DNA of 64,000 nucleotides from an uncultured Nitrospira sp. Lineage in GTDB: Bacteria > Nitrospirota > Nitrospiria > Nitrospirales > Nitrospiraceae. Where the stretch lies: assembly GCA_902500775.1 (NCBI GenBank), contig CABVRZ010000014.1, positions 1-64,000 on the forward strand. The letters are read 5' to 3'. The notes below the pieces were generated by a model, which ran no database searches, was not told where the DNA came from, and saw only the letters and a list, made by a program, of their open reading frames with translations. Below, one piece after another: positions 1-64,000 of the stretch. Position 1 is the first letter of the stretch; each line of letters starts with the position of its first letter. Position numbers and translations under genes: made by a program.

Positions 1-147
1 CAATCTGACGACACGGCAGACCGCCGCGTAGTCAGCAATCCGCCAGGCGCCACTTCTGAACTGCAGAAACTGTCCAAACAAGCGGAACCACCGCTGACAG
101 AACAAGAGGTCGGAATTGCTGTGGGGCTGGCCAATCTGCTTGAATGA
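1..147 (+). CDS. C-terminal end of an unknown protein
   Basis: The reading frame is open from the first base of the window to a TGA at 145-147 and gives about 48 residues. The piece is hydrophilic and rich in Gln, Glu and Pro, and it ends in a short Leu/Ala-rich helix-like stretch. No domain is recognisable. Only the 3' end is present, so the function cannot be judged. Confidence 0.5.
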   Translation, partial: QSDDTADRRVVSNPPGATSELQKLSKQAEPPLTEQEVGIAVGLANLLE

Positions 148-257
148 CGAGGTTTGAGTCAGTCGTAAACGGCCAAGCTCACCGGAATGAAACAGCTACA
201 AATTGTCCGATTGCGTGGAAAGATTGGGGGTTGCGTCTTGCATCCACACATTCATTA

Positions 258-380
258 TCATTGTCCGTCATAGCGTCGCTCCTGCCAGCGCTCTAACAAC
301 GTGATGCGTTTGCGAAGCCGTTCGGTCGCCGGTTGATCGAAACGGCTCCATGTTCGCGCAATTAATTCCGCATTCAGGCG
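258..380 (-). pseudogene. Detached helicase 3'-end copy A
   Basis: Read on the minus strand, this stretch encodes a peptide beginning LNAELIARTWSR and ending RRYDGQ. It is clearly homologous to the last 40 or so residues of the complete helicase gene ending at 1601 (LNAELIARTGSR ... RGYDGKR). Nothing else of the helicase is present. It lies just upstream of the orphan antitoxin at 415 and is the most diverged of three copies of this tail. It is a remnant, not a gene. Confidence 0.75.
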
Positions 381-414
381 ACAGGACATTTGACATATCG
401 ATACGCTCTGCTGC

Positions 415-657
415 ATGCGTACGACAATTCGACTGGTTGACCATTTGCTCAAATCGACTAAACACTTGGCCCACGACATCGGAAAATCGTTGACAGCTGT
501 CATCGAAGAGTCGCTCCGCCAAACACTAACCCGACGATCCACCACCAAACGAACCAGAAAACCGGTGAAGCTCACGACCGTTTCCGGGCTCGGAGTTCGC
601 CCCGGCGTTAATTTGGACGATTCTGCTGCCTTCCTTAATTTGAAGAACTCAGTGTAA
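415..657 (+). CDS. Orphan VapB-type antitoxin
   Basis: This 80-residue protein is a close paralogue of the antitoxin at 911-1165. Both start MRTTIRL and share an N-terminal ribbon-helix-helix-like region followed by a TTVSGxGVRPG segment. In this family the N-terminus binds the operon promoter and the C-terminus neutralises a PIN-domain toxin. Here no toxin gene follows. The last 10 or so residues differ from the paralogue, and the next sequence is a detached helicase tail. The upstream TTGACA box is kept, but the distance from it to the ATG is about 11 nt shorter than in the paralogue, so expression is doubtful. It may be a decaying duplicate or a stand-alone antitoxin. Confidence 0.6.
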   Translation: MRTTIRLVDHLLKSTKHLAHDIGKSLTAVIEESLRQTLTRRSTTKRTRKPVKLTTVSGLGVRPGVNLDDSAAFLNLKNSV

Positions 658-677
658 GTCCAGGCTTCCTACACCAA

Positions 678-802
678 TCACCGTTTCCCGTCATACCCTC
701 GCTCTTTCCATTTCTCTAGTAATTGAATCCGCTTCTTGAGCTGTTCGACCGTCGCTTGATCGACCCGGCTTCCCGTACGGGCAATTAGTTCCGCATTCAG
801 GC
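678..802 (-). pseudogene. Detached helicase 3'-end copy B
   Basis: This segment is nearly identical to the 3' end of the helicase gene at 1601-1728 on the same strand. It includes the TCA stop complement and the run encoding the final 40 or so residues. Homology stops abruptly at 802. It lies between the orphan antitoxin and the promoter of the intact antitoxin-toxin pair, so the order tail / antitoxin / tail / antitoxin / helicase looks like repeated tandem duplication followed by loss. Confidence 0.8.
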
Positions 803-874
803 AGCATAGCCATGACGCCCTCCCCAGACCAAGTCCTCACCTACCCCTCATTCTACATGCACTTATGTCCCAGC

Positions 875-903
875 TTGACATATTGATGCCTTACCGGTAT
901 GCT
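875..903 (+). promoter_or_regulatory. Promoter of the vapBC-type operon
   Basis: A perfect TTGACA at 875-880 is followed after 17 bp by TATGCT at 898-903, a near-consensus sigma-70-type promoter. The antitoxin ATG is at 911, so transcription should start at or within a few bases of the start codon. The mRNA is therefore expected to be leaderless or nearly so. No clear ribosome-binding site is visible before the ATG, which agrees with this. Confidence 0.65.
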
Positions 904-910
904 TTGATGC

Positions 911-1165
911 ATGCGTACGACGATTCGACTGGATGACCACTTACTCAAGTCGGCTAAGCGACTAGCCCATGACACTGGCAAGTCGTTGACGGCCGTCATC
1001 GAAGATGCACTGCGGCAGACACTGGCACGTCAGACCACCAGCAAGCAAACCAGAAAGTCAGTGAAGCTTACGACAGTCTCCGGGCATGGAGTCCGCCCCG
1101 GCATCGATTTGAACGATTCAGCGGCTCTCCTCGCTTTTATGGAACAACCTCGTGGTTCTTCTTGA
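911..1165 (+). CDS. VapB-type antitoxin (type II TA)
   Basis: This 84-residue protein begins MRTTIRLDDHLL, typical of a ribbon-helix-helix DNA-binding N-terminus, followed by a charged linker and a TTVSGHGVRPG segment. It should bind and neutralise the PIN-domain toxin encoded by the next gene and autoregulate the operon. Its stop codon overlaps the toxin start by 14 bp, which implies translational coupling. A paralogue without a toxin lies at 415-657. The assignment rests on fold-like features and on the neighbouring toxin. Confidence 0.85.
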   Translation: MRTTIRLDDHLLKSAKRLAHDTGKSLTAVIEDALRQTLARQTTSKQTRKSVKLTTVSGHGVRPGIDLNDSAALLAFMEQPRGSS

Positions 1166-1580
1166 TGTCAATGTGCTCGTCTATGCTCATCGGGAGGATT
1201 CGCCAGACCATCCATCCTATCGCCGCTGGCTTGAACAGCTGATCAACTCTGATCATCCTTATGGATTGGCTGATTTAGTCCTGAGCGGGTTTCTTCGTGT
1301 TGTGACCCATCCACAAGTCTTTCATCCCCCAAGCACGATGATGAAGGCCATGGCCTTTGTCACGGAACTACGCAATCAGCCCAACTGTACGATCATCAAT
1401 CCAGGCCCACGTCACTGGGATATCTTCTCTCGCCTCTGTACCACGACGGATGTTAAAGGCAACCTTGTCCCAGACGCCTTTTTCGCTGCCCTGGCGATTG
1501 AAAGCGGTAGTGAATGGGTCAGTACCGACCGAGACTATCATCGTTTCCCAGGACTTCGAGTACGCCACCCCTTGGAGTAA
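1152..1580 (+). CDS. VapC-type PIN-domain toxin
   Basis: This 142-residue PIN-domain protein is a predicted Mg-dependent ribonuclease toxin. The N-terminal LLDVNVLVYA motif supplies the first acidic metal ligand (Asp5). The C-terminal half has VPDAFFAALA and STDRDYHRF, which carry the remaining conserved acidic residues. The start is GTG, 14 bp inside the antitoxin gene, and this frame gives the canonical PIN N-terminus. The gene converges on the helicase gene with only 20 bp between them, and that gap holds a small hairpin. VapC toxins commonly cut tRNA or rRNA, but the target here cannot be predicted. Confidence 0.88.
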   Translation: MVLLDVNVLVYAHREDSPDHPSYRRWLEQLINSDHPYGLADLVLSGFLRVVTHPQVFHPPSTMMKAMAFVTELRNQPNCTIINPGPRHWDIFSRLCTTTDVKGNLVPDAFFAALAIESGSEWVSTDRDYHRFPGLRVRHPLE

Positions 1581-1584
1581 CCGT

Positions 1585-1600
1585 CCTGCAACAGTGCAGG
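1585..1600. terminator. Hairpin between convergent genes
   Basis: CCTGCA at 1585-1590 pairs with TGCAGG at 1595-1600 across an ACAG loop. It sits exactly in the gap between the convergent toxin and helicase genes. There is no U-tract, so it may be only a weak bidirectional terminator. Confidence 0.35.
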
Positions 1601-3160
1601 TCACCGTTTCCCGTCGTACCCCCGGTCCTTCCACTTCTCGAGCAATTGAATGCGCTTCTTCAGCTGTTCGACCGTCGCTTGATCGACCCGGCTTCCCGTA
1701 CGGGCAATTAGTTCGGCATTCAGGCGCCGGTGATCGATGCCACTGGTTCTGGACACAGCGCTGACAAGTAAGCGATGCAGATCACGCAGGTCTTGTTTTT
1801 GTTCATAGAGTGAGACCGTCGGTTCCGTAATGACAGCCGTATCACCTTCCTCTCGCGTCTCCTCTTCACCGATCAAGCTATCCATCCGAGCCACGGCCAT
1901 CAAAGGCACGTACTCGTTTGTCGAGACGGTCACCCGCCCAAAGAGATCCCGTTGCCCTGCCGGCATGATCTCCTCCAACACGTGATCGCGCTCCGCCTTG
2001 ATCTGTTTGGCATAGTGCACCAAGACAGGATCTTTCGGCAGATAAAGCCACGCCCGTTGCGGCTTAGGCAGCCCCTCCTGCATTCGAACGAACCGGCCTA
2101 CGACCTGCCGGAAATACATTTCCGTGATCACGTTCGTGCCATACACGCCGACACGGAGTCTTGGAATGTCGACACCTTCACTGACCATGTTGACCGCCAC
2201 CAACCACTGCTGTTTCTTGTGCGTGCCGAATTCTTCGATCGTGCGTGATGCAGCGGGATCATCTGACACCGCCACCTCTGCCTTCGTCCCGGTCACGCGG
2301 GCGACCAGTTCTGCGACCCAGCGTGCATGGTCCTGGTCCATACAGACGATCAGTCCACCGGCATCCGGTTGTTCTTCCTTCCGAAGACGTGTCAGCTGGG
2401 CATGGGCATCGGTGATGACGGGACCGAGCCAGGTGTCCTGCAGCAGCGCTGTTTTCAACCGTTCGCGCTGCCGATTGAACTTTAACCCGTCTTGAAACGT
2501 CGCCTGATGTTCACGGCCATCAGACAACCAGCTCAGCTCACCCTCATAGCTTGGGAAGACGATCGGCCGACAGACATCGTCACGGATCGCCTCGGTATAC
2601 CCATAGGCAAAATCGGCCCGGCTTTCGTCATGCTCATATCGAATGAAGGGAATCGGATTGTTGTCCGACCGGAACGGCGTACCGGACAAAATCAGCCGAA
2701 AGACCGCCGCCTCGAATGCCGAACGAAGCGCCTTTCCCCAGTTCTTCCCGTCACCGGCATGGTGTAACTCATCGAAGATGAGCAGGGTTTTTTTGCTCTT
2801 GCAGACCCGTTGAAAGATCTCCGGAGCCAGACAAACTTGTTGGTAGGTAACCACCGCACCATGGTAGTCGGAGGCTTCCGCCGGTTGATCGTTGGTCAGA
2901 GTCGGATCGAGCTGCAACCCGATCTTCCCTGCGGCTTCCGACCATTGTGTTCGAAGGTGGTTGGTCGGACAGACGACCAGCACCCTGACCGCGGCCTGGT
3001 TGGTCATAAACTCGTGCGCGACGCGGAGAGCAAAGCGAGTCTTACCCGCGGCAGGGGTAGCCATCGCCAGAAAGTCTTTCGACTGATTGGCACAGACCGC
3101 AGACAGGGCTCGTTGTTGCCAGTCACGAAGGGGCGCGGTCCAGGCAGGTAATGGCTTCAT
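1601..3160 (-). CDS. SF2 DEAD/DEAH-type helicase
   Basis: This 519-residue superfamily 2 helicase is of the COG1061 type. Domain 1 has a Walker A-like ATPAAGKTRFAL motif near residue 35, a Walker B/DEAH variant IFDELHHAGD near 150 and an SGTPFRSD motif. Domain 2 has VNMVSEGVDIPRL and an arginine-finger motif QVVGRFVRM. The C-terminal 120 residues contain no recognised nuclease. Family members unwind or translocate on DNA and occur in repair and in defence loci. No methyltransferase or nuclease gene is adjacent, so a restriction role is not supported. The 3' end of this gene is repeated at 258-380 and 678-802. Confidence 0.85.
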   Translation of the reverse strand: MKPLPAWTAPLRDWQQRALSAVCANQSKDFLAMATPAAGKTRFALRVAHEFMTNQAAVRVLVVCPTNHLRTQWSEAAGKIGLQLDPTLTNDQPAEASDYHGAVVTYQQVCLAPEIFQRVCKSKKTLLIFDELHHAGDGKNWGKALRSAFEAAVFRLILSGTPFRSDNNPIPFIRYEHDESRADFAYGYTEAIRDDVCRPIVFPSYEGELSWLSDGREHQATFQDGLKFNRQRERLKTALLQDTWLGPVITDAHAQLTRLRKEEQPDAGGLIVCMDQDHARWVAELVARVTGTKAEVAVSDDPAASRTIEEFGTHKKQQWLVAVNMVSEGVDIPRLRVGVYGTNVITEMYFRQVVGRFVRMQEGLPKPQRAWLYLPKDPVLVHYAKQIKAERDHVLEEIMPAGQRDLFGRVTVSTNEYVPLMAVARMDSLIGEEETREEGDTAVITEPTVSLYEQKQDLRDLHRLLVSAVSRTSGIDHRRLNAELIARTGSRVDQATVEQLKKRIQLLEKWKDRGYDGKR

Positions 3161-3195
3161 GGCCGATGCACGGTGTTACCGGTTCACAGAAGGAG

Positions 3196-3413
3196 GCTAG
3201 TCCGCATTATTCATGACGGTTCGTAATGAAACCGCCAAGACGCCATGTGAGACGGGCACGCGGAGCGCTGAGAGACCGAAGCATACTTGAAACAGTATGT
3301 TGAGGTCGCGAAGGGCGAGCCTGCCCGCCTGGCCATGATAAAACCATGGCCAGGCTTGTCGCAGCAGCGTATCGGTGGTTGTAGTAGAAGCGCTCATGAA
3401 TAGTGCGGGCTAG
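3196..3413. mobile_element. MITE-like element with ~20-bp inverted ends
   Basis: The left end reads CTAGTCCGCATTATTCATGA (3197-3216). The right end, read from the other strand, is CTAGCCCGCACTATTCATGA (3394-3413), an 18/20 match. The interior is about 180 bp with no convincing gene. It contains smaller palindromes, including CTGGCCATG/CATGGCCAG at about 3340-3362 and CATACT/AGTATG at about 3279-3296. This is the architecture of a non-autonomous miniature element with CTAG at its tips. The right tip supplies the TAG stop codon of the topoisomerase VI A gene. Confidence 0.65.
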
Positions 3414-4516
3414 TCCAACCAATCCCGTTCCTGAAGCTTCTTCGGCAGGTATTTCTTGGTCAGGAACTGGAAATCTTTGTTGGCTAACGCATCGAGCTCG
3501 TACTTCAATCCACTGGCCAGCATGCGCTTAATCTCCGCCTGCCAGGTCGGCTTCTTGAACCACTGGTAGTTCAACAATTCCTTCGCACGGGCAATATCCT
3601 TGTCGTTGAGCTTGATACCGACATTACGCGGCAACTCATAGTTCTCCGGATCGGCACTCGACAGGCCCACGAACTTGGCCTTGGGAATAGCCATCCGTTC
3701 GCTCTCGAAGGCCAGATTGATCGAACCCTGTTTGACCACGGAATAGATGTAGTACCCCCAAGGGTCATTATCGACCAGCACATAAACCGGCAGTCGATGT
3801 TCTTCGTGCAACCGACAGGCTAAGCGCCGCACACCCCGAGGAGGCTGACCGTTTCCGGTCAGGAGGATGCAGTTATATCGACGCCAGAACTTGTCCTCCG
3901 AAAGCCTGTTCCACTGCGTGCCCTTCTCGACGAGCAACACGAAGTCCGCCGTGCAGCGACGAATCTCCAGATACTCCGGCTCGACGATCGAGGGCACGGA
4001 GTAGCCCCCCTTGCCGAGCTTTGAACAATCGACACGGTCGCCGTCATCACCGAAGATCACCGGCCCTACGATGCTGCCTCGATTTTCGGCACTGACATGG
4101 AGCTCCTCGCGAAGCGCGGCGAGCGACACTTCGAGATCTTCAATGACCGGATCGGATTCGTCCTGGGCATCAAAGGTATTCTCGTGAGAATCTTTGATCG
4201 TGTGTTTCGTGCGGTAGTAAATTTCTCGAAGCGACGTCGTGAGATCGGCGCGCTGCAACTCGGAGAGCGCATCCGCGACCAGCACCGTCTGCATGAACCG
4301 CTTCGCCATGCCGACGTTGAAAAATGACCGTTCCTGTTTCTTACTCCCCATCTCAATCAGGCCCTTCTTTTCATTGAAGGCCACGTTCGAAAGCGCACGG
4401 ATCGGGATCTGAAGCGTTGGATCCTTCGACCGCTCGGCCGCCTGGATAACGATATCAGCCAAACTGATCAGTTTCTTCTCGACCACTGTGGGTTTCTTCG
4501 TCTTGGTCGTCGTCAT
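3410..4516 (-). CDS. top6A: DNA topoisomerase VI subunit A (Spo11-like)
   Basis: This 368-residue protein is the DNA-cleaving subunit of type IIB topoisomerase. The CAP/winged-helix region carries the LREIYYRTKH motif near residues 97-105, and the second Tyr of the pair is the expected nucleophile. A Toprim domain follows, with VEKGTQWNRL (catalytic Glu), GNGQPPRGVRR and the acidic VDNDPWGYY motif. With subunit B it should form an A2B2 enzyme that passes one duplex through another using ATP. The gene starts 6 bp after the B gene, so the two form an operon. Its stop codon lies in the terminal CTAG of the adjacent inverted-repeat element. Topo VI is typical of archaea and plants and patchy in bacteria. 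Confidence 0.93.
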   Translation of the reverse strand: MTTTKTKKPTVVEKKLISLADIVIQAAERSKDPTLQIPIRALSNVAFNEKKGLIEMGSKKQERSFFNVGMAKRFMQTVLVADALSELQRADLTTSLREIYYRTKHTIKDSHENTFDAQDESDPVIEDLEVSLAALREELHVSAENRGSIVGPVIFGDDGDRVDCSKLGKGGYSVPSIVEPEYLEIRRCTADFVLLVEKGTQWNRLSEDKFWRRYNCILLTGNGQPPRGVRRLACRLHEEHRLPVYVLVDNDPWGYYIYSVVKQGSINLAFESERMAIPKAKFVGLSSADPENYELPRNVGIKLNDKDIARAKELLNYQWFKKPTWQAEIKRMLASGLKYELDALANKDFQFLTKKYLPKKLQERDWLD

Positions 4517-4522
4517 GATGTC

Positions 4523-6571
4523 CTATTTGGGTTTACGCAGAACGGTCGTTTTCGTCAGCTTGGATGATTTCCCACCTGGTGTTGTTTTCACTTTCCTTGA
4601 AGACTGTTCCAATAGGCTCGGCGTGGCAACTTTTCTTTTTGAAGCTGAAGCGACGTTGGCCTGTTTCTCTTCCTGCAGATGAGGTTCCGCTGTTGTCACC
4701 GCTGTCGCTTGATCCGCCTCAATTTGCGTCGCTAATGCCGTCTCGCCTTCGATGCCTTCGGCTGTGACGATGATGGAGTGCGGCAGTCCTTCAGGCCCGG
4801 CTCCGGTCTTACCTAAAGCCTGGTCAGTTTTCTGGCCGCCGGTGCGGGTGGACGCGATCTTCTGAAGCTGCGCCTTCAATTTTTCTTTTGGTAATTTGCC
4901 TCCCTTGAGCCGATTGCATGCCTCAACGACTTCTTCGATATACAGCTCAAAGATATTGCGGCGACGAAACTCGCTCGCAGCCCGTTCGCGACGACGCACG
5001 AAGAGGCCGAGCCTCCGGCCACACTCACGAAGCGCCAGCGTGATTTCTTTTTGAATCTCATCGTAATCAGCGATTGCTTCTTTGGACTCGCTGGTAAACG
5101 GCACCCACACCGAGGCCATATGCACGAAGATCACCATTGGCCCACCTGGCAAGGCTCCACGCGACTGGCTCAGCCCATAGTTCTTCCACGTCGTGCTGAG
5201 TACGGCTTTGAAGGTCGAGCAGGCTGATTGCTGATACAACAGGGGCACGCGATTCGCGTACCGGATCACGCGAGCGAGCTCTGAATCTTCCTCCTCGCCT
5301 TCACCTTCCGCTTTCGGCATGGTCGGCTGCTGTGGCTTGTTCTGATCTTGAGGTCTATTGCCATAGGCCAGTCCGGCCTCGATGATGAAGGGATTCCCAC
5401 GATAGACGGCCGGCGGCCGGCTAACGGCCGTATAAAACTCACCCTTAATTTGCTTGTAGAGCCCTGAAAGAATGGCCTTCTCACCGATCGGTGAAATGCA
5501 ATTGGTGGGCGGCGCCATGAGCTTCGTCTCTTGCAGCGTCTTGTAGAGGGTTTCGGCCATCGGGCCCTTCAGCTCACGTGGCTTGGCCTCAGGTGATACC
5601 TTCGCCGCCTTGCAAATCTCCTCGGCGATCTGCGTAGACACCCGACAAAAGTCGCTTTCAAGAAACCCGGCAACCGTATGACTCTTCGTATCCTGCAGCA
5701 TCTTGAGCAACATGCCAAACTCAATCCCGTAGGGATGCGGCTTGATCTCGCGTGGTTGCGGCGGGAGTTCATGATAGGTGCGTGCGTATTCTTTCGTTTC
5801 CCCTTCCGGCGTATGATAGATCAGTTTGACGTGGGGATTGGCGATCGAGGTCTGTTCCAACCATTCATCGACCGAGGCGCGCCCCTTCTGATACTTCCCT
5901 TCCACTTCCAGCGCGACTTGCGTGCCGCGTGGCTGTTCCCAATCAATCTGCTTATTTTCGTGAACCAGCGGCTCATTCTTTTTCGTATCGATCTGGACTT
6001 CAAAAAAATGTGCGGCGGCCTTCGGTCCGATGCGGGAAATAATCTTGACCGGTTTGCCGGTCGTCAGCTGTCCATACATACCAGCCGCGGAAATTCCGAT
6101 GCCTTGTTGCCCTCGGCTCATCCGCAAGCGATGAAACTTTGACCCATACAGCAGCTTCGCGAAGATCCGAGGAATCTGTTGGCGAACGATGCCGGGGCCA
6201 TTATCGGTCACTGTCACACGAAATCGGTTCGCTTGGCTTGCTGCAACCGGTTGCCCGTTTGAGACGACCTCAAGCCGGACCGTCACGTCCGGGAGGATCC
6301 CCGCCTCTTCGCAGGCATCGAGCGCGTTGTCGACTGCTTCTTTCACGCAGGTCAGCAGCGCTTTGCGTGGATTGTCGAAGCCGAGCAGATGCCGGTTCTT
6401 CGTGAAAAATTCCGACACGGAAATTTCCCGCTGACGCGCGCCCATCTCCACCGCAGTGACCCGCTCTGCGGGTTTGGCTGCGGGTTTCTTGGTTGCGACT
6501 GGTTCGGAAGTGGATCGAGAAGCGGAAGATTTCGATTCAGTCTCTGCTGCGGATGCTTTCTTAGTGGCCAT
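4523..6571 (-). CDS. top6B: DNA topoisomerase VI subunit B (GHKL ATPase)
   Basis: This 682-residue protein is the ATPase subunit of topoisomerase VI. The N-terminal 40 residues are a low-complexity Lys/Ser/Ala tail. The GHKL ATPase fold follows, with KEAVDNALDACEEAG (Mg-binding Asn box), VTDNGPGI and the glycine-rich GQQGIGISAAGMYG. A helix-two-turn-helix region and the transducer domain follow, containing the conserved switch-lysine-like ISPIGEKAILSG stretch and RNPFIIEAG-like sequence (RGNPFIIEAGLAYG). The last 90 or so residues are a charged, basic extension absent from minimal archaeal proteins. The gene leads the two-gene operon with the A subunit. Both subunits keep their catalytic residues, so the enzyme should be active. 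Confidence 0.93.
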   Translation of the reverse strand: MATKKASAAETESKSSASRSTSEPVATKKPAAKPAERVTAVEMGARQREISVSEFFTKNRHLLGFDNPRKALLTCVKEAVDNALDACEEAGILPDVTVRLEVVSNGQPVAASQANRFRVTVTDNGPGIVRQQIPRIFAKLLYGSKFHRLRMSRGQQGIGISAAGMYGQLTTGKPVKIISRIGPKAAAHFFEVQIDTKKNEPLVHENKQIDWEQPRGTQVALEVEGKYQKGRASVDEWLEQTSIANPHVKLIYHTPEGETKEYARTYHELPPQPREIKPHPYGIEFGMLLKMLQDTKSHTVAGFLESDFCRVSTQIAEEICKAAKVSPEAKPRELKGPMAETLYKTLQETKLMAPPTNCISPIGEKAILSGLYKQIKGEFYTAVSRPPAVYRGNPFIIEAGLAYGNRPQDQNKPQQPTMPKAEGEGEEEDSELARVIRYANRVPLLYQQSACSTFKAVLSTTWKNYGLSQSRGALPGGPMVIFVHMASVWVPFTSESKEAIADYDEIQKEITLALRECGRRLGLFVRRRERAASEFRRRNIFELYIEEVVEACNRLKGGKLPKEKLKAQLQKIASTRTGGQKTDQALGKTGAGPEGLPHSIIVTAEGIEGETALATQIEADQATAVTTAEPHLQEEKQANVASASKRKVATPSLLEQSSRKVKTTPGGKSSKLTKTTVLRKPK

Positions 6572-6735
6572 TCACCCTCTCTTGAAGACAAGCGTTGAGT
6601 GTTTGGTATCACAAAACTTATTCGGAAACAATGGGACCAGATGGCTCCGCCATCCTACAGCCATTTTAAGTGCGTGAATCAAACGAACCAACATGAATCC
6701 GGCGTGCGGAAGATGGATGGGGAGTCAATAAGTGA

Positions 6736-6987
6736 CTACGCCTCGATGCGAAACACCTTGCTAGTTCTATCTTTGATCGAAGCATTTGAATATTCCAACA
6801 CTGCATAACCTTTCCGATAATGTAAGTAGGGTCCTGTACCAGGCGCCGGTCTTTCTGCGACTTCCTGCCCTCTCCATCCATCCTCAAGGATTTTAACAAA
6901 AGCCTCATCCTTTTCCGCCATGCGACGTCTCAAAAGACCACGAAGTCTCGATTTATTAAATTCTTCTCGGTCCTCCTGAATCCCCAT
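6736..6987 (-). CDS. Small hypothetical protein
   Basis: This 83-residue, highly charged protein starts MGIQEDREEF and has a basic helical N-terminal half (RLRGLLRRRM). The ATG at 6987 was chosen because GGAG lies about 7 nt upstream. A longer frame to 7032 exists without such support. No family is recognised. It lies between the topoisomerase operon and a MITE-like repeat. Confidence 0.5.
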   Translation of the reverse strand: MGIQEDREEFNKSRLRGLLRRRMAEKDEAFVKILEDGWRGQEVAERPAPGTGPYLHYRKGYAVLEYSNASIKDRTSKVFRIEA

Positions 6988-7074
6988 GGTGCTGCTCCAA
7001 ATAGTAATTGTGTGTGAGTAAGGCAGGCCCATCGAGCCTTCCGGCTAAAACGGTGCGGTAATCGCCAATTGAGC

Positions 7075-7171
7075 CTAACAGTCTGCTGAAAAACCCTTCG
7101 TTCATCCTTCGAGAGCCTCAGGACGAACGGGGCAGCCATTGAAACCATTGAGGTTTTCAGCAGACTGCTAA
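7075..7171. repeat. Short inverted-repeat (MITE-like) element
   Basis: About 97 bp is bounded by CAGTCTGCTGAAAA (from 7079) and its complement TTTTCAGCAGACTG (to 7167). An inner imperfect stem, CGTTCATCCT/AGGACGAACG, gives a full hairpin. The same terminal sequence ends the IS5-type remnant at 37121-37141. This points to a non-autonomous element mobilised by an IS5-family transposase. Confidence 0.65.
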
Positions 7172-7222
7172 AGGTGGGAAATGACCCCGGTAATGCTACT
7201 GGAGATCTAACTTATGCAACAT

Positions 7223-7443
7223 TTACTGCCATGTCCTTTGCACAGCATCAGCAATATCTTGGGAAATAGACCCACTCAAAGGCGGGCAATTCTCAGAGTA
7301 ACCAGAGCCATTTACATTGAGTATGGTTTCATTGGTATGAACATCAACCAAGTCAACACTGATAGTGCTGAACTTGTAACCTCCACCAAAACACCGATTA
7401 GCCCAGTCGTATGGGGCAAAGCCATTTATTACCAAAACATATC
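7223..7443 (-). pseudogene. 3' part of an IS-interrupted lipoprotein gene
   Basis: This is the C-terminal 73 or so residues of a small lipoprotein, starting at RYVLVINGFAPYDW and ending AVQRTWQ. It includes a beta-rich stretch (YKFSTISVDLVDVHTNETILN). The 5' part lies at 9919-10194. Deleting the DNA between them and keeping one TA joins the parts in frame as NKAEA-RYVLV. The product was probably an outer-membrane lipoprotein of about 165 residues, of unknown function. Confidence 0.8.
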
Positions 7444-7493
7444 TAGTGTCCTGACTCTGAAGTTCATGGAATAAGTTGTGCACCGCTGGTGTT

Positions 7494-8818
7494 CTAGCAG
7501 GCTGCGGAAAAACTCTTGTGTTCTCTGTTCCCTCGGGGTAGATAGGCCAAACTCTTTCACCAGCACCCCAAGGGAGGTTCGCGATGCGTGGTCAGGATAC
7601 TCAGCAAGCCGGGCTCTTCAGTTACCTGTCGCCCGAGGAGCGAGTGCCAGCGACGCATCCTCTGCGGCCCATCCGGCAGTACGTGGACATGGCCTTGACT
7701 GCCTTATCCCCCCAGCTGGAAGCGCTCTATGCCCGGACTGGTCGGCCCTCGATTGCCCCGGAAAAGCTGCTGCGCGCCCTGTTGTTGCAGCTGCTCTACA
7801 GCCTCCGGAGTGAACGACTCTTGATGGAGGAATTGCAATACAACCTCCTGTTCCGCTGGTTTGTTGGCCTGGATCTGGACGCGCCGGTGTGGGATGTCAC
7901 CGTCTTCACCAAGAACCGGGACCGCTTGTTGGCGGGCCAGATCGCCACGGCGTTCTTCACGCAGGTCTTGGCCCAAGCCAAGGCCCAACACCTCTTGTCC
8001 GATGAGCACTTCACCGTTGATGGGACGCTGATCGAAGCCTGGGCGGGCCAGAAGAGTTTCAAGTTGAAGGCCGACACCGCGCCAGTCTCACCGCCGGATG
8101 ATCCGGGCAATCCCAGCGTGGACTTCCGGGGCGAGCGGCGGACGAATGCCACGCACGCCTCGACGACGGATCCCGAGGCCCAGCTCTACAAGAAGGCCGC
8201 AGGCCAGGAGGCTAAACTGTGTTTTCTGGGCCATGTGTTGATGGAGAACTGTCATGGGTTGGTGGTCAACGCCACCGTGACCCCGGCGACCGGCACGGCA
8301 GAACGGGAGGCCGCGATGGCCTTGCTGAACCGTCGACCCCCCACACGACGGATCACACTGGGTGGCGATAAGAATTATGACACCCACCAATTCGTTCAGA
8401 GGCTGCGGGCGCGGCAGGTCACGCCCCATGTGAGCCAGCATGCGACAAACCGTGCCAGTGCGATTGATGGCCGGACCACGCGACACCCCGGTTATGCCGT
8501 GAGTCAACGGAAGCGCAAATGGGTGGAAGAGATCTTCGGCTGGTTGAAGACGGTGGGCTTGCTGCGCAAAGTAAAACTCCGTGGCGTGCCGCGAGTCGGT
8601 TGGTTGTTCACCTTCGCGGTGGCCGCCTACAACCTGGTGCGGATGCGCACGCTCGTGGGGGCCGCAACATGAGCCGAGAGGGGTTCCACGCGCCCCGTCG
8701 CCCTCAACGGGCTTCCTCAGTGGGAGCGCACCCCGAGCGGGTGGACTTCGAAGCAACGTCTGACCGAACGAGAGAGGCTTCTGTCGCCTTCACGTCGCGT
8801 TTTTCCGCAACCTGCTAG
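7494..8818 (+). mobile_element. IS5-family insertion sequence nested in IS630
   Basis: The terminal inverted repeats are CTAGCAGGCTGCGGAAAAAC at 7494-7513 and the complement of CTAGCAGGTTGCGGAAAAAC at 8799-8818, a 19/20 match. CTAG at each tip fits the YTAR-type target of IS5-group elements. The element is about 1.32 kb with one transposase gene (7584-8672). It sits between the left end of the IS630 element and that element's transposase gene, so it arrived second. Confidence 0.88.
7584..8672 (+). CDS. IS5-family transposase
   Basis: This 362-residue DDE transposase appears full length. The N-terminal DUF772-like region (RPIRQYVDMAL ... RPSIAPEKLLRALLLQ) is followed by the catalytic domain with DEHFTVDGTLIEAW (first Asp), the GGDKNYDT region (second Asp) and KRKWVEEIFGWLKT (Glu of the Y-(2)-R-(3)-E-(6)-K-like region). 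The inverted repeats are intact, so the element may still be able to move. The relative at 36571-37041 is truncated. Confidence 0.9.
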   Translation: MRGQDTQQAGLFSYLSPEERVPATHPLRPIRQYVDMALTALSPQLEALYARTGRPSIAPEKLLRALLLQLLYSLRSERLLMEELQYNLLFRWFVGLDLDAPVWDVTVFTKNRDRLLAGQIATAFFTQVLAQAKAQHLLSDEHFTVDGTLIEAWAGQKSFKLKADTAPVSPPDDPGNPSVDFRGERRTNATHASTTDPEAQLYKKAAGQEAKLCFLGHVLMENCHGLVVNATVTPATGTAEREAAMALLNRRPPTRRITLGGDKNYDTHQFVQRLRARQVTPHVSQHATNRASAIDGRTTRHPGYAVSQRKRKWVEEIFGWLKTVGLLRKVKLRGVPRVGWLFTFAVAAYNLVRMRTLVGAAT

Positions 8819-8828
8819 GGAGGACACC

Positions 8829-9918
8829 ATGGGAACAGGACGACCAACAGCTCCGCTGATTTTGACGATGAGCGAACGAGAGACCCTACAGCAATGGACA
8901 CGTCGCCCGAAAACCGCTCAGGCCTTGGCGCAGCGAGCCCGGATAATTCTGGCCTGTGCCTCGGGGCAGCCGAATACCGCCGTGGCTCGGGATGTGCGTG
9001 TGGCGCAGCAAACCGTCTGTAAATGGCGGCAGCGCTTTGTGACCCACCGCCTCGACGGGCTGCTGGATGAACCGCGCCCCGGCGCGCCCCGCAGGGGAAC
9101 CGACGTGGACGTGGAACGGATGGCTCCCTCAGACCTTGGAGACAACCCCTACCCACGCGACCCACTGGAGCACCCGCGCCATGGCGCAGCGGAGCGGGGT
9201 GAGCCGGAGTACCGTGCATCGTATTTGGCGAGCCTTTGGCCTGCAGCCGCATCGGAGTGAGACGGTCAAGCTGTCGGCCGATCCGCTGTTTGTCGAGAAG
9301 GTGCGCGATATTGTGGGGCGCTATCTCCATCCTCCGGACAAAGCGCTTGTCTTGTGCGTCGATGAGAAAGCACCGATTCAAGCCCTGGACCGTACACGTC
9401 CGTTGTTGCACATGCGCCCGGGGCAGGTCGAGCGCCGCACGCAGGACGATCGCCGTCATGGCACGACCTCGCTCTTTGCCGCCTTGGCAGTCAAAACGGG
9501 CCGGGTCATTGGGCAACTCCATCAACGACATCGTGCCGTTGAATTCCGTCAATTCCTCGACACGAGCGACGCCAGCGTCCCGTCCCACGTGGACGTGCAT
9601 ATGATCCTGGACAATTACGGCACCCCTAAAACCGCTCGGATTCGTCGGTGGCTGTTGCCGCACCCACGGTTTCCTCTGCACGTCACCCCCACCAGCGCCT
9701 CCTGGATCAATCTGGTGGAACGCTGGTTCGCGCGGCGCACCGAGCGCCAACTACGCCGAGGCGTCCACGCCAGTGTCCGAGCCCTCAAGGCCGCCATCCA
9801 GCCGTACCTCACCGTGCCCAACAGGCACCCTAAACCCTTCCTATGGACCAAACCCGCCGATGCAATCCTGGCCAGCGTCGCCCGATTTTGTCAGCGACCT
9901 TCAGAGACAGGACACTAG
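8829..9918 (+). pseudogene. IS630-family transposase, frameshifted
   Basis: The first frame (from ATG 8829) encodes the helix-turn-helix part, with AQRARIILACASGQPN and a LLDEPRPGAPR linker. The second frame carries the rest from about 9120: THWSTRAMAQ, then the DDE domain with LCVDEKAPIQALDRT, HMILDNYGTPK and SWINLVERWF. Similarity changes frame near 9119-9125 (ERM versus LPQTLETTPTHAT). Some IS630 elements use programmed frameshifting, so the change may be functional. No clear slippery heptamer is seen, so a 1-base indel is equally likely. All three catalytic acids are present in the second frame. Confidence 0.75.
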
Positions 9919-10194
9919 CCTCAGCTTTATTGTACTGTTCAAGGCGATCTCCCTCAGTCGCCTCGGTTACGCGCACACGCGAACTCCACCGTAATACTTT
10001 GAACCCAGCCTGCTTAAGCCGATTTTGAATCTCCAGGACCATGGTGCACTTGGGGCATCAAGGGCAATTACCTTGGGACCACTAACTCTTACATCAGATA
10101 CTTGAGTTAGGTGACCAGTCGCACAACCGGCTAATATAAGCGTCAGCAAGATTATAACCAGAAGACGTTGACACTTTGCTGTAATTGCTTTCAT
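9919..10194 (-). pseudogene. 5' part of an IS-interrupted lipoprotein gene
   Basis: The ATG at 10194 has GAGG about 6 nt upstream and starts MKAITAKCQRLL, followed by a signal peptide and lipobox (LILAGC). The frame continues to VIALDAPSAPW, where a 1-base deletion in the TGG(G)TCC run near 10037 throws it off. The next frame resumes VLEIQNRLKQAGFKVLRW and runs to NKAEA at the IS630 junction. The 3' part is at 7223-7443. The gene therefore carries two lesions, a frameshift and an insertion. Confidence 0.8.
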
Positions 10195-10436
10195 GAGATC
10201 CTCAATTGTCTTCGATACTACAGAAAGGTCACTCACGAAGAGTGATCCGATCTTGGATATCAAAGTGTATGGGATTCGAGAAGTCTTGCAAGAAGTAGTT
10301 ACTTCTCAGCAAAACACACTGCACCTCTACGTGGAGCCTTCATAGGCAGCGCGATTATGGATGACGAGGGTTTGATTTGAGCTTATGGTTCCTGGCGAAA
10401 TGTGATTGAGGCCCGGCATTCTCTGGCAACAGCCTG

Positions 10437-12674
10437 CTAGCGGGTCACGGAGGGATCGCGCAGATAGTGTACTGGGGCCATTGTCTCAAGAGCCCAGACC
10501 AGAATCTTTCGGTTGAGAGTCGACACGATTAAGTGCTTCCCGTCGCTCGTCCAATGGAGATGGGACGGAGTCCTGACATGAAAGGTCTTTCGTTTGGCTT
10601 TGGCGGACAGATCCCAGACGGAAATGTATTCTCCCACGCGAGTCGCGGCCCATCGCTGTTGTGGATCGACGGCCATGGCTGTCCCTAACCCTATGGGCGG
10701 TCCGTGATCAACCTCCGTATCTCGATTGGTGAAGGTATCCAAGCCTGCCCAGACGATGTTGTGTTTGGGGTCCCAAATCGCAAGCCTCATGGATTTTGGA
10801 TCACGGGTTCGCGTGGTCGTCCAGATAAGGGGCTGGTTCCATCCCAGACTGGACCAGACTTCCGGAATGCCGGACGGTTTCTCTACCTCGCGCCAGGTCT
10901 CACTGTCCCACACGACACGACCGACTCGCGAGATTGTCATGAGCCAGGCCGCCCCATCCAAGAAGCTCAACCCTTCGACGATCTCCCCTCGCCCAACTCC
11001 CTTTTTTGCACAGGCCTTTCCAGCACAAACCGGTGACCGGCTGCTATGCACTAGCTCTTTCACAACTGTTCGGGAAACGAGATCCACGACCGACACGTGT
11101 GGCTGTTCCCCTGCAATGACCAGCACGCGGTTGCCTGGAAGAAATTGCAACGCATTGATCTGTCCTTGTCCACTTGCATACGGGGGAAATTCTCGCCAGC
11201 TATGCGTCTCCCACAAACGAATCTCCCCTTGGTTGGTTCCCACCGCCAGGATAACGCCATCGGAGCTGAACGCGAGAGCGCTGGCCAGAACAGGCAGTTT
11301 CAGTTGACGCAGGAGCATGCCCTGTCCCGGATCCCATATTTTCAGAAACCCGTCATCACTGGCCGTCACAAGCTGGTTTGTCGTGGGGGAAGTTGCCACT
11401 GCCCGTACCGCCATTCCATGAACAAACGCCGGCGCCGCAATCAGTGTAGGAGATGCCACCCGCACCGAGTCTTGCGGGGCCGTTCGTTTTGCCAACACCT
11501 TCGCCTGTGGCTGGCCTGGATCCAATACCAGCTCCGGAGAACGTGACGAGACATCCCAGACCGACACCTTCCCATCCACCTCGGGGTTCAGGCCTCCCTC
11601 CAACACCATAACCACCTTGGCCCCGCTCGGCGACCATTTCAGCAATGCCACGCGGGTGCCCACTTGACGACAATCATGTCCACACAGATCCGGCAACCTC
11701 GTTCCCGTCGACAAGTCCCAGATCTGGAGCGTGGAGAGATGGTCCGATTGTCCGACTAGATAATCCCCCTCGGCTGAGATATCGACAGTATGCAGATGGC
11801 TCGGTACCCGCACGCCCCGTTCGTGGTCTTCGTAGAGAAACTCCGTCAAGGCCACCTGCTTGCCTGTGCTCACATCGATCACGGCATAGCTCGATTCGCC
11901 GTTCTCGGCGACCAGCCGCTGGCTGTCACGCGAGAAGAATTGACGTGTCGCCTGCCCTGCTGTCCCCTCCGCGTTCGACAACGTCGCTCGAGCAGAAGCC
12001 GTTGCTCCGTTCGTATCGATAAAGAGCATGGCATGACCAACGCTCACCGCCAGGGTCGTGCTGTTCGGTGCGAAGAGCAGCTCTCGCACGGTGCCATCTA
12101 CCACCACATCACGGATGGCCGTCCCTCGCAAATCGTACAGATGGATCGTATGGCCTTGCGCGATCGCCAATTGCTTGGCATCGGGAGATGCTGCAACCGA
12201 CGACAGGTCCTTTTTCTGATCTAGCGCAATATGCTTCAGCGGTATAAGTTTCTTGCCCAGCTGCCAGATAGAGACGGCCTCATTCCCATGACGAAGAATC
12301 AGCTGATCGGTCTCACTCGAGTAGGCAAGTAACTGATAGAGTTCGCGCGATTCTGATGGGATCGTGGCCACAGCCGTACGATTCTTCCAGTCGTAGATAG
12401 TGACGCTGTGCCCCACACATAACACCCATCCGTCTTGCTTCATCACGGCTATCTGCTGACAGAGAAGGTCCGGAATCTTGGCCACAAGCGCTTTGGTCTC
12501 CAGATCCCACAGCGCTAACTCCTCCATCTGGATCAGGAGAAGCCGGCCATCATCAGAGAAGGCAGCAGAAGTTCTCGAGACGGCACCCCTGACGTCTTGC
12601 GGGAATAACATGACGAAGAATAGGAGAGTCGCAAAGGCAATATTCGTCATGGTGTATCTTGTCCGCCCCTCCAT
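10437..12674 (-). CDS. Secreted WD40-like beta-propeller protein
   Basis: This protein of about 745 residues has a signal peptide (MTNIAFATLLFFVML ... VRGA) and repeated WD40-like blades, for example ASDDGFLKIWDPGQG, TNQGEIRLWETHSW, VGEYISVWDLSAK and LNRKILVWALE. There are probably two propellers. Such proteins act as binding scaffolds, and no catalytic motif is visible. The frame stays open to 12884, but a start at 12674 (AAGGG 7 nt upstream) or 12650 (GGAGGGG upstream) is preferred because it places the signal peptide at the N-terminus. It lies about 60 bp downstream of the DUF4124 gene and is probably cotranscribed with it. Confidence 0.75.
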   Translation of the reverse strand: MEGRTRYTMTNIAFATLLFFVMLFPQDVRGAVSRTSAAFSDDGRLLLIQMEELALWDLETKALVAKIPDLLCQQIAVMKQDGWVLCVGHSVTIYDWKNRTAVATIPSESRELYQLLAYSSETDQLILRHGNEAVSIWQLGKKLIPLKHIALDQKKDLSSVAASPDAKQLAIAQGHTIHLYDLRGTAIRDVVVDGTVRELLFAPNSTTLAVSVGHAMLFIDTNGATASARATLSNAEGTAGQATRQFFSRDSQRLVAENGESSYAVIDVSTGKQVALTEFLYEDHERGVRVPSHLHTVDISAEGDYLVGQSDHLSTLQIWDLSTGTRLPDLCGHDCRQVGTRVALLKWSPSGAKVVMVLEGGLNPEVDGKVSVWDVSSRSPELVLDPGQPQAKVLAKRTAPQDSVRVASPTLIAAPAFVHGMAVRAVATSPTTNQLVTASDDGFLKIWDPGQGMLLRQLKLPVLASALAFSSDGVILAVGTNQGEIRLWETHSWREFPPYASGQGQINALQFLPGNRVLVIAGEQPHVSVVDLVSRTVVKELVHSSRSPVCAGKACAKKGVGRGEIVEGLSFLDGAAWLMTISRVGRVVWDSETWREVEKPSGIPEVWSSLGWNQPLIWTTTRTRDPKSMRLAIWDPKHNIVWAGLDTFTNRDTEVDHGPPIGLGTAMAVDPQQRWAATRVGEYISVWDLSAKAKRKTFHVRTPSHLHWTSDGKHLIVSTLNRKILVWALETMAPVHYLRDPSVTR

Positions 12675-12735
12675 CATCATGCCCTTATTCTGCGATGTGA
12701 TCACGCGAGCACGAAAGTCCCGACACTCACCCCTC

Positions 12736-13266
12736 TCACTTACGTGCTGAACCTGATGCAGGCAGGTCTTCGATCTTGGTCCCTGCCTTTGAGCCTCCCT
12801 TTGAGTCCAGCAACACGTCCACAAAGTGCTCAAGACCCTGCTTGTCCTTCCACGATTGAACTGGCGCTCTTGCGTCTCCCTCACTGCTCTCGAAGACCTG
12901 CCACGGGCTGGTTATCATGGCCTGGAATGGATTCAACCCTTCAATGGTCAATTGAAGCGGGAGTTCCTCAGCAGTCGGAGACGTGACGCTTTGCATCGAA
13001 AGCGGGCGAGCCTCCGCACGGGGTTGCTCGGGTGCAACCGGCCGAACCCTTGTTTTCTTCGGCAATACGGAGTGCGGATCCGGCACCACGGTGAGAGCAG
13101 ATTTCTTGTGCGTACCAGCAGGCGGTGCATCCGTAATATGGAGATGCCCCTGTTCATCAGTCCATTTATAGAGCTCTGCCCCGCTGACGATCGGAAAGCA
13201 GAGAAGTCCGGCCGCTAGGCTCAGGATCAATGTGTTCAGGGTGAAGGATGACCGCATGGTCCACAT
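12736..13266 (-). CDS. DUF4124-domain secreted protein
   Basis: This 176-residue protein has an N-terminal signal peptide (TLNTLILSLAAGLLCF ... VSGA) directly followed by the DUF4124 signature ELYKWTDEQGHLHITDAPP. A Pro-rich middle and a second, similar short region (VQSWKDKQGLEHFVDV) follow. DUF4124 proteins are envelope proteins of unknown role. The start could be the first Met or the Met three codons later, and neither has a strong ribosome-binding site. It is probably the first gene of an operon with the propeller protein downstream. Confidence 0.8.
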   Translation of the reverse strand: MWTMRSSFTLNTLILSLAAGLLCFPIVSGAELYKWTDEQGHLHITDAPPAGTHKKSALTVVPDPHSVLPKKTRVRPVAPEQPRAEARPLSMQSVTSPTAEELPLQLTIEGLNPFQAMITSPWQVFESSEGDARAPVQSWKDKQGLEHFVDVLLDSKGGSKAGTKIEDLPASGSARK

Positions 13267-13706
13267 GGCGTCTCAATGGACCAAAGTATAGCAGCTGCTT
13301 TCAGATGTGCACGTAACTTCGCGTAATCGTCTTGAGGCCCGTCAGCAGGATAATGGCGTGGAAATGCGGAGCACAATGAGGAGTAGGTAGGGTGGGAGGA
13401 GCACGCACCTAACCGAGGACGATCAGGTACGGCGGAGATCTTGGGAGGACTTTAGGCTTCCCAGTCAAAGCTGGGCTTGCACACCATCCTCTTTCACTCG
13501 ACCCCCTTTTGAACCATATTCCCTCGGGGCGTTAACTCCTCCCACTCCGGTACCATAGGCCTCACACCGAAGTGAGTCAAGAGGCAGATGGAATTCGCCT
13601 CGACATGAGTGCCGCTGTGGTGATTCCTTCTGACGGGTGGTATGTTGATTGACGCTCAGTTGTACGACAAGCCTTACAGTATTCAGAACCAGGAGGACCA
13701 TTGCCC
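13267..13706. other. Gene-free stretch
   Basis: This interval separates the divergent DUF4124 gene and the oxidase-like gene. No frame with coding character, RNA gene or repeat could be supported. It presumably holds the promoters of both flanking genes. Confidence 0.4.
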
Positions 13707-14225
13707 ATGGCCACCGTGTTGACCAGTGAAAACGTTCATGACGCATGGTCGGCACTGACCGAAGAGGTGCGCACTGCCGTGCTGCTCACCATGCGGAATG
13801 GGCGACCATTTGGATCACATGTGCCATATGTGTTTGGATCAGACTGGACAAGAGCCTATCTGCATCTCAGTCGCCTCGCACTCCATACACAGCATCTATT
13901 AGCCGATCAACAAATGTCGCTATTCATCGCCGAACCCGATGGGCCCGAGAAAAATCCATTGGCATTACGACGACTCAACCTCCAAGGCGAAGCGGTCATC
14001 CTCTCGCGCGACGCCCCATCCTATGATGCGATCAAAGAACGATACCTGGGACGGTTTCCTCAAGCGGAGATGATGTTTGGGTTTGGTGACTTTGCGCTCT
14101 GGGAATTGCGACTCGACGACGCCCATTTCGTGCTCGGCTTCGGCCAAGCCTTTCTCTCCACGGCAGCCGCTTCGACCAGATGGATTCATCAGAAAGTTGA
14201 GCGGCTGTCGTCCGAGAAAGGCTGA
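13707..14225 (+). CDS. Pyridoxamine 5'-phosphate oxidase-like FMN-binding protein
   Basis: This 172-residue protein has the split-barrel flavin-reductase fold (HugZ/PNPOx-like). VRTAVLLTMRNGRPFGSHVPYV is the usual first strand pair. SRLALHTQHLLADQQMSLFI and LNLQGEAVIL follow, then a FALWELRLDDAHFVLGFGQA segment common in HugZ-like proteins. These proteins bind FMN or haem, and the substrate is unknown. ATG 13707 was chosen over TTG 13701 because AGGAGG at 13691-13696 is well spaced for it. A degenerate copy of its last 35 codons is at 18282-18383. Confidence 0.8.
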   Translation: MATVLTSENVHDAWSALTEEVRTAVLLTMRNGRPFGSHVPYVFGSDWTRAYLHLSRLALHTQHLLADQQMSLFIAEPDGPEKNPLALRRLNLQGEAVILSRDAPSYDAIKERYLGRFPQAEMMFGFGDFALWELRLDDAHFVLGFGQAFLSTAAASTRWIHQKVERLSSEKG

Positions 14226-14552
14226 TCATCGAAAGAGCTGCGCTACATCTTCACAGGCTCACCTGACCTTAAAGAACTCACAACAACCAGTGAAGCACAT
14301 GCTGCATTTTCAAAACAGTCATTAATACCATTAATGTAGGTTACCTAACTATTCGTTTACACTAAGCAGGGGAAGCCGTTTCATCAGAAGAGACTTTTTC
14401 GTCATGGATATCAGCCGGAACGCACAGCTGGAGCCGGTTCCGGCTACTATTTCCTGAAAGAATGGGCGTTATCGTTCACTCAGGAATCGGTAATTTTCAT
14501 CGCACGACATCAAAATTGCCTGTGACCTCCAGTCCCACTACTATTTCTCTAG

Positions 14553-14678
14553 CCGGTTGTTGACAAAATCCGCCAGCGGCGTTTTCGCCTCGCTTGGGGG
14601 CTCGCCGTACGGCGGACAGTACGATTTGCCTCTTCGCTCGCTGCGGCCATGTAGGACTGCCTTTCTGAACAGCCTGTG
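14553..14678 (-). repeat. Intergenic inverted-ended repeat, copy 1
   Basis: Read on the minus strand, this unit runs from CAGGCTGTTCAGAAAGGCAG through a conserved core (GGCCGCAGCGAGCGAAGAGG, then a GTAC-centred palindrome) to GCGAGGCGAAAACGCCGCTGG and a poly-T/AAC end. The same architecture occurs at 56443-56565 and 57073-57239 on the plus strand. The rest of the gap to the next gene (14226-14552 and 14679-14847) shows nothing recognisable. Confidence 0.7.
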
Positions 14679-14847
14679 GGGCACACTGATGGCATCCGTG
14701 ATCCAGGGTTCGAGGCTATTTCCAGGGTCGTCACAGGGTGTGTCAACATACTGCCAGATAACTTTTGAGTAACACCCACTTTGCTACTTGTGCTCGCCTG
14801 ATCACATTAGTCATTATTGTCAGACCCTGTCGTATGGAGAGACTGGA

Positions 14848-15222
14848 ATGAGCCATTTGCACACTCGATCTAACTGGATAGCCCAACTGGTCACAATATT
14901 CACCTGCCTGTTGACTGTCTGGCTATCCACATCCTGTAACGCAACAGAGCGAGGAACCTTAGAACCATCTGCAAAATCTCCCATACTTCGATTCGCCCCC
15001 CAGGAAGTCTTGATCAAATTCAAGAACGGAGTATCACAAGAGCGAATCGCGTTCATCCTAAAGAATAACCAAATGAAGGTGATAGCGGAAATCCAAAGAG
15101 GCCATCTCTACCACGTCAGAGTCTTGAATAATCGATCGGTTGAATCCGCAATCACCCAACTCACTTCATATCAGGAGATCGAGTATGCAGAGCCCAACTA
15201 TCGGTACGAAACGGAAAAGTAG
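14848..15222 (+). CDS. Propeptide-only lipoprotein (putative subtilase inhibitor), copy 1
   Basis: This 124-residue lipoprotein has a signal peptide and lipobox (VWLSTSC). The rest is a subtilase-type N-terminal propeptide domain: EVLIKFKNGVSQERIAFIL ... VIAEIQRGHLYHVRV ... VESAITQLTSYQEIEYAEPNYRYE. The same EYAEPNY ending occurs in the prodomain of the protease encoded next. Isolated propeptides of this fold inhibit or chaperone subtilisins, and that role here is inferred. ATG 14848 has GGAGAG upstream. The 3' end overlaps the protease gene by 38 bp. Confidence 0.75.
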   Translation: MSHLHTRSNWIAQLVTIFTCLLTVWLSTSCNATERGTLEPSAKSPILRFAPQEVLIKFKNGVSQERIAFILKNNQMKVIAEIQRGHLYHVRVLNNRSVESAITQLTSYQEIEYAEPNYRYETEK

Positions 15223-17527
15223 CATCATAACAATTGCGTTTTGGTGGGGCGGCACAATCCTAGGACTGACAACGTTGGGGGTTGCCTTGTCAGCGCTTAT
15301 GCCTGGAGATCGCTTGGTTCATGCCAAGCAGAAACAAACGGCCGGCGGAATGACTTCGCTCTCATCGGATCTGCGCCATCCAAACAAGTATGTACCGGGA
15401 GAGGTGCTCGTCAAGTTCAAGGATGAGGCATCCCCGTTGGGAATCAAGTCCATCAATGTAGACGGTGAGAACCATGAAATCAAAGCGTTCTCCGTGAATG
15501 GTAGAGCCATCCACCAGTACAAGCTGGATGGAACCTTATCGGTCGATGAGGCAGTCGCGAAGTACCGAAGTAATCCGGCCGTTGAGTATGCTGAACCGAA
15601 CTACCTTTACTGGACAAAAGCCATTCCCAGTGATGCCAAGTTTGAGACGCTCTGGGGTCTCCATAACATCGGTCAATCTGTGAACGGAACCGCGGGAACA
15701 GCAGATGCCGACATTGATGCGCCGGAAGCCTGGGACATCAGCACCGGAAGTTCCGATGTCGTTATCGCCGTTATTGACTCGGGTATCGCCTACGACCATC
15801 CGGATCTCGCACCCAATATCTGGACAAACCAGGGGGAGACTGCGGGGGATGGCATTGACAACGATGGGAATGGATTCGTCGATGATGTCCATGGATGGGA
15901 TTTTCTCATGAATGACAGTGACCCGATGGATCCCATTGATCTTAATCCTGGTGGTAACCCAGGACATGGTACTCATGTCGCAGGAATCATCGCAGGAGCT
16001 GGAAACAACGGAACCGGGATCACCGGCGTCATGTGGAAGGCAAGACTGATGGCGCTTAAAGCCGGAGGAGTGAATGGATCTCTATCCACAGCCGCCATTG
16101 TCAGTGCGATCCGCTATGGCATCGCTAATGGTGCACGTGTGATCAACATGAGCTTTACCGCACCCGAATGTAGTCAGGCCTTGTACGATGCGGTGAGCGC
16201 CGCGAATGCAGCCGGCGTGATTCTTGTCGCCGCAGCGGGGAATGAAGAATCGGATAATGATAACGTACCTAGCTTCCCCGCAAATTTTGGTTCCCCCTCA
16301 GTGTGTGATGGACAACAGAAGGCAGCGCTGACAAACGTGATCGCGGTGGCGGCCACAGACCAGAATGACCAATTGATAAACCTCTCTAATTTCGGATCCA
16401 CAACAGTCCATGTGGCTGCGCCGGGAGTCAGGATCAACAGCACAAAGCCCACTTCGAGTGTTACCCATGTGCTCCTGCACAAGTTCGATTCGAATCCAAC
16501 CGGACTCGGGTATACGTTCGGAGGAATCAATAACGCCTGGGGATTCACGAATTCTACATCATTCAGCCAAGCAAACAGTCTCACCGACAGCCCAAGCGGC
16601 AACTATCTGAACGGCACCGATTCCTTTGCAGCCGGACCAGTGTTCACGACTCAAGGACAGCGGGGATGTCGCCTTGACAGCCGCATTCGCCTGCAAACCG
16701 AGCAAGACATTGACGGAGTTCTAACCGAAGTATCACGAGACAGCGGAACCAACTGGGAGCCAATTCGTACAATCACTGGAAATACCAACGACCAATTTGA
16801 GCCCTTTACCTTGGGAGACATCGCGGATGGTATGGCCAATTCTCAATTTCGATTCCGATTCGAATCGGATGAGCGCCAGGTCTTCGACGGTGTCTATTTA
16901 GACGATGTCCGCATCGCCTGTGTTGCGGGTCAGCCTTCGGATGCAACGGACTATCAGTTTCTTCTTGGCACCTCGATGGCTGCTCCGCATGTCACGGGAC
17001 TCGCGGGTCTTTTACTCTCGGTTAATCCCCACCTGACCGTATCAGAACTCAGGAACGCAATCCTCAACACAGTCGATCGGAAGCCTTCTTTAAGTGGAAA
17101 GGTTTTGGCCGGCGGGCGAATCAATGCCCGAGCCGCGTTGGCCAGCGTAGTGACAACATTTTCCGTTACCGTCCACAAATCGGGGCTCGGCAGCGGTACC
17201 ATTACATCAAGCGCTGCCGGGATCGACTGTGGAGCGACATGCAAAGGCCAGTTTCCCCAAGGTAGCACTGTAACCCTTGCCGCCGCTCCCACCCCTGGAT
17301 CAACCTTTGCCGGGTGGAGTGGAGATTGTGTAGGAACTGGTCTCTGCTCGCTTGCCCAGAATGCCACTGTCACCGCAACCTTCACCATTGCACCAGCCCT
17401 TCCGGCCCCTATCGAGGGAGGAGGGGGAGGCTGCACACTCGCTCCTGGCACAACTGGAGACATATTGCTACCAGCCTTACTACTCATGTCTCTGGTTGCC
17501 TTGTTGTGGAGAGGCAGACGTAGATGA
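15185..17527 (+). CDS. Subtilisin-like S8 protease with C-terminal sorting tail, copy 1
   Basis: This 780-residue protein has an N-terminal membrane/signal segment and then a propeptide (VPGEVLVKFKDE ... EYAEPNYLY). The catalytic domain has Asp198 (VIAVIDSGIAYDHPDL), His261 (PGHGTHVAGI) and Ser597 (GTSMAAPHVTG). An extra module of about 170 residues, beta-rich, sits between His and Ser. A Cys-containing bacterial repeat domain follows (GIDCGATCKGQF ... FAGWSGDC). The tail is GGGGGCTLAPG, a hydrophobic helix and RGRRR, like MYXO-CTERM-type sorting signals. ATG 15185 (AGGAGA upstream) is used because the paralogue shares it. The gene is coupled to the flanking genes by overlaps on both sides. 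Confidence 0.88.
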   Translation: MQSPTIGTKRKSSIITIAFWWGGTILGLTTLGVALSALMPGDRLVHAKQKQTAGGMTSLSSDLRHPNKYVPGEVLVKFKDEASPLGIKSINVDGENHEIKAFSVNGRAIHQYKLDGTLSVDEAVAKYRSNPAVEYAEPNYLYWTKAIPSDAKFETLWGLHNIGQSVNGTAGTADADIDAPEAWDISTGSSDVVIAVIDSGIAYDHPDLAPNIWTNQGETAGDGIDNDGNGFVDDVHGWDFLMNDSDPMDPIDLNPGGNPGHGTHVAGIIAGAGNNGTGITGVMWKARLMALKAGGVNGSLSTAAIVSAIRYGIANGARVINMSFTAPECSQALYDAVSAANAAGVILVAAAGNEESDNDNVPSFPANFGSPSVCDGQQKAALTNVIAVAATDQNDQLINLSNFGSTTVHVAAPGVRINSTKPTSSVTHVLLHKFDSNPTGLGYTFGGINNAWGFTNSTSFSQANSLTDSPSGNYLNGTDSFAAGPVFTTQGQRGCRLDSRIRLQTEQDIDGVLTEVSRDSGTNWEPIRTITGNTNDQFEPFTLGDIADGMANSQFRFRFESDERQVFDGVYLDDVRIACVAGQPSDATDYQFLLGTSMAAPHVTGLAGLLLSVNPHLTVSELRNAILNTVDRKPSLSGKVLAGGRINARAALASVVTTFSVTVHKSGLGSGTITSSAAGIDCGATCKGQFPQGSTVTLAAAPTPGSTFAGWSGDCVGTGLCSLAQNATVTATFTIAPALPAPIEGGGGGCTLAPGTTGDILLPALLLMSLVALLWRGRRR

Positions 17528-18069
17528 AATCTAGCTTTAGAACGCGAGAACAGCCACAACACCGGAGATTGCGCTCTGGTTTCATGGTAGGAGTGCAGAA
17601 TGCCTCATCTGGTGTACTGCCTAGACTACACCGCGCGGTATCGGTCACACCGCTATTAGGTCTTCAATTCAATCGCCCCTTTCATCGAGATCCCGCATTC
17701 CTCTTGTTGTTAGCTCTTGGTCCGATTGCATCGTGTTCCATGATAGGGCTTTTCGTGTTTCAACCACTGGTTTGGTCTGCCATATGGTCTGCAGCCTTTT
17801 TCTCTGTTGCGCTTTGGCAGCTTGTATTGGAAGAATTGCTGTTTTGCGGCATCATCCAGGAGTATACGCGGCAATCAGTGGTGATGCCGAAGACTTGGAA
17901 TGGACTATCTCTCTCCAACTTTCTGACATCTCTTTTATTTACCTTGGCTCATCTGGCCACCCATTCCATCTCCCGGTCCCTACTTGTATTCGTTCCTTCC
18001 CTCTGTTTTGGATTCGTACGAGATCGCTTTGGATCAGCATGTCCCTCCATCGCTCCACACGCCTTCTAG
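17524..18069 (+). pseudogene. CPBP intramembrane protease, damaged copy 1
   Basis: This 181-residue multi-helix membrane protein belongs to the CPBP (CAAX protease/bacteriocin-processing) family. It starts at ATG 17524, overlapping the protease stop by ATGA. Compared with the intact paralogue at 21451, the EExxxR motif reads EELLFC, so Arg108 is Cys. The HAFYN motif ends HAF followed by a TAG where the paralogue has TAT (Tyr182), which removes the motif Asn and about 20 residues. Both changes hit residues conserved in active members, so the protein is probably inactive. Confidence 0.75.
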
Positions 18070-18281
18070 AACACCGACTATTTTTTCTCGTCAGGGACGT
18101 CGCCCTATCCAACCCGTCAAGATGCTTCACCATTTGACTCCCCTAGGTAATCGAGCCCAATATGGATTCAAGAAAGAAAGTGATACCACAGTGCCAACTA
18201 AGATTCTGAAAGAGTGTGGTTGGCTAGCCTCACAGTTGATTCCTGTCATCGTAGGATTGCACCCAATCGCTGCAGAATGCT

Positions 18282-18383
18282 CACTTCGTGCTCGGCTTCG
18301 GCCAAGCCTTTCTCTCAAGCTCGACGAACCCAGCGAGATGGGTGCATCAAAAAGTGGAGCGAGTAGCATTGGGGAAAGGCTGA
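18282..18383 (+). pseudogene. Remnant of the oxidase-like gene 3' end
   Basis: This segment aligns with the last 100 or so bases of the gene at 13707-14225. It shares CTTCGTGCTCGGCTTCGGCC-type sequence, the following CAAGCCTTTCTCTC, a diverged middle and the final GGCTGATCATC including the TGA. Nothing of the 5' part remains. It marks the upstream edge of the second copy of the duplicated module. The surrounding gap from 18070 to 18753 shows no other gene. Confidence 0.75.
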
Positions 18384-18753
18384 TCATCCGGAACAGCGAT
18401 ACTCGCCAGCATGGAGAGCCCCACTCATATCTCGCCAGACACGGCCACTAATCCAGTGGATGTCTGGCCACCAGGGAAACTGCCATTACGCGACTCGTAC
18501 AAGTCTAAAAACAGTGTGCTGGCACACACTCGTTCTTCCCGAATTCTAGGTCGAGCAGAACCTCTTCATCACAAACCAGTACATAGACGTGACATTCCGC
18601 AATCCCAGCACTTTCTACTTCAACGAGTGATCCATCACGCTATGCCAGATTTCCCCCTCGGAAGAGGGATACAGGAATCAACATCGATCCTATTACATAT
18701 AACGCCTGCCTGGCTGAACCAGCGTGATCGACCTGCATGACACAGAGAATACG

Positions 18754-19143
18754 ATGTGGCATTTTCCCAATTTCTTTCATCGTGTCGCACAACTTGTCAC
18801 AATCACGATGTATGTGTCGGTTGTGTGGCTTTCCACATCCTGTAACGCAGCTGACCACTCTGTGACAACGCCGCATACTATCGATCCATCAGCGAAATTC
18901 TCTCCCCCTCAATTCACCCCGAATGAAGTGTTGGTCAAGTTCAAAGCCGGAGTTTCTCCAGAGCGGATTGCGTCCATCCTGAACGACGCCCGGGCCGACG
19001 TGATCACTGAACTCCAGCAGGGACGTCTTTATCACGTCCGTATGTTGGGTGATCGGTCGGTTGAGTCCGTGATAACCCGGCTCACTTCATATGGAGAGGT
19101 CGAGTATGCAGAGCCCAACTACCGACACGAAATGCAGAAGTAG
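18754..19143 (+). CDS. Propeptide-only lipoprotein (putative subtilase inhibitor), copy 2
   Basis: This 129-residue paralogue of the protein at 14848-15222 has the same WLSTSC lipobox and the same propeptide fold (NEVLVKFKAGVSPERIASIL ... VEYAEPNYRHE). No protease domain is attached. The ATG at 18754 is preferred over GTG 18724 because it places the signal peptide at the N-terminus, though the ribosome-binding site is weak. The end overlaps the protease gene start at 19106 by 38 bp, exactly as in copy 1. A role in inhibiting or folding the adjacent protease is inferred. Confidence 0.75.
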   Translation: MWHFPNFFHRVAQLVTITMYVSVVWLSTSCNAADHSVTTPHTIDPSAKFSPPQFTPNEVLVKFKAGVSPERIASILNDARADVITELQQGRLYHVRMLGDRSVESVITRLTSYGEVEYAEPNYRHEMQK

Positions 19144-21454
19144 CATGATGAGAATCGTGCTCTCTTGGGTCGCGGCGATCGTCGGCTTGACAACAGTCGT
19201 GCTCACATTGTCGGGCCTCATGCCTGGAGATCGTTTCGTCTACGCGAAGCAGAAACAGACCCCCGGTGGCACAGTCGGGCTATCAGGGGACGCGCGTCGT
19301 CGAGCCCAGTATGTTCTCGGAGAGGTGCTCGTCAAGTTCAAGGATGAGGCGTCTTCAGCGGGAATCACGTCGCTGAATGTCGAGCTGGGTGCCAAAGAAC
19401 TCAGAGCGGTATCGGCACACGCTGGAGTGATTCATCAGTACAAGTTGGAGGGTGCCTTATCGGTGGACGATGCAGTCGTGAAGTACCAAAGCAATCCCGC
19501 CGTTGAATACGCGGAGCCCAACTATCTGTACCAGCTGCACGCCATTCCCAATGATGCCCAGTTCGGCACATTATGGGGCCTCCATAACACCGGTCAAGCT
19601 GTGAATGAAACGGCGGGGAAGGCCGACGCCGACATTGATGCCCCTGAAGCCTGGGACATCAGCACGGGAAGCCCAAACGTGATCATTGCCGTCATTGACA
19701 CGGGTGTGGCCTACGACCACCCGGATCTGGCACCCAATATCTGGACGAATCCGGGAGAGATCGCGGGGGATGGCCTCGATAATGATGAGAATGGATTCGT
19801 CGACGATGTGCATGGGTGGGATTTTCTCATGAACGATAACGACCCCATGGACCCTGTCGATCTCAATCCTGGAGGGAACCCAGGACATGGCACTCATGTC
19901 GCGGGAATCATCGCGGGAGCAGGAAACAACGAAGCTGGCGTCACGGGGGTCATGTGGACTGCCAGACTAATGGCACTGAAAGCCGGAGGAGTGAATCGAT
20001 CTCTATCCACCACTGCCCTTGTCAATGCGATCCGCTACGCCATCACGAAAGGTGCACGCGTCATCAATGGCAGCTTTGGTGGATCTGGGTGTAGCCTCGC
20101 CCTCTATGATGTCCTGAGTGCCGCGAATGAGGCAGGGATCTTATTTGTTGCAGCGGCGGGCAACGGTGGCGACGATGGGATCGGCGATGACAATGATAGT
20201 ACCCCAAGTTTTCCTTCAAACTTCAGCGCGTCTTCGGTGTGCAATGGCCATCAAAGGGCCGCGCTGACAAACGTGATTGCGGTCGCTGCGACAGACCAAC
20301 ATGATCAATTGGCGACCTTCTCGAATTTCGGGCCCGCGACCGTACAAGTAGCCGCACCGGGAGTCAGAATCAACAGCACAACCCCCACATCGAACGTGAC
20401 AACTGTCCTGTTTCACAACTTTGATTCCAACCCGACCGGACTTGGATACGGCTTTGGAGGAGCCAATAATACCTGGGGATTCACCAATTCCACGTCATTC
20501 AGCCAACCAAATAGCCTAACCGACAGTCCGACCGGAAGTTATCAGAACCGCACCGAGTCCTTCACTGTAGGACCGGTGTTCTCTACCGAGGGTCAGCGGG
20601 GCTGCCGATTAGACAGTCGTGTCCGCTATCAAACCGAGCTTGAGCTCGACACAGTCTTTGCAGATGTATCAAAGAACAGCGGGACCAGTTGGCAAACCAG
20701 CCGGGGAATTTCTGGAGACAGCAACGATCAATTTCATTCCATTACCTGGGGAGACATCGCAGATGGCACAGCGGGTTCACGATTCCGGTTCCGATTCGTA
20801 TCGGATGAGAGTTTGACCTTTGATGGAGCGTATCTGGACGACGTCCGCATCGCCTGTGTGGCAGGTCCGCCGTCACGCACCACGGATTACAAATTTCTTC
20901 AGGGCACGTCGATGGCCACTCCCCATGTGGTAGGACTCGCTGGATTATTGCTCTCGGTCAATCCTAGCCTCTCAGTCTCCGAACTCAGGAGCGCCATCCT
21001 GAGCACTGTGGATCGTAACGCGTCTCTGAGTGCAAAGGTGTTGAGCGGTGGACGTATCAATGCCAGAGCCGCGTTGAACAGCGTGGTGGCAAATTCCACC
21101 ATGACTGTTCACAAAGCCGGTGCTGGCACGGGAACGGTTACGTCCGATCCTGCCGGAATTGACTGCCGAGCAACATGCAATGGGAAGTTCCCCTTGGGGA
21201 GCACAGTCCATCTCACCGCAACACCCGATCCGGGATCTACATTTGTAGGGTGGAGCGGAGATTGCTCTGGAACTGGTCTCTGCTCGATTGCCCCGAATGC
21301 AACTGTCACTGCCACCTTCAATATTGCCCCGCCTCCCACCGAGAGCGGCGGTGGAGGCTGCACACTCGCTCCCGGCGCACCTGGTGACATACTACTGCCC
21401 AGCATGCTGCTGCTGTCTCTGATGCTCGTGCTGTGGAGAACAAGACGCCGATGA
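19106..21454 (+). CDS. Subtilisin-like S8 protease with C-terminal sorting tail, copy 2
   Basis: This 782-residue protein is a close paralogue of the protease at 15185-17527 along its whole length. Catalytic residues are Asp198 (VIAVIDTGVAYDHPDL), His261 (PGHGTHVAGI) and Ser602 (GTSMATPHVVG). The inserted beta-rich module, the Cys-containing repeat domain and the tail (SGGGGCTLAPG, helix, RTRRR) are all present. ATG 19106 follows GGAGAGG at good spacing. It should be exported, activated by propeptide removal and anchored or released through the C-terminal tail. The substrate is unknown. Its stop overlaps the next gene by ATGA. Confidence 0.88.
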   Translation: MQSPTTDTKCRSSMMRIVLSWVAAIVGLTTVVLTLSGLMPGDRFVYAKQKQTPGGTVGLSGDARRRAQYVLGEVLVKFKDEASSAGITSLNVELGAKELRAVSAHAGVIHQYKLEGALSVDDAVVKYQSNPAVEYAEPNYLYQLHAIPNDAQFGTLWGLHNTGQAVNETAGKADADIDAPEAWDISTGSPNVIIAVIDTGVAYDHPDLAPNIWTNPGEIAGDGLDNDENGFVDDVHGWDFLMNDNDPMDPVDLNPGGNPGHGTHVAGIIAGAGNNEAGVTGVMWTARLMALKAGGVNRSLSTTALVNAIRYAITKGARVINGSFGGSGCSLALYDVLSAANEAGILFVAAAGNGGDDGIGDDNDSTPSFPSNFSASSVCNGHQRAALTNVIAVAATDQHDQLATFSNFGPATVQVAAPGVRINSTTPTSNVTTVLFHNFDSNPTGLGYGFGGANNTWGFTNSTSFSQPNSLTDSPTGSYQNRTESFTVGPVFSTEGQRGCRLDSRVRYQTELELDTVFADVSKNSGTSWQTSRGISGDSNDQFHSITWGDIADGTAGSRFRFRFVSDESLTFDGAYLDDVRIACVAGPPSRTTDYKFLQGTSMATPHVVGLAGLLLSVNPSLSVSELRSAILSTVDRNASLSAKVLSGGRINARAALNSVVANSTMTVHKAGAGTGTVTSDPAGIDCRATCNGKFPLGSTVHLTATPDPGSTFVGWSGDCSGTGLCSIAPNATVTATFNIAPPPTESGGGGCTLAPGAPGDILLPSMLLLSLMLVLWRTRRR

Positions 21455-22050
21455 AGCTCGATTTGAGAGCGCGAGAATTGTCGTCGGAGCAGATATCGCA
21501 CACAGACCTCATCGTTGAGGCATCGGGCGTTTCCCCTCATGAGCGCTTCATGCTCCGCCTCTCCGCACACGTCACGGCACTACTGGGACTTCACAACCAT
21601 CGTCCCTTTCATCGGGACCCTGTATTCCTCTCGTTGTTCGTGTGTGGTCCGTTCGTATGGTGTGCTATGACCGAGGGCTTTCAATTCCAGCCTCTCTCTC
21701 AGCATGTCCTTTGGTCAGTAGCATTTCTTTCCATCGCGTTGTGGCAACCTCTGCTGGAAGAATTGCTGTTCCGTGGCATCATCCAAGGGCATATGCTGCA
21801 ACCCCTAACGAGATGGAAACCATGGATCGGACTATCCATGCCCAACCTACTGACGTCGCTCTTCTTCTCATTAGCCCATCTGGCCGGACACTCCATCACG
21901 TGGTCGTTACTCGTGTTCGTTCCCTCTCTCTGCTTCGGCTTCGTGCGAGATCGCTTTGGATCGGTGTATCCTTCCATCATTCTGCATGCTTTCTATAATG
22001 TGGGGCACTTTCTTTTTGTCGATGGTGTCATGCTTTTCAATTCCCGTTAA
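21451..22050 (+). CDS. CPBP (CAAX-type) intramembrane glutamic protease, intact copy
   Basis: This 199-residue polytopic membrane protein carries all the motifs of active CPBP proteases: EELLFR (Glu103, Glu104, Arg108), SLAHLAGH (His143) and HAFYN (His179, Asn183). The ATG at 21451 overlaps the protease stop (ATGA), so translation is coupled. Members of this family act as sortase-like processing enzymes for MYXO-CTERM and related C-terminal tags (myxosortases). The adjacent proteases carry such a tail, so this protein is the likely processing partner of both copies. That pairing is inferred. Confidence 0.85.
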   Translation: MKLDLRARELSSEQISHTDLIVEASGVSPHERFMLRLSAHVTALLGLHNHRPFHRDPVFLSLFVCGPFVWCAMTEGFQFQPLSQHVLWSVAFLSIALWQPLLEELLFRGIIQGHMLQPLTRWKPWIGLSMPNLLTSLFFSLAHLAGHSITWSLLVFVPSLCFGFVRDRFGSVYPSIILHAFYNVGHFLFVDGVMLFNSR

Positions 22051-22230
22051 GATGTCCGCTCCTGACGGTTTTGATGGTGAGGCTGTTCCAGCCCCACACC
22101 TATGCAAAGTGGACACCTCAGCCATCTGGCCCAAGCGAGCAGTGGAGTCTCTGCCGGCATGGATGCTATCTTCATTAAAACAACACTCACTCTTGACTCA
22201 ATGCATATCTCCCTGCCCTGTCGTTGAATC

Positions 22231-22881
22231 ATGCTCAATCACAGCTCTGTCACGTTGTTCTCTCTCGCGTTCAGTTCGTTGTTCCCTCTCATTAACCCGA
22301 TAGGCATTGCCTTAATCGTACAAAATGAGTTCTCTGGCTCAGGGAAAAATCGCATCGGCGATTGTTTCATGACCTGCACCTACTCTTTTGTGTTGGGGTT
22401 GTTGGCGCTGATCTTTGGTCGATCTTTTTTTGCCTTTATGGGAATCTCAGTTCCGTCAACGCAGATCGCAGGCGGCATTCTGCTTTCCATCATGGGTATT
22501 TCTCTTCTCAACTCCGACGCGAAGGAAAAGAAGCATGACGTGCCACAAACGCACAATATGATCGATCGGCTCTTTTACCCTATCGCGTTTCCGCTCACGA
22601 TGGGGCCAGGCAGCATCTCAGCACTTATCTTGTTAAACGCGCACGCCCATGCGGATGACATGCACACCTACCTGGTCAACCTCTCGATCATTGCGCTTGC
22701 CTTGTTTGTGATTATGATCGTCACGTTTTTTTGCTTTACCTACTCCGGTTTGATTGTCGATCAAATCGGACAATCGGGAAGTATCGTGATCAATAAATTC
22801 ATGTCCTTCATTGTCTTCACCATCGGCGTACAGATGACCATCGCCGGCCTCAAAGCTCAGTTTCCCTCTCTCCTGCAGTAG
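22231..22881 (+). CDS. MarC-family integral membrane protein
   Basis: This 216-residue protein has six predicted transmembrane helices and the MarC/UPF0056 signature near the N-terminus (FSSLFPLINPIGIALI). AFPLTMGPGSISALI follows mid-protein, with the conserved proline/glycine pattern. The length is normal for the family (about 200-220). The transported substrate is unknown, and the historical link to multiple antibiotic resistance is not accepted. It follows the protease module by 180 bp with no clear gene between and is probably independently transcribed. Confidence 0.85.
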   Translation: MLNHSSVTLFSLAFSSLFPLINPIGIALIVQNEFSGSGKNRIGDCFMTCTYSFVLGLLALIFGRSFFAFMGISVPSTQIAGGILLSIMGISLLNSDAKEKKHDVPQTHNMIDRLFYPIAFPLTMGPGSISALILLNAHAHADDMHTYLVNLSIIALALFVIMIVTFFCFTYSGLIVDQIGQSGSIVINKFMSFIVFTIGVQMTIAGLKAQFPSLLQ

Positions 22882-23010
22882 TGTGTTGTGATTGCCGGCT
22901 GGGTGCGAAAGCTGGTGAGATCTACAGCACCGTGACTAAAAACTGACTCTCATCAAACGCCGTAGAAATCTACATACGACTCGATTGATGAGAACTGGTG
23001 TTCGTCGGCG

Positions 23011-24705
23011 CTACAGCGTCACCGTGAACCCGCGATTCTGAAGAACGGTTCGAATGATGTTCACATCCGAGGTTGAATAGCCGAGGCCGATGGCCGCAGT
23101 CACGAGCGCATTGGCCGCCTGATTAAAAGAGGTATCGTCGGTCAGCAAAAAATGATGCTGCAGAATGACCATGTCGGCTTTTGATGCCCCAATCGCCCCA
23201 CGAATCTGCCACAAGGCGGCTGACCACATTTCTCCGTCGTCGTGGACCTCGCCGACGACTGACTCTGGGTAATGCTTGGTCCCGTCTAACCGACGAAGAC
23301 AGGGAGGGCTTGTCGATGAGTAGGAAGTCGCATCCCATTCGGCAAGACAAGCATCTTGGAACCCGCCGCTGAGCTGAGCCCCAAGCGTGCCGGCCCAATA
23401 GTCTCCGAATCCCTCTCCAATCGAATCCGCTTCCAACGTCGTTCCATAGCCCGGAACCTGGTTATCGAGGATTGAATGGCCATACTCATGCCACACGACA
23501 TCGGCATCCTCCGCGTCGTCAACGCCACCAGTCCCGTAAGTGATGCGCTTCGTGGACGATTGATAGAAGGAATTATCTTTTTTATAGCGATCGACGCTGA
23601 ACACCTGTTGCCGGTTATTCACGGTGAGCAAGCCGAGGGATTGGATGTACCGTTGCGCATAATCGAGATAGTAATAGGCCATGGTCTCACTGAAACCATC
23701 AGAGCTGCGATCGAAGCCAAACGTCTGGATTGCTGAGGAGACTCGCCGCTTCGAGGCACTACTGGAGGCATAGGTGCCATCGAGGAAGCCGCTGCCATCT
23801 AATCCTGGCAAGGTCACCAGACGATAGGCAGCCTGGGGAACAGCGGAGGCCGCGTCTTTCTGGTCGCTCAAGCTGTTGGTCTGCGTGGCCACGACTGCAT
23901 TCACCTGAAAAACTTGTCCTGTCCCATTGAGATACCGATTAAGATCCCTCGCAGACTTCAATGCCTTGCCCGTCTGTGCCTGCACAAATACCTGCCAGGT
24001 AGGCCCAGCCGTGTGGATCATCACTTCCCATGCAACCACCGGAGTACCCGTCTCACCATAGATAACCAGTTTGGCTGATGGCCGCGGGATATCCTCTTCT
24101 CCATCTTTTTCACTGAGGCCACGTGGAATGTGCCCTTGGGCTGCCTGGATCGCCTGCTCAGTGTCCAACGATGGAACCCTCATCGGGAGCTTTTCAGTTG
24201 GCACGGAGGTGTTTGTCAGACCGACGACATGACCATGGCGGTCAAAATGAATCTTCAGTTCTCCCCTATACACCGGGATCCCCTCAGCCATTTGCGCGAA
24301 TGAATAGACGTGCCCCATCGGGGTGGTTCTGTCGCTTTCCAGAACAAAACCAGACAAGGCTGCATCAAGTTTGAGCAGCGCGGCCTGGGAGGAAAGAAAC
24401 TGCCTTGCTGAGGTTTCTGAAACTTCCATTGGAACCGAGAGGATGCCATAGATCGCTTTTGGTGTCCCCCAAAGATGACTCCATGTAACCGAAATAGGAC
24501 CTGACGATTTCCCAGCCAAAGCAACCCACAATGGCAGCAGATCAGGGTCAGGCTTCCCGACAAGTTGCGGCTCAGCCTGGCCACCGTTGCGCTTCAGGTG
24601 CACCTCATCCGGCGGGGCAGCTTGCACCATCCCTGCACTAGTCACGATCACGGTAACCGTCATGAATAAGAGCCTGTGCATGAAGCAACGCAGCGCGATG
24701 TACAT
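23011..24705 (-). CDS. Thermolysin-like secreted metallopeptidase (M4/M36 type)
   Basis: This 564-residue protein has a signal peptide (LLFMTVTVIVTSAGMVQA), a propeptide region of FTP/PepSY type (VYRGELKIHFDRHGHVVGLTN) and a zinc peptidase domain. The zinc motif is WHEYGH (His406, Glu407, His410), with the third ligand Glu431 and Asp435 in GEGFGDYW, the gluzincin pattern. ATG 24705 was chosen because GAGGAG is 7 nt upstream and it puts the signal peptide first. A longer frame to 24777 is open but unsupported. It is probably a secreted scavenging or processing protease. Confidence 0.85.
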   Translation of the reverse strand: MYIALRCFMHRLLFMTVTVIVTSAGMVQAAPPDEVHLKRNGGQAEPQLVGKPDPDLLPLWVALAGKSSGPISVTWSHLWGTPKAIYGILSVPMEVSETSARQFLSSQAALLKLDAALSGFVLESDRTTPMGHVYSFAQMAEGIPVYRGELKIHFDRHGHVVGLTNTSVPTEKLPMRVPSLDTEQAIQAAQGHIPRGLSEKDGEEDIPRPSAKLVIYGETGTPVVAWEVMIHTAGPTWQVFVQAQTGKALKSARDLNRYLNGTGQVFQVNAVVATQTNSLSDQKDAASAVPQAAYRLVTLPGLDGSGFLDGTYASSSASKRRVSSAIQTFGFDRSSDGFSETMAYYYLDYAQRYIQSLGLLTVNNRQQVFSVDRYKKDNSFYQSSTKRITYGTGGVDDAEDADVVWHEYGHSILDNQVPGYGTTLEADSIGEGFGDYWAGTLGAQLSGGFQDACLAEWDATSYSSTSPPCLRRLDGTKHYPESVVGEVHDDGEMWSAALWQIRGAIGASKADMVILQHHFLLTDDTSFNQAANALVTAAIGLGYSTSDVNIIRTVLQNRGFTVTL

Positions 24706-24818
24706 GGGATGCTCCTCTATTACGATAGATAGCCGATCCGGAAGGGAATCTGACCTCTCACTGCGATTCATGAACACATGAGGAATGAAGCAACATCACG
24801 AGGTGAATCGACGGATCG

Positions 24819-25034
24819 CTACTTATCTTTGTTTCGACAGAGCAAACCAAATGAACTGCCCAGCGCAAGGCCGCTGAAGAAAGTTAAGCCAAGGATAACA
24901 CCGAGCAGCGAGGTTGGAGGGCCCGCTTGGCGACGGACATGGCGGCCGGCTTGGAAACCGACGGTGGCTTCCCCACCGATCCAACTGCGAGGGTCGTCAT
25001 TCTGTGTTTCATTCTGAGGGCTCAGGGACTTCAT
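24819..25034 (-). CDS. Small single-pass membrane protein coupled to PilZ gene
   Basis: This 71-residue protein has a polar N-terminal half and one transmembrane helix (LLGVILGLTFFSGLALG) followed by a short basic tail. Its ATG overlaps the stop codon of the upstream PilZ gene (ATGA at 25031-25034), which supports it as a real gene. No family is recognised. It could be a membrane partner of the PilZ protein, but that is speculation from the overlap. Confidence 0.6.
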   Translation of the reverse strand: MKSLSPQNETQNDDPRSWIGGEATVGFQAGRHVRRQAGPPTSLLGVILGLTFFSGLALGSSFGLLCRNKDK

Positions 25035-25360
25035 GGCTTCCTTTCTTCATCCAACGCGACATATTCGTCGATGAGCTGTTCCAATTCATCCAACTCCTGG
25101 GGCTGTAGATCAACAAATCTTACCCCAAACGTTCGATCGACATTCCATTGCACCCGGGCTTGTTCAATCAGAATCGGGGTATCGTCTCCCGGCACGATCA
25201 ATTTGACAGCGATCTGCCTTCCTGGTTGGACGACGAGGGGACTTTCGATCTGGGCACCGCCCAGTGACAAATCGCGAGTCTCTCCTTCCACCTCGTGCGA
25301 ATTCACTCGAACCAGGCTTTTCACGTGAGCGGGAACCCGACGGTGTTGACGACGTTCCAT
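25031..25360 (-). CDS. PilZ-domain protein (probable c-di-GMP receptor)
   Basis: This 109-residue single-domain PilZ protein starts MERRQHRRVPA, the RxxxR-type c-di-GMP-binding motif, and has TRDLSLGGAQIES, matching the D/NxSxxG motif. FGVRFVDL follows near the C-terminus. Both halves of the ligand site are present, so c-di-GMP binding is expected. The effector process is unknown. It overlaps the small membrane protein gene downstream by 4 bp. Confidence 0.88.
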   Translation of the reverse strand: MERRQHRRVPAHVKSLVRVNSHEVEGETRDLSLGGAQIESPLVVQPGRQIAVKLIVPGDDTPILIEQARVQWNVDRTFGVRFVDLQPQELDELEQLIDEYVALDEERKP

Positions 25361-25474
25361 GTATTTGAGGATACCCTATTCAGGGAGGAAAAAGCATCAG
25401 AGCTCCTCTCAAGTCACTGATTGTTTGGGCATTCTCTTGCAAGTGATCGGACTTTTTCGTTAAGGTACAGGACG

Positions 25475-27091
25475 ATGGACGGGGCTCGTTCGCGCCAAAT
25501 TATCTTCGCCTGCGCGAGTGGATTATTCCTACCCCTCTGCTTCCCCAAATTCGACCTGGGTTTGCTGGCCTGGGTTGTCCTCATCCCTCTTCACCTCGCG
25601 CTCGACCAATGTTCCAAGGTGCGAGCGTTTTGGATCGGTTGGCTCAGCGGACTGATCGGGTTTACCGGCATCATGGCCTGGGTCGTCACCGCCATGACCA
25701 CCTATGGCAAGGTTCCAGAACTGGTGAGTTACGCAATCCTCTTATTACTGACTGCCTACCTGGGCCTCTACACCGGCCTCTACAGTCTGGCCGTTGTCTG
25801 GTTGCGCGACCTCATCCCACGCTATGGAATTTTCTTTGCACCATGCTTCTGGGTCGCCCTTGAGTTATTCCGTACCTACCTCCTTTCAGGCCTGCCCTGG
25901 TGTCTTCTGGGTTATTCTCAATACCGCGAATTAGAATTGATTCAGGTCGCAGACCATACAGGCGTGTACGGCATTTCGTTCCTCATTGTCCTGGTGAATC
26001 TGGCTCTGGCAGAACTGCTCTTGTGGATCATGCCCTTTTTCAGGGGATTTCACCCGGTCAAACTTCCCTGGGAACTCCTCACCACCGCAGCCTCCTGTAT
26101 GGTGCTCTCGTGGGTCTACAGCTCAGCGGTCTTGAGCGATCGCAACACACGAGATCCGAACACCTCCATTACTATTGGAGTCGTCCAGCCTAACATCGAT
26201 CAAGCCGTGAAGTGGGACAGGGCCTTCCGTGATGAAACCATGCAGCGTTTCGATCGGCTGACCGCTGAACTGGGGACCGGCACCGATTTGGTCGTGTGGC
26301 CGGAAGCCGCGACCCCGTTCATCTTCGAGCGTGAACAGGAGTATCAGGGGCAACTGATCGCATGGGCGGAACGGGCCCAGGCGCCAATTCTCATCGGGAG
26401 TCCAGCCTTGCGGTTTTATCCGGATCGCCGCCCGTATCTTTTGAACAGCGCCTATCTGCTCGGAAGAGACGGCACGCTGCTCGGGCGATACGATAAATAT
26501 CATCTCGTCCCCTTTGGAGAATACATTCCTCTCAAATCCTCGTTGTTATTCTTTCTCGATAAGCTGGTGGAAGGAATCGGCGATTTCGAACCAGGCCCTG
26601 GACCGACCACGCTTTCCTTCATCCCGAAGTCATGGGACCAAGAAGGTTCCCTTGGTTCACGATCCGTGAAGTTCGGTGTGGCAATTTGTTACGAAGTGAT
26701 TTTCCCGGATTTAGTCCGTCAGTTTGCCGCAAACGGCGCCGAGTTTTTGGTGACCATCACCAACGACGGATGGTTCGGACCGTCCTCAGCCCCTGCCCAA
26801 CACTTTGCCATGGTCGTCTTTCGTTCCGTGGAGAATCATGTCGCCTTTGCCCGGGCCGCCAACACAGGCATCTCAGGGTTCATCGACCCTTTCGGACAGA
26901 TCATCCACGCGACGCCTCTCTTCACGGAACAGGCCTCCCACGCCGTGATCCCGACCAGACACATCCCTACCTTCTACAGTTATTACGGCGATGTGTTTGC
27001 CTACGCCTGTGTTATACTCTGCGCACTTTTGTGCCTAATTGGATATTTCCGCAGCAAAGAACCAGTCATGACGGCAGTCACGCCGGCGTGA
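25475..27091 (+). CDS. lnt: Apolipoprotein N-acyltransferase
   Basis: This inner-membrane enzyme of about 538 residues adds the third acyl chain to lipoproteins. The N-terminal third has several transmembrane helices. The C-N hydrolase domain follows, with the catalytic triad regions VVWPEAATPF (Glu), GRYDKYHLVPFGEYIPL (Lys) and GVAICYEVIFPDL (Cys). The length matches the family (about 510-550). The start at 25475 is favoured because AGG lies upstream and the protein then begins just before the first helix. The frame is open to 25421. It heads a forward cluster that includes LolC/E- and LolD-type genes, a sensible grouping for lipoprotein biogenesis. Confidence 0.93.
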   Translation: MDGARSRQIIFACASGLFLPLCFPKFDLGLLAWVVLIPLHLALDQCSKVRAFWIGWLSGLIGFTGIMAWVVTAMTTYGKVPELVSYAILLLLTAYLGLYTGLYSLAVVWLRDLIPRYGIFFAPCFWVALELFRTYLLSGLPWCLLGYSQYRELELIQVADHTGVYGISFLIVLVNLALAELLLWIMPFFRGFHPVKLPWELLTTAASCMVLSWVYSSAVLSDRNTRDPNTSITIGVVQPNIDQAVKWDRAFRDETMQRFDRLTAELGTGTDLVVWPEAATPFIFEREQEYQGQLIAWAERAQAPILIGSPALRFYPDRRPYLLNSAYLLGRDGTLLGRYDKYHLVPFGEYIPLKSSLLFFLDKLVEGIGDFEPGPGPTTLSFIPKSWDQEGSLGSRSVKFGVAICYEVIFPDLVRQFAANGAEFLVTITNDGWFGPSSAPAQHFAMVVFRSVENHVAFARAANTGISGFIDPFGQIIHATPLFTEQASHAVIPTRHIPTFYSYYGDVFAYACVILCALLCLIGYFRSKEPVMTAVTPA

Positions 27092-27113
27092 CTGAAGTAC
27101 GGAGGATCGTGGC

Positions 27114-28260
27114 ATGTTAGAGGAAGTCGAAGGTCGCGTGCGCGCCCTGGCAGACCAGGTCTCGGAATTACGGGGGCATCTTTGACTTCGCTCACATGAC
27201 CTCCGAGCTGCAAGAACTTGAAGCCCAAATGGGCCAGCCGCACTTCTGGAACGATACCCGTACCGCGGCGGCAGTAAGCCGAAAAAAAACGACGATCGAA
27301 CGGGAACTGCACCAGTGGCGGGAACTCGAAACAAAAATGGGCGATGTGGGCGCATTGCTGGAACTCGCACGCGAGAGCGGGGACGCCGGCCTGGAAATGG
27401 AGCTCACGGCGGAATTGAGCCAGCTGGAGCCGCGCTTGGCCACGCTGCGGGTCGAGCTGCTCCTGTCCGGTGAGCTGGACTCCAATAACGCAATTCTGGC
27501 GATTCACCCTGGTGCCGGTGGCACGGAATCACAAGATTGGGCACAAATGCTCCTTCGCATGTATGTGCGATGGGCAGAGCAGAAAAAATTCAAGGTGGAC
27601 ACGTTGGACCTATTGCCCGGCGACGAAGCGGGCATCAAAAGCGTCACGGTCTCAATCACCGGGCCCTATGCCTACGGATATCTCAAAGCAGAAGCCGGCG
27701 TTCATCGCTTAGTGCGCATTTCCCCGTTCGACTCCAACAAGCGGAGGCACACCTCATTTGCGTCCGTCTTCGTGTATCCGGAACTGAGTGAGGATATCGA
27801 CGTCGTCATCGAGGATAAGGATCTGCGGATCGACACCTTCCGCGCAGGGGGTGCCGGAGGCCAAAACGTTAATAAGGTTGAAACCGCCATTCGCATCACC
27901 CATCTCCCAAGTGGGATCGTCGTACAGTGTCAGAACGAACGTTCACAACTTCAGAATCGAAACGGGGCGATGAAGATCTTGAAAGCGCGCCTCTTTGAAC
28001 TGGAGCAGAAGAAGAAAGAAGCCGAATTCAACGCGATCGTCGGGGAAAAGAAAGAGATCGCGTGGGGCAGCCAGATTCGATCGTACGTCTTCCAGCCCTA
28101 CCAAATGGTGAAAGATCACCGAACCGGCCATCAGACCAGTGTGGTGTCTTCCGTCATGGACGGCGATCTCGATGGCTTTATTGAAGCCTATCTCACCAAA
28201 AAGATTACAAAAGGGACCGGCCCGTTGCCAATGGGCAGCGAGCCGGACGACGATCTCTAG
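27114..28260 (+). CDS. prfB: Peptide chain release factor 2 (programmed +1 frameshift)
   Basis: The ATG at 27114 follows GGAGG by 8 nt. The first frame encodes 23 residues ([15 protein letters not shown] ... RGHL) and stops at TGA 27183-27185 in the context CTT TGA C, with a GGGGG Shine-Dalgarno-like run just before. Skipping base 27183 continues as [10 protein letters not shown] to 28260, giving 381 residues. The GGQ motif ([12 protein letters not shown]) and the UGA-specific RF2 body are present. This is the classical autoregulatory frameshift: low RF2 favours slippage and thus synthesis. The gene lies between lnt and lysS, the usual bacterial neighbour. Confidence 0.95.
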
Positions 28261-28291
28261 GAACTGATGGCTGAAGGCTGAGAGCAACCCA

Positions 28292-29776
28292 ATGGATGAA
28301 CTGAACGAACAGCGACAGCAACGGATCAAGAAACTTGACCTCCTTCGAGAGACGGGTATCGCACCCTACGGAACCCGATTCGAGATAAAAGACCGGGCCG
28401 GACAGCTCATCAAGATTCACGGTGAGAAAACCAAGGACACACTGGAACAGGAAAAGATCTCTTGTACCTTTGCCGGGCGTGTGATTGCCCTGCGTCGTTT
28501 CGGCAAGGCCGGATTCGCGGTGTTACAGGATGGATCCGACCGCCTCCAGGTCTACCTCAAGAAAGATCTCCTGTCAGACCACGCCTATACCGTGGTCGAA
28601 CAACTTGATCTCGGCGACTGGATCGGAGTCACCGGCACATTGTTTCGCACCAAAACAAACGAATTCACCGTCGAGGTTCATCAGCTGACGTTTCTCAGTA
28701 AGGCGCTTCGCCCACTGCCTGAGAAATGGCATGGGCTGACCGACGTCGAAACCAGATATCGGCAACGCTACGTCGATCTAATCGCCAATCCCCAAATCCA
28801 CCAGATCTTCGCGACTCGAAGCCGCATCATCGCCGGAATCAGATCATTTCTGATTGAACGGGGGTTCCTTGAGGTGGAAACCCCGATGATGCACCCCATT
28901 CCCGGGGGCGCAGCCGCAAAGCCTTTTGTCACGCATCACAATGCACTCGGCGTGGATCTCTACCTACGCATCGCACCGGAGCTCTATTTGAAACGCCTGA
29001 TCGTCGGAGGGTTTCCACGGGTCTTCGAGATCAATCGAAACTTTAGGAATGAAGGCATCTCGACGATTCACAATCCAGAATTTACGATGCTGGAATTCTA
29101 TATGTCCTATGCGGACTATCACGACCTGATCGCCCTCACTGAGGAATTGATCTCTAGTTTGGCGCAACAGGTCTTAGGCAAGACGGTGATTCAATACCAG
29201 GGCAAGGAGATTATCCTGACGCCCCCGTGGCGTCGCTGGTCCTACCATCAGGCCATCACTGAGGTGAACCATCTCGACCCATCAGTACTCCATAATCGTG
29301 ACAAGGCCTTGGCAGCGGCCAAACAGCTGAACGTTCACGTGGACCCCAAATCCACCTTGTTCTCGATCCTCAACGAGATCTTCGAGGAAACCGTCGAGCC
29401 GAATCTTCAACAGCCTACCTTTATCACCGACTACCCGATTGAAATCTCCCCACTTGCGAGACGGAAGGATGCGGACCCAACCTTGACCGATCGATTCGAG
29501 CTGTACATCGCCGGCAGAGAAATTGCGAACGCCTTCTCCGAGTTGAACGATCCGTTGGACCAACGTGAACGGTTCGAAGGCCAGGCGGCTCAGCGTGAAG
29601 CGGGTGATGAGGAGGCTCATCTCGTCGATGAAGATTTCTTGCGCGCCCTCGAATTTGGCATGCCCCCAACGGCAGGAGAAGGGATCGGGATCGATCGCCT
29701 GATCATGCTGTTGACCGACCAGGCATCCATTCGAGATGTTGTCCTGTTTCCTCAGCTCCGACCGGAGAAATCGTAA
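28292..29776 (+). CDS. lysS: Lysyl-tRNA synthetase (class II)
   Basis: This 494-residue protein charges tRNA-Lys. The N-terminal OB fold (FAGRVIALRRFGKAGFAVL) precedes the class II catalytic core. Motif 1 is near EVETPMMHPIPGGAAAKPF, motif 2 is FRNEGISTIHNPEFTMLE and motif 3 is GEGIGIDRLIMLL. The length is standard. It lies 31 bp after prfB and runs into the permease gene 2 bp downstream, so the cluster is likely cotranscribed. Confidence 0.97.
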   Translation: MDELNEQRQQRIKKLDLLRETGIAPYGTRFEIKDRAGQLIKIHGEKTKDTLEQEKISCTFAGRVIALRRFGKAGFAVLQDGSDRLQVYLKKDLLSDHAYTVVEQLDLGDWIGVTGTLFRTKTNEFTVEVHQLTFLSKALRPLPEKWHGLTDVETRYRQRYVDLIANPQIHQIFATRSRIIAGIRSFLIERGFLEVETPMMHPIPGGAAAKPFVTHHNALGVDLYLRIAPELYLKRLIVGGFPRVFEINRNFRNEGISTIHNPEFTMLEFYMSYADYHDLIALTEELISSLAQQVLGKTVIQYQGKEIILTPPWRRWSYHQAITEVNHLDPSVLHNRDKALAAAKQLNVHVDPKSTLFSILNEIFEETVEPNLQQPTFITDYPIEISPLARRKDADPTLTDRFELYIAGREIANAFSELNDPLDQRERFEGQAAQREAGDEEAHLVDEDFLRALEFGMPPTAGEGIGIDRLIMLLTDQASIRDVVLFPQLRPEKS

Positions 29777-29778
29777 GA

Positions 29779-31056
29779 GTGACCCTCCCCTTTGAAATCT
29801 TCGTCGGACTCCGCTACCTACGTGCCAAGCGCCGGAACCGGACTATTTCGCTAAATACCTTCGTGTCGATCGCCGGCATTACATTGGGTGTCGCGGCACT
29901 CATCGGAACAGTGGGCATTATGACGGGATTCCGTGAAGACATTCAAAGCAAGATCCTCGGCACGACCGCCCATATCATCGTACAAGAACGCATGAAAGAG
30001 AATATGACCGACTATGACCGCCTAGCCGATAAGGTTCAGACGGTACCCGACGTGGTGGCCGCCACACCGTTCGTCCTCCGCCAGGTGCTCCTGACAACCC
30101 AGTCCGGCGTACAGGGGATCGTCCTCCGCGGAATCGATCCCAAACGAGAAGCGAATGTGACGGAGCTCGGCAAAAACATTACGGCAGGACAGTTGGTTGA
30201 TCTCCTCACACCGATCAAGGTGATGCAGGCTCCTGCCGACGACCCTCAAGGGGAACCGCGTCCTGTTGAAAAACCAGGCATCATCCTGGGCAAGGAGCTG
30301 GCGCTCCGGTTAGGGGTGTTCGTTGGTGACACCGTCAATGTGGTCTCTCCCGTTGGACCGATCAGCGCGATGGGGATGGTTCCCAAGATTCGAACCTTTG
30401 CCGTCGTTGCCCTCTTCCATTCCGGCATGTACGAGTACGATTCATCTCTGGCCTATATCGAACTTGGCGAAGCCCAGAAATTTTTCAACATGGCTGCCAG
30501 CGTGACCGGCGTGGAAGTCAAAGTCACCGATGTGTTCCGTGCCGCGGATATCGCTCGCACTATCGAACAAGAGCTAGGGTTCAGTCATGGGGCCAGAGAT
30601 TGGATGCAGATGAATCGCAATCTTTTTTCGGCACTCAAGCTGGAGAAGACGATGATGTTTCTCCTGCTCGTCCTGATCACAATCGTGGCCTCATTCAACA
30701 TCGTCAGTACGTTGACCATGATCGTCACGGAGAAGCAGAAAGAAATTGCGATCCTCAAAGCCATGGGCGCGACAAAACGGAGCATCCGTCGCATCTTCAT
30801 GCTCAATGGATTGATCATTGGATTTACCGGAACCGGCATCGGGATCCCATTAGGCTATGCCTTTCTCTGGCTGATTCAAACGTTTTGGACGTTTGACCCG
30901 AGCGTATATTACATCTCAACCATTCCAGTCCATGTGTTGGCGGAGGACGTGTTGCTTGTGGCAGGATCGGCCATCTTGATTAGTTTTGTGGCAACAGTCC
31001 ACCCGGCCAATCAAGCCGCAAAGCTCGAACCAGTTGCCGCATTGCGGTATGAATAG
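29779..31056 (+). CDS. Lipoprotein-releasing ABC permease (LolC/LolE type)
   Basis: This 425-residue inner-membrane permease of the LolCDE system extracts mature lipoproteins for outer-membrane transport. One N-terminal helix (TFVSIAGITLGVAALIGTVG) is followed by a large periplasmic MacB-like domain. Three C-terminal helices begin FLLLVLITIVASFNIVSTL and include a KEIAILKAMGATKRSI coupling segment. The start is GTG 29779, 2 bp after the lysS stop. Only one permease gene is present next to lolD, suggesting a homodimeric LolF-like permease, though a second gene could lie elsewhere. Confidence 0.9.
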   Translation: MTLPFEIFVGLRYLRAKRRNRTISLNTFVSIAGITLGVAALIGTVGIMTGFREDIQSKILGTTAHIIVQERMKENMTDYDRLADKVQTVPDVVAATPFVLRQVLLTTQSGVQGIVLRGIDPKREANVTELGKNITAGQLVDLLTPIKVMQAPADDPQGEPRPVEKPGIILGKELALRLGVFVGDTVNVVSPVGPISAMGMVPKIRTFAVVALFHSGMYEYDSSLAYIELGEAQKFFNMAASVTGVEVKVTDVFRAADIARTIEQELGFSHGARDWMQMNRNLFSALKLEKTMMFLLLVLITIVASFNIVSTLTMIVTEKQKEIAILKAMGATKRSIRRIFMLNGLIIGFTGTGIGIPLGYAFLWLIQTFWTFDPSVYYISTIPVHVLAEDVLLVAGSAILISFVATVHPANQAAKLEPVAALRYE

Positions 31057-31110
31057 GTCATAGCTGACCACGATCGGTCTCGTGACCCGCTGAAAGCGGT
31101 CTGCGCGTTT

Positions 31111-31773
31111 ATGATTAAAGTCACCAATCTCCATAAAGACTTTTCGATGGGGTCCTACGAACTGCCCGTGCTCAAGGGAATCAATCTTGAGATTCAGCGC
31201 GGCGAGCTCGTGGCCATTGTCGGCGCCTCCGGAGCCGGCAAGAGCACCTTGCTCCACATTATTGGCACCCTGGATAAACCGAGCAGCGGAACTGTCACCT
31301 TCGATGGGCAGGACCTCTTTCGCATGACCGAAGCGCAGCAAGCGGAGTTCCGCAATCGACGTATCGGGTTTGTTTTCCAATTCCACCACCTGCTCGCCGA
31401 ATTCACGGCGTTGGAAAATACCTGTATGCCGGCGCTCGTGCAACGTCGCGACCCCACCGCTGTCAAAACCGAAGCCACCACCCTCCTCACTGAAGTGGGA
31501 TTGGGACATCGGTTGCATCATAAGCCCGGTGAGCTGTCGGGAGGAGAACAGCAGCGCGTGGCCATGGCTCGCGCGCTTATGCAAAAGCCGGATGTTGTCT
31601 TGGCTGATGAACCAACCGGCAACCTCGATACCCATAGCGGAGACGGGTTATTTGGATTGATGCGCACGTTGAGTAAGACTCGCGGCACGACCTTCGTGAT
31701 CGTCACGCACAACGACAAGCTCTCCGCCCAGTCCGATCGCATTATCCACATGCAGGACGGACAAATCGTCTGA
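31111..31773 (+). CDS. lolD: Lipoprotein-releasing ABC ATPase
   Basis: This 220-residue ABC ATPase powers the adjacent LolC/E-type permease. Walker A (GASGAGKST), Q-loop (VFQFHHLLAEFTALEN), signature (LSGGEQQRVAMARAL), Walker B (VVLADEPTGNLD) and the H-loop (VTHND) are all intact. The size and the LLAEFTALEN segment fit the LolD/MacB subfamily. It is 54 bp from the permease gene and in the same operon. Its product should work with Lnt, encoded upstream, in lipoprotein maturation and sorting. Confidence 0.93.
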   Translation: MIKVTNLHKDFSMGSYELPVLKGINLEIQRGELVAIVGASGAGKSTLLHIIGTLDKPSSGTVTFDGQDLFRMTEAQQAEFRNRRIGFVFQFHHLLAEFTALENTCMPALVQRRDPTAVKTEATTLLTEVGLGHRLHHKPGELSGGEQQRVAMARALMQKPDVVLADEPTGNLDTHSGDGLFGLMRTLSKTRGTTFVIVTHNDKLSAQSDRIIHMQDGQIV

Positions 31774-31956
31774 AGACGACTTACCATCCAAGGAAAGTCT
31801 CCTCTCGTTCGCATTTCTTCTATGTCTCTGGAGACAGGTAGCAGACGCCCCCCATGCCCTTCACACTGGCCCGTGAGCAACCCTCGATTCCTTGACGAAC
31901 ATTTGATCCTTCTCTAGACTCGCGTAGGTTCCCATTGATCCTATATAGAGCTCGAC

Positions 31957-33105
31957 ATGGGTTGTTTATCTCCGCTTCGCATAGGCCTGTTGTTAGCCGC
32001 ATTGGCATGGCCTTCGCTCACATCGGCAGCAGAGTTCGTTATCTCAGGCCCTCGCGCCATGGGCATGGGTGGAGCTGGAGTCGCCGTCACAACCAATGCG
32101 CTTGCCACCTATTGGAATCCCGCCGGCCTGGCTATGACCCAGACTGTAGATTTCCGTCTCCAAGGTGGTGGACAAGCGACGGACCGTCTCGGCCTCGGGG
32201 ATGCTCTGCATGACCTAGAGAACCTCGACCAGAACGATATCTCTCCGGCGAACCAGGCGAAAGCCCTATCGATTGCCGACCGCATCAACCGACCAGGAGC
32301 CACGATTTCGGTCAACGGATCGGCCGGCCTGTACGTCAAAGGCCATCTTGGGGAACATGCATTCGGATTCAATGTATCTGACGTGGCAACGGGTGGTGGG
32401 TTTGTTTCGGAACCCGTCTCCTGCAAACCAACCCCCAACTGCACAGGTGCGCCTCTCTCAATTTCCGGAACCATGGCGCTCCGAGGCCTTGAGGCGAGAC
32501 AACTAGCCTTTTCCTACGCCTATGCCTTCTCTGACAAAACGTTTTCTGTCGGAATTACGGCCAAGGTCATTCAAGGCGCGTCCTACAATGGCTCAACCAC
32601 ACTCCAAGGAGGAAGTGGGGTCAGCACAACCGACCACTTCGGTAAACCGAATATCTCCACAACCTATGGAATTGACATCGGAGCAATCTATCGGCCATCT
32701 TCATGGATCAGAGTAGGGGTCGTCGCGAAGGACATCAATACTCCGACGTTCGATGCCACCGGTGGGGGCACGCTGAAATTGGAGCCCCAAGTTCGAGCCG
32801 GTCTCGCGATTAACCCTTATTCCACATTGACATTGACAGCCGATGTGGATGCGACGTCGAACAGAACCTTTGTCCCAGGTGTGAAAAGCCAACTCTTGAG
32901 CTTGGGCCTCGAGCAGACCATTTTAACGGAGTTTCTCTCATTCAGGGTTGGGACGTTTAAGAACATGCAGGATGCCTCAACCCCCTTTGTCCCAACGGCA
33001 GGCCTAGGCATACGGTGGTTTAATTTCAGGGCTGATGCCGGTGGAGGGTATGATTTCCGTGCAAAGGGAGCGCTTGTTTCGGCCTCCATATCCTTGACAT
33101 TCTAA
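31957..33105 (+). CDS. Outer-membrane beta-barrel protein (TraF_2/FadL-like)
   Basis: This 382-residue protein has a signal peptide (LLLAALAWPSLTSAA) followed by GPRAMGMGGAGVAVTTNALATYWNPAGLA, the N-terminal signature shared by plasmid-TraF-like and OmpP1/FadL-type barrels. The rest is a series of amphipathic beta strands ending in an aromatic-type C-terminal strand (ALVSASISLTF). It is probably an outer-membrane channel or assembly factor; the name TraF here does not imply conjugation. It precedes a lipoprotein gene by 15 bp. Confidence 0.75.
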   Translation: MGCLSPLRIGLLLAALAWPSLTSAAEFVISGPRAMGMGGAGVAVTTNALATYWNPAGLAMTQTVDFRLQGGGQATDRLGLGDALHDLENLDQNDISPANQAKALSIADRINRPGATISVNGSAGLYVKGHLGEHAFGFNVSDVATGGGFVSEPVSCKPTPNCTGAPLSISGTMALRGLEARQLAFSYAYAFSDKTFSVGITAKVIQGASYNGSTTLQGGSGVSTTDHFGKPNISTTYGIDIGAIYRPSSWIRVGVVAKDINTPTFDATGGGTLKLEPQVRAGLAINPYSTLTLTADVDATSNRTFVPGVKSQLLSLGLEQTILTEFLSFRVGTFKNMQDASTPFVPTAGLGIRWFNFRADAGGGYDFRAKGALVSASISLTF

Positions 33106-33120
33106 TGGTATACTAGGGAC

Positions 33121-33726
33121 ATGCCGATTCGATCATCTGTACTCCTCATCTTCCTTCTCCTGTTTGTCGCCGCACTCAGCGGCTGCGGTGGATTGCAGGA
33201 AGTGTGGGAGGGCCCTGGAGCCAGGGTCTTTCACCCACAGACCCTCGCCGTACTCCCACCGATGGCAAGTCAATACGACAGCGCCCGCGAAGACATTCAA
33301 GACGTCCTGGTGGGAGCACTCAACCGTCAGGGCAACATTGAGCGAGTCGTTTCGCCTGAAAATGTCACGGATATCTTTCAGGCTTCAAAGGAAGCGTTCG
33401 ATTCGCTCGTGTTTTACTTCTCTCGTCTGGAGATGACCGGTCAATCCGATAAGGATTCAGCCGTCAAGCTTGGGAAGGCCTTGAACGTCGATTCGTTCCT
33501 TGTGGTTCGGGTCAATTCATGGGAATACATTCGCAAGGAAGGCGATAACGTCGGCCGAGTGGGGCTGAGCCTTCGATTGATCGATGCCACCACCGGCACG
33601 ACCGTCTGGAAAGCCCGCCACGAACGGTCAGACAGTTATATGTTCATCAAGCCGAGCCTCAAAGACATTGCCAGGGAGCTCGCCAGTGAGATGATTAAAT
33701 ACATGCCTCCGACGGCCAAGCATTAG
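33121..33726 (+). CDS. GNA1162-like outer-membrane lipoprotein (DUF799 type)
   Basis: This 201-residue protein has a signal peptide and lipobox (FVAALSGC). The mature part resembles the DUF799/GNA1162 or TolB-N/CsgG-like family: LAVLPPMASQYDSAREDIQDVLVGALN, a VDSFLVVRVNSW strand and VGLSLRLIDATTGTTVWKARHE. Such lipoproteins are outer-membrane-attached and of uncertain function. AGGGAC directly precedes the ATG. It follows the barrel gene closely and probably shares its transcript. Confidence 0.78.
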   Translation: MPIRSSVLLIFLLLFVAALSGCGGLQEVWEGPGARVFHPQTLAVLPPMASQYDSAREDIQDVLVGALNRQGNIERVVSPENVTDIFQASKEAFDSLVFYFSRLEMTGQSDKDSAVKLGKALNVDSFLVVRVNSWEYIRKEGDNVGRVGLSLRLIDATTGTTVWKARHERSDSYMFIKPSLKDIARELASEMIKYMPPTAKH

Positions 33727-33905
33727 TACGCTCTCGTCATCGAGTCGATCAGTACAGCATACTTCTCCAACATTCCAAGAAACTGGACCTTACCGACCTC
33801 ATCTGTTAGATCGGTCACGCCCCAACTGTACAGGATCAGCGGGAAACGTCGGTAACGATTGTCTGTCATTCCATATCCGGGGAGAGCCTTCATTTCCCCA
33901 TTCAT
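33723..33905 (-). CDS. Possible small protein
   Basis: This 60-residue frame has AGGAAG about 9 nt upstream of its ATG. The composition is plausible (FPLILYSWGVTDL ... FLGMLEKYAVLID). It converges on the lipoprotein gene and overlaps its stop by 4 bp. No family is recognised and the coding status is uncertain. Confidence 0.3.
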   Translation of the reverse strand: MNGEMKALPGYGMTDNRYRRFPLILYSWGVTDLTDEVGKVQFLGMLEKYAVLIDSMTRAY

Positions 33906-34067
33906 TTTATAGCTTCCTGATGAAAATGTCGTATTGCGAGAGTGGATCTTGTGACATGCTATAGCACAGGCTCGGTGGGCTGGTTATCGGATGGGAATAG
34001 TCCAAGAACTGAACCAGGCTATCAGGCATTCATCACGAAGCGTCTGATCATCTCGGATCTGAACGGA

Positions 34068-34097
34068 AACGGCCGGCTTCTTTCGAAGCCGGCCGTT
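34068..34097. terminator. Strong GC-rich hairpin
   Basis: AACGGCCGGCTTC (34068-34080) pairs perfectly with GAAGCCGGCCGTT (34085-34097) around a TTTC loop. It lies between the convergent lipoprotein and beta-propeller genes. No long U-tract follows, but the 13-bp stem suggests a bidirectional transcription stop or a processed 3' end. Confidence 0.6.
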
Positions 34098-34120
34098 ACA
34101 TGTCTGGTCAGATTTGCTTT

Positions 34121-34147
34121 CTGAGCAATCTTGACAAGATTGCTCAG
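34121..34147. terminator. Second perfect hairpin
   Basis: CTGAGCAATCTT (34121-34132) pairs with AAGATTGCTCAG (34136-34147) around GAC. It is 23 bp from the previous hairpin. On the minus strand it directly follows the beta-propeller gene and is followed by AAAGCAAATC-type sequence. It is a likely terminator for that gene. Confidence 0.55.
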
Positions 34148-34178
34148 AGCACCATCTGTTCCCTCTCAAAGAAGAAAC

Positions 34179-35321
34179 TCATAGGGGAACGCTGGAGAGA
34201 AAAGCCAACGCCCCTCCAGGATTGATAGTATAGATAGAGATATCCCTCGAATTACGATTCACCGCATAGACAAACTTTCCCGTCGGATCTACCGTAATAC
34301 CTTCTGGGTCATTGCCCGCGCCAATGGTCCGAGGCGATCTCGGGGTCAGCGCACCTGTCCCAGTGTTAATCGTGTACATCGAAACCGTATTCCCCTGGCC
34401 ATCTGTTACATACAGAAAATTCCCGGACGGATCGACCGCCGCGCCCTCCGGACCAGCACCCGTGGAAATGGAAAAGGGTGAACCAATCAGTGTCAGTTCC
34501 CCGGTTGTCGCATTAATACGAAACGCTGAGACAGTTGCGTTGTCTTCATTCGTGAAATAGATGAATGGCTGTGTTGGATGGATCGCGATCGCATTCGAGC
34601 CCCTTATACCCTGATTATACGTCGCAATGGGTGCCGTCTCGAGCCTTCGTGTTGCCGTATTAACCTTATAGGCCGAAAGAGTGTCTACCTTAAAATGTGA
34701 GACATAGACAAAGTTTCCAGTAGTATCGAGTGCGATGGCCACGGGGCCGGACCCAGAGCCTCCCGTCTGTAGGTCCTGCACCCGTGTCAGCGTCCCGTTT
34801 GACTCAATCTCATAGACCGAGACGGAATCTGAGTCAAAATTCACGACATACACCAAGTTGCGTATCGAATCCACCGTGATAGAAGCAGGGCCAGCCCCAG
34901 CCGGAACAGGTGAACCCAATGATGCTAGAGCTCCGTCGGTCCCAATCGTATAGGCCGACACCGTATTTGAACTATAGTTTGTCACATACGCCAGCTTTCG
35001 TGTGCTGTGCGCTGCAATGAACGTCGGCTGAGATCCTGCGCAGATTTCCCCTATGGATGTCAAAGCTCCTGAGCTCTCGACCCTATACCACACAACCTTA
35101 TGCGAAGAAGTCTTCACCGCATAGGCGAAACCCCCAGTGATGACGGGGGGGCCCTGAGGCGTAACAAAGGCTACCGAGGCGGGGCCGCCGCAAGAAATTG
35201 CAGAAGAGTCATTGCTAGAACTATTGTTGGTCGAACATCCAGCCCCGATTGCCACCAAAAGACAAGCAGACACCCCGGACACCAGCAAACGAGAACGCTG
35301 CTGCGTCATAGATAAATACAT
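34179..35321 (-). CDS. Beta-propeller (lactonase-like) lipoprotein
   Basis: This 380-residue protein has a signal peptide and lipobox (VAIGAGC), then a Ser/Asn linker. Seven or so repeats of lactonase/YVTN type follow, for example KLAYVTNYSSNTVSAYTI, NLVYVVNFDSDSVSVYEI, NFLYVTDGQGNTVSMYTI and KFVYAVNRNSRDISIYTI. It resembles 6-phosphogluconolactonase-like propellers, but a surface binding role is as likely as an enzyme. The 5' region has a pentanucleotide repeat (complement of CCTCT, 4-5 units, 35326-35348) that forms the ribosome-binding site 4-5 nt before the first ATG. Confidence 0.8.
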   Translation of the reverse strand: MYLSMTQQRSRLLVSGVSACLLVAIGAGCSTNNSSSNDSSAISCGGPASVAFVTPQGPPVITGGFAYAVKTSSHKVVWYRVESSGALTSIGEICAGSQPTFIAAHSTRKLAYVTNYSSNTVSAYTIGTDGALASLGSPVPAGAGPASITVDSIRNLVYVVNFDSDSVSVYEIESNGTLTRVQDLQTGGSGSGPVAIALDTTGNFVYVSHFKVDTLSAYKVNTATRRLETAPIATYNQGIRGSNAIAIHPTQPFIYFTNEDNATVSAFRINATTGELTLIGSPFSISTGAGPEGAAVDPSGNFLYVTDGQGNTVSMYTINTGTGALTPRSPRTIGAGNDPEGITVDPTGKFVYAVNRNSRDISIYTINPGGALAFLSSVPL

Positions 35322-35325
35322 AATT

Positions 35326-35348
35326 CCTCTCCTCTCCTCTCCTCTCCT
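35326..35348. repeat. Pentanucleotide tandem repeat at a ribosome-binding site
   Basis: Four to five units of CCTCT lie on the plus strand, so the mRNA of the minus-strand propeller gene reads AGAGG repeated, directly upstream of ATG 35321. Each unit contains a Shine-Dalgarno-like GAGG. Slippage would change the number and position of ribosome-binding sites. Confidence 0.75.
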
Positions 35349-35661
35349 AATTGTTTTATCTTAAATAACCATGCCTTAGTCAACGTTCGGCAAACTATCA
35401 AACTTGCTCGTTGGCATTCAAGGTATGGAATGCCCCCACAGAAGATGGGGAAGAGATCACATACCGTCAGGTGGACAGCTGGATAGACGCAGACAGCCTA
35501 TGGTGGCCGATAGGGCACGAACCGTCGACCTCCAAGACACGATACCGCTTAGGTGAGCAGATGAAAGATTGGCAACGTACTGGAACATCAATGAAGCAGA
35601 AATGACGGCTGGATTTACGGTGAATCGCCATGAATACTGCGAGACACTCGTCACTTCTCAA

Positions 35662-36556
35662 CTATCGGAGGTTCAAGAACCTTGGAATTCTGCGGAACGC
35701 GATGCACACTTCATGGACATCATCAGCCCGAGTTTTTCCAAAAAACTGTGAATGGAGATAAATCTGATAGGCTAGAACAAGCAGAGCCCCAACCACAAAC
35801 CAAACAATCCCAGCGGTTAATCCGAAGAATCAGTGGCCGTGTTGAATACAGTCAGGCTGAACGCCCGGCCAGTCGTCGAGATCAAGATATACGGATACAT
35901 GCTGGACATCACGCTGACGAGCATCAGAAATATGAACACGCTGGACACAAGAACTGCAGAGGTATCGCACCGCCGAAACCGCAAATACAGGCTATAACCC
36001 AGAGCGATGGCACCAATCTACGGCGCTAGATCCACCGCTGGATTCCTTGAAAAGCTGAGAGCCAAGCTCGGCTGAACCATTGGAACAGTCATCATCGTCA
36101 AGGCCGCCTACCCTACCGATATCCGCCCGAGGACCCAGGCAGCTGAGACAACTCTTTGATGGAGAAGACCTTCGGTCTTCATCGTAAGGTAATTTGCGCC
36201 GTGGAGCGCCAGAATCACCTCACTGCTCAGCCCCAATGGGACGGTGAACCAATCGAGGATTCCAGGCTCTGAACCAGATCGAAAGTCTGTCCAGAACGGG
36301 GCAAGGAAATACCCGTCCTAATTCAAGGAGACCCCACGGATTAAATTCCCCAACGCCGTACCAATGACAATCGCCAAGAGTCCGTTGGAGATGCTAAAAG
36401 CCGTATCCCAAGCCTGCCTCCACAGCACATGATCGACTTGTGCCCGCAACTCCAACGCCAAGCCCCGAAAAATGAGTAGTCACAGTACCAAGATCAGGGC
36501 GAGATAGAACCCGCTGAACTCAGCCGCGTAGGCCTTAGGATAGGCAAAGAACAGGA
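35662..36556 (-). pseudogene. cydB: Cytochrome bd oxidase subunit II, degenerate
   Basis: Minus-strand translation gives unmistakable CydB sequence. LGAVLFFAYPKAYAAEFSGFY is followed by a TGA where Trp is expected (VL*LLIFRG). GLLAIVIGTALGNLIRG then leads to a TAG before DGYFLAPFWTDF, followed by GILDWFTVPLGLS and LHGANYLTMKTEGLLHQR. After further frame changes, YPYILISTTGRAFSLTVFN and a final transmembrane segment ending GKTRADDV appear. At least two nonsense codons and two frameshifts are present. The N-terminal 70-80 codons are missing, cut at the IS5 remnant. No cydA is visible nearby. Confidence 0.85.
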
Positions 36557-36569
36557 CGGCACCGAGGAG

Positions 36570-37141
36570 CATGTCCACGGCACGACACGCAAGCACGACC
36601 GATCCCGACAGCCGCCGCTATCGCAAGAGCGCGGGCAAGGAAAGCAAACCTTGTTACATGGGCCACGCCACAATGGAAAACCGGAACGGGCGGGCCGTCG
36701 CGGAGCTGGTCACGCAGGCAAGCGGCACGGCAGAACGTGCGGCATCGGAGAAGATGCTGGCGAAGAAAGCCTCGCCACATGCACGCATCACGGTCGGCGC
36801 GGATAAGGCCTATGATGTTGCCGCACCCGTTGAACGCCTGCGGGCGAGGAATAGCACCCCGCACATTGCCGTCAACGCGTATGTCACGAAGACCGGAGCA
36901 GCGCGCAAGACAAAATATCGGGAGGTGGCTGCAGTCGCCGCCGACTTTCTGCTCAATCTGATCGGTTACAACCTCCATCCGCATCCTGAAACTGCTGGCG
37001 CAGAGGGGATCTATGCGTCCGAAAACACAAACACGCCCTGATACGGCACCGGAATCCACGAGCCTTCAAAAACATACCGCGTGGCTATCTCAAAAAACGG
37101 AAACTTCCATCATAAATGAGGGGTTTTCAGCAGACTGCTAG
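36570..37141 (+). mobile_element. IS5-family remnant
   Basis: A transposase fragment (36571-37041) encodes ARHASTTDPDSRRYRKSAGKE, MGHATMENRNGRAV and GADKAYDVAAPVERLRAR. These align with the middle of the complete IS5 transposase at 7584-8672. About 55 residues around the catalytic Glu are then missing before FLLNLIGYNLHPHPE. The right end, TTTTCAGCAGACTGCTAG (37124-37141), matches the MITE-like element near 7075-7171. The left end is lost where the element abuts the cydB pseudogene. Confidence 0.8.
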
Positions 37142-37163
37142 AAGGTCTACCTCTGACGGTGGC

Positions 37164-37967
37164 CTAACCGATCGCCATTGCAGCTTTCAGCGAGCGGACG
37201 AAGTCAGCGACATGCCTGACCATGCCAGGGTCTTGTTGATGAGCGGCAATCTGTTTCACGATCGCGCTGCCGACGATGACTCCGTCCGCCATCTTTGACA
37301 CGCGCGCCGCATCCTCCGGTGTCGCCACACCAAACCCAACAGCAACGGGAGCTGCAGAGACCTTTCGGAGTTTCTCGATATTCTGCTGGATGTCTGTCGC
37401 ATTGCTCAGGTTTGCCCCGGTAATACCGGTCAACGAGACATAGTAGACGAACCCGTGCGACTCCTTGGCCACGAGTTTCCGTCGATCCGTTGTGCTGGTC
37501 GGCGCAAGCAAGAAGATCAGCGAGAGGCCAACGGCATCCGCTGGAGCCTTAAGCGGCCCTGCTTCGTCCGGTGGCATATCTGGCACGATCAACCCGTCCA
37601 CTCCTGCCGCCTTTGCAACCTTGCAAAACTCTTCACAGCCTAGGGCATGGATGGAGTTGTAATACAGCATGAGGATGATCGGAATCTGGGTGCGCTGCCG
37701 GAGGGACGTGACCGACGCAAGGATCTGGCGAAGCGTCGTGCCGTTCTTCAAGGCCCGCTCGGCTGCCTGCTGAATCACCGGCCCATCGGCGATGGGATCT
37801 GAAAACGGCACGCCCAACTCGATGATATCGGCGCCGGCCTGCTCAAGTGCGACGACGAGCTGCTCAGTTTCGTCCAATCCTGGGTCTCCGGCCATGAGAT
37901 AGGCAATGAGGGCTTTCTGCTTGTTCTCACGCAGACGTGCAAAGGTGTTGTCCAACCGTCCACTCAT
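37164..37967 (-). CDS. trpA: Tryptophan synthase alpha subunit
   Basis: This 267-residue TIM-barrel enzyme cleaves indole-3-glycerol phosphate to indole and G3P. The catalytic Glu is in [17 protein letters not shown]. The phosphate-binding [10 protein letters not shown] and [10 protein letters not shown] regions are intact, and loop 6 is near [10 protein letters not shown]. It is the last gene of the trp operon, and its ATG overlaps the trpB stop by 4 bp, as usual for the tightly coupled alpha2beta2 complex. Confidence 0.96.
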
Positions 37968-39160
37968 AGGGTGACCCCTCGCATTCTGGCCACTTGCTGG
38001 ACGTCCTTGTCCCCTCGGCCCGAAAGGTTGGCGATGATGAGCTGCGACTTCTTCAGCTTGGACGCCAGTTTCACGACTTCCGCGATCGCATGGGCGCTTT
38101 CTAACGCGGGCACGATGCCTTCTTCGCGCGCCAGCAGATCAAAGGCTGCCATCGCTTCACTGTCCGTCGCATAGGTGTACTCAATACGACCCTGATCATG
38201 GTAGAGGCTATGCTCTGGCCCGACCGCCGCATAGTCCAGGCCAGCCGAAACGGAATGGGTCAAATTGATCTGCCCATTCTCGTCCTGCAGCAGATAAGTC
38301 ATCGTACCCTGCAAGACCCCTGGCTTCCCGCCTGAAAACCGTGCCGCATGTTTTCCACTGACGATTCCCGTCCCACCGGCCTCGACCCCGATCATCTTGA
38401 CCTTGCTGTCTTTCAAAAACGCATGGAACAACCCGATCGAATTGCTCCCACCGCCGACACACGCCACGAGATAGTTCGGCAACTTGCCTTCTGCAGCCAG
38501 AATCTGCTTCCTCGCTTCTCGTCCGATGATGGCCTGAAAATCACGGATCATCATGGGATAGGGATGCGCCCCCAGGACCGACCCGAGGATGTAATGAGTG
38601 GTCCGGACATTCGTCGTCCAATCGCGCATCGCTTCACTAATCGCGTCTTTCAACGTGCGGCTCCCGGCATCCACGCCGGTCACTTTGGCCCCCAAGAGAC
38701 GCATGCGAAAGACATTCAATGCCTGCCGTTCCATGTCTTCCGTACCCATATAGATTTCACACTCAAGCCCAAACATGGCGGCTGCCGTCGCCGTGGCCAC
38801 TCCATGCTGACCGGCTCCCGTCTCGGCAATCACCCGAGGCTTCTTCATACGCACCGCGAGCAAGGCTTGCCCGATGGCATTATTAATCTTATGGGCCCCG
38901 GTATGACACAGATCTTCCCGCTTCAAATAAATCTTGGCACCGCCCAACTTCTTGGTCAGCCGATCGGCACGGTAGAGACTGGTCGGGCGCCCGACATATT
39001 GCTTGAGGTAATAGGCCAGGTCTGCTTGAAAACGACGGTCCTTCTTGACCTTGGCATACTCCTCCTCTAGCTCAAGCAACGCCGGCATGAGGGTTTCAGG
39101 CACATACCGCCCGCCATAGGGTCCAAAGCGGCCACGATTATCGGGAAGCGTCGTCGGCAT
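37964..39160 (-). CDS. trpB: Tryptophan synthase beta subunit
   Basis: This 398-residue PLP enzyme condenses indole with serine. The PLP Lys is in [14 protein letters not shown], the phosphate-binding loop is [10 protein letters not shown], and the N-terminal [19 protein letters not shown] and [10 protein letters not shown] segments are typical of TrpB1. The length is standard. It lies 53 bp after trpF in the operon and overlaps trpA. Confidence 0.97.
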
Positions 39161-39213
39161 GTGATCAGTTCCTCCTGAGTGACTTATGGGGATGGAAAGT
39201 ATAGTAGTGCAGG

Positions 39214-39846
39214 TCAGGCCGGCACAAGCCTAGCAGCTGCAATAAATGCCTTCACTTTCTCATGGTCCTTTTTCCCAGGACTTAGCTCCACTCCGCTACT
39301 GATATCGACCCCGTAGGGATGCACACGGGCGATCGCGTCAGCCACATTCACCGGAGTCAGTCCACCAGCGAGGACGATCGGTGTAGATCGAGCGGCTTCC
39401 TGTGCCAACGTCCAATCCACGGTTTGCCCGGTCCCGCCATAGGCCTGGTTGGAAAAAGCATCGATGAGAAACCCTCGCACATTGGCCCGCCCTTGGAATT
39501 CCGCCAGTGCAAGAAAGGTCCCCCGATCTTTGAGGCGAAGAGCCTTCAGGATGGGACGTCCAAGATCCTGACAATACGGGACAGTTTCATCTCCATGTAG
39601 CTGTGCCAGTGCCAGACCACATTCATCCATCAATTCCCGAACTCTATTGGGTTCTTCGTTGACAAATACGCCGACGGGCAGCACAAATGGTGGAAGCCCA
39701 GCCACAATACGTTTCACCACCGACGCCTCGACGAAACGAGGACTTTTTCGATACATCACAAAACCCAGGGCATCCACCCCGGCTGCCACCGCAACCTTTG
39801 CATCCTCCACATTGGTGATACCGCAAATCTTAATCTTTACCATCAC
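39214..39846 (-). CDS. trpF: Phosphoribosylanthranilate isomerase
   Basis: This 210-residue TIM-barrel enzyme of tryptophan synthesis has the N-terminal [11 protein letters not shown] motif (catalytic Cys). [19 protein letters not shown] and the C-terminal [12 protein letters not shown] with [14 protein letters not shown] (catalytic Asp and phosphate site) follow. It sits 11 bp after trpC as a separate gene, not fused as in E. coli. Confidence 0.95.
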
Positions 39847-39857
39847 GCCAGCATCAT

Positions 39858-40688
39858 CTAAGCCGATTGGCTACTCCGAGCCGTGGTTCCGAGCAATTCG
39901 CGAACCTTGTCCGCCGTGTTGTCCGCACGAATAAGTGACTCTCCGATCAACATGGCATGAATCCCGGCCTCATTCAGCTTGGTGACGTCCTCACGTTTAT
40001 GAATCCCGCTCTCACTGATGATCAGTTTGTCCGATGGAATCCGCTTTGCCAAACGAAACGTCACATTGAGGTCGGTCGTAAAGGTTTTCAGATCCCGGTT
40101 ATTGATCCCTATCATCCTTGCCGTGGGAATCCATTCCAAAACCGTATCCAACTCTCGCTCATGATGGGTTTCAAAGAGGCTATCCATTCCTAATTCGTTT
40201 GCTAACGCATAGAAATCGATCAGTTGCCGTCGCTCCAATGCCCCCACGATCAGCAAGATCGCGTCTGCGCCATGGGCCCGAGCCTCGTAAAACTGGATAT
40301 CCCCGACCATGAACTCTTTATTGAGTGCCGGGATTGGGAATGCTTGCTTAATCTCTTTCAGATACCGAAGGTTCCCTTGAAAAAAATCCTTGTCGGTCAA
40401 CACGGAAACGGCCGAGGCCCCTTGTTCTCGATAGATCCGCGCTAAACTCAGATGATCAAACTCCTCCGCAAACTCCTCCCGCAACAAGCCCAGACTCGGC
40501 GAGGCTTTCTTCACTTCTGCAATCAAGGCTGGCGCCGCCGGCGGCTTGGTCGCATCGAGTGTAACAGCAAACCCAAGCGTGGGCGGTGCATCCCTGATGG
40601 CCGCTTTGAGATCAGCGAGGTAGGCACGACTTTGCTTATGCCGCAGTTCTGCTTTCTTATGCTCTAAAATGCGATCGAGAATCATCAA
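39858..40688 (-). CDS. trpC: Indole-3-glycerol phosphate synthase
   Basis: This 276-residue TIM-barrel enzyme has the catalytic Lys/Glu motifs LIAEVKKASPSLG and ALNKEFMVGDIQ. Loop sequences IGINNRDLKTF and ISESGIHKREDVTKL are also present. It closes the indole ring in the tryptophan pathway. It begins 4 bp after trpD and is followed by trpF. Confidence 0.96.
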   Translation of the reverse strand: MMILDRILEHKKAELRHKQSRAYLADLKAAIRDAPPTLGFAVTLDATKPPAAPALIAEVKKASPSLGLLREEFAEEFDHLSLARIYREQGASAVSVLTDKDFFQGNLRYLKEIKQAFPIPALNKEFMVGDIQFYEARAHGADAILLIVGALERRQLIDFYALANELGMDSLFETHHERELDTVLEWIPTARMIGINNRDLKTFTTDLNVTFRLAKRIPSDKLIISESGIHKREDVTKLNEAGIHAMLIGESLIRADNTADKVRELLGTTARSSQSA

Positions 40689-40692
40689 ACAC

Positions 40693-41712
40693 TCATCCCC
40701 TTGTCGTATAGGCGATCAGTCGATCCAACTTGTCTGCCGCAGCCCCTGAGTCGATGGTCTGCTGTGCGAGGCGGAAGCCATCCCTCAATGTTTTCGCCTT
40801 TTGACCCGCAACCATAGCAGGCGCCGCATTCAAACAGACGATGTCCCGCTTTGAGCCTTTTCGGCCCTGCAAAACTTCTTTCACGATTCGTGCATTGTCC
40901 TCCGGCGTACCACCGGCAACCTCTTTTCGGGGAACGCGTGGCAGATCAAATTCTTCCGGCGCGATAAAGTAGCTCGAGACGACCCCGCCCCTGCCTTCGG
41001 AAACTTTCGTCCGATCTGACAGCGTGATTTCATCCAATCCGTCCATCCCATGAATCACGAAGCAATGTTGTGATCCCAGTTCCATCAGGACTCGTCCAAG
41101 AACTTCTGTCTTCTGTGCCTCATACACTCCAAGCACCTGATGCGTGGCCCCTGCGGGATTCGTCAATGGCCCCAGCACGTTCAAGATCGTCCGGATCCCC
41201 ATTTCCTGCCTCGGCCCGGCACAATGTTTCATTGCGCTGTGGTAATGCGGTGCGAACAAGAACCCGATACCAACGTCGTCGATGCAATCCACCATGCGAT
41301 TAGATTCCAGGTCGATCTTGACTCCGAGAGCACTCAACACATCGGCACTCCCACTCCTGGAAGACACAGAGCGATTGCCATGTTTCGCCACAGTGATGCC
41401 GGCCCCCGCCACGACAAAGGCCGCAGTCGTGGAAATGTTGAACGTGTTGGCGCCGTCCCCTCCGGTCCCGCAGGTATCCACAACAATTGAGGCTCCCACC
41501 CTGATTCGAGATGCTCGCGATCGCATCGCCCTGGCCGAGCCAACGATTTCATCGACCGTCTCACCCTTCTGCCTGAGCCCCATCAGATAGGCAGCGACCT
41601 GAGCTGGAGTGGCTACCCCATCCATGACTTCAATCAGGACCGTTTCCGCTTCTTGTGCGGAAAGATCGATGCGGTCTGCCAGCTTGGCGAGCGCCTCTCT
41701 AATCATGGTCAT
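40693..41712 (-). CDS. trpD: Anthranilate phosphoribosyltransferase
   Basis: This 339-residue enzyme transfers phosphoribose from PRPP to anthranilate. The conserved GTGGDGANTFNIST motif (PRPP site), KHGNRSVSSRSGSADVLSALG and GPLTNPAG segments are intact. It lies 14 bp after trpG and 4 bp before trpC in the operon. Confidence 0.96.
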   Translation of the reverse strand: MTMIREALAKLADRIDLSAQEAETVLIEVMDGVATPAQVAAYLMGLRQKGETVDEIVGSARAMRSRASRIRVGASIVVDTCGTGGDGANTFNISTTAAFVVAGAGITVAKHGNRSVSSRSGSADVLSALGVKIDLESNRMVDCIDDVGIGFLFAPHYHSAMKHCAGPRQEMGIRTILNVLGPLTNPAGATHQVLGVYEAQKTEVLGRVLMELGSQHCFVIHGMDGLDEITLSDRTKVSEGRGGVVSSYFIAPEEFDLPRVPRKEVAGGTPEDNARIVKEVLQGRKGSKRDIVCLNAAPAMVAGQKAKTLRDGFRLAQQTIDSGAAADKLDRLIAYTTRG

Positions 41713-41726
41713 CCTGGTAAGGTCGG

Positions 41727-42290
41727 TTAAAGTTTCAGGAAGTTGCGAAGGAGATCTTTACCTGCGGTCGTCAAAATTGATTCTGGATGGAATTGGACGC
41801 CTTCCACGCCCAGTGTCTTATGGCGGAGCCCCATGATCTCACCCTCAGCAGTTTCCGCTGAAATCTCGCAGCAATCCGGGAGATTCGCCCGATTGACGAT
41901 CAGCGAATGGTAGCGAGTTGCTTCAAACGGGTTCGGCAATGAGTGAAAGATGGTCTTCCCGTCATGCTGAATCTGTGACGTCTTCCCATGCATCAGGCGC
42001 GACGCGCGAATCACTTCACCTCCGTAGGCAACGGCCATCGATTGATGCCCCAAACAGACACCAAGGACGGGAATTTTTCCACTAAACCGGCGGATTGCAT
42101 CGACCGAAATCCCGGCCTCCTTCGGCGTGCATGGCCCAGGGGATATTACCAGACGGTCCGGACGCATCTCTTCGATCTGGTCAAGGGAAACCTTGTCGTT
42201 GCGAACGACCTGAACGTCTTCGCCTAACTCGCCCAGATACTGAACGAGGTTGTAGGTGAAGGAATCGTAGTTATCGATGACCAACAACAT
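41727..42290 (-). CDS. trpG: Anthranilate synthase glutamine amidotransferase subunit
   Basis: This 187-residue class I glutamine amidotransferase supplies ammonia to TrpE. The catalytic Cys is in [15 protein letters not shown], and His-Glu is in [11 protein letters not shown]. The oxyanion loop is [11 protein letters not shown]. It may also serve as PabA for folate synthesis, as in many bacteria. It lies 74 bp after trpE. Confidence 0.94.
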
Positions 42291-42364
42291 AGGCGTCTCT
42301 CGTCGTCCGTGAAGCGCATCTCAGCAGAGAATCCGACTCGCTTCACGCTTCACAAATCACGCAT

Positions 42365-43861
42365 TTACTCAAGCCCCTGCTCCGCCAGTTCGATCGCCTT
42401 CATCATGGCTCGTGACTTGTTACAAGTTTCTTCATACTCATGTTCCGGATTGGAGTCGGCAACGATACCGGCACCGGCTTGGATAAACGCTCGACGCCGC
42501 GAAACCACAACCGTGCGAATATTGATGCACATATCCATATTGCCGGTGAAGCTGATGTAGCCGACGGCCCCGGCATAGGGACCACGCTTCGTCGGTTCAA
42601 GCTCCTCTATAATTTCCATAGCCCGAATCTTCGGCGCACCAGACACGGTGCCGGCTGGGAAACAGGCCTTCAGTACATCATAGACGTTCTTGCTTGTGCT
42701 CAATTTTCCGGTCACATTCGACACAATGTGCATAACATGAGAGTACCGCTCGACATTCATCAAGGATTCCACACACACTGACCCCCGCTCAGCGACACGA
42801 CCAATATCGTTTCGTCCCAGGTCCACCAGCATGATGTGCTCGGCCCGCTCCTTAGCGTCGGCCAACAAGCGGCGCTCGAGTTCCGCATCTTCTTCCGCCG
42901 TCACCCCACGCCGCCTTGTCCCCGCGATTGGACGCACGGAAGCGAGGCCCTCTTCACAACGCACCAGAATTTCTGGGGACGAGCCCACCAACTCCACCCC
43001 TGCAATACGCAGGTAATACATGTACGGCGACGGGTTCACCACGCGAAGTGCTCGATAGAGTTGAAAGGGTGGCGCCTGCAGATTCGTTTCCCACCGTTGC
43101 GACAGGACGCACTGAAAGATATCTCCTGCTTTGATGTACTCCTGAGCGCGAGTCACCATTTTTTCGAAATCCGCCCGATTCATATTGGCGGTAAATCGAA
43201 GTGGCGATCGACGACGCCTGGGTTTGACACGCCGCAACGGACGACGGATCCTCGCAATCATCGCTTCGATTCTGCTTGTCGCTTCCCGATAGGCAGTGCG
43301 AATGTCTTTCTCGGAAGTTGACTTCACATGCGCGTTAGCGACCACTTTTATTTTTTGCGACACGTTGTCAAAAATCAACAACGTCTCCGTCAGAAGAAAG
43401 GCGAAGTCCGGAAGGTCCAGGTGGTCTTTTCTTCTGGACGGGAGATGCTCAAACGTCTTGACGATATCATAGCCAAGATACCCGACAGCTCCCCCGACAA
43501 ACCGCGGCAACTCCGGCACCGTCACAGGACGATAGGTCTCAAGGAGCTCACGCAGGCGGTCCAAGGGAGCACCTTGGCTAGGGATACGTCGAACACGCCT
43601 CCCTTTCTTAACGCACAAGTCCCCTCGATCTTCGTAGATGACGAGTGGGGATCCGCTACCAAGAAAAGAGTATCGCGCCCATTTCTCCCCTCCCTGGATG
43701 CTTTCTAGCAAATACGCAGAGGGGCCATGGTCGATCTTGGCAAAGGCCGAAACTGGGGTATCCTGATCTGCCAGGATTTCGCGAAATAGTGGAACAAGAT
43801 TGCCCTGTTGAGCGTAGGAACGGAACTCATCCAGATTAAGCGAATAGGTGGCTGATCGCAT
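42365..43861 (-). CDS. trpE: Anthranilate synthase component I
   Basis: This 498-residue chorismate-utilising enzyme commits chorismate to tryptophan. The N-terminal domain has the feedback-binding LLES element (AYLLESIQGGEKWARYSFLG). The C-terminal domain has RPIAGTRRRG, LVDLGRNDIGRV and GTVSGAPKIRAMEIIEELE. The ATG at 43861 gives the canonical N-terminus (MRSATYSLNLDEF). A longer frame to 43918 would overlap the LysM gene. The start is 11 bp after the LysM stop, so the two genes are probably on one transcript. Confidence 0.95.
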   Translation of the reverse strand: MRSATYSLNLDEFRSYAQQGNLVPLFREILADQDTPVSAFAKIDHGPSAYLLESIQGGEKWARYSFLGSGSPLVIYEDRGDLCVKKGRRVRRIPSQGAPLDRLRELLETYRPVTVPELPRFVGGAVGYLGYDIVKTFEHLPSRRKDHLDLPDFAFLLTETLLIFDNVSQKIKVVANAHVKSTSEKDIRTAYREATSRIEAMIARIRRPLRRVKPRRRRSPLRFTANMNRADFEKMVTRAQEYIKAGDIFQCVLSQRWETNLQAPPFQLYRALRVVNPSPYMYYLRIAGVELVGSSPEILVRCEEGLASVRPIAGTRRRGVTAEEDAELERRLLADAKERAEHIMLVDLGRNDIGRVAERGSVCVESLMNVERYSHVMHIVSNVTGKLSTSKNVYDVLKACFPAGTVSGAPKIRAMEIIEELEPTKRGPYAGAVGYISFTGNMDMCINIRTVVVSRRRAFIQAGAGIVADSNPEHEYEETCNKSRAMMKAIELAEQGLE

Positions 43862-43871
43862 CCCGCACCGC

Positions 43872-44519
43872 TTACTCGTTTCCGACCTTGAGCTTTTGGC
43901 CGACTTCGATGATGTCATCGGGAAGGTTGTTCATTTTCTTCAACTTCTCGATGTCGAGACCATACCGCCGACCAATACCAAAAAGCGTCTCCCCCGGCTT
44001 CACAACATGGACCGTCTGGCTAAATTTCGGCGTGGAATTCGTTACGCCTTGCGCCGAGGAGCTTTTGGCATCACTTCCGCTCGATTCCGTCATAACCACT
44101 TTTGACGGTTCTTTTACTGGCTCAAGTTTCTTTGGCTTTCCTGCTGCAGACGGGCTTTTCCGCTGCATATCCTCAAGCGCTTTTCGTTCAAGCACCGTTG
44201 CTTCTCTGATCGCTTCAGTCTCTTCCTGAAGACGGGTCATCTGCTCACGTGCCATCTGTACCTGCGCTGACAGTTCCCGGTTTCTCGACTCGAACTCAGC
44301 CAGCTCCACCTTCGTCCGCTTCACTTCACTGTCCAGTTCAGCCGTGCGTTTTTCTTCCTGGGCCAAGAGGCGCTGAAAGTTGAGGCTCCGTGCCTTTTCA
44401 GCGTTGAATTTTTCTTCCAGTACCACACACCCGCTCACGACCGACCCTCCAAACAATAGGATTCCAAAGAGCGTGATCTTCTGAATTCGCACACCGATTG
44501 GATGCCCATTCCTCCGCAT
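43872..44519 (-). CDS. LysM-domain lipoprotein with coiled coil
   Basis: This protein of about 215 residues has a signal peptide and lipobox (GGSVVSGC). A long heptad-rich coiled coil follows (residues about 30-130), then a Ser/Lys linker and a C-terminal LysM domain (VHVVKPGETLFGIGRRYGLDIEKLKKMNNL). It should be outer-membrane anchored and bind peptidoglycan. ATG 44519 was chosen because GGAGG is just upstream. It precedes trpE by 11 bp, an odd pairing with a biosynthetic operon, and diverges from ligA. Confidence 0.85.
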   Translation of the reverse strand: MRRNGHPIGVRIQKITLFGILLFGGSVVSGCVVLEEKFNAEKARSLNFQRLLAQEEKRTAELDSEVKRTKVELAEFESRNRELSAQVQMAREQMTRLQEETEAIREATVLERKALEDMQRKSPSAAGKPKKLEPVKEPSKVVMTESSGSDAKSSSAQGVTNSTPKFSQTVHVVKPGETLFGIGRRYGLDIEKLKKMNNLPDDIIEVGQKLKVGNE

Positions 44520-44702
44520 ACACCCTCCTTTTGCCCAGCCATGCCCCATTTCCGAGGACGAAGCGACACTTAGAATAGTGGGCACTGGTGCGAAAGTCAA
44601 AGCAAGCGGCCAGACCCCGTTTGACCGTTTCCCTGGCCTGTGCTACGGTCAGCCCCAGTTCCAAGTATTCGCCCGCTTCATGCTGATTGACGGCTGTCAT
44701 GA

Positions 44703-46808
<2,106 letters not shown>

Positions 46809-46810
46809 GC

Positions 46811-48079
46811 TCACACAGAAGCTTCGACCGGAACCGCGACCTTCTCATCCTTAAAAATAGTGACGCTCCGTATTGAGCGAGGATCGGCCTCGTGAACGAC
46901 CAAGCGGCAATTCTCGATGCGGAGCTCTTCTCCCGCCGTGGGGATTCGACCAAGGTTTTCTTGGATCAATCCGCCGATCGTTAGCGCTTCATCCCCACCA
47001 AGTTCGACCTTGAGGAAATCATTTACTTTTCGGACCTCAGTCCGCCCATGGACCAGGATCTGGCTCTTCCCGATCCGTTTAATGAGTTCTTCCGTGATGT
47101 CCGTTTCATCGACAATCTCACCGACTACCTCCTCAAGGAGATCCTCGAGGGTCACGAGCCCCATGACACCTCCAAATTCATTCACGACGACTCCCATATG
47201 GCGCTTTTCCTGCTGAAACTGCTTCATCAAGTCGTCCGCCGTCTTCCCAGCCGGAACAAAAAGTGGCGGATGAGCGATATCCCGCAAGCGTAAATCCGTC
47301 CGCCCTTTCGCCAACTCCGTCAGCGCCTTGGTCTTGTAGAGAATACCCGTGACGTTATCCAGTGTACCGTCATAAAGTGGGATGCGGGAGTATTTCGAAT
47401 TGTAGAGCTGTTCCTGTGCCTCCTTGAGACGCAGATTGCCGTCCAAAGAAAAGACATAGATGCGTGGAGTCATCGCATCCTCGGCTGTAATCCCCTTCAG
47501 CTGGAACACATTCTTGATCATCTTCACTTCTTCAGATTCGATTTCGCCCGCTTTCCCTCCCTGATCGAGCATGATCTTCAGTTCTTCCTCCGTCACCAGG
47601 GGGTGTGTGAGTCCCTTTCCACCGGTCAAACTGTAGATCAACGGCACCATCAAGAACAGGAGTGGCCGCAGCATCACCTGTACCCCGTAAATCGGGTATG
47701 CCAAATTCAGGGTCACAGGCACAGAAAACTTCGCCGCCAACGTCTTTGGCACCACATCTACGCAGACCAACAGCACGAAGGTCAAGATTCCAACCATGAC
47801 AGCGATGGCCTCTTCTAAAATGGTCTTTTCACCATACGCATTCAACGTGATAAAGGTGGCGAACATAGGAATGGCCGTACTCACCAGACGATCTCCCACA
47901 AGAATGGTCGAAAAGAGCCGCTGTGGGTCACTTCGAAGCTGAAGAGCTTTCTCTGCTCGCTTACTACCATTCTGGGCCAGAGCTCTCAGTCTGGTTTCAT
48001 TCACCGAGAAGAAGCCAATCTCGGCAGTGGAAATAATGGCGGATAACCCTATCAACCCAAGAAGGATGAGGATGTCCAT
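46811..48079 (-). CDS. CNNM/CorC-type membrane protein (DUF21-CBS-CorC_HlyC)
   Basis: This 422-residue protein has an N-terminal DUF21 transmembrane domain (3-4 helices, with SAIISTAEIGFFSVNETRL). A pair of CBS domains follows (AMTPRIYVFSLDGNL and the later GVVNEFGGVMGLVTLEDLLEEVVG), then a C-terminal CorC_HlyC domain (ILVHGRTEVRKVNDFL). Family members are linked to Mg2+/Co2+ export; the old hemolysin name is misleading. It converges on ligA with 2 bp between stops. Confidence 0.9.
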   Translation of the reverse strand: MDILILLGLIGLSAIISTAEIGFFSVNETRLRALAQNGSKRAEKALQLRSDPQRLFSTILVGDRLVSTAIPMFATFITLNAYGEKTILEEAIAVMVGILTFVLLVCVDVVPKTLAAKFSVPVTLNLAYPIYGVQVMLRPLLFLMVPLIYSLTGGKGLTHPLVTEEELKIMLDQGGKAGEIESEEVKMIKNVFQLKGITAEDAMTPRIYVFSLDGNLRLKEAQEQLYNSKYSRIPLYDGTLDNVTGILYKTKALTELAKGRTDLRLRDIAHPPLFVPAGKTADDLMKQFQQEKRHMGVVVNEFGGVMGLVTLEDLLEEVVGEIVDETDITEELIKRIGKSQILVHGRTEVRKVNDFLKVELGGDEALTIGGLIQENLGRIPTAGEELRIENCRLVVHEADPRSIRSVTIFKDEKVAVPVEASV

Positions 48080-48353
48080 TGCTATTGTGTATTTAGGGAC
48101 GTTGGACCAGTTTGGCTGGCCTGATGAGAAGCCGGGCGTCTCCCAGAGGATACCTCTTGGTCCACCCTTTAGGGGATCGTACGATTAGGATAACCGGACC
48201 GTTTAGAATAGGGTTCACAGCTGATACATTTATCACAGGGACCACAAGCAGGCAAGTAATTCAAAAATTCATGCTGGAAAATCAATCAGTTCCGAACTGA
48301 CATTCGGCGTACGACGGTCTAACCTCGCCATCTTCTGACAACGGCCATCACAC

Positions 48354-49031
48354 CTACCCATCATCCCGTACTACGAAGGATTGGAGATCAAGCATTTGAT
48401 CAAGGCTGGTTGAAGCCTTCTGAGCTTCAGGCTCGACTAAGAACCGACCGATTTGAACTCGGTACCGACGCCCTTCAGGGAGATCCATCTGAACAATACG
48501 CCCGTCACCAAAGTCGCGCCGTAGCCGTGCCAACAGGGCACGTGCATTCTGAAGGTCTGCGAAGGAGCCGACCTGAACTCTGAGGATCCCCATCCCCTCT
48601 GGTCGAGGGTCATAGCTTACAACTCGAAGCTCGATCTGGTCGGTTCCGTTCCCAATCATCCCCAGAGCTTGAGCACCGGCCAACGAAAGATCCAAGATTC
48701 TTCCTTTGGCAAAGGGCCCTCGGTCATTGATTCTGACTGTGACATGCCGGCCTGAGGTTAATGAACGAACAATGGTGACAGATCCCAGCGGCAGCGTTCG
48801 ATGGGCAGCCGTCCAGGCATACATGTCGTACCGCTCCCCATTGGCGGTCTTATTCCCATGAAACCCTGGGCCGTACCACGAGGCCACCCCTCGCTCGACG
48901 AATCCAATGGGATAATGGGGAAACCGATCGACAGGACGAAGCCGTGGGGAACACCCTTGAAACAGAACAACACCGAGCCCAACGGCAACTATGAGGAAAG
49001 ATGCAGGGCGTGTGAGCGGCCGCGGCCGCAT
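48354..49031 (-). CDS. rlpA: Septal ring lytic transglycosylase RlpA family lipoprotein
   Basis: This 225-residue protein has a signal peptide and lipobox (VVLFQGC). The double-psi beta-barrel domain carries GVASWYGPGFHGNKTANGE, AHRTLPLGS and VRINDRGPFAKGRILDLS, with the catalytic-type Asp conserved. A C-terminal SPOR domain (LRVQVGSFADLQNARALLARLR ... YRVQIGRF) binds denuded peptidoglycan. It should cleave glycan strands at the division septum. It lies 3 bp after the ACT-domain gene and probably shares a transcript with it. Confidence 0.92.
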   Translation of the reverse strand: MRPRPLTRPASFLIVAVGLGVVLFQGCSPRLRPVDRFPHYPIGFVERGVASWYGPGFHGNKTANGERYDMYAWTAAHRTLPLGSVTIVRSLTSGRHVTVRINDRGPFAKGRILDLSLAGAQALGMIGNGTDQIELRVVSYDPRPEGMGILRVQVGSFADLQNARALLARLRRDFGDGRIVQMDLPEGRRYRVQIGRFLVEPEAQKASTSLDQMLDLQSFVVRDDG

Positions 49032-49034
49032 GGG

Positions 49035-49445
49035 CTAGAACTCGTCGAGCGATTGGTTGCGGAGAATCGTAAGGGCTTTCTCAGTTTTGGAAACGGTCAG
49101 GACCACGATGGCCCGCTTTCCTTCCCTCGAAGGCGTACAATAGCCGCACTTAATATTGATCCGGCTCCTCATTAAGGTGTCCGCCACCTTTCTCAACGCT
49201 CCGGGCTTGTTTTCAAGGCTCAATACAAGGGCCGTCTCCTCTCGGAATTTTATCTTGGCCGCCCGCAAGGCAGCGCGAGCTGCATCAAGATCAGCGACGA
49301 GCAACCGCAACTTCCCGGTGCCCATGACCTCCGGCGCAGAAAATGCCTTGATATTGACTCCCGCTGCACCGAGCACTGCCGTCACTCCGGCAAGGGTGCC
49401 TGGTTTACTCTGTCCGCTGATGACGAGCTGTGTTGTAGTCGGCAT
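49035..49445 (-). CDS. Tandem ACT-domain protein
   Basis: This 136-residue protein has two ACT folds: QLVISGQSKPGTLAGVTAVLGAAGVNI and ALVLSLENKPGALRKVADTLMRSRINI. No catalytic domain is attached. Such stand-alone ACT proteins bind amino acids and may act as regulatory sensors. It lies upstream of rlpA and downstream of the ribonucleotide reductase gene on the same strand. The 247-bp gap to that gene shows no convincing gene. Confidence 0.82.
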   Translation of the reverse strand: MPTTTQLVISGQSKPGTLAGVTAVLGAAGVNIKAFSAPEVMGTGKLRLLVADLDAARAALRAAKIKFREETALVLSLENKPGALRKVADTLMRSRINIKCGYCTPSREGKRAIVVLTVSKTEKALTILRNQSLDEF

Positions 49446-49692
49446 ATCGATGCTCCCCGTAACGGTCTGATGTCACAACCTTCTTCGCCTTGCCGAACGG
49501 GCCGCTCGTAACGAAGTCCAAGCCCCATGATGATGGAACGGCGTTCGCCAAAGCGACCACGCTAAACAGAACTTTCCCTTCCGGACTCGTACGATTGACC
49601 GTCCCTTTCTTGCAACACGAACCCGGACAATACGTCGTTTTCGATGCCCAACACAGGATGAAGGTCGCTTACTCTGCATCGTGATCCATCCC

Positions 49693-52600
49693 TTACGAGC
49701 ATCCGCTCGTCGCACCGCAACTCACACACTTGAGACAGGTGCCGTTCCGAACCATCGTGAACTGCTTACATTCTGGACAGGGATCTCCCTCGTAGCCCTT
49801 GACCCTCGCCTCTTTGGCACTTTGGATCGCCGTCAACGTCAGCGTTTCCCGCATAATCTCTACCTGCCTGGCTACACCATGGCCATTTCCATGACCGTTC
49901 CCTTTGACGCCATTTCGGCGGATCGGAAGATGCTCGGTCACGACGGAAGACTTGGCCAATGCATCGAGATCAGCCTCTTCCTCAAAGCATTCGGGATCCA
50001 TGTCATCCTTCTTCATGGAATCCATGCGCAGATCCTCTTCTTTCACCTGAGCAAGGTCGTACCGATCGAGATACGTGACGGCCAATTCACGGAAGATGTA
50101 ATCAATGATCGAAGTGGACATCTTGATACGGTCATTCAGTTTCACGGGGCCGTTTGGTTCAAATCGGGTGAAGACGAATGCCTCCACGAATTCTTCGAGC
50201 GGCACGCCATGTTGAAGTCCAAGAGAGATGGCAATGGCAAAACAATTCATCAAGCTCCTAAACGCTGCGCCCTCCTTATGCATGTCCAAAAATATTTCCC
50301 CGACTGTCCCATCTTCGTATTCGCCGGTTCGGAGATAGAGTTTGTGTCCTCCAACAATGGCTTTTTGCGTGTACCCATTACGCCGACTGGGGAGCGGACG
50401 CCGCTTGGCAAGATATCTGACGAGCACACGCTCGGTCACTTTTTCAGCCATTTCTAAGACACCCGGCACAGCCTCCAGCGCCTTCCCGCTATCGGACGAA
50501 GCGCTCAAGGGTTGACTGAGTTTTGACCCGTCTCGATACAATGCCACCGCCTTCACCATGCTCTTCCACGCGAGAAAATACGATGCCTTGACGTCTTCGA
50601 CCGAAGCCTCGGACGGCATATTGATGGTCTTGCTGATCGCACCGCTGATGAAAGGTTGCGCCGCCGCCATCATGCGAATGTGGGCATCAACGGCAATGGA
50701 GCGTTGCCCGATACGACCACATCGATTCGCACAGTCGAAGACCGCCAGATGCTCGGCTTTCACATGTGGCGCGCCTTCGATGGTCATCGTCCCGCAACAG
50801 AAATCGTTCGCAGCAGCGATCTCCTCCTGTGTAAAGCCGAGCGCCTTCAACATGTTGAAGTTCTTCTCGTTCAGCTGTACCTCGGTCAGACCAAGTTGAT
50901 CGATGCAAAAAGTTTCTCCAAACGTATATTTATTGAACGCGAATTGAATCTCGAATGCTTGGGACAAGCTACGCTCCAAACGATCAAGCGCTGCGTCATC
51001 GAACCCCTTCCGCTGAAGTGTGTCGTGATTGATGAACGGGGCACCTTTGAGGGTCTGGGCCCCGACGCAGTAATGGACGATGTCCTTTACTTGCTGATCC
51101 GCATACCCGAGATTGGTCAAGGCGAGTGGAATACTTTGATTGATAATCTTGAAATACCCTCCACCGGCCAACTTTTTGAATTTCACCAGCGCAAAATCCG
51201 GCTCAATCCCGGTGGTATCACAATCCATAACCAGCCCGATTGTCCCGGTCGGAGCGATTACCGTCACTTGGGCATTCCGATATCCATACGCAGTTCCGAG
51301 TTCAAGCGCATGGTCCCAGGCCCTCCGGGCAGCAAGGAGTAATTCAGGGGGACAATGCTCAGGACGGATTCCAGCTGGAGCAATGGTCAACCGTTCATAT
51401 TCGTCGTGAGACGCCTGATAGGCTGCTCGTCGATGGTTGCGAATGACGCGCAACATGTGTTCCCTGTTTGTTGCGTATCCGGAGAAGGGCGACAACTCGG
51501 CCGCCATTTCCGCCGATGCGCTATACGCTTCCCCCGTCATGATCGACGTAATGGCACCGCAGATCGCGAGGGCTTTGGGCGAGTCGTAGGGAATCCCTTG
51601 GCGCATGAGGACCGTCCCCAGGTTCGCATACCCCAACCCAAGCGTCCGGAACTGATAACTCTTTTCGGCGATCGATCGGCTCGGGAAAGACGCCATCAAA
51701 ACACTGATTTCCAACGCAATGGTCCACAGCCGAACGGCATGACGGAACTCCTCGAGCTCGAACTGCCCATCGGTGCTGTAGAACTTCGTCAGATTGAGGG
51801 ACGCGAGATTACAGGCCGTGTCATCCAAGAACATGTATTCTGAGCAGGGATTCGAGGCATTAATCCGCCCATCCTCCGGACACGTGTGCCATTCATTGAT
51901 GGTGGTATCGTACTGCGTCCCGGGGTCAGCACAGGTCCAGGCTGCCCACGCGATGCGGTCCCATAACTCTCTGGCCTTGATGGTCTTGCAGACTTTGCCG
52001 TTGATGCGTCGTTTCAGTTGCCAGTCGCCATCGGCTTCGAGCGCGGCAAAAAACTCATTGGGAATTCTGACGCTGTTGTTCGAATTCTGGCCGGAGACCG
52101 TTTGATAGGCCTTCCCGTCCCAATTCGTATCGTACTCGTGAAAGACAAAATGCGTGAACCCCTGCTGCGCATAAGAGAACATCCGCTGGATATAGGCCTC
52201 CGGCACCATTTCGCGGCGAGCTGACGCCAGCGCCTCTCGCAGGGCCGAATTCGTCTTCTGATCGAAGTCCAACCGGAGCGCACCGTTGCCGTCGACGGCA
52301 TGGCAGGCCTTCAAGACAGCATTGAGACGCTGCGCGCAGATCTTCGACCCCGTTACCATCGCTGCGACTTTTTGTTCCTCGATGACTTTCCAATCGATGA
52401 ATTCTTCGATATCAGGATGGTCCAAATCCAAACAGACCATTTTGGCAGCGCGACGCGTCGTTCCTCCGGACTTGATTGCTCCGGCCGCTCGATCACCGAT
52501 CTTCAGGAAGGACATAAGCCCGGAAGAGCGCCCTCCACCGGACAGTCCTTCGCCATCACCGCGCAGTTTCGAGAAGTTCGTCCCGGTTCCGGAACCATAC

Positions 52601-53229
52601 TTGAACAATCGCGCCTCTCGAACCCACAGATCCATGATGCCGTTTTCATTCACCAGATCATCCTCGATCGATTGAATGAAACAGGCATGCGGCTGCGGAT
52701 GTTCGAACGCATTCGTCGCCTTCACCACCTCCTGCGTTTTCGGATCGACGTAATAGTGCCCCTGGGCCGGACCCGATAATCCGTAGGCGTAATGAAGACC
52801 GGTGTTGAACCACTGGGGGGAATTCGGCGCAGCCATCTGGTGCGCCAGCATGTAGCACATCTCATCATGAAAGGACTCCGCCTCTTCCGGAGTCTTGAAA
52901 TATCCATAGGCCCTGCCCCAATGGGTCCAGCACCCGGCCATACGCTCAAAGACCTGCCGAGCATCCCGTTCACCACCAAGCACCGGCTGGTTGTCAGCAT
53001 CGACCTGCGGCTGACCGTTCTCATCGCACTGCGGAACTCCGGCCTTCCTGAAGTACTTTTGCGCCAAAATATCGATGGCCAGCTGAGACCATGGCTCAGG
53101 AACATCGATATTCTCAAGTTTGAAGACGGTTGATCCGTCGGGGTTCCGAATCTCAGACGACCGTTTGACGAACGCTAATCCCTCATATGGACTCGCTCCA
53201 CGGCGGGTAAATTTCCGATCAATTCTCAC
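49693..53229 (-). CDS. nrdJ: Vitamin B12-dependent (class II) ribonucleotide reductase
   Basis: This 1178-residue enzyme makes deoxynucleotides using adenosylcobalamin. The N-terminal [16 protein letters not shown] precedes the barrel, which contains the radical/active-site segment [42 protein letters not shown] is also present. The C-terminus is a zinc-ribbon-like tail with paired Cys (CPECKQF ... [13 protein letters not shown]) that shuttles electrons to the active site. The length fits the long bacterial NrdJ class. Upstream are two NrdR-like boxes and DnaA-box-like sites, suggesting replication-linked control. Confidence 0.95.
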
Positions 53230-53317
53230 AGTAGTCCTCCAAGGGAAAAAGGATTAGGGGCCAGGTGTTGGTTCGGAGTTTTCATAGCGGTATGAGGCAC
53301 TCGATCATTGCTCGCGA

Positions 53318-53365
53318 CACCTACATATAGCTAGCATGTTTTTTTGTCAACACCAAGTATTGTGG
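53318..53365 (-). promoter_or_regulatory. Two NrdR-box-like sites upstream of nrdJ
   Basis: Two imperfect palindromes resemble the NrdR consensus acaCwAtATaTwGtgt. One has core CTACATATAG (53321-53330). The other is ACACCAAGTATTGTGG (53350-53365), which matches at about 12 of 16 positions. Their centres are about 32 bp apart, three helical turns, the usual spacing for NrdR box pairs. The flanks of the first box are poor. Confidence 0.45.
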
Positions 53366-53454
53366 ATATTTGGGAAATGAGGGGACAGGCTGTGAATAGT
53401 CGAGACGTGAGTGACAGAGCCTACTTTAATGACGTAAGAACGAGGTTATCCACA
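53361..53454. promoter_or_regulatory. DnaA-box-like cluster upstream of nrdJ
   Basis: A perfect DnaA box TTATCCACA is at 53446-53454. Two one-mismatch sites in the opposite orientation are at 53361-53369 (TGTGGATAT) and 53391-53399 (TGTGAATAG). DnaA controls nrd genes in some bacteria. Three boxes are too few to argue for a replication origin. Confidence 0.45.
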
Positions 53455-53504
53455 GAAGAATTGCTCAAACCAGCCACGCAGCAGATGACCCCAGCCATTT
53501 TTTA

Positions 53505-53879
53505 TCATTGAAAGGCCATTCGGCCGATTTTTAATGTGGCTTCTTCAACACCCCGAAGAGGAATAAATCGACCACCGATCCCAAGCACGACAATGTTCGT
53601 ACCCGCCATCTGTGTGTCATACTGACTGACGAGTCCCCAGTTGTGCCGCACCGTATTGGGTCGAACGATTGACTCAAGAAGCTTTCGACTCTGTGCCCGG
53701 AACACCTGCCGAATAAATTGCTGTTCCCGAGTCGATGTACCCTGGTCCATTCGATCTATCGCCTTCCCCAATTCCTGTTCCACAAAACGCAAATAGTCCT
53801 CCATGGTCGGGTTCGACCATACCAGACCGACGGCTCCGGCGAGGGTAACGACGAGCACGCTTAAGCGAAGGAGACTCAT
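53505..53879 (-). CDS. Small secreted/anchored protein (DUF4359-like)
   Basis: This 124-residue protein has an N-terminal hydrophobic segment (LSVLVVTLAGAVGLVWS) directly followed by NPTMEDYLRFVEQEL, a helical middle, and a C-terminal beta region (NIVVLGIGGRFIPL). This layout resembles DUF4359 proteins, whose function is unknown. The resemblance is from memory and not certain. It lies upstream of the nrdJ regulatory region on the same strand. Confidence 0.6.
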   Translation of the reverse strand: MSLLRLSVLVVTLAGAVGLVWSNPTMEDYLRFVEQELGKAIDRMDQGTSTREQQFIRQVFRAQSRKLLESIVRPNTVRHNWGLVSQYDTQMAGTNIVVLGIGGRFIPLRGVEEATLKIGRMAFQ

Positions 53880-53977
53880 GACGTTCTGAGAAACCAGCTC
53901 CGTTTGACAAACAATTATCAGCCCAATTAGGTTAGCCCAGATTCAGCATACACCGTCTTATCGAGTCTGGAGGCGCT

Positions 53978-54271
53978 ATGTTCGTCTGGAGCAAAAAACT
54001 TGTCGGAGGCCTGTTAGGCACGTTCGTGTTGCTGTTGGGAATCTTCTTCTTCCAAGGCTCTTCGGAGAGCACGAGCATCCTCAAGACGCACACGACTCAG
54101 TGGATCATCTTGAACTATGCCTGCCTGCTCGTCTGGCTCTTCGTCTGGATGTTCGACCAAGCGCGCGTCCGCGGGAAAAATGTCTGGCTCTGGGTAGTGC
54201 CCTTCATTCTGGCTCCACTGCCTACCCTGATGATCTTCGTTCTGTTCCTCCAACGGCGGTTGCCGTCTTAG
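53978..54271 (+). CDS. Small multi-pass membrane protein
   Basis: This 97-residue protein has three predicted transmembrane segments (VGGLLGTFVLLLGIFFF, IILNYACLLVWLFVWMF, LWVVPFILAPLPTLMIFVL) and basic loops. The pattern resembles PLDc_N-type or small inner-membrane proteins. No function can be assigned. It diverges from the DUF4359-like gene. Confidence 0.6.
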   Translation: MFVWSKKLVGGLLGTFVLLLGIFFFQGSSESTSILKTHTTQWIILNYACLLVWLFVWMFDQARVRGKNVWLWVVPFILAPLPTLMIFVLFLQRRLPS

Positions 54272-54310
54272 TCACTCATACGGAGGCCATTAGAAATTCT
54301 GCCGGCCCCC

Positions 54311-54748
54311 TTACTCTAAATAGGTGATCACTATTGCCTGTGACTCCGGATCAAGCCAGAAGTGCCCCTCGTAGAATTCAATGTGAGAGTGGTGCTGCAC
54401 TCCTTGAGTCTCATTTGTTAAACCTTGGTTGACAAGAAAATCTACGTCGTCGGCAAGTGCAGCCATATATTTCAAGGCTCCGGATATCACTAAGCTATCA
54501 CCCTCCCTATATATCTTGATCTTGACCTTGCCCTGAGACAGCTGCAGCTCAATTGAGGAGATAGACCAATCGTATGGCCTAACATCCTCCGTACTCAAAA
54601 TACGAAGAGGCAGTTTGATTTCTTGTGTATTAGTTCGAAGAGATTGTGACAACACAGTTAATCCATCCACTGTTCCCTCAATTTCCACCTCTCCCCGCAA
54701 TGAATACCTGCCACTAAGACCTTCAATACAATTGTCTGTGACTCTCAT
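54311..54748 (-). CDS. Hypothetical cytoplasmic protein
   Basis: This 145-residue acidic protein starts at ATG 54748 with GAGGA upstream; the frame is open to 54775. It has alternating beta strands (SLRGEVEIEGTVDGLTVLS, SSIELQLSQGKVKIKIY) and ends HSHIEFYEGHFWLDPESQAIVITYLE. No signal peptide or known domain is seen. The compact mixed fold is typical of immunity-type or accessory proteins, but there is no toxin partner nearby. Confidence 0.55.
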   Translation of the reverse strand: MRVTDNCIEGLSGRYSLRGEVEIEGTVDGLTVLSQSLRTNTQEIKLPLRILSTEDVRPYDWSISSIELQLSQGKVKIKIYREGDSLVISGALKYMAALADDVDFLVNQGLTNETQGVQHHSHIEFYEGHFWLDPESQAIVITYLE

Positions 54749-54925
54749 GGAACGTCCTCTGGTCTGTTTGAGCAAGGCTCTATAGGTATATGCCGACTAC
54801 TAACCCGTGTTAGAAAAGGAGACAGGCCGAGCAAGTCTCTCTTTGTCCCTGCTTTCACTTCCGTCATTGCTACGCTCTCACCCTGAAGCCTCTTTGCCCT
54901 CTTTCTCCAAAGATACTTGTCTTAG

Positions 54926-56212
54926 TCACTCGGAAACTGGAGAGACTGCCGGTTTCATAGCGGAAGTATGGGCGCTGCCCTTCTGCTCTGACTCGATGGA
55001 ACGCCGGATTCGCCACACGGCCCAGAGGCCCGGTAAGGCCGCTACTGCCGTCAAAACAAAGAATTGCGCCCATCCCAGCACCTCAACGAGATCCGCTGAA
55101 GGGCGCCCGACAAACACACGGCCGAGTGCTTCGAGCGACGACAGCAGTGCGAACTGTGTCGCCGTGTATCGAGCATCGCAGAGGGACATGACCAATGCCA
55201 CGAACGCGGCCGTGCCCATCCCACCCGTCACATTCTCAATTACGACCGCTGCCGTCAGCGCACTTGCATCTTTCCCGATCACAGCTAACACAACGAACCC
55301 CAGGTTCGACACAGCCTGTAAGACGCCGAAGATCAGCAACGACCGGACCAGTCCGGACTTTGTCATCAAGAATCCACCGATAAAGGCACCGACCAAGGTT
55401 GCAACAATCCCAAGCCCCTTTGCGGCGCCGACCTCAGTCGAAGAAAACCCCAATCCTCCAATTAGAAAGGCCGTCTGCAGTGCGGATGCAAAGGCATCTC
55501 CCAGTTTGTAGAAAACGATCACAGCCAAGAATCCCAGAGCTGTGGGCCTAGAAAAGAACTCCGCCAACGGGGCACCGACAGCCTCCTTCAGACTCTTAGG
55601 AGCAGCGGCCACCAGCGTAGGATCAGGACTGATCAAGACAACGATCACCCCGAAAACCATGATACTGGCCATCGCCAGGTAGGTCATTTGCCAGCCGACA
55701 TGATCGGCAAGTGCCAGAGCACCGGCGCCAGAGGCCAAGAGAGCGACCCGATAGCCATTCACCCACACAGCGGCGCCCAACCCACGCTCGTGAGGCTGGA
55801 GCGTGTCCGTGCGATAGGCATCAAAGACGATGTCCAGCGACGCAGCCAGGAATGCGACGAGGACGGCATAGGCCGCAAGCCACCCAGGGTGAATCTTCGG
55901 GTTGGTCACTGCCATGAGCCCAAGAGCAACTGCGACACAAAGCTGTGTCAGGACCATCCAACCGCGCCGTCGACCCAGCCATGGTGGCACGATGCGATCC
56001 ATCACCGGTGCCCAGAGAAATTTGAGCGTGTAGGGCAGGCCGACCAGCGTGAAAATGCCGATGGTCTTGAGATCGACTCCCTCGACCGTCAGCCAGGCTT
56101 GTAAGGTCCCCGATGTGAGTGCAAGCGGGAGCCCGGAGAGAAACCCCAAGGGCAACATCACAAGGAGACGCCGATTCAATAACGCAACGAAATTGGATGA
56201 GCCCTGCGTCAC
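54926..56212 (-). CDS. AmpG-like MFS transporter
   Basis: This 428-residue, 12-helix major facilitator protein is of the AmpG/PAT type. The N-terminus has LPLGFLSGLPLALTSGTLQAWL and YTLKFLWAPVMDRI, which match the AmpG signature. QDI-like ASLDIVFDAYRTDTL is in the fourth-fifth helix region. AmpG proteins import anhydro-muropeptides in cell-wall recycling. Specificity within the family is uncertain, and related members carry acetyl-CoA or siderophores. Confidence 0.8.
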   Translation of the reverse strand: MTQGSSNFVALLNRRLLVMLPLGFLSGLPLALTSGTLQAWLTVEGVDLKTIGIFTLVGLPYTLKFLWAPVMDRIVPPWLGRRRGWMVLTQLCVAVALGLMAVTNPKIHPGWLAAYAVLVAFLAASLDIVFDAYRTDTLQPHERGLGAAVWVNGYRVALLASGAGALALADHVGWQMTYLAMASIMVFGVIVVLISPDPTLVAAAPKSLKEAVGAPLAEFFSRPTALGFLAVIVFYKLGDAFASALQTAFLIGGLGFSSTEVGAAKGLGIVATLVGAFIGGFLMTKSGLVRSLLIFGVLQAVSNLGFVVLAVIGKDASALTAAVVIENVTGGMGTAAFVALVMSLCDARYTATQFALLSSLEALGRVFVGRPSADLVEVLGWAQFFVLTAVAALPGLWAVWRIRRSIESEQKGSAHTSAMKPAVSPVSE

Positions 56213-56442
56213 GGGAACGTACCTATATAAGCATGGACTGAACTAGACTAGTCTCTGTGCAGCAAATACACCCTCAGTGGAACGCAGAATACCATCGCCG
56301 CTCCCTGTGACTCAGCAGAATCACAAAACACGCTGGGACAGCTCACCGGCCAACTTAGGAACTGACGGGATATCGAGAAATTAACTTTCTCCGTGTGATG
56401 GAATAGGGATATCTGAGGTTCCAGACATCTTTAAGGACCCCA

Positions 56443-56565
56443 CAGGCCGTTCAAAAAGTTCGTCCGGCAAGGCCGCAGCAAGCGAAAGGTCGAAGCGTAC
56501 GCGGTTGGTACGTTGAAACCTTGAGCGACGCGAGAACGCCGCTGGCGGGCTTTTTCAACGGCCTG
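56443..56565 (+). repeat. Intergenic inverted-ended repeat, copy 2
   Basis: The ends CAGGCCGTTCAAAAAG and CTTTTTCAACGGCCTG are inverted repeats. The core has AAGGCCGCAGCAAGCGAAAGG, a GTAC-centred stem (CGTACGCGGTTGGTACG) and GAGCGACGCGAGAACGCCGC. The TAG stop of the adjacent secreted protein gene begins at its right edge. The remainder of the gap (56213-56442) shows nothing recognisable. Confidence 0.75.
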
Positions 56566-56976
56566 CTAACAGGGCTGTCCGTTGAACAGACAGGGTTTGT
56601 ACCGAGACAAATCGAACTCGGTGTTTTCTTGATAGACCCGCTCGTTGCCGTTCACCCCGTCCTGCTCAGGATCGCTCCACATTGTGTGGTTCCACCAATA
56701 GAACAACGGCTGGACTTCTGTTTGGTACACGGGATTGCCGTAGCTGCTGCGCGAATACTCCTGCACCAGTCGGCCGGTCACATAATCGATCTGACCGTTG
56801 CCTTTCAGGGAATAGAGGAGAATGAACAGGCGGGCTTCATGGTCATAGAGTTCATCGATGCGAGAATTCAGATCAGGTTCCGTAGGAAGTACCTCGCTGC
56901 TCCAACCCGCTGAAGAAAGACTCCATAGCAAGAAGCCAAGAACGACCATGAGAGTACGAACACGCATGTCCCTCAT
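56566..56976 (-). CDS. Small secreted hypothetical protein
   Basis: This 136-residue protein has a signal peptide (TLMVVLGFLLWSLSSAGWSS) and a mature part rich in Tyr, Trp and Asn (YDHEARLFILLYSLKGNGQIDYVTGRL, LFYWWNHTMWSDPEQDGVNGNERVY). DPEQDGVNGNE looks like a calcium-binding loop. Two Met codons at the start are possible. No family is recognised. It is flanked by two copies of the intergenic repeat. Confidence 0.65.
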   Translation of the reverse strand: MRDMRVRTLMVVLGFLLWSLSSAGWSSEVLPTEPDLNSRIDELYDHEARLFILLYSLKGNGQIDYVTGRLVQEYSRSSYGNPVYQTEVQPLFYWWNHTMWSDPEQDGVNGNERVYQENTEFDLSRYKPCLFNGQPC

Positions 56977-57072
56977 TCATACACCACGCACTACACTTTG
57001 ATCTCGCCACCCATCTTTACGAACCGAACTGTGGTCCGTAACCTCGTCCTCCAAATAGCCGGTATCACCTAC

Positions 57073-57239
57073 AGGATGTTCAAAAAAGCTTCGGTTCTCA
57101 CCCGCCCACCCCGTCGTGCCAAGATGCGCCCTTCACCGGCCGAGGCCGCAGCGAGTGAAGAGGCGAAGCGTACTTTTTCCCGTACGTTGAGCCGCAGAAC
57201 CAGGCGAGAACGAAGCTGGAGGGTTTTTCCAACATCCTG
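57073..57239 (+). repeat. Intergenic inverted-ended repeat, copy 3
   Basis: The ends CAGGATGTTCAAAAAAG and GGTTTTTCCAACATCCTG are inverted repeats. The core includes CGAGGCCGCAGCGAGTGAAG, GCGAAGCGTAC, a GTAC stem and GGCGAGAACGAAGCTGG. It belongs to the same family as 14553-14678 (inverted) and 56443-56565. It lies just upstream of the mtaB gene. Confidence 0.75.
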
Positions 57240-57287
57240 CGAGCAACCTTGCTGGATCAGGCATGACCTCCCTATAATGCCGGTCCT

Positions 57288-58625
57288 ATGGGAACGACCC
57301 GTGCCTCTCTACATACGCTCGGCTGCCGGCTGAATCAAGCCGAAACCTCGATCCTGGGAGAAGGGCTCAGGCGAAAGGGGTTTGAGCTCGTTGAGTTTGG
57401 CCAACCGACAGATGTGCTGATCCTCAATACCTGCTCTGTGACGGAAGACGCTGAACGTACCTCGCGCTACCTGATTCGCAAAACGCTGAGACACTCTCCC
57501 CATGCCTTCATCGCCGTGACCGGCTGTTATGCCCAGACAGGAATGGAAACCCTCACGCAACAAACCGGGATCGATCTCATTGTCGGCCAGCAGTTTAAAC
57601 TAGACCTACCGACGTATCTTCCTCCTCCCCACGAGCTTCGTAAACGGCCAGCCGCAGAGGTTCGCCACACCAAATCGATCTTGCGCGGAGACTTTGATCT
57701 GCCCTACTTCGCCGAGCCTGACTCGACCCGTGCTTTACTCAAGATACAGGACGGCTGCAGCGCGATGTGCAGCTTCTGCATCATTCCGTTCGCGCGGGGA
57801 CATGAACGTAGCAGGAAGCTGGAAGATATTTTAAGCGAAGTACGGGAGCTGACGGCCGGAGGTTACAAGGAGGTTGTTCTGACGGGTGTGAATATCGGCC
57901 AATACATTCAGCAAGGCCTCGACTTTTGTGCGCTGCTTCGCCGACTCGACCAGATCTCGGATCTCGAACGAATTCGCATTTCATCGATCGAACCCACGAC
58001 CGTCAACGAAGAATTGCTGGACCTCCTCGCCTCGTCCAAGAAATTCTGCCCCTATCTGCACATTCCGCTGCAAAGCGGAGATGACCAGATCTTGCGAGCC
58101 ATGCATCGACGACATACAATCAAGGAATACAGCATGCTGGTCGAGAAGGCGCTCGCCAAGATTCCTGACCTCGGCCTCGGAACAGATCTGATGGTGGGGT
58201 TCCCGGGAGAGACGGAAGCCGCATTTCGGAATACAGTAGCCGTCGCGTCAGATCTCCCCTTCTCCTATCTCCACGTCTTTCCCTACTCCCCTCGACCAGG
58301 AACCGCAGCACTGCGATTAAACCAGCAGGTGCCGTCAGCATCGATTAAGAAGCGCACCAATCTTCTACTGGATCTTGATCGCGCCAAACGACTGACGTTT
58401 CATAACAAATACATCGGACAGACCCTGTCGGTCCTTTTTGAGTCCGGCACGAGCGGGGCCTATCGAACAGGCACGACACCGAACTTCACAAAAGTGGCGG
58501 TCCCTGATTCGGGTGTTCTAGAGAACCAGATCAAGCTGGTCACGATTACTGCCGCAACCGACCGTTGTGTATTCGGGGACCTGTCACCTCTGCCGACAAT
58601 AAAACCCTCGCTGGCGCTGCTATGA
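57288..58625 (+). CDS. mtaB: tRNA t6A37 methylthiotransferase MtaB
   Basis: This 445-residue radical SAM enzyme has an N-terminal UPF0004 domain (TLGCRLNQAETSIL, with three Cys) and a radical SAM motif CSAMCSFCIIPFARG for the second 4Fe-4S cluster. A C-terminal TRAM-like region follows. TLGCRLNQ is typical of MtaB (ms2t6A formation), distinguishing it from MiaB next door. Its stop overlaps the miaB start (ATGA), so the two modification genes are translationally coupled. Confidence 0.9.
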   Translation: MGTTRASLHTLGCRLNQAETSILGEGLRRKGFELVEFGQPTDVLILNTCSVTEDAERTSRYLIRKTLRHSPHAFIAVTGCYAQTGMETLTQQTGIDLIVGQQFKLDLPTYLPPPHELRKRPAAEVRHTKSILRGDFDLPYFAEPDSTRALLKIQDGCSAMCSFCIIPFARGHERSRKLEDILSEVRELTAGGYKEVVLTGVNIGQYIQQGLDFCALLRRLDQISDLERIRISSIEPTTVNEELLDLLASSKKFCPYLHIPLQSGDDQILRAMHRRHTIKEYSMLVEKALAKIPDLGLGTDLMVGFPGETEAAFRNTVAVASDLPFSYLHVFPYSPRPGTAALRLNQQVPSASIKKRTNLLLDLDRAKRLTFHNKYIGQTLSVLFESGTSGAYRTGTTPNFTKVAVPDSGVLENQIKLVTITAATDRCVFGDLSPLPTIKPSLALL

Positions 58626-59953
58626 TGATCAAAACCCTCCCTCAGGTTCATATCGAAACATTCGGCTGCCAAATGAACGAGTCTGATAGTGAACTCGTCC
58701 GGTCATTGCTCAAACAGGAAGGGTTTAGCTTCACTGAGGACCGTGAACGGGCGGATGTGGTCCTCGTCAACACCTGCGCAATCAGAGAGAATGCGCACAA
58801 GAAGATTTATGCCCACCTCTCCGAGCTCAAGACGGTCAAAAAACAGCGCCCACTGGTTGTCGGCGTGCTTGGTTGCATGGCTCAGAATCTTAAAAGCGAG
58901 CTCGCTCAAAAGGAACCGCTTATTGACGTCTTAGCCGGACCGGATTCATACCGACAACTCCCGTCGTTGTTGGCAGCGGCGTTGGAGTCCCAAGAACAAG
59001 GGTTTTCCCAGAAAGGGTTTGCGCTCGATCTATCGGAATACGAAACCTATGACGGGATCATGCCGGACCGCGTCACAGGGGTGAATGCCTGGATCACGGT
59101 GATGCGGGGCTGTGATAACTTCTGCTCGTTCTGTGTCGTTCCCTATACGAGGGGACGTGAACGATCGCGTGACCCAGAATCCATTCTGCTCGAAGCCCGT
59201 GAGGCTTTAGCGCGTAGGTTCAAACAGATCACCCTGCTCGGCCAGAATGTGAATTCCTACCGCTATGGGGAATGGGACTTTGCCAAGCTCATCAGCGCCA
59301 TCGCAGACCAGCCAGGCATCGAGCGAGTCCGGTTTACTTCTCCTCACCCCAAGGACTTTCCCCCGACATTGATCGAGGCCATCGCCACACATCCTAAAAT
59401 CTGCAAGCACGTTCATCTCCCCCTTCAGTCGGGAAGCGATCGGATCCTCGACATGATGGGGCGCACCTATACCGGTGCTGAGTACCTATCCTTGGCAGAA
59501 CGCATCCGAGCCATCATCCCCGATGTTGTCCTGACCACGGACATCATTTGTGGTTTTTGTTCAGAATCCGATGAGGACTTCCAGGCCACTGTTCGCCTGG
59601 TGGAACAGGCTCAGCTCGATTCAGCCTATATCTTCAAGTACTCGGAGCGGAAACATACGATCGCAGCACGAAAATACGCTGACGATGTTCCAGATCATCT
59701 GAAGGGTCAGCGGGTAGCCAAATTGGTCGAGATTCAACGTGCCATCACCGGGGAACGCAACCGCCGCTACATCGGCAAGACCATGGAGATTTTAGTGGAA
59801 GGCGATGCGACCCGCTCATCGAAGCAAGGAATGGGCAAGACCGATGGGAATATCACCGTAGTCTGGGAGAAGGGCACCGGTCATTCAGAACCAGGCACCC
59901 TCATGACCAAACATATTTTTGACGCCTCAGCCGCAACCCTGTACGGGAAATGA
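58622..59953 (+). CDS. miaB: tRNA i6A37 methylthiotransferase MiaB
   Basis: This protein of about 443 residues adds a methylthio group to i6A37 in tRNA. The N-terminus HIETFGCQMNESDSELV holds a cluster Cys, and VNTCAIRENAHKK and GCMAQ supply the others. The radical SAM motif is CDNFCSFCVVPYTRGRERSR, and the C-terminal TRAM domain begins near RYIGKTMEILVEG. ATG 58622 overlaps the mtaB stop. A longer frame to 58565 is open but would sit inside mtaB. A good terminator hairpin follows at 59981. Confidence 0.93.
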   Translation: MMIKTLPQVHIETFGCQMNESDSELVRSLLKQEGFSFTEDRERADVVLVNTCAIRENAHKKIYAHLSELKTVKKQRPLVVGVLGCMAQNLKSELAQKEPLIDVLAGPDSYRQLPSLLAAALESQEQGFSQKGFALDLSEYETYDGIMPDRVTGVNAWITVMRGCDNFCSFCVVPYTRGRERSRDPESILLEAREALARRFKQITLLGQNVNSYRYGEWDFAKLISAIADQPGIERVRFTSPHPKDFPPTLIEAIATHPKICKHVHLPLQSGSDRILDMMGRTYTGAEYLSLAERIRAIIPDVVLTTDIICGFCSESDEDFQATVRLVEQAQLDSAYIFKYSERKHTIAARKYADDVPDHLKGQRVAKLVEIQRAITGERNRRYIGKTMEILVEGDATRSSKQGMGKTDGNITVVWEKGTGHSEPGTLMTKHIFDASAATLYGK

Positions 59954-59980
59954 CCATCGTACATACGTTGCGCCTTCCTG

Positions 59981-60004
59981 AATGAGACACCCGTCTCATT
60001 TTTT
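59981..60004 (+). terminator. Rho-independent terminator after miaB
   Basis: AATGAGAC (59981-59988) pairs with GTCTCATT (59993-60000) around ACCC, and the downstream run of Ts begins with the last two stem bases. It sits about 28 bp after the miaB stop. Confidence 0.75.
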
Positions 60005-60012
60005 GGAACAAC

Positions 60013-60047
60013 TGTGTACACATGCCTGTTCATGGTGAACATTTTTT
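60013..60047. promoter_or_regulatory. Two palindromes before the leader region
   Basis: TGTGTACACA (60013-60022) is a perfect 10-bp palindrome. TGTTCA-TGG-TGAACA (60027-60041) is followed by six Ts. They could be operator sites or a second weak terminator. The region to 60270 is AT-rich with no gene; the rest of it shows nothing certain. Confidence 0.35.
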
Positions 60048-60272
60048 GACAGTTCCCCTGTCATTATTTTCACTATCCGCTGTGGGGTCATCCATTCCCC
60101 TCTTCCTATAGATAGTGCCGTCTACCATCGAGTCTCCCTTGTGTGATGCGTCGTCGCCTCCTTGGCTTTTAAGCATAATCGTTTGATTTTAAAAATAACT
60201 TCTCTTTATTTCTTATAGCGTCTCGACGCAGCCAGCTTAGATTCAAACAGCCCCACTCAAAAAATCCCTCGG

Positions 60273-60345
60273 GCAAGAGACACTCCTACGGAGTAAAGCC
60301 TCTAAGGCATGGACCTTGCTGTACTTTCGACGTCCATCCTCTTGC
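60273..60345 (+). ncRNA. Candidate structured leader RNA (unknown class)
   Basis: An outer stem GCAAGAG (60273-60279) / CTCTTGC (60339-60345) encloses three hairpins: ACTCC-TAC-GGAGT (60282-60294), GCC-TCTAA-GGC (60298-60308) and ATGGAC...GTCCAT (60309-60337). This compact four-way junction lies 25 nt before a tiny membrane-peptide ATG. The GTAAAGCC strand vaguely recalls GEMM (c-di-GMP) riboswitches, but their full consensus is not met. It is a prediction from complementarity only. Confidence 0.45.
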
Positions 60346-60370
60346 TTACCAGAGGGGGTTCTGAACCGTC

Positions 60371-60508
60371 ATGAAACCTGGAGATTCTGAGTCAAAGCCC
60401 GGTCCCAGCCAACCCGATTCGCGCATTACGCTCGAAACCATCATTTCTGTCGGGGTCGTTGGTTGGCTGGCCATAGGAATGGTGCTCATGGGGCTCGGTA
60501 TTTGGTAG
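60371..60508 (+). CDS. 45-residue single-pass membrane peptide
   Basis: The ATG at 60371 begins MKPGDSESKPGPSQPDSRI. A hydrophobic helix (TIISVGVVGWLAIGMVLMG) and a short LGIW end follow, with TAG at 60506-60508. The polar N-terminus plus one helix is a typical small inner-membrane protein. The ribosome-binding site is not clear (GAGGGGG lies about 13 nt upstream). It is preceded by the candidate leader RNA and followed at 78 bp by a lipoprotein gene on the same strand. Confidence 0.55.
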   Translation: MKPGDSESKPGPSQPDSRITLETIISVGVVGWLAIGMVLMGLGIW

Positions 60509-60586
60509 TTCGGCACCAGAGCCGCAAGAACTCAAGGCCGCATCACACACGCTATGAGAACGGTACACACATGAGGAGACCTTGCT

Positions 60587-61537
60587 ATGTACGCATGTCT
60601 TAGTTCCCGTCGCACTCAGTATGCCGGCACCTTTCTGGCTTTCAGTTTGATCCTGACTGGATGCTCCACGCTTTCGGGAGAATCAAAAATTCTGAAAACC
60701 GCGAAAGGATCTGTCCACCTCAAAGAAGTTGCCGATTGGTCGTTTGAAGCGAGCCATCCCGCGACAATCGACCAGGGGACTCTCCTCAGTATCGTCAAAG
60801 GGGTGATGATCGAGGACGCCCAAAAACCGTCACCCAACATGCCCGCCAGTGGCAGCAAGCCGATGAGAGTATTCAGCGATGAAGACGCCGAGTTTCTTGC
60901 TCCCCTGCTAGCCCAAGGCTTATCTGAAGCGAAACCGGAGCAGATTGTCGGTTTCAAGGTGTTTTCATCGGCAGGGTCAGGCGCTGAACCCACAGCGGGC
61001 ACCCTCTATATGCACAAGGGCTCTCTCTATCTGACTATCGCTCCTTCTCAAGCCAATCGAGGGATGCGATTTGCCCTTGCATCTGCCGCTCGAATCGAAA
61101 AGTCTCCATCCTTTGTGGCGATGGGGAAAGGGGCCATGACCATGGTGATCGATTACCAGGCGGTGGCGAAGGCCTCGGTTCCTGGATCGGGCGCCGTGGC
61201 CGAAGTATCAAGTATCCACGCCTCAGAAGGAAGCCCGTCAAATGACGACACCGCGCTTCTTGACCCTCAAGGAGCCGCCACTCAAGCCAAAACAGAAGCA
61301 GACGCACTGCAATTGAGCACCGATGAATTGCTCAACAGAAAACTGGACGAGCTTCAGATGGCGCGAGAGGCGAACAAGATGAAGGATTCCGAGATCGCGA
61401 AGCTGAAGAAAGAAACCACGCGTGTCAAACAGGAACTTCGACAACGGACAGACGAGGTAAAAGCCTTGAAGGCCAGTAAGGTCTCAGCTCCCTCGGCTCC
61501 GAAGAAAAAGGCCGCGCAAGCGCATCGGACACGCTGA
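60587..61537 (+). CDS. Coiled-coil lipoprotein
   Basis: This 316-residue protein has a signal peptide and lipobox (FSLILTGC) and a globular middle (PEQIVGFKVFSSAGSG ... AGTLYMHKGSLYLTIAP). A C-terminal coiled coil (LLNRKLDELQMAREANKMKDSEIAKLKKE) ends in a basic Lys/Ala tail. It should be lipid-anchored in the envelope. No family name is recognised. It follows the small membrane peptide gene and may share its leader. Confidence 0.7.
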   Translation: MYACLSSRRTQYAGTFLAFSLILTGCSTLSGESKILKTAKGSVHLKEVADWSFEASHPATIDQGTLLSIVKGVMIEDAQKPSPNMPASGSKPMRVFSDEDAEFLAPLLAQGLSEAKPEQIVGFKVFSSAGSGAEPTAGTLYMHKGSLYLTIAPSQANRGMRFALASAARIEKSPSFVAMGKGAMTMVIDYQAVAKASVPGSGAVAEVSSIHASEGSPSNDDTALLDPQGAATQAKTEADALQLSTDELLNRKLDELQMAREANKMKDSEIAKLKKETTRVKQELRQRTDEVKALKASKVSAPSAPKKKAAQAHRTR

Positions 61538-61549
61538 GGGCCAACCGAT

Positions 61550-62269
61550 TCAGACGACGTCGTACAACTCCGGCTGCAGCAGCACGACTTCCTTGGACAA
61601 GGGCTGGCGAAAATTCATGCGGCAATAACAGGCATAGGTCACATAGGTATCTTGCAGACAATACTGTGCCAGCTCGCGTCCCTGCCGCTTCTCCCACATT
61701 TCGGCAACCTGCTCCCCACTCCCTGACTTCGTGTCGACTTGTAGTGCCCGTGCCAACACATCCAGCTTGACCCAGCCTCTCATATCCCAGTTGCTCCAAA
61801 TAGCCATCGTGTCATAGACCGGCTCGGTCCGGAATTTCGCCAGATTGATCTCGACGCTGGGTTTGACCTGATTGATGATGGATCGCTTCTTGATGAAGGG
61901 GAGATCAAAACCCAGCCCGTTGTGCGTGATGTATAACGTCGGCCTGTCCTGAGCCAGCCTGGCCCAAAACTGTCGCAGTAGTTCGCGTTCATTCGCCCCA
62001 TACCAGGCGATGGCACTGCGCGCTTCCATCTGATCTGAAAATTCCAGCAGACCGATGCAGACGATGCGACTAAACGTCCCATCGAACGCTGATTTGGCGT
62101 ACGATTCGTCATCCGCACGGCGTGCCTCCTCCGCCACACCCGCCGTAAAGAGATCATAGCCCGCTTCCCCAGGAGCAGGGCTATGATCCTCTGATGACTT
62201 CCCCACAAGACGAGCCCACTCCTCACGAGACGCTTGGACCGTTTCAATATCGAGTACGACCTTCATCAC
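61550..62269 (-). CDS. DEDD-type 3'-5' exonuclease (predicted PolB-like)
   Basis: This 239-residue RNase H-fold nuclease has VVLDIETV (first Asp/Glu), ITHNGLGFDLPFI (second Asp) and AQYCLQDTYVTYACY (last Asp). Together these match the predicted 3'-5' exonuclease related to PolB (PF10108 type). It lies downstream of mutT, overlapping it by 4 bp, and of mutY, so it probably belongs to a small DNA-maintenance operon. Confidence 0.82.
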   Translation of the reverse strand: MMKVVLDIETVQASREEWARLVGKSSEDHSPAPGEAGYDLFTAGVAEEARRADDESYAKSAFDGTFSRIVCIGLLEFSDQMEARSAIAWYGANERELLRQFWARLAQDRPTLYITHNGLGFDLPFIKKRSIINQVKPSVEINLAKFRTEPVYDTMAIWSNWDMRGWVKLDVLARALQVDTKSGSGEQVAEMWEKRQGRELAQYCLQDTYVTYACYCRMNFRQPLSKEVVLLQPELYDVV

Positions 62270-62667
62270 GACACTCCCGACGCTTCACGTTGTAAGGACT
62301 GGATCACGGCGTAATCTGCCGGAGGAAACGCAAATTGCGTCAGTTCCTCCGGAAGCACCCATCGAATTTCGTCACAACCCAGAGGGACCGGCTCTCCCTG
62401 TTCGATCGCGCAGTGATAGAAATGAAGCTCCACGATCTTGTCGGAATACTCATGACGAACGATTTGATACGGAATGGGAGTATCAATCCGAATGCTGAGC
62501 TCCTCCCATAACTCGCGCTGTAAACAGTCCGCAAGTGATTCACCGACCTCCCGCTTACCTCCCGGAAACTCCCAGAAGCCAGCGAGATGAACACCGGCCT
62601 TACGACGTGCGATCAAATAACGACTATTCCGCTTGATCAGGCCAGCGGCTACCTCGATCACCTGCAT
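62266..62667 (-). CDS. mutT: Nudix hydrolase, MutT-like (8-oxo-dGTP diphosphatase)
   Basis: This 133-residue protein has the Nudix box GGKREVGESLADCLQRELWEEL, matching GX5EX7REUXEEXGU. The N-terminus VAAGLIKRNSRYLIARRK and GFWEFPGG are typical of MutT/8-oxo-dGTPase. It lies 10 bp after mutY and overlaps the exonuclease gene. The MutY encoded upstream lacks the usual C-terminal Nudix-like domain, so this protein may be its split partner, or simply sanitise the nucleotide pool. Confidence 0.85.
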   Translation of the reverse strand: MQVIEVAAGLIKRNSRYLIARRKAGVHLAGFWEFPGGKREVGESLADCLQRELWEELSIRIDTPIPYQIVRHEYSDKIVELHFYHCAIEQGEPVPLGCDEIRWVLPEELTQFAFPPADYAVIQSLQREASGVS

Positions 62668-62677
62668 GCATCCCCTG

Positions 62678-63391
62678 CTACCGTCTCCGATCCATCGGAG
62701 TGAATGGATAGGTCCTGCAAAACGACTTCATCGGACAGAGGAGACAATAAGGATCACGTGCCGTGCAGACCATCGCCCCAAAATCCATAATGGCCTGGTT
62801 GAAGTCGTACCCTTTCTTTGGAGGAATCAGAGCTTCCGATAGTTCCCATAACATCGTCTTCTGCGTTTTGGAGTCTCCTTCAGCAACAAACACTCTGTGT
62901 AGGACCCGTATCACGTTTGTGTCCAGGATCGGTGCATCTTCATTGAACGCAAAGGAACGAATCGCACCGGCGGTATACCGCCCAATCCCTTTGAATGACA
63001 GCAACTCCTCCGCATCGCTGGGAAGTTTTCCCCCATACCGCTCCACCGTTTCACAAGCAATCCCATGCAACCGTTCCGGGCGAATGTTGTACCCCAGTGG
63101 ATACCACGTCTTCTTCACCTCAGCCACCGGTGCCTCTGCCAAATCCTCAAAGCTCGGATATTGTTTGAGAAACTCATGATATTTGGGGATCACCCGATCA
63201 ACCTGTGTCTGTTGCAACATCACCTCGGACACCAGGATGTGATAGGGATCCGATGTTTTTCGCCAAGGCAAATCACGACCATGCTCCCCGTACCATTTCA
63301 AGAGTCGCTGTTGAAACCGACGCTTTGCAGAAAGATCAGGGAGCGTCGCCTTGCGAGGTTTTTTCTTATTGGAAGAACGTCGACCGGACAT
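62678..63391 (-). CDS. mutY: A/G-specific adenine glycosylase, short form
   Basis: This 237-residue base-excision enzyme removes A opposite 8-oxoG. The catalytic Glu is in SEVMLQQTQVDRVIP. The helix-hairpin-helix and catalytic Asp are in FKGIGRYTAGAIRSFAF ... PILDTNVIRVLHR. The 4Fe-4S cluster is CTARDPYCLLCPMKSFC (C-X6-C-X2-C-X5-C). It lacks the C-terminal 100-120-residue Nudix-like domain of standard MutY (about 350 residues). A separate mutT-type gene starts 10 bp downstream. Confidence 0.88.
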   Translation of the reverse strand: MSGRRSSNKKKPRKATLPDLSAKRRFQQRLLKWYGEHGRDLPWRKTSDPYHILVSEVMLQQTQVDRVIPKYHEFLKQYPSFEDLAEAPVAEVKKTWYPLGYNIRPERLHGIACETVERYGGKLPSDAEELLSFKGIGRYTAGAIRSFAFNEDAPILDTNVIRVLHRVFVAEGDSKTQKTMLWELSEALIPPKKGYDFNQAIMDFGAMVCTARDPYCLLCPMKSFCRTYPFTPMDRRR

Positions 63392-63569
63392 GTGCCGAAC
63401 CTAAGCTCACACTCGCATAACCAATGGCATTGTAGAAGTCCCTTTCGACAAAAATCAAACCGGCCGTTCGACCAGTGTTCTGCTGCTCAGCAGTCACAGG
63501 CAACAGAGGCCGTCTGTTCAAAGTAACCTGCGCATGGTACGCTTTAAGTACATGTACAGGAGGGAGGCC

Positions 63570-64000
63570 ATGAACTGGGAAACCTTCCGAAATCGATGGC
63601 TCCGAGCTTCGGTCCTCACGGGCAGCTTGGTGTGTATTCTCACTCCATTTCCATCCACCGCAGAATCCCTTCAAGTACCGTGGGAGTGTTCGAACTATGC
63701 GGGCGACGCACAGACCCGCTGCGTGAATGCCTTCATGGAAGCGCAGCAGAAGAAAATCGACGAGTTAGCAGGGAAACTCCAGGCACAAGAGGGAGCTGTC
63801 AGCAAACTCAAGAGCCAGCTCGATCGACAATCGACGGCAACCGCAGACTTGCAGAGACAGCTTGCTGAACGGCCCACAAGCAGTGTCATTCCATTCTCGT
63901 ACGGCTATCCTTATAGCTACGCCCTAGCACCGGCCCTTGGATTTGGCCTCGGATTGGGCCGCCATTTTGGAGACGCCGGGTTCTACACCCCGCCTTACTA
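63570..64000 (+). CDS. Secreted coiled-coil protein, 3' end outside window
   Basis: The ATG at 63570 has AGGAGG about 7 nt upstream. The product starts MNWETFRNRWLRAS with a signal peptide (VLTGSLVCILTPFPSTAES). A Cys-containing segment (WECSNYAGDAQTRCVNAF) and a coiled coil (QQKKIDELAGKLQAQEG ... LKSQLDRQ) follow. The visible part ends in a Tyr/Gly-rich stretch (SYGYPYSYALAPALGFG). The frame is open at the window end. No family is recognised. Confidence 0.65.
   Translation, partial: MNWETFRNRWLRASVLTGSLVCILTPFPSTAESLQVPWECSNYAGDAQTRCVNAFMEAQQKKIDELAGKLQAQEGAVSKLKSQLDRQSTATADLQRQLAERPTSSVIPFSYGYPYSYALAPALGFGLGLGRHFGDAGFYTPPY

Follow-up and report, generated by a model that had tools for sequence, protein, structure and literature searches.

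Tandem JDVT-CTERM/MrtJ-type cassettes with a subtilase cargo and a candidate prodomain lipoprotein in Nitrospira

JDVT-CTERM and MrtJ are regarded as a known enzyme–target pair (PMC11980579), and the neighbourhood in which MrtJ accompanies a single target has already been published. The tail of this system (NF033191) carries an invariant Cys, a transmembrane (TM) helix and an Arg cluster. Beside the tagged gene lies one for a CPBP-family protein of the MrtJ type, described in NF033192 as the 'JDVT-CTERM system glutamic-type intramembrane protease'. For MrtX, a close relative of MrtJ, Cys-dependent cleavage and surface sorting have been demonstrated by experiment (PMC11980579). MYXO-CTERM and its enzymes MrtX, MrtC and MrtP share a related CPBP core and a Cys-containing tripartite tail with the genes studied here and provide the mechanistic model (PMC11980579); in Myxococcus, however, dozens of cargo proteins are handled by a single enzyme. 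Exosortase/PEP-CTERM likewise combines a tripartite C-terminal signal with an intramembrane enzyme, but that enzyme belongs to an unrelated family with another signature motif. Separately, a stand-alone propeptide-like protein encoded beside subtilase genes, SUB1-ProM of Plasmodium, is a proven inhibitor (PMC6993865).

The surface proteins of Nitrospira, which are important and hard-to-culture nitrifiers, are little known. Here we describe two cassettes of the JDVT-CTERM/MrtJ type from a Nitrospira genome. The analysis adds the distribution of the system in this genus, evidence on trans action and a conserved prodomain lipoprotein; what looks new is the spread through Nitrospira and the conserved, overlapping gene for what appears to be a lipid-anchored second copy of the prodomain, the protease's own folding and inhibitor domain.

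Tandem cassettes and their sorting-system assignment

The window, meaning the whole 64,000-base stretch analysed, comprises bases 1–64000 of contig 14 in a draft genome of 4.53 Mb. Among named relatives, Nitrospira metagenome-assembled genomes come closest to the locus. Two three-gene cassettes lie in tandem on the forward strand, at 14848–18069 and 18754–22050 (whole span 14848–22050), each in the order prodomain lipoprotein, S8 protease with a GGGGC-TLAPG/TM/Arg end, and CPBP protease. In the first cassette, prodomain lipoprotein 1 (14848–15222, +; 124 aa; PF22148, 42.3 bits against a cut-off of 21) consists of a signal helix, a lipobox-like LSTSC, a linker and a fervidolysin-type subtilase prodomain with an EYAEPNY end. 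S8 protease 1 (15185–17527, +; 780 aa; PF00082, 183.6 bits; PF22148, 39.1 bits; PF18998, 39.3 bits) comprises a signal peptide, its own prodomain, a subtilase domain, an InlB-like repeat and a JDVT-CTERM tail at 17417–17521 (+; NF033191), in which GGGGCTLAPG is followed by a TM helix and WRGRRR. Downstream lies the MrtJ-type CPBP gene 1 (17524–18069, +; NF033192, 69 bits against a cut-off of 75), which is truncated and probably non-functional. The second cassette consists of prodomain lipoprotein 2 (18754–19143, +; 129 aa; PF22148, 50.5 bits against 21), S8 protease 2 (19106–21454, +; 782 aa; PF00082, 188.8 bits; PF22148, 47.2 bits; PF18998, 42.2 bits), which has the architecture of protease 1 and a JDVT-CTERM tail at 21344–21448 (+; NF033191), and an intact CPBP intramembrane protease, MrtJ (21451–22050, +; 199 aa; NF033192, 96.9 bits against 75).

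Between the cassettes, the proteases share 71%, the lipoproteins 59% and the CPBPs 54% identity. In both, the S8 gene starts within the lipoprotein gene, overlapping it by 38 bases, and the CPBP start overlaps the S8 stop as ATGA. An initial annotation, which spanned 15185–22050 and left the lipoprotein genes partly outside, had already reported the ATGA overlap and the GGGGC-TLAPG, hydrophobic-helix and Arg-cluster ends of the two proteases; we find both features in both cassettes.

The tails were compared with curated NCBIfam profiles, for which the cut-offs are 27 bits for JDVT-CTERM (NF033191) and 75 bits for the MrtJ equivalog (NF033192). On whole proteins, NF033191 matched over its full length at the extreme C-terminus, with 39.3 bits for tail 1 and 28.5 bits for tail 2, the latter barely above the cut-off; the genome search gave 44.1 and 34.8 bits. 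An invariant Cys followed by a TM helix and a basic cluster is common to both window tails and to related tails. The second CPBP exceeded the MrtJ cut-off, so that both the tail type and the CPBP assignment of the initial annotation proved right when the profile comparison it had suggested was carried out. Membership of MYXO-CTERM was rejected (15.2 bits against a cut-off of 20), as were assignments to MrtX (46.1 against 180), MrtC (60.3 against 195) and MrtP (56 against 250). In our own scan, a CPBP gene adjoining a GGC-TM-Arg tail was also present in Gammaproteobacteria, Rhodocyclaceae and Sulfurovum.

Since the tails and the second CPBP lie over curated cut-offs and CPBP-beside-tail neighbourhoods occur elsewhere, the sorting system is one already known, and the proposal of a candidate new system has to be given up in favour of a named one. 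Judged from their sequences, the window cassettes almost certainly belong to the JDVT-CTERM/MrtJ system. The Nitrospira form differs from it in having a subtilase cargo and an extra prodomain lipoprotein gene, in its tandem copies and, in several genomes, in unlinked cargo.

A scan of the 4.53 Mb genome for the DNA pattern of the tail, as suggested in the initial annotation, gave exactly two matches, the two window copies (a reversed control pattern, 0 matches). A further JDVT-like tail lies on contig 45. The same genome contains three exosortase-type genes over cut-off (G000:C36:15113-15817, C5:145314-145997 and C5:119752-120450), and two or more unrelated systems for C-terminal sorting thus stand side by side in it.

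The two CPBP genes differ in condition. CPBP 2 keeps E103, E104, R108, H143, H179 and N183 of the motifs EExxxR, H and HxxxN; its top fold match is Rce1 (4cad), although this match is weak. In CPBP 1, a TAG codon replaces Tyr182 directly after HAF, so the Asn of HxxxN is not translated, and owing to this truncation the protein falls under the MrtJ cut-off. Of the 30 residues that do not vary among 18 relatives, it has lost six, the motif Arg among them (P100L, R108C, G113E, W151R, Tyr182 to stop and G185D). CPBP 1 is therefore probably dead, and only CPBP 2 of the window looks functional. The pairwise omega of CPBP 1 is 0.27, compared with medians of 0.28–0.39 for the others; dN/dS was accordingly rejected as proof of decay, and the unraised value suggests that the loss was recent.

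Distribution and subtypes in Nitrospira

In a sample of 79 Nitrospira genomes, in which tail and MrtJ were counted over the curated cut-offs, MrtJ was present in 35 and the JDVT tail in 33, all of them among the 35. This co-occurrence (33/33) has a Fisher p of ~3e-20, uncorrected for phylogeny. The nesting of tail genomes within MrtJ genomes is the pattern predicted by dependence of a substrate on its enzyme, again uncorrected for shared ancestry. Only two genomes (G075 and G078) have MrtJ without a tail; both were rejected as counter-examples, as MrtJ is N-truncated in each and in one the EE motif has become EP. Elsewhere in the family and order, no genome searched reached the MrtJ cut-off. 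A single-sequence scan of named genomes found no MrtJ relatives; an alignment-based scan did find them, and a scan of viral contigs gave one distant CPBP match.

Translational coupling of protease and MrtJ genes is also conserved in arrangement: among the 33 A-type S8 genes of the retrieved loci, 29 keep ATGA, as do both window copies (31/35). The exceptions are TTGA at two loci (L090 and L121), an MrtJ remnant at L125 and a disrupted S8 gene at L102. The Trp-Arg codons of the tail supply a GGAG-like Shine-Dalgarno sequence ~12 bases upstream of the MrtJ ATG. The functional link between tail and CPBP put forward in the initial annotation is thus borne out by the genus, in which tail homologues and conserved CPBP adjacency were both found.

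Four cassette subtypes were distinguished. Subtype A, that of the window, contains the lipoprotein, an S8 protease with the tail CTLAPGATGD, and MrtJ. In subtype B, MrtJ-B follows the gene for a PKD-domain protein of the glucose/sorbosone dehydrogenase type, whose tail reads, for example, CTLNRSGTGD. Subtype C has a longer S8 protease with four InlB-like repeats and the tail CTIAPAGSND, without a lipoprotein, and subtype D an S8 protease with PKD-type domains. JDVT-tagged dehydrogenase-type/PKD proteins with an MrtJ of their own form a second cargo class, seen at L105, L110, L112 and L115 (G037, G001, G004 and G012).

The pairing of MrtJ with two kinds of cargo bears on what the CPBP protein does. 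CPBP proteins generally have several roles, and this one could in principle be an immunity or maturation factor for the protease, with the tail as a plain membrane anchor. We consider this very improbable, because the CPBP exceeds the curated equivalog cut-off for MrtJ and because members of its family are also paired with cargo that is not a protease, for instance the JDVT-tailed sugar dehydrogenase, which needs no protease immunity. Processing of the tail by MrtJ is the reading we follow below.

MrtJ without an adjacent substrate

States like that of CPBP 1 occur in other genomes: in G010 the upstream MrtJ is cut to 85 aa, and in G037 both cassette MrtJ genes are broken and a B-type MrtJ is intact nearby. 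The genome of the window itself holds a third MrtJ, of B-type and with intact motifs, on contig 45 (G000:C45:25195-26000; L004, L014); it adjoins a decayed dehydrogenase-type substrate gene, of which a short ORF still carries the JDVT-like tail.

A tagged protease without an intact adjacent MrtJ was found in six genomes, each of which has another MrtJ. In four of them (G012, G018, G031 and G041), an A-type lipoprotein and S8 gene stand without an adjoining MrtJ or remnant; in the other two (G016:C31 and G004:C362), only MrtJ remnants lie beside the tagged protease. The other MrtJ of G018, G031 and G041 is a lone B-type gene without a tagged neighbour, with intact motifs and pairwise dN/dS of 0.3–0.6. 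Uncoupled proteases in genomes with MrtJ elsewhere indicate that MrtJ is probably trans-acting and not strictly dedicated, and from this gene content we regard trans action as probable. The survey thereby offers natural evidence for an MrtJ that would serve several substrates in trans.

Were the pairs strictly dedicated instead, each MrtJ would cut only the tail of the adjoining gene, and the uncoupled proteases would be unprocessed leftovers. Adjacency and ATGA coupling are indeed conserved, and the wording of the tail follows the subtype (CTLAPGATGD in A, CTLNRSGTGD in B and CTIAPAGSND in C). However, protease 1 of the window has retained its whole tail although the adjoining MrtJ is broken, an A-type protease has only a B-type MrtJ available in G012, G018, G031, G041 and G004, and the lone B-type genes retain their motifs under the dN/dS values given above; we therefore consider strict dedication unlikely. 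The 'dedicated pair' of the initial annotation was too strong a term for a window in which one CPBP looks dead and a genus in which six genomes have an uncoupled tagged protease. On the simplest reading, adjacency helps co-expression and recognition does not need it; against this reading, the adjacency kept in most genomes could reflect a cis preference. For the sorting part of our best explanation, trans action included, we put the probability at roughly 0.7.

The candidate prodomain lipoprotein and a possible mechanism

The lipoprotein was found in 29 genomes, 27 of which have the JDVT tail. The two without it (G027 and G059) were rejected as counter-examples, because in each the contig breaks off within the S8 gene. 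JDVT genomes without the lipoprotein are of subtypes C or D or have a cut contig (G020). As it is found only with the S8 protease of subtype A, the lipoprotein belongs to that subtype. Its lipobox-like Cys30 is invariant in 29/29 copies, as is Ser29, both following a hydrophobic helix, although the lipobox is atypical in having Ser at −3. The residue after the Cys is Asp in most copies and Asn in the window copies; by the E. coli rule, which may not be that of Nitrospira, Asp at +2 holds lipoproteins in the inner membrane.

In the AlphaFold model of the lipoprotein, a signal helix and a disordered linker precede a small, high-confidence alpha/beta domain, with pLDDT >90 over the prodomain of lipoprotein 2. 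In a fold search it came closest to the prodomains found in proprotein convertase, fervidolysin and subtilisin, with modest E-values of ~0.007–0.013; a sequence profile search for a solved relative found none. Outside the overlap, dN/dS of the prodomain is 0.25, indicating purifying selection.

These data speak to whether the upstream ORF has a function of its own. It might instead be a by-stander, left over from duplication of a protease N-terminus and kept only for the S8 ribosome-binding site and start codon, as conservation of its C-terminus is partly forced by the overlap and the protease has its own prodomain. We hold this to be quite improbable: the ORF is conserved over its full length with Cys30 invariant in 29 copies, its prodomain is under purifying selection outside the overlap, and subtypes C and D make S8 proteases without it. 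A selected protein product is the reading we prefer. Since the protease carries its own prodomain, the simplest view is that a second one is unneeded for folding. The Plasmodium inhibitor, which like the lipoprotein is encoded by a separate propeptide-like gene adjoining subtilase genes, makes a role as inhibitor or chaperone plausible. In contrast to it, the Nitrospira protein is bacterial, apparently lipid-anchored and encoded by a gene overlapping the protease gene, and inhibition is putative here. We give roughly even odds that the lipoprotein is an apparently membrane-anchored trans inhibitor or chaperone of the protease. A literature search of incomplete coverage found no comparable bacterial lipoprotein; the initial view that its combination with this system looks undescribed stands, and the gene is conserved.

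For the route as a whole we infer lipidation, cleavage, surface location, inhibition and trans action. Lipoprotein, protease and MrtJ would be translated from the overlapping genes, and the signal peptide would take the protease across the inner membrane, where the C-terminal helix and Arg cluster would hold it. The invariant tail Cys would be lipidated by some enzyme and the tail removed by MrtJ, after which sorting would bring the lipid-anchored protease to the cell surface. The lipoprotein prodomain, with its anchor on the same membrane face, may bind the catalytic cleft in trans, as a brake or a folding helper. MrtJ would act in trans on the JDVT tails of the cell, one copy serving several cargo proteins. 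More speculatively, the anchored prodomain might silence the protease at the inner membrane until MrtJ sorting moves the protease off the brake. We think this doubtful; if true, C-terminal sorting would double as zymogen activation, and we know of no described sorting system that does so. A search for GspD, along the type II secretion route, yielded nothing beyond partial secretin matches that fell short of the cut-off. With one enzyme, one cargo and one prodomain lipoprotein, the cassettes form small, self-contained units that could be rebuilt in E. coli.

Three neighbouring genes of the window were also recorded. An apolipoprotein N-acyltransferase gene (Lnt; 25421–27091, +), which acts in lipoprotein maturation, lies ~3.4 kb downstream of MrtJ, a proximity that is probably coincidence. 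Near the S8 cassettes, on the opposite strand, a gene at 23011–24777 (−) encodes a secreted-type metallopeptidase that has an FTP propeptide motif and matches M36 weakly. The product of the gene at 10437–12884 (−) is a long WD40-repeat protein, inside which lies a hydrophobic stretch resembling a signal.
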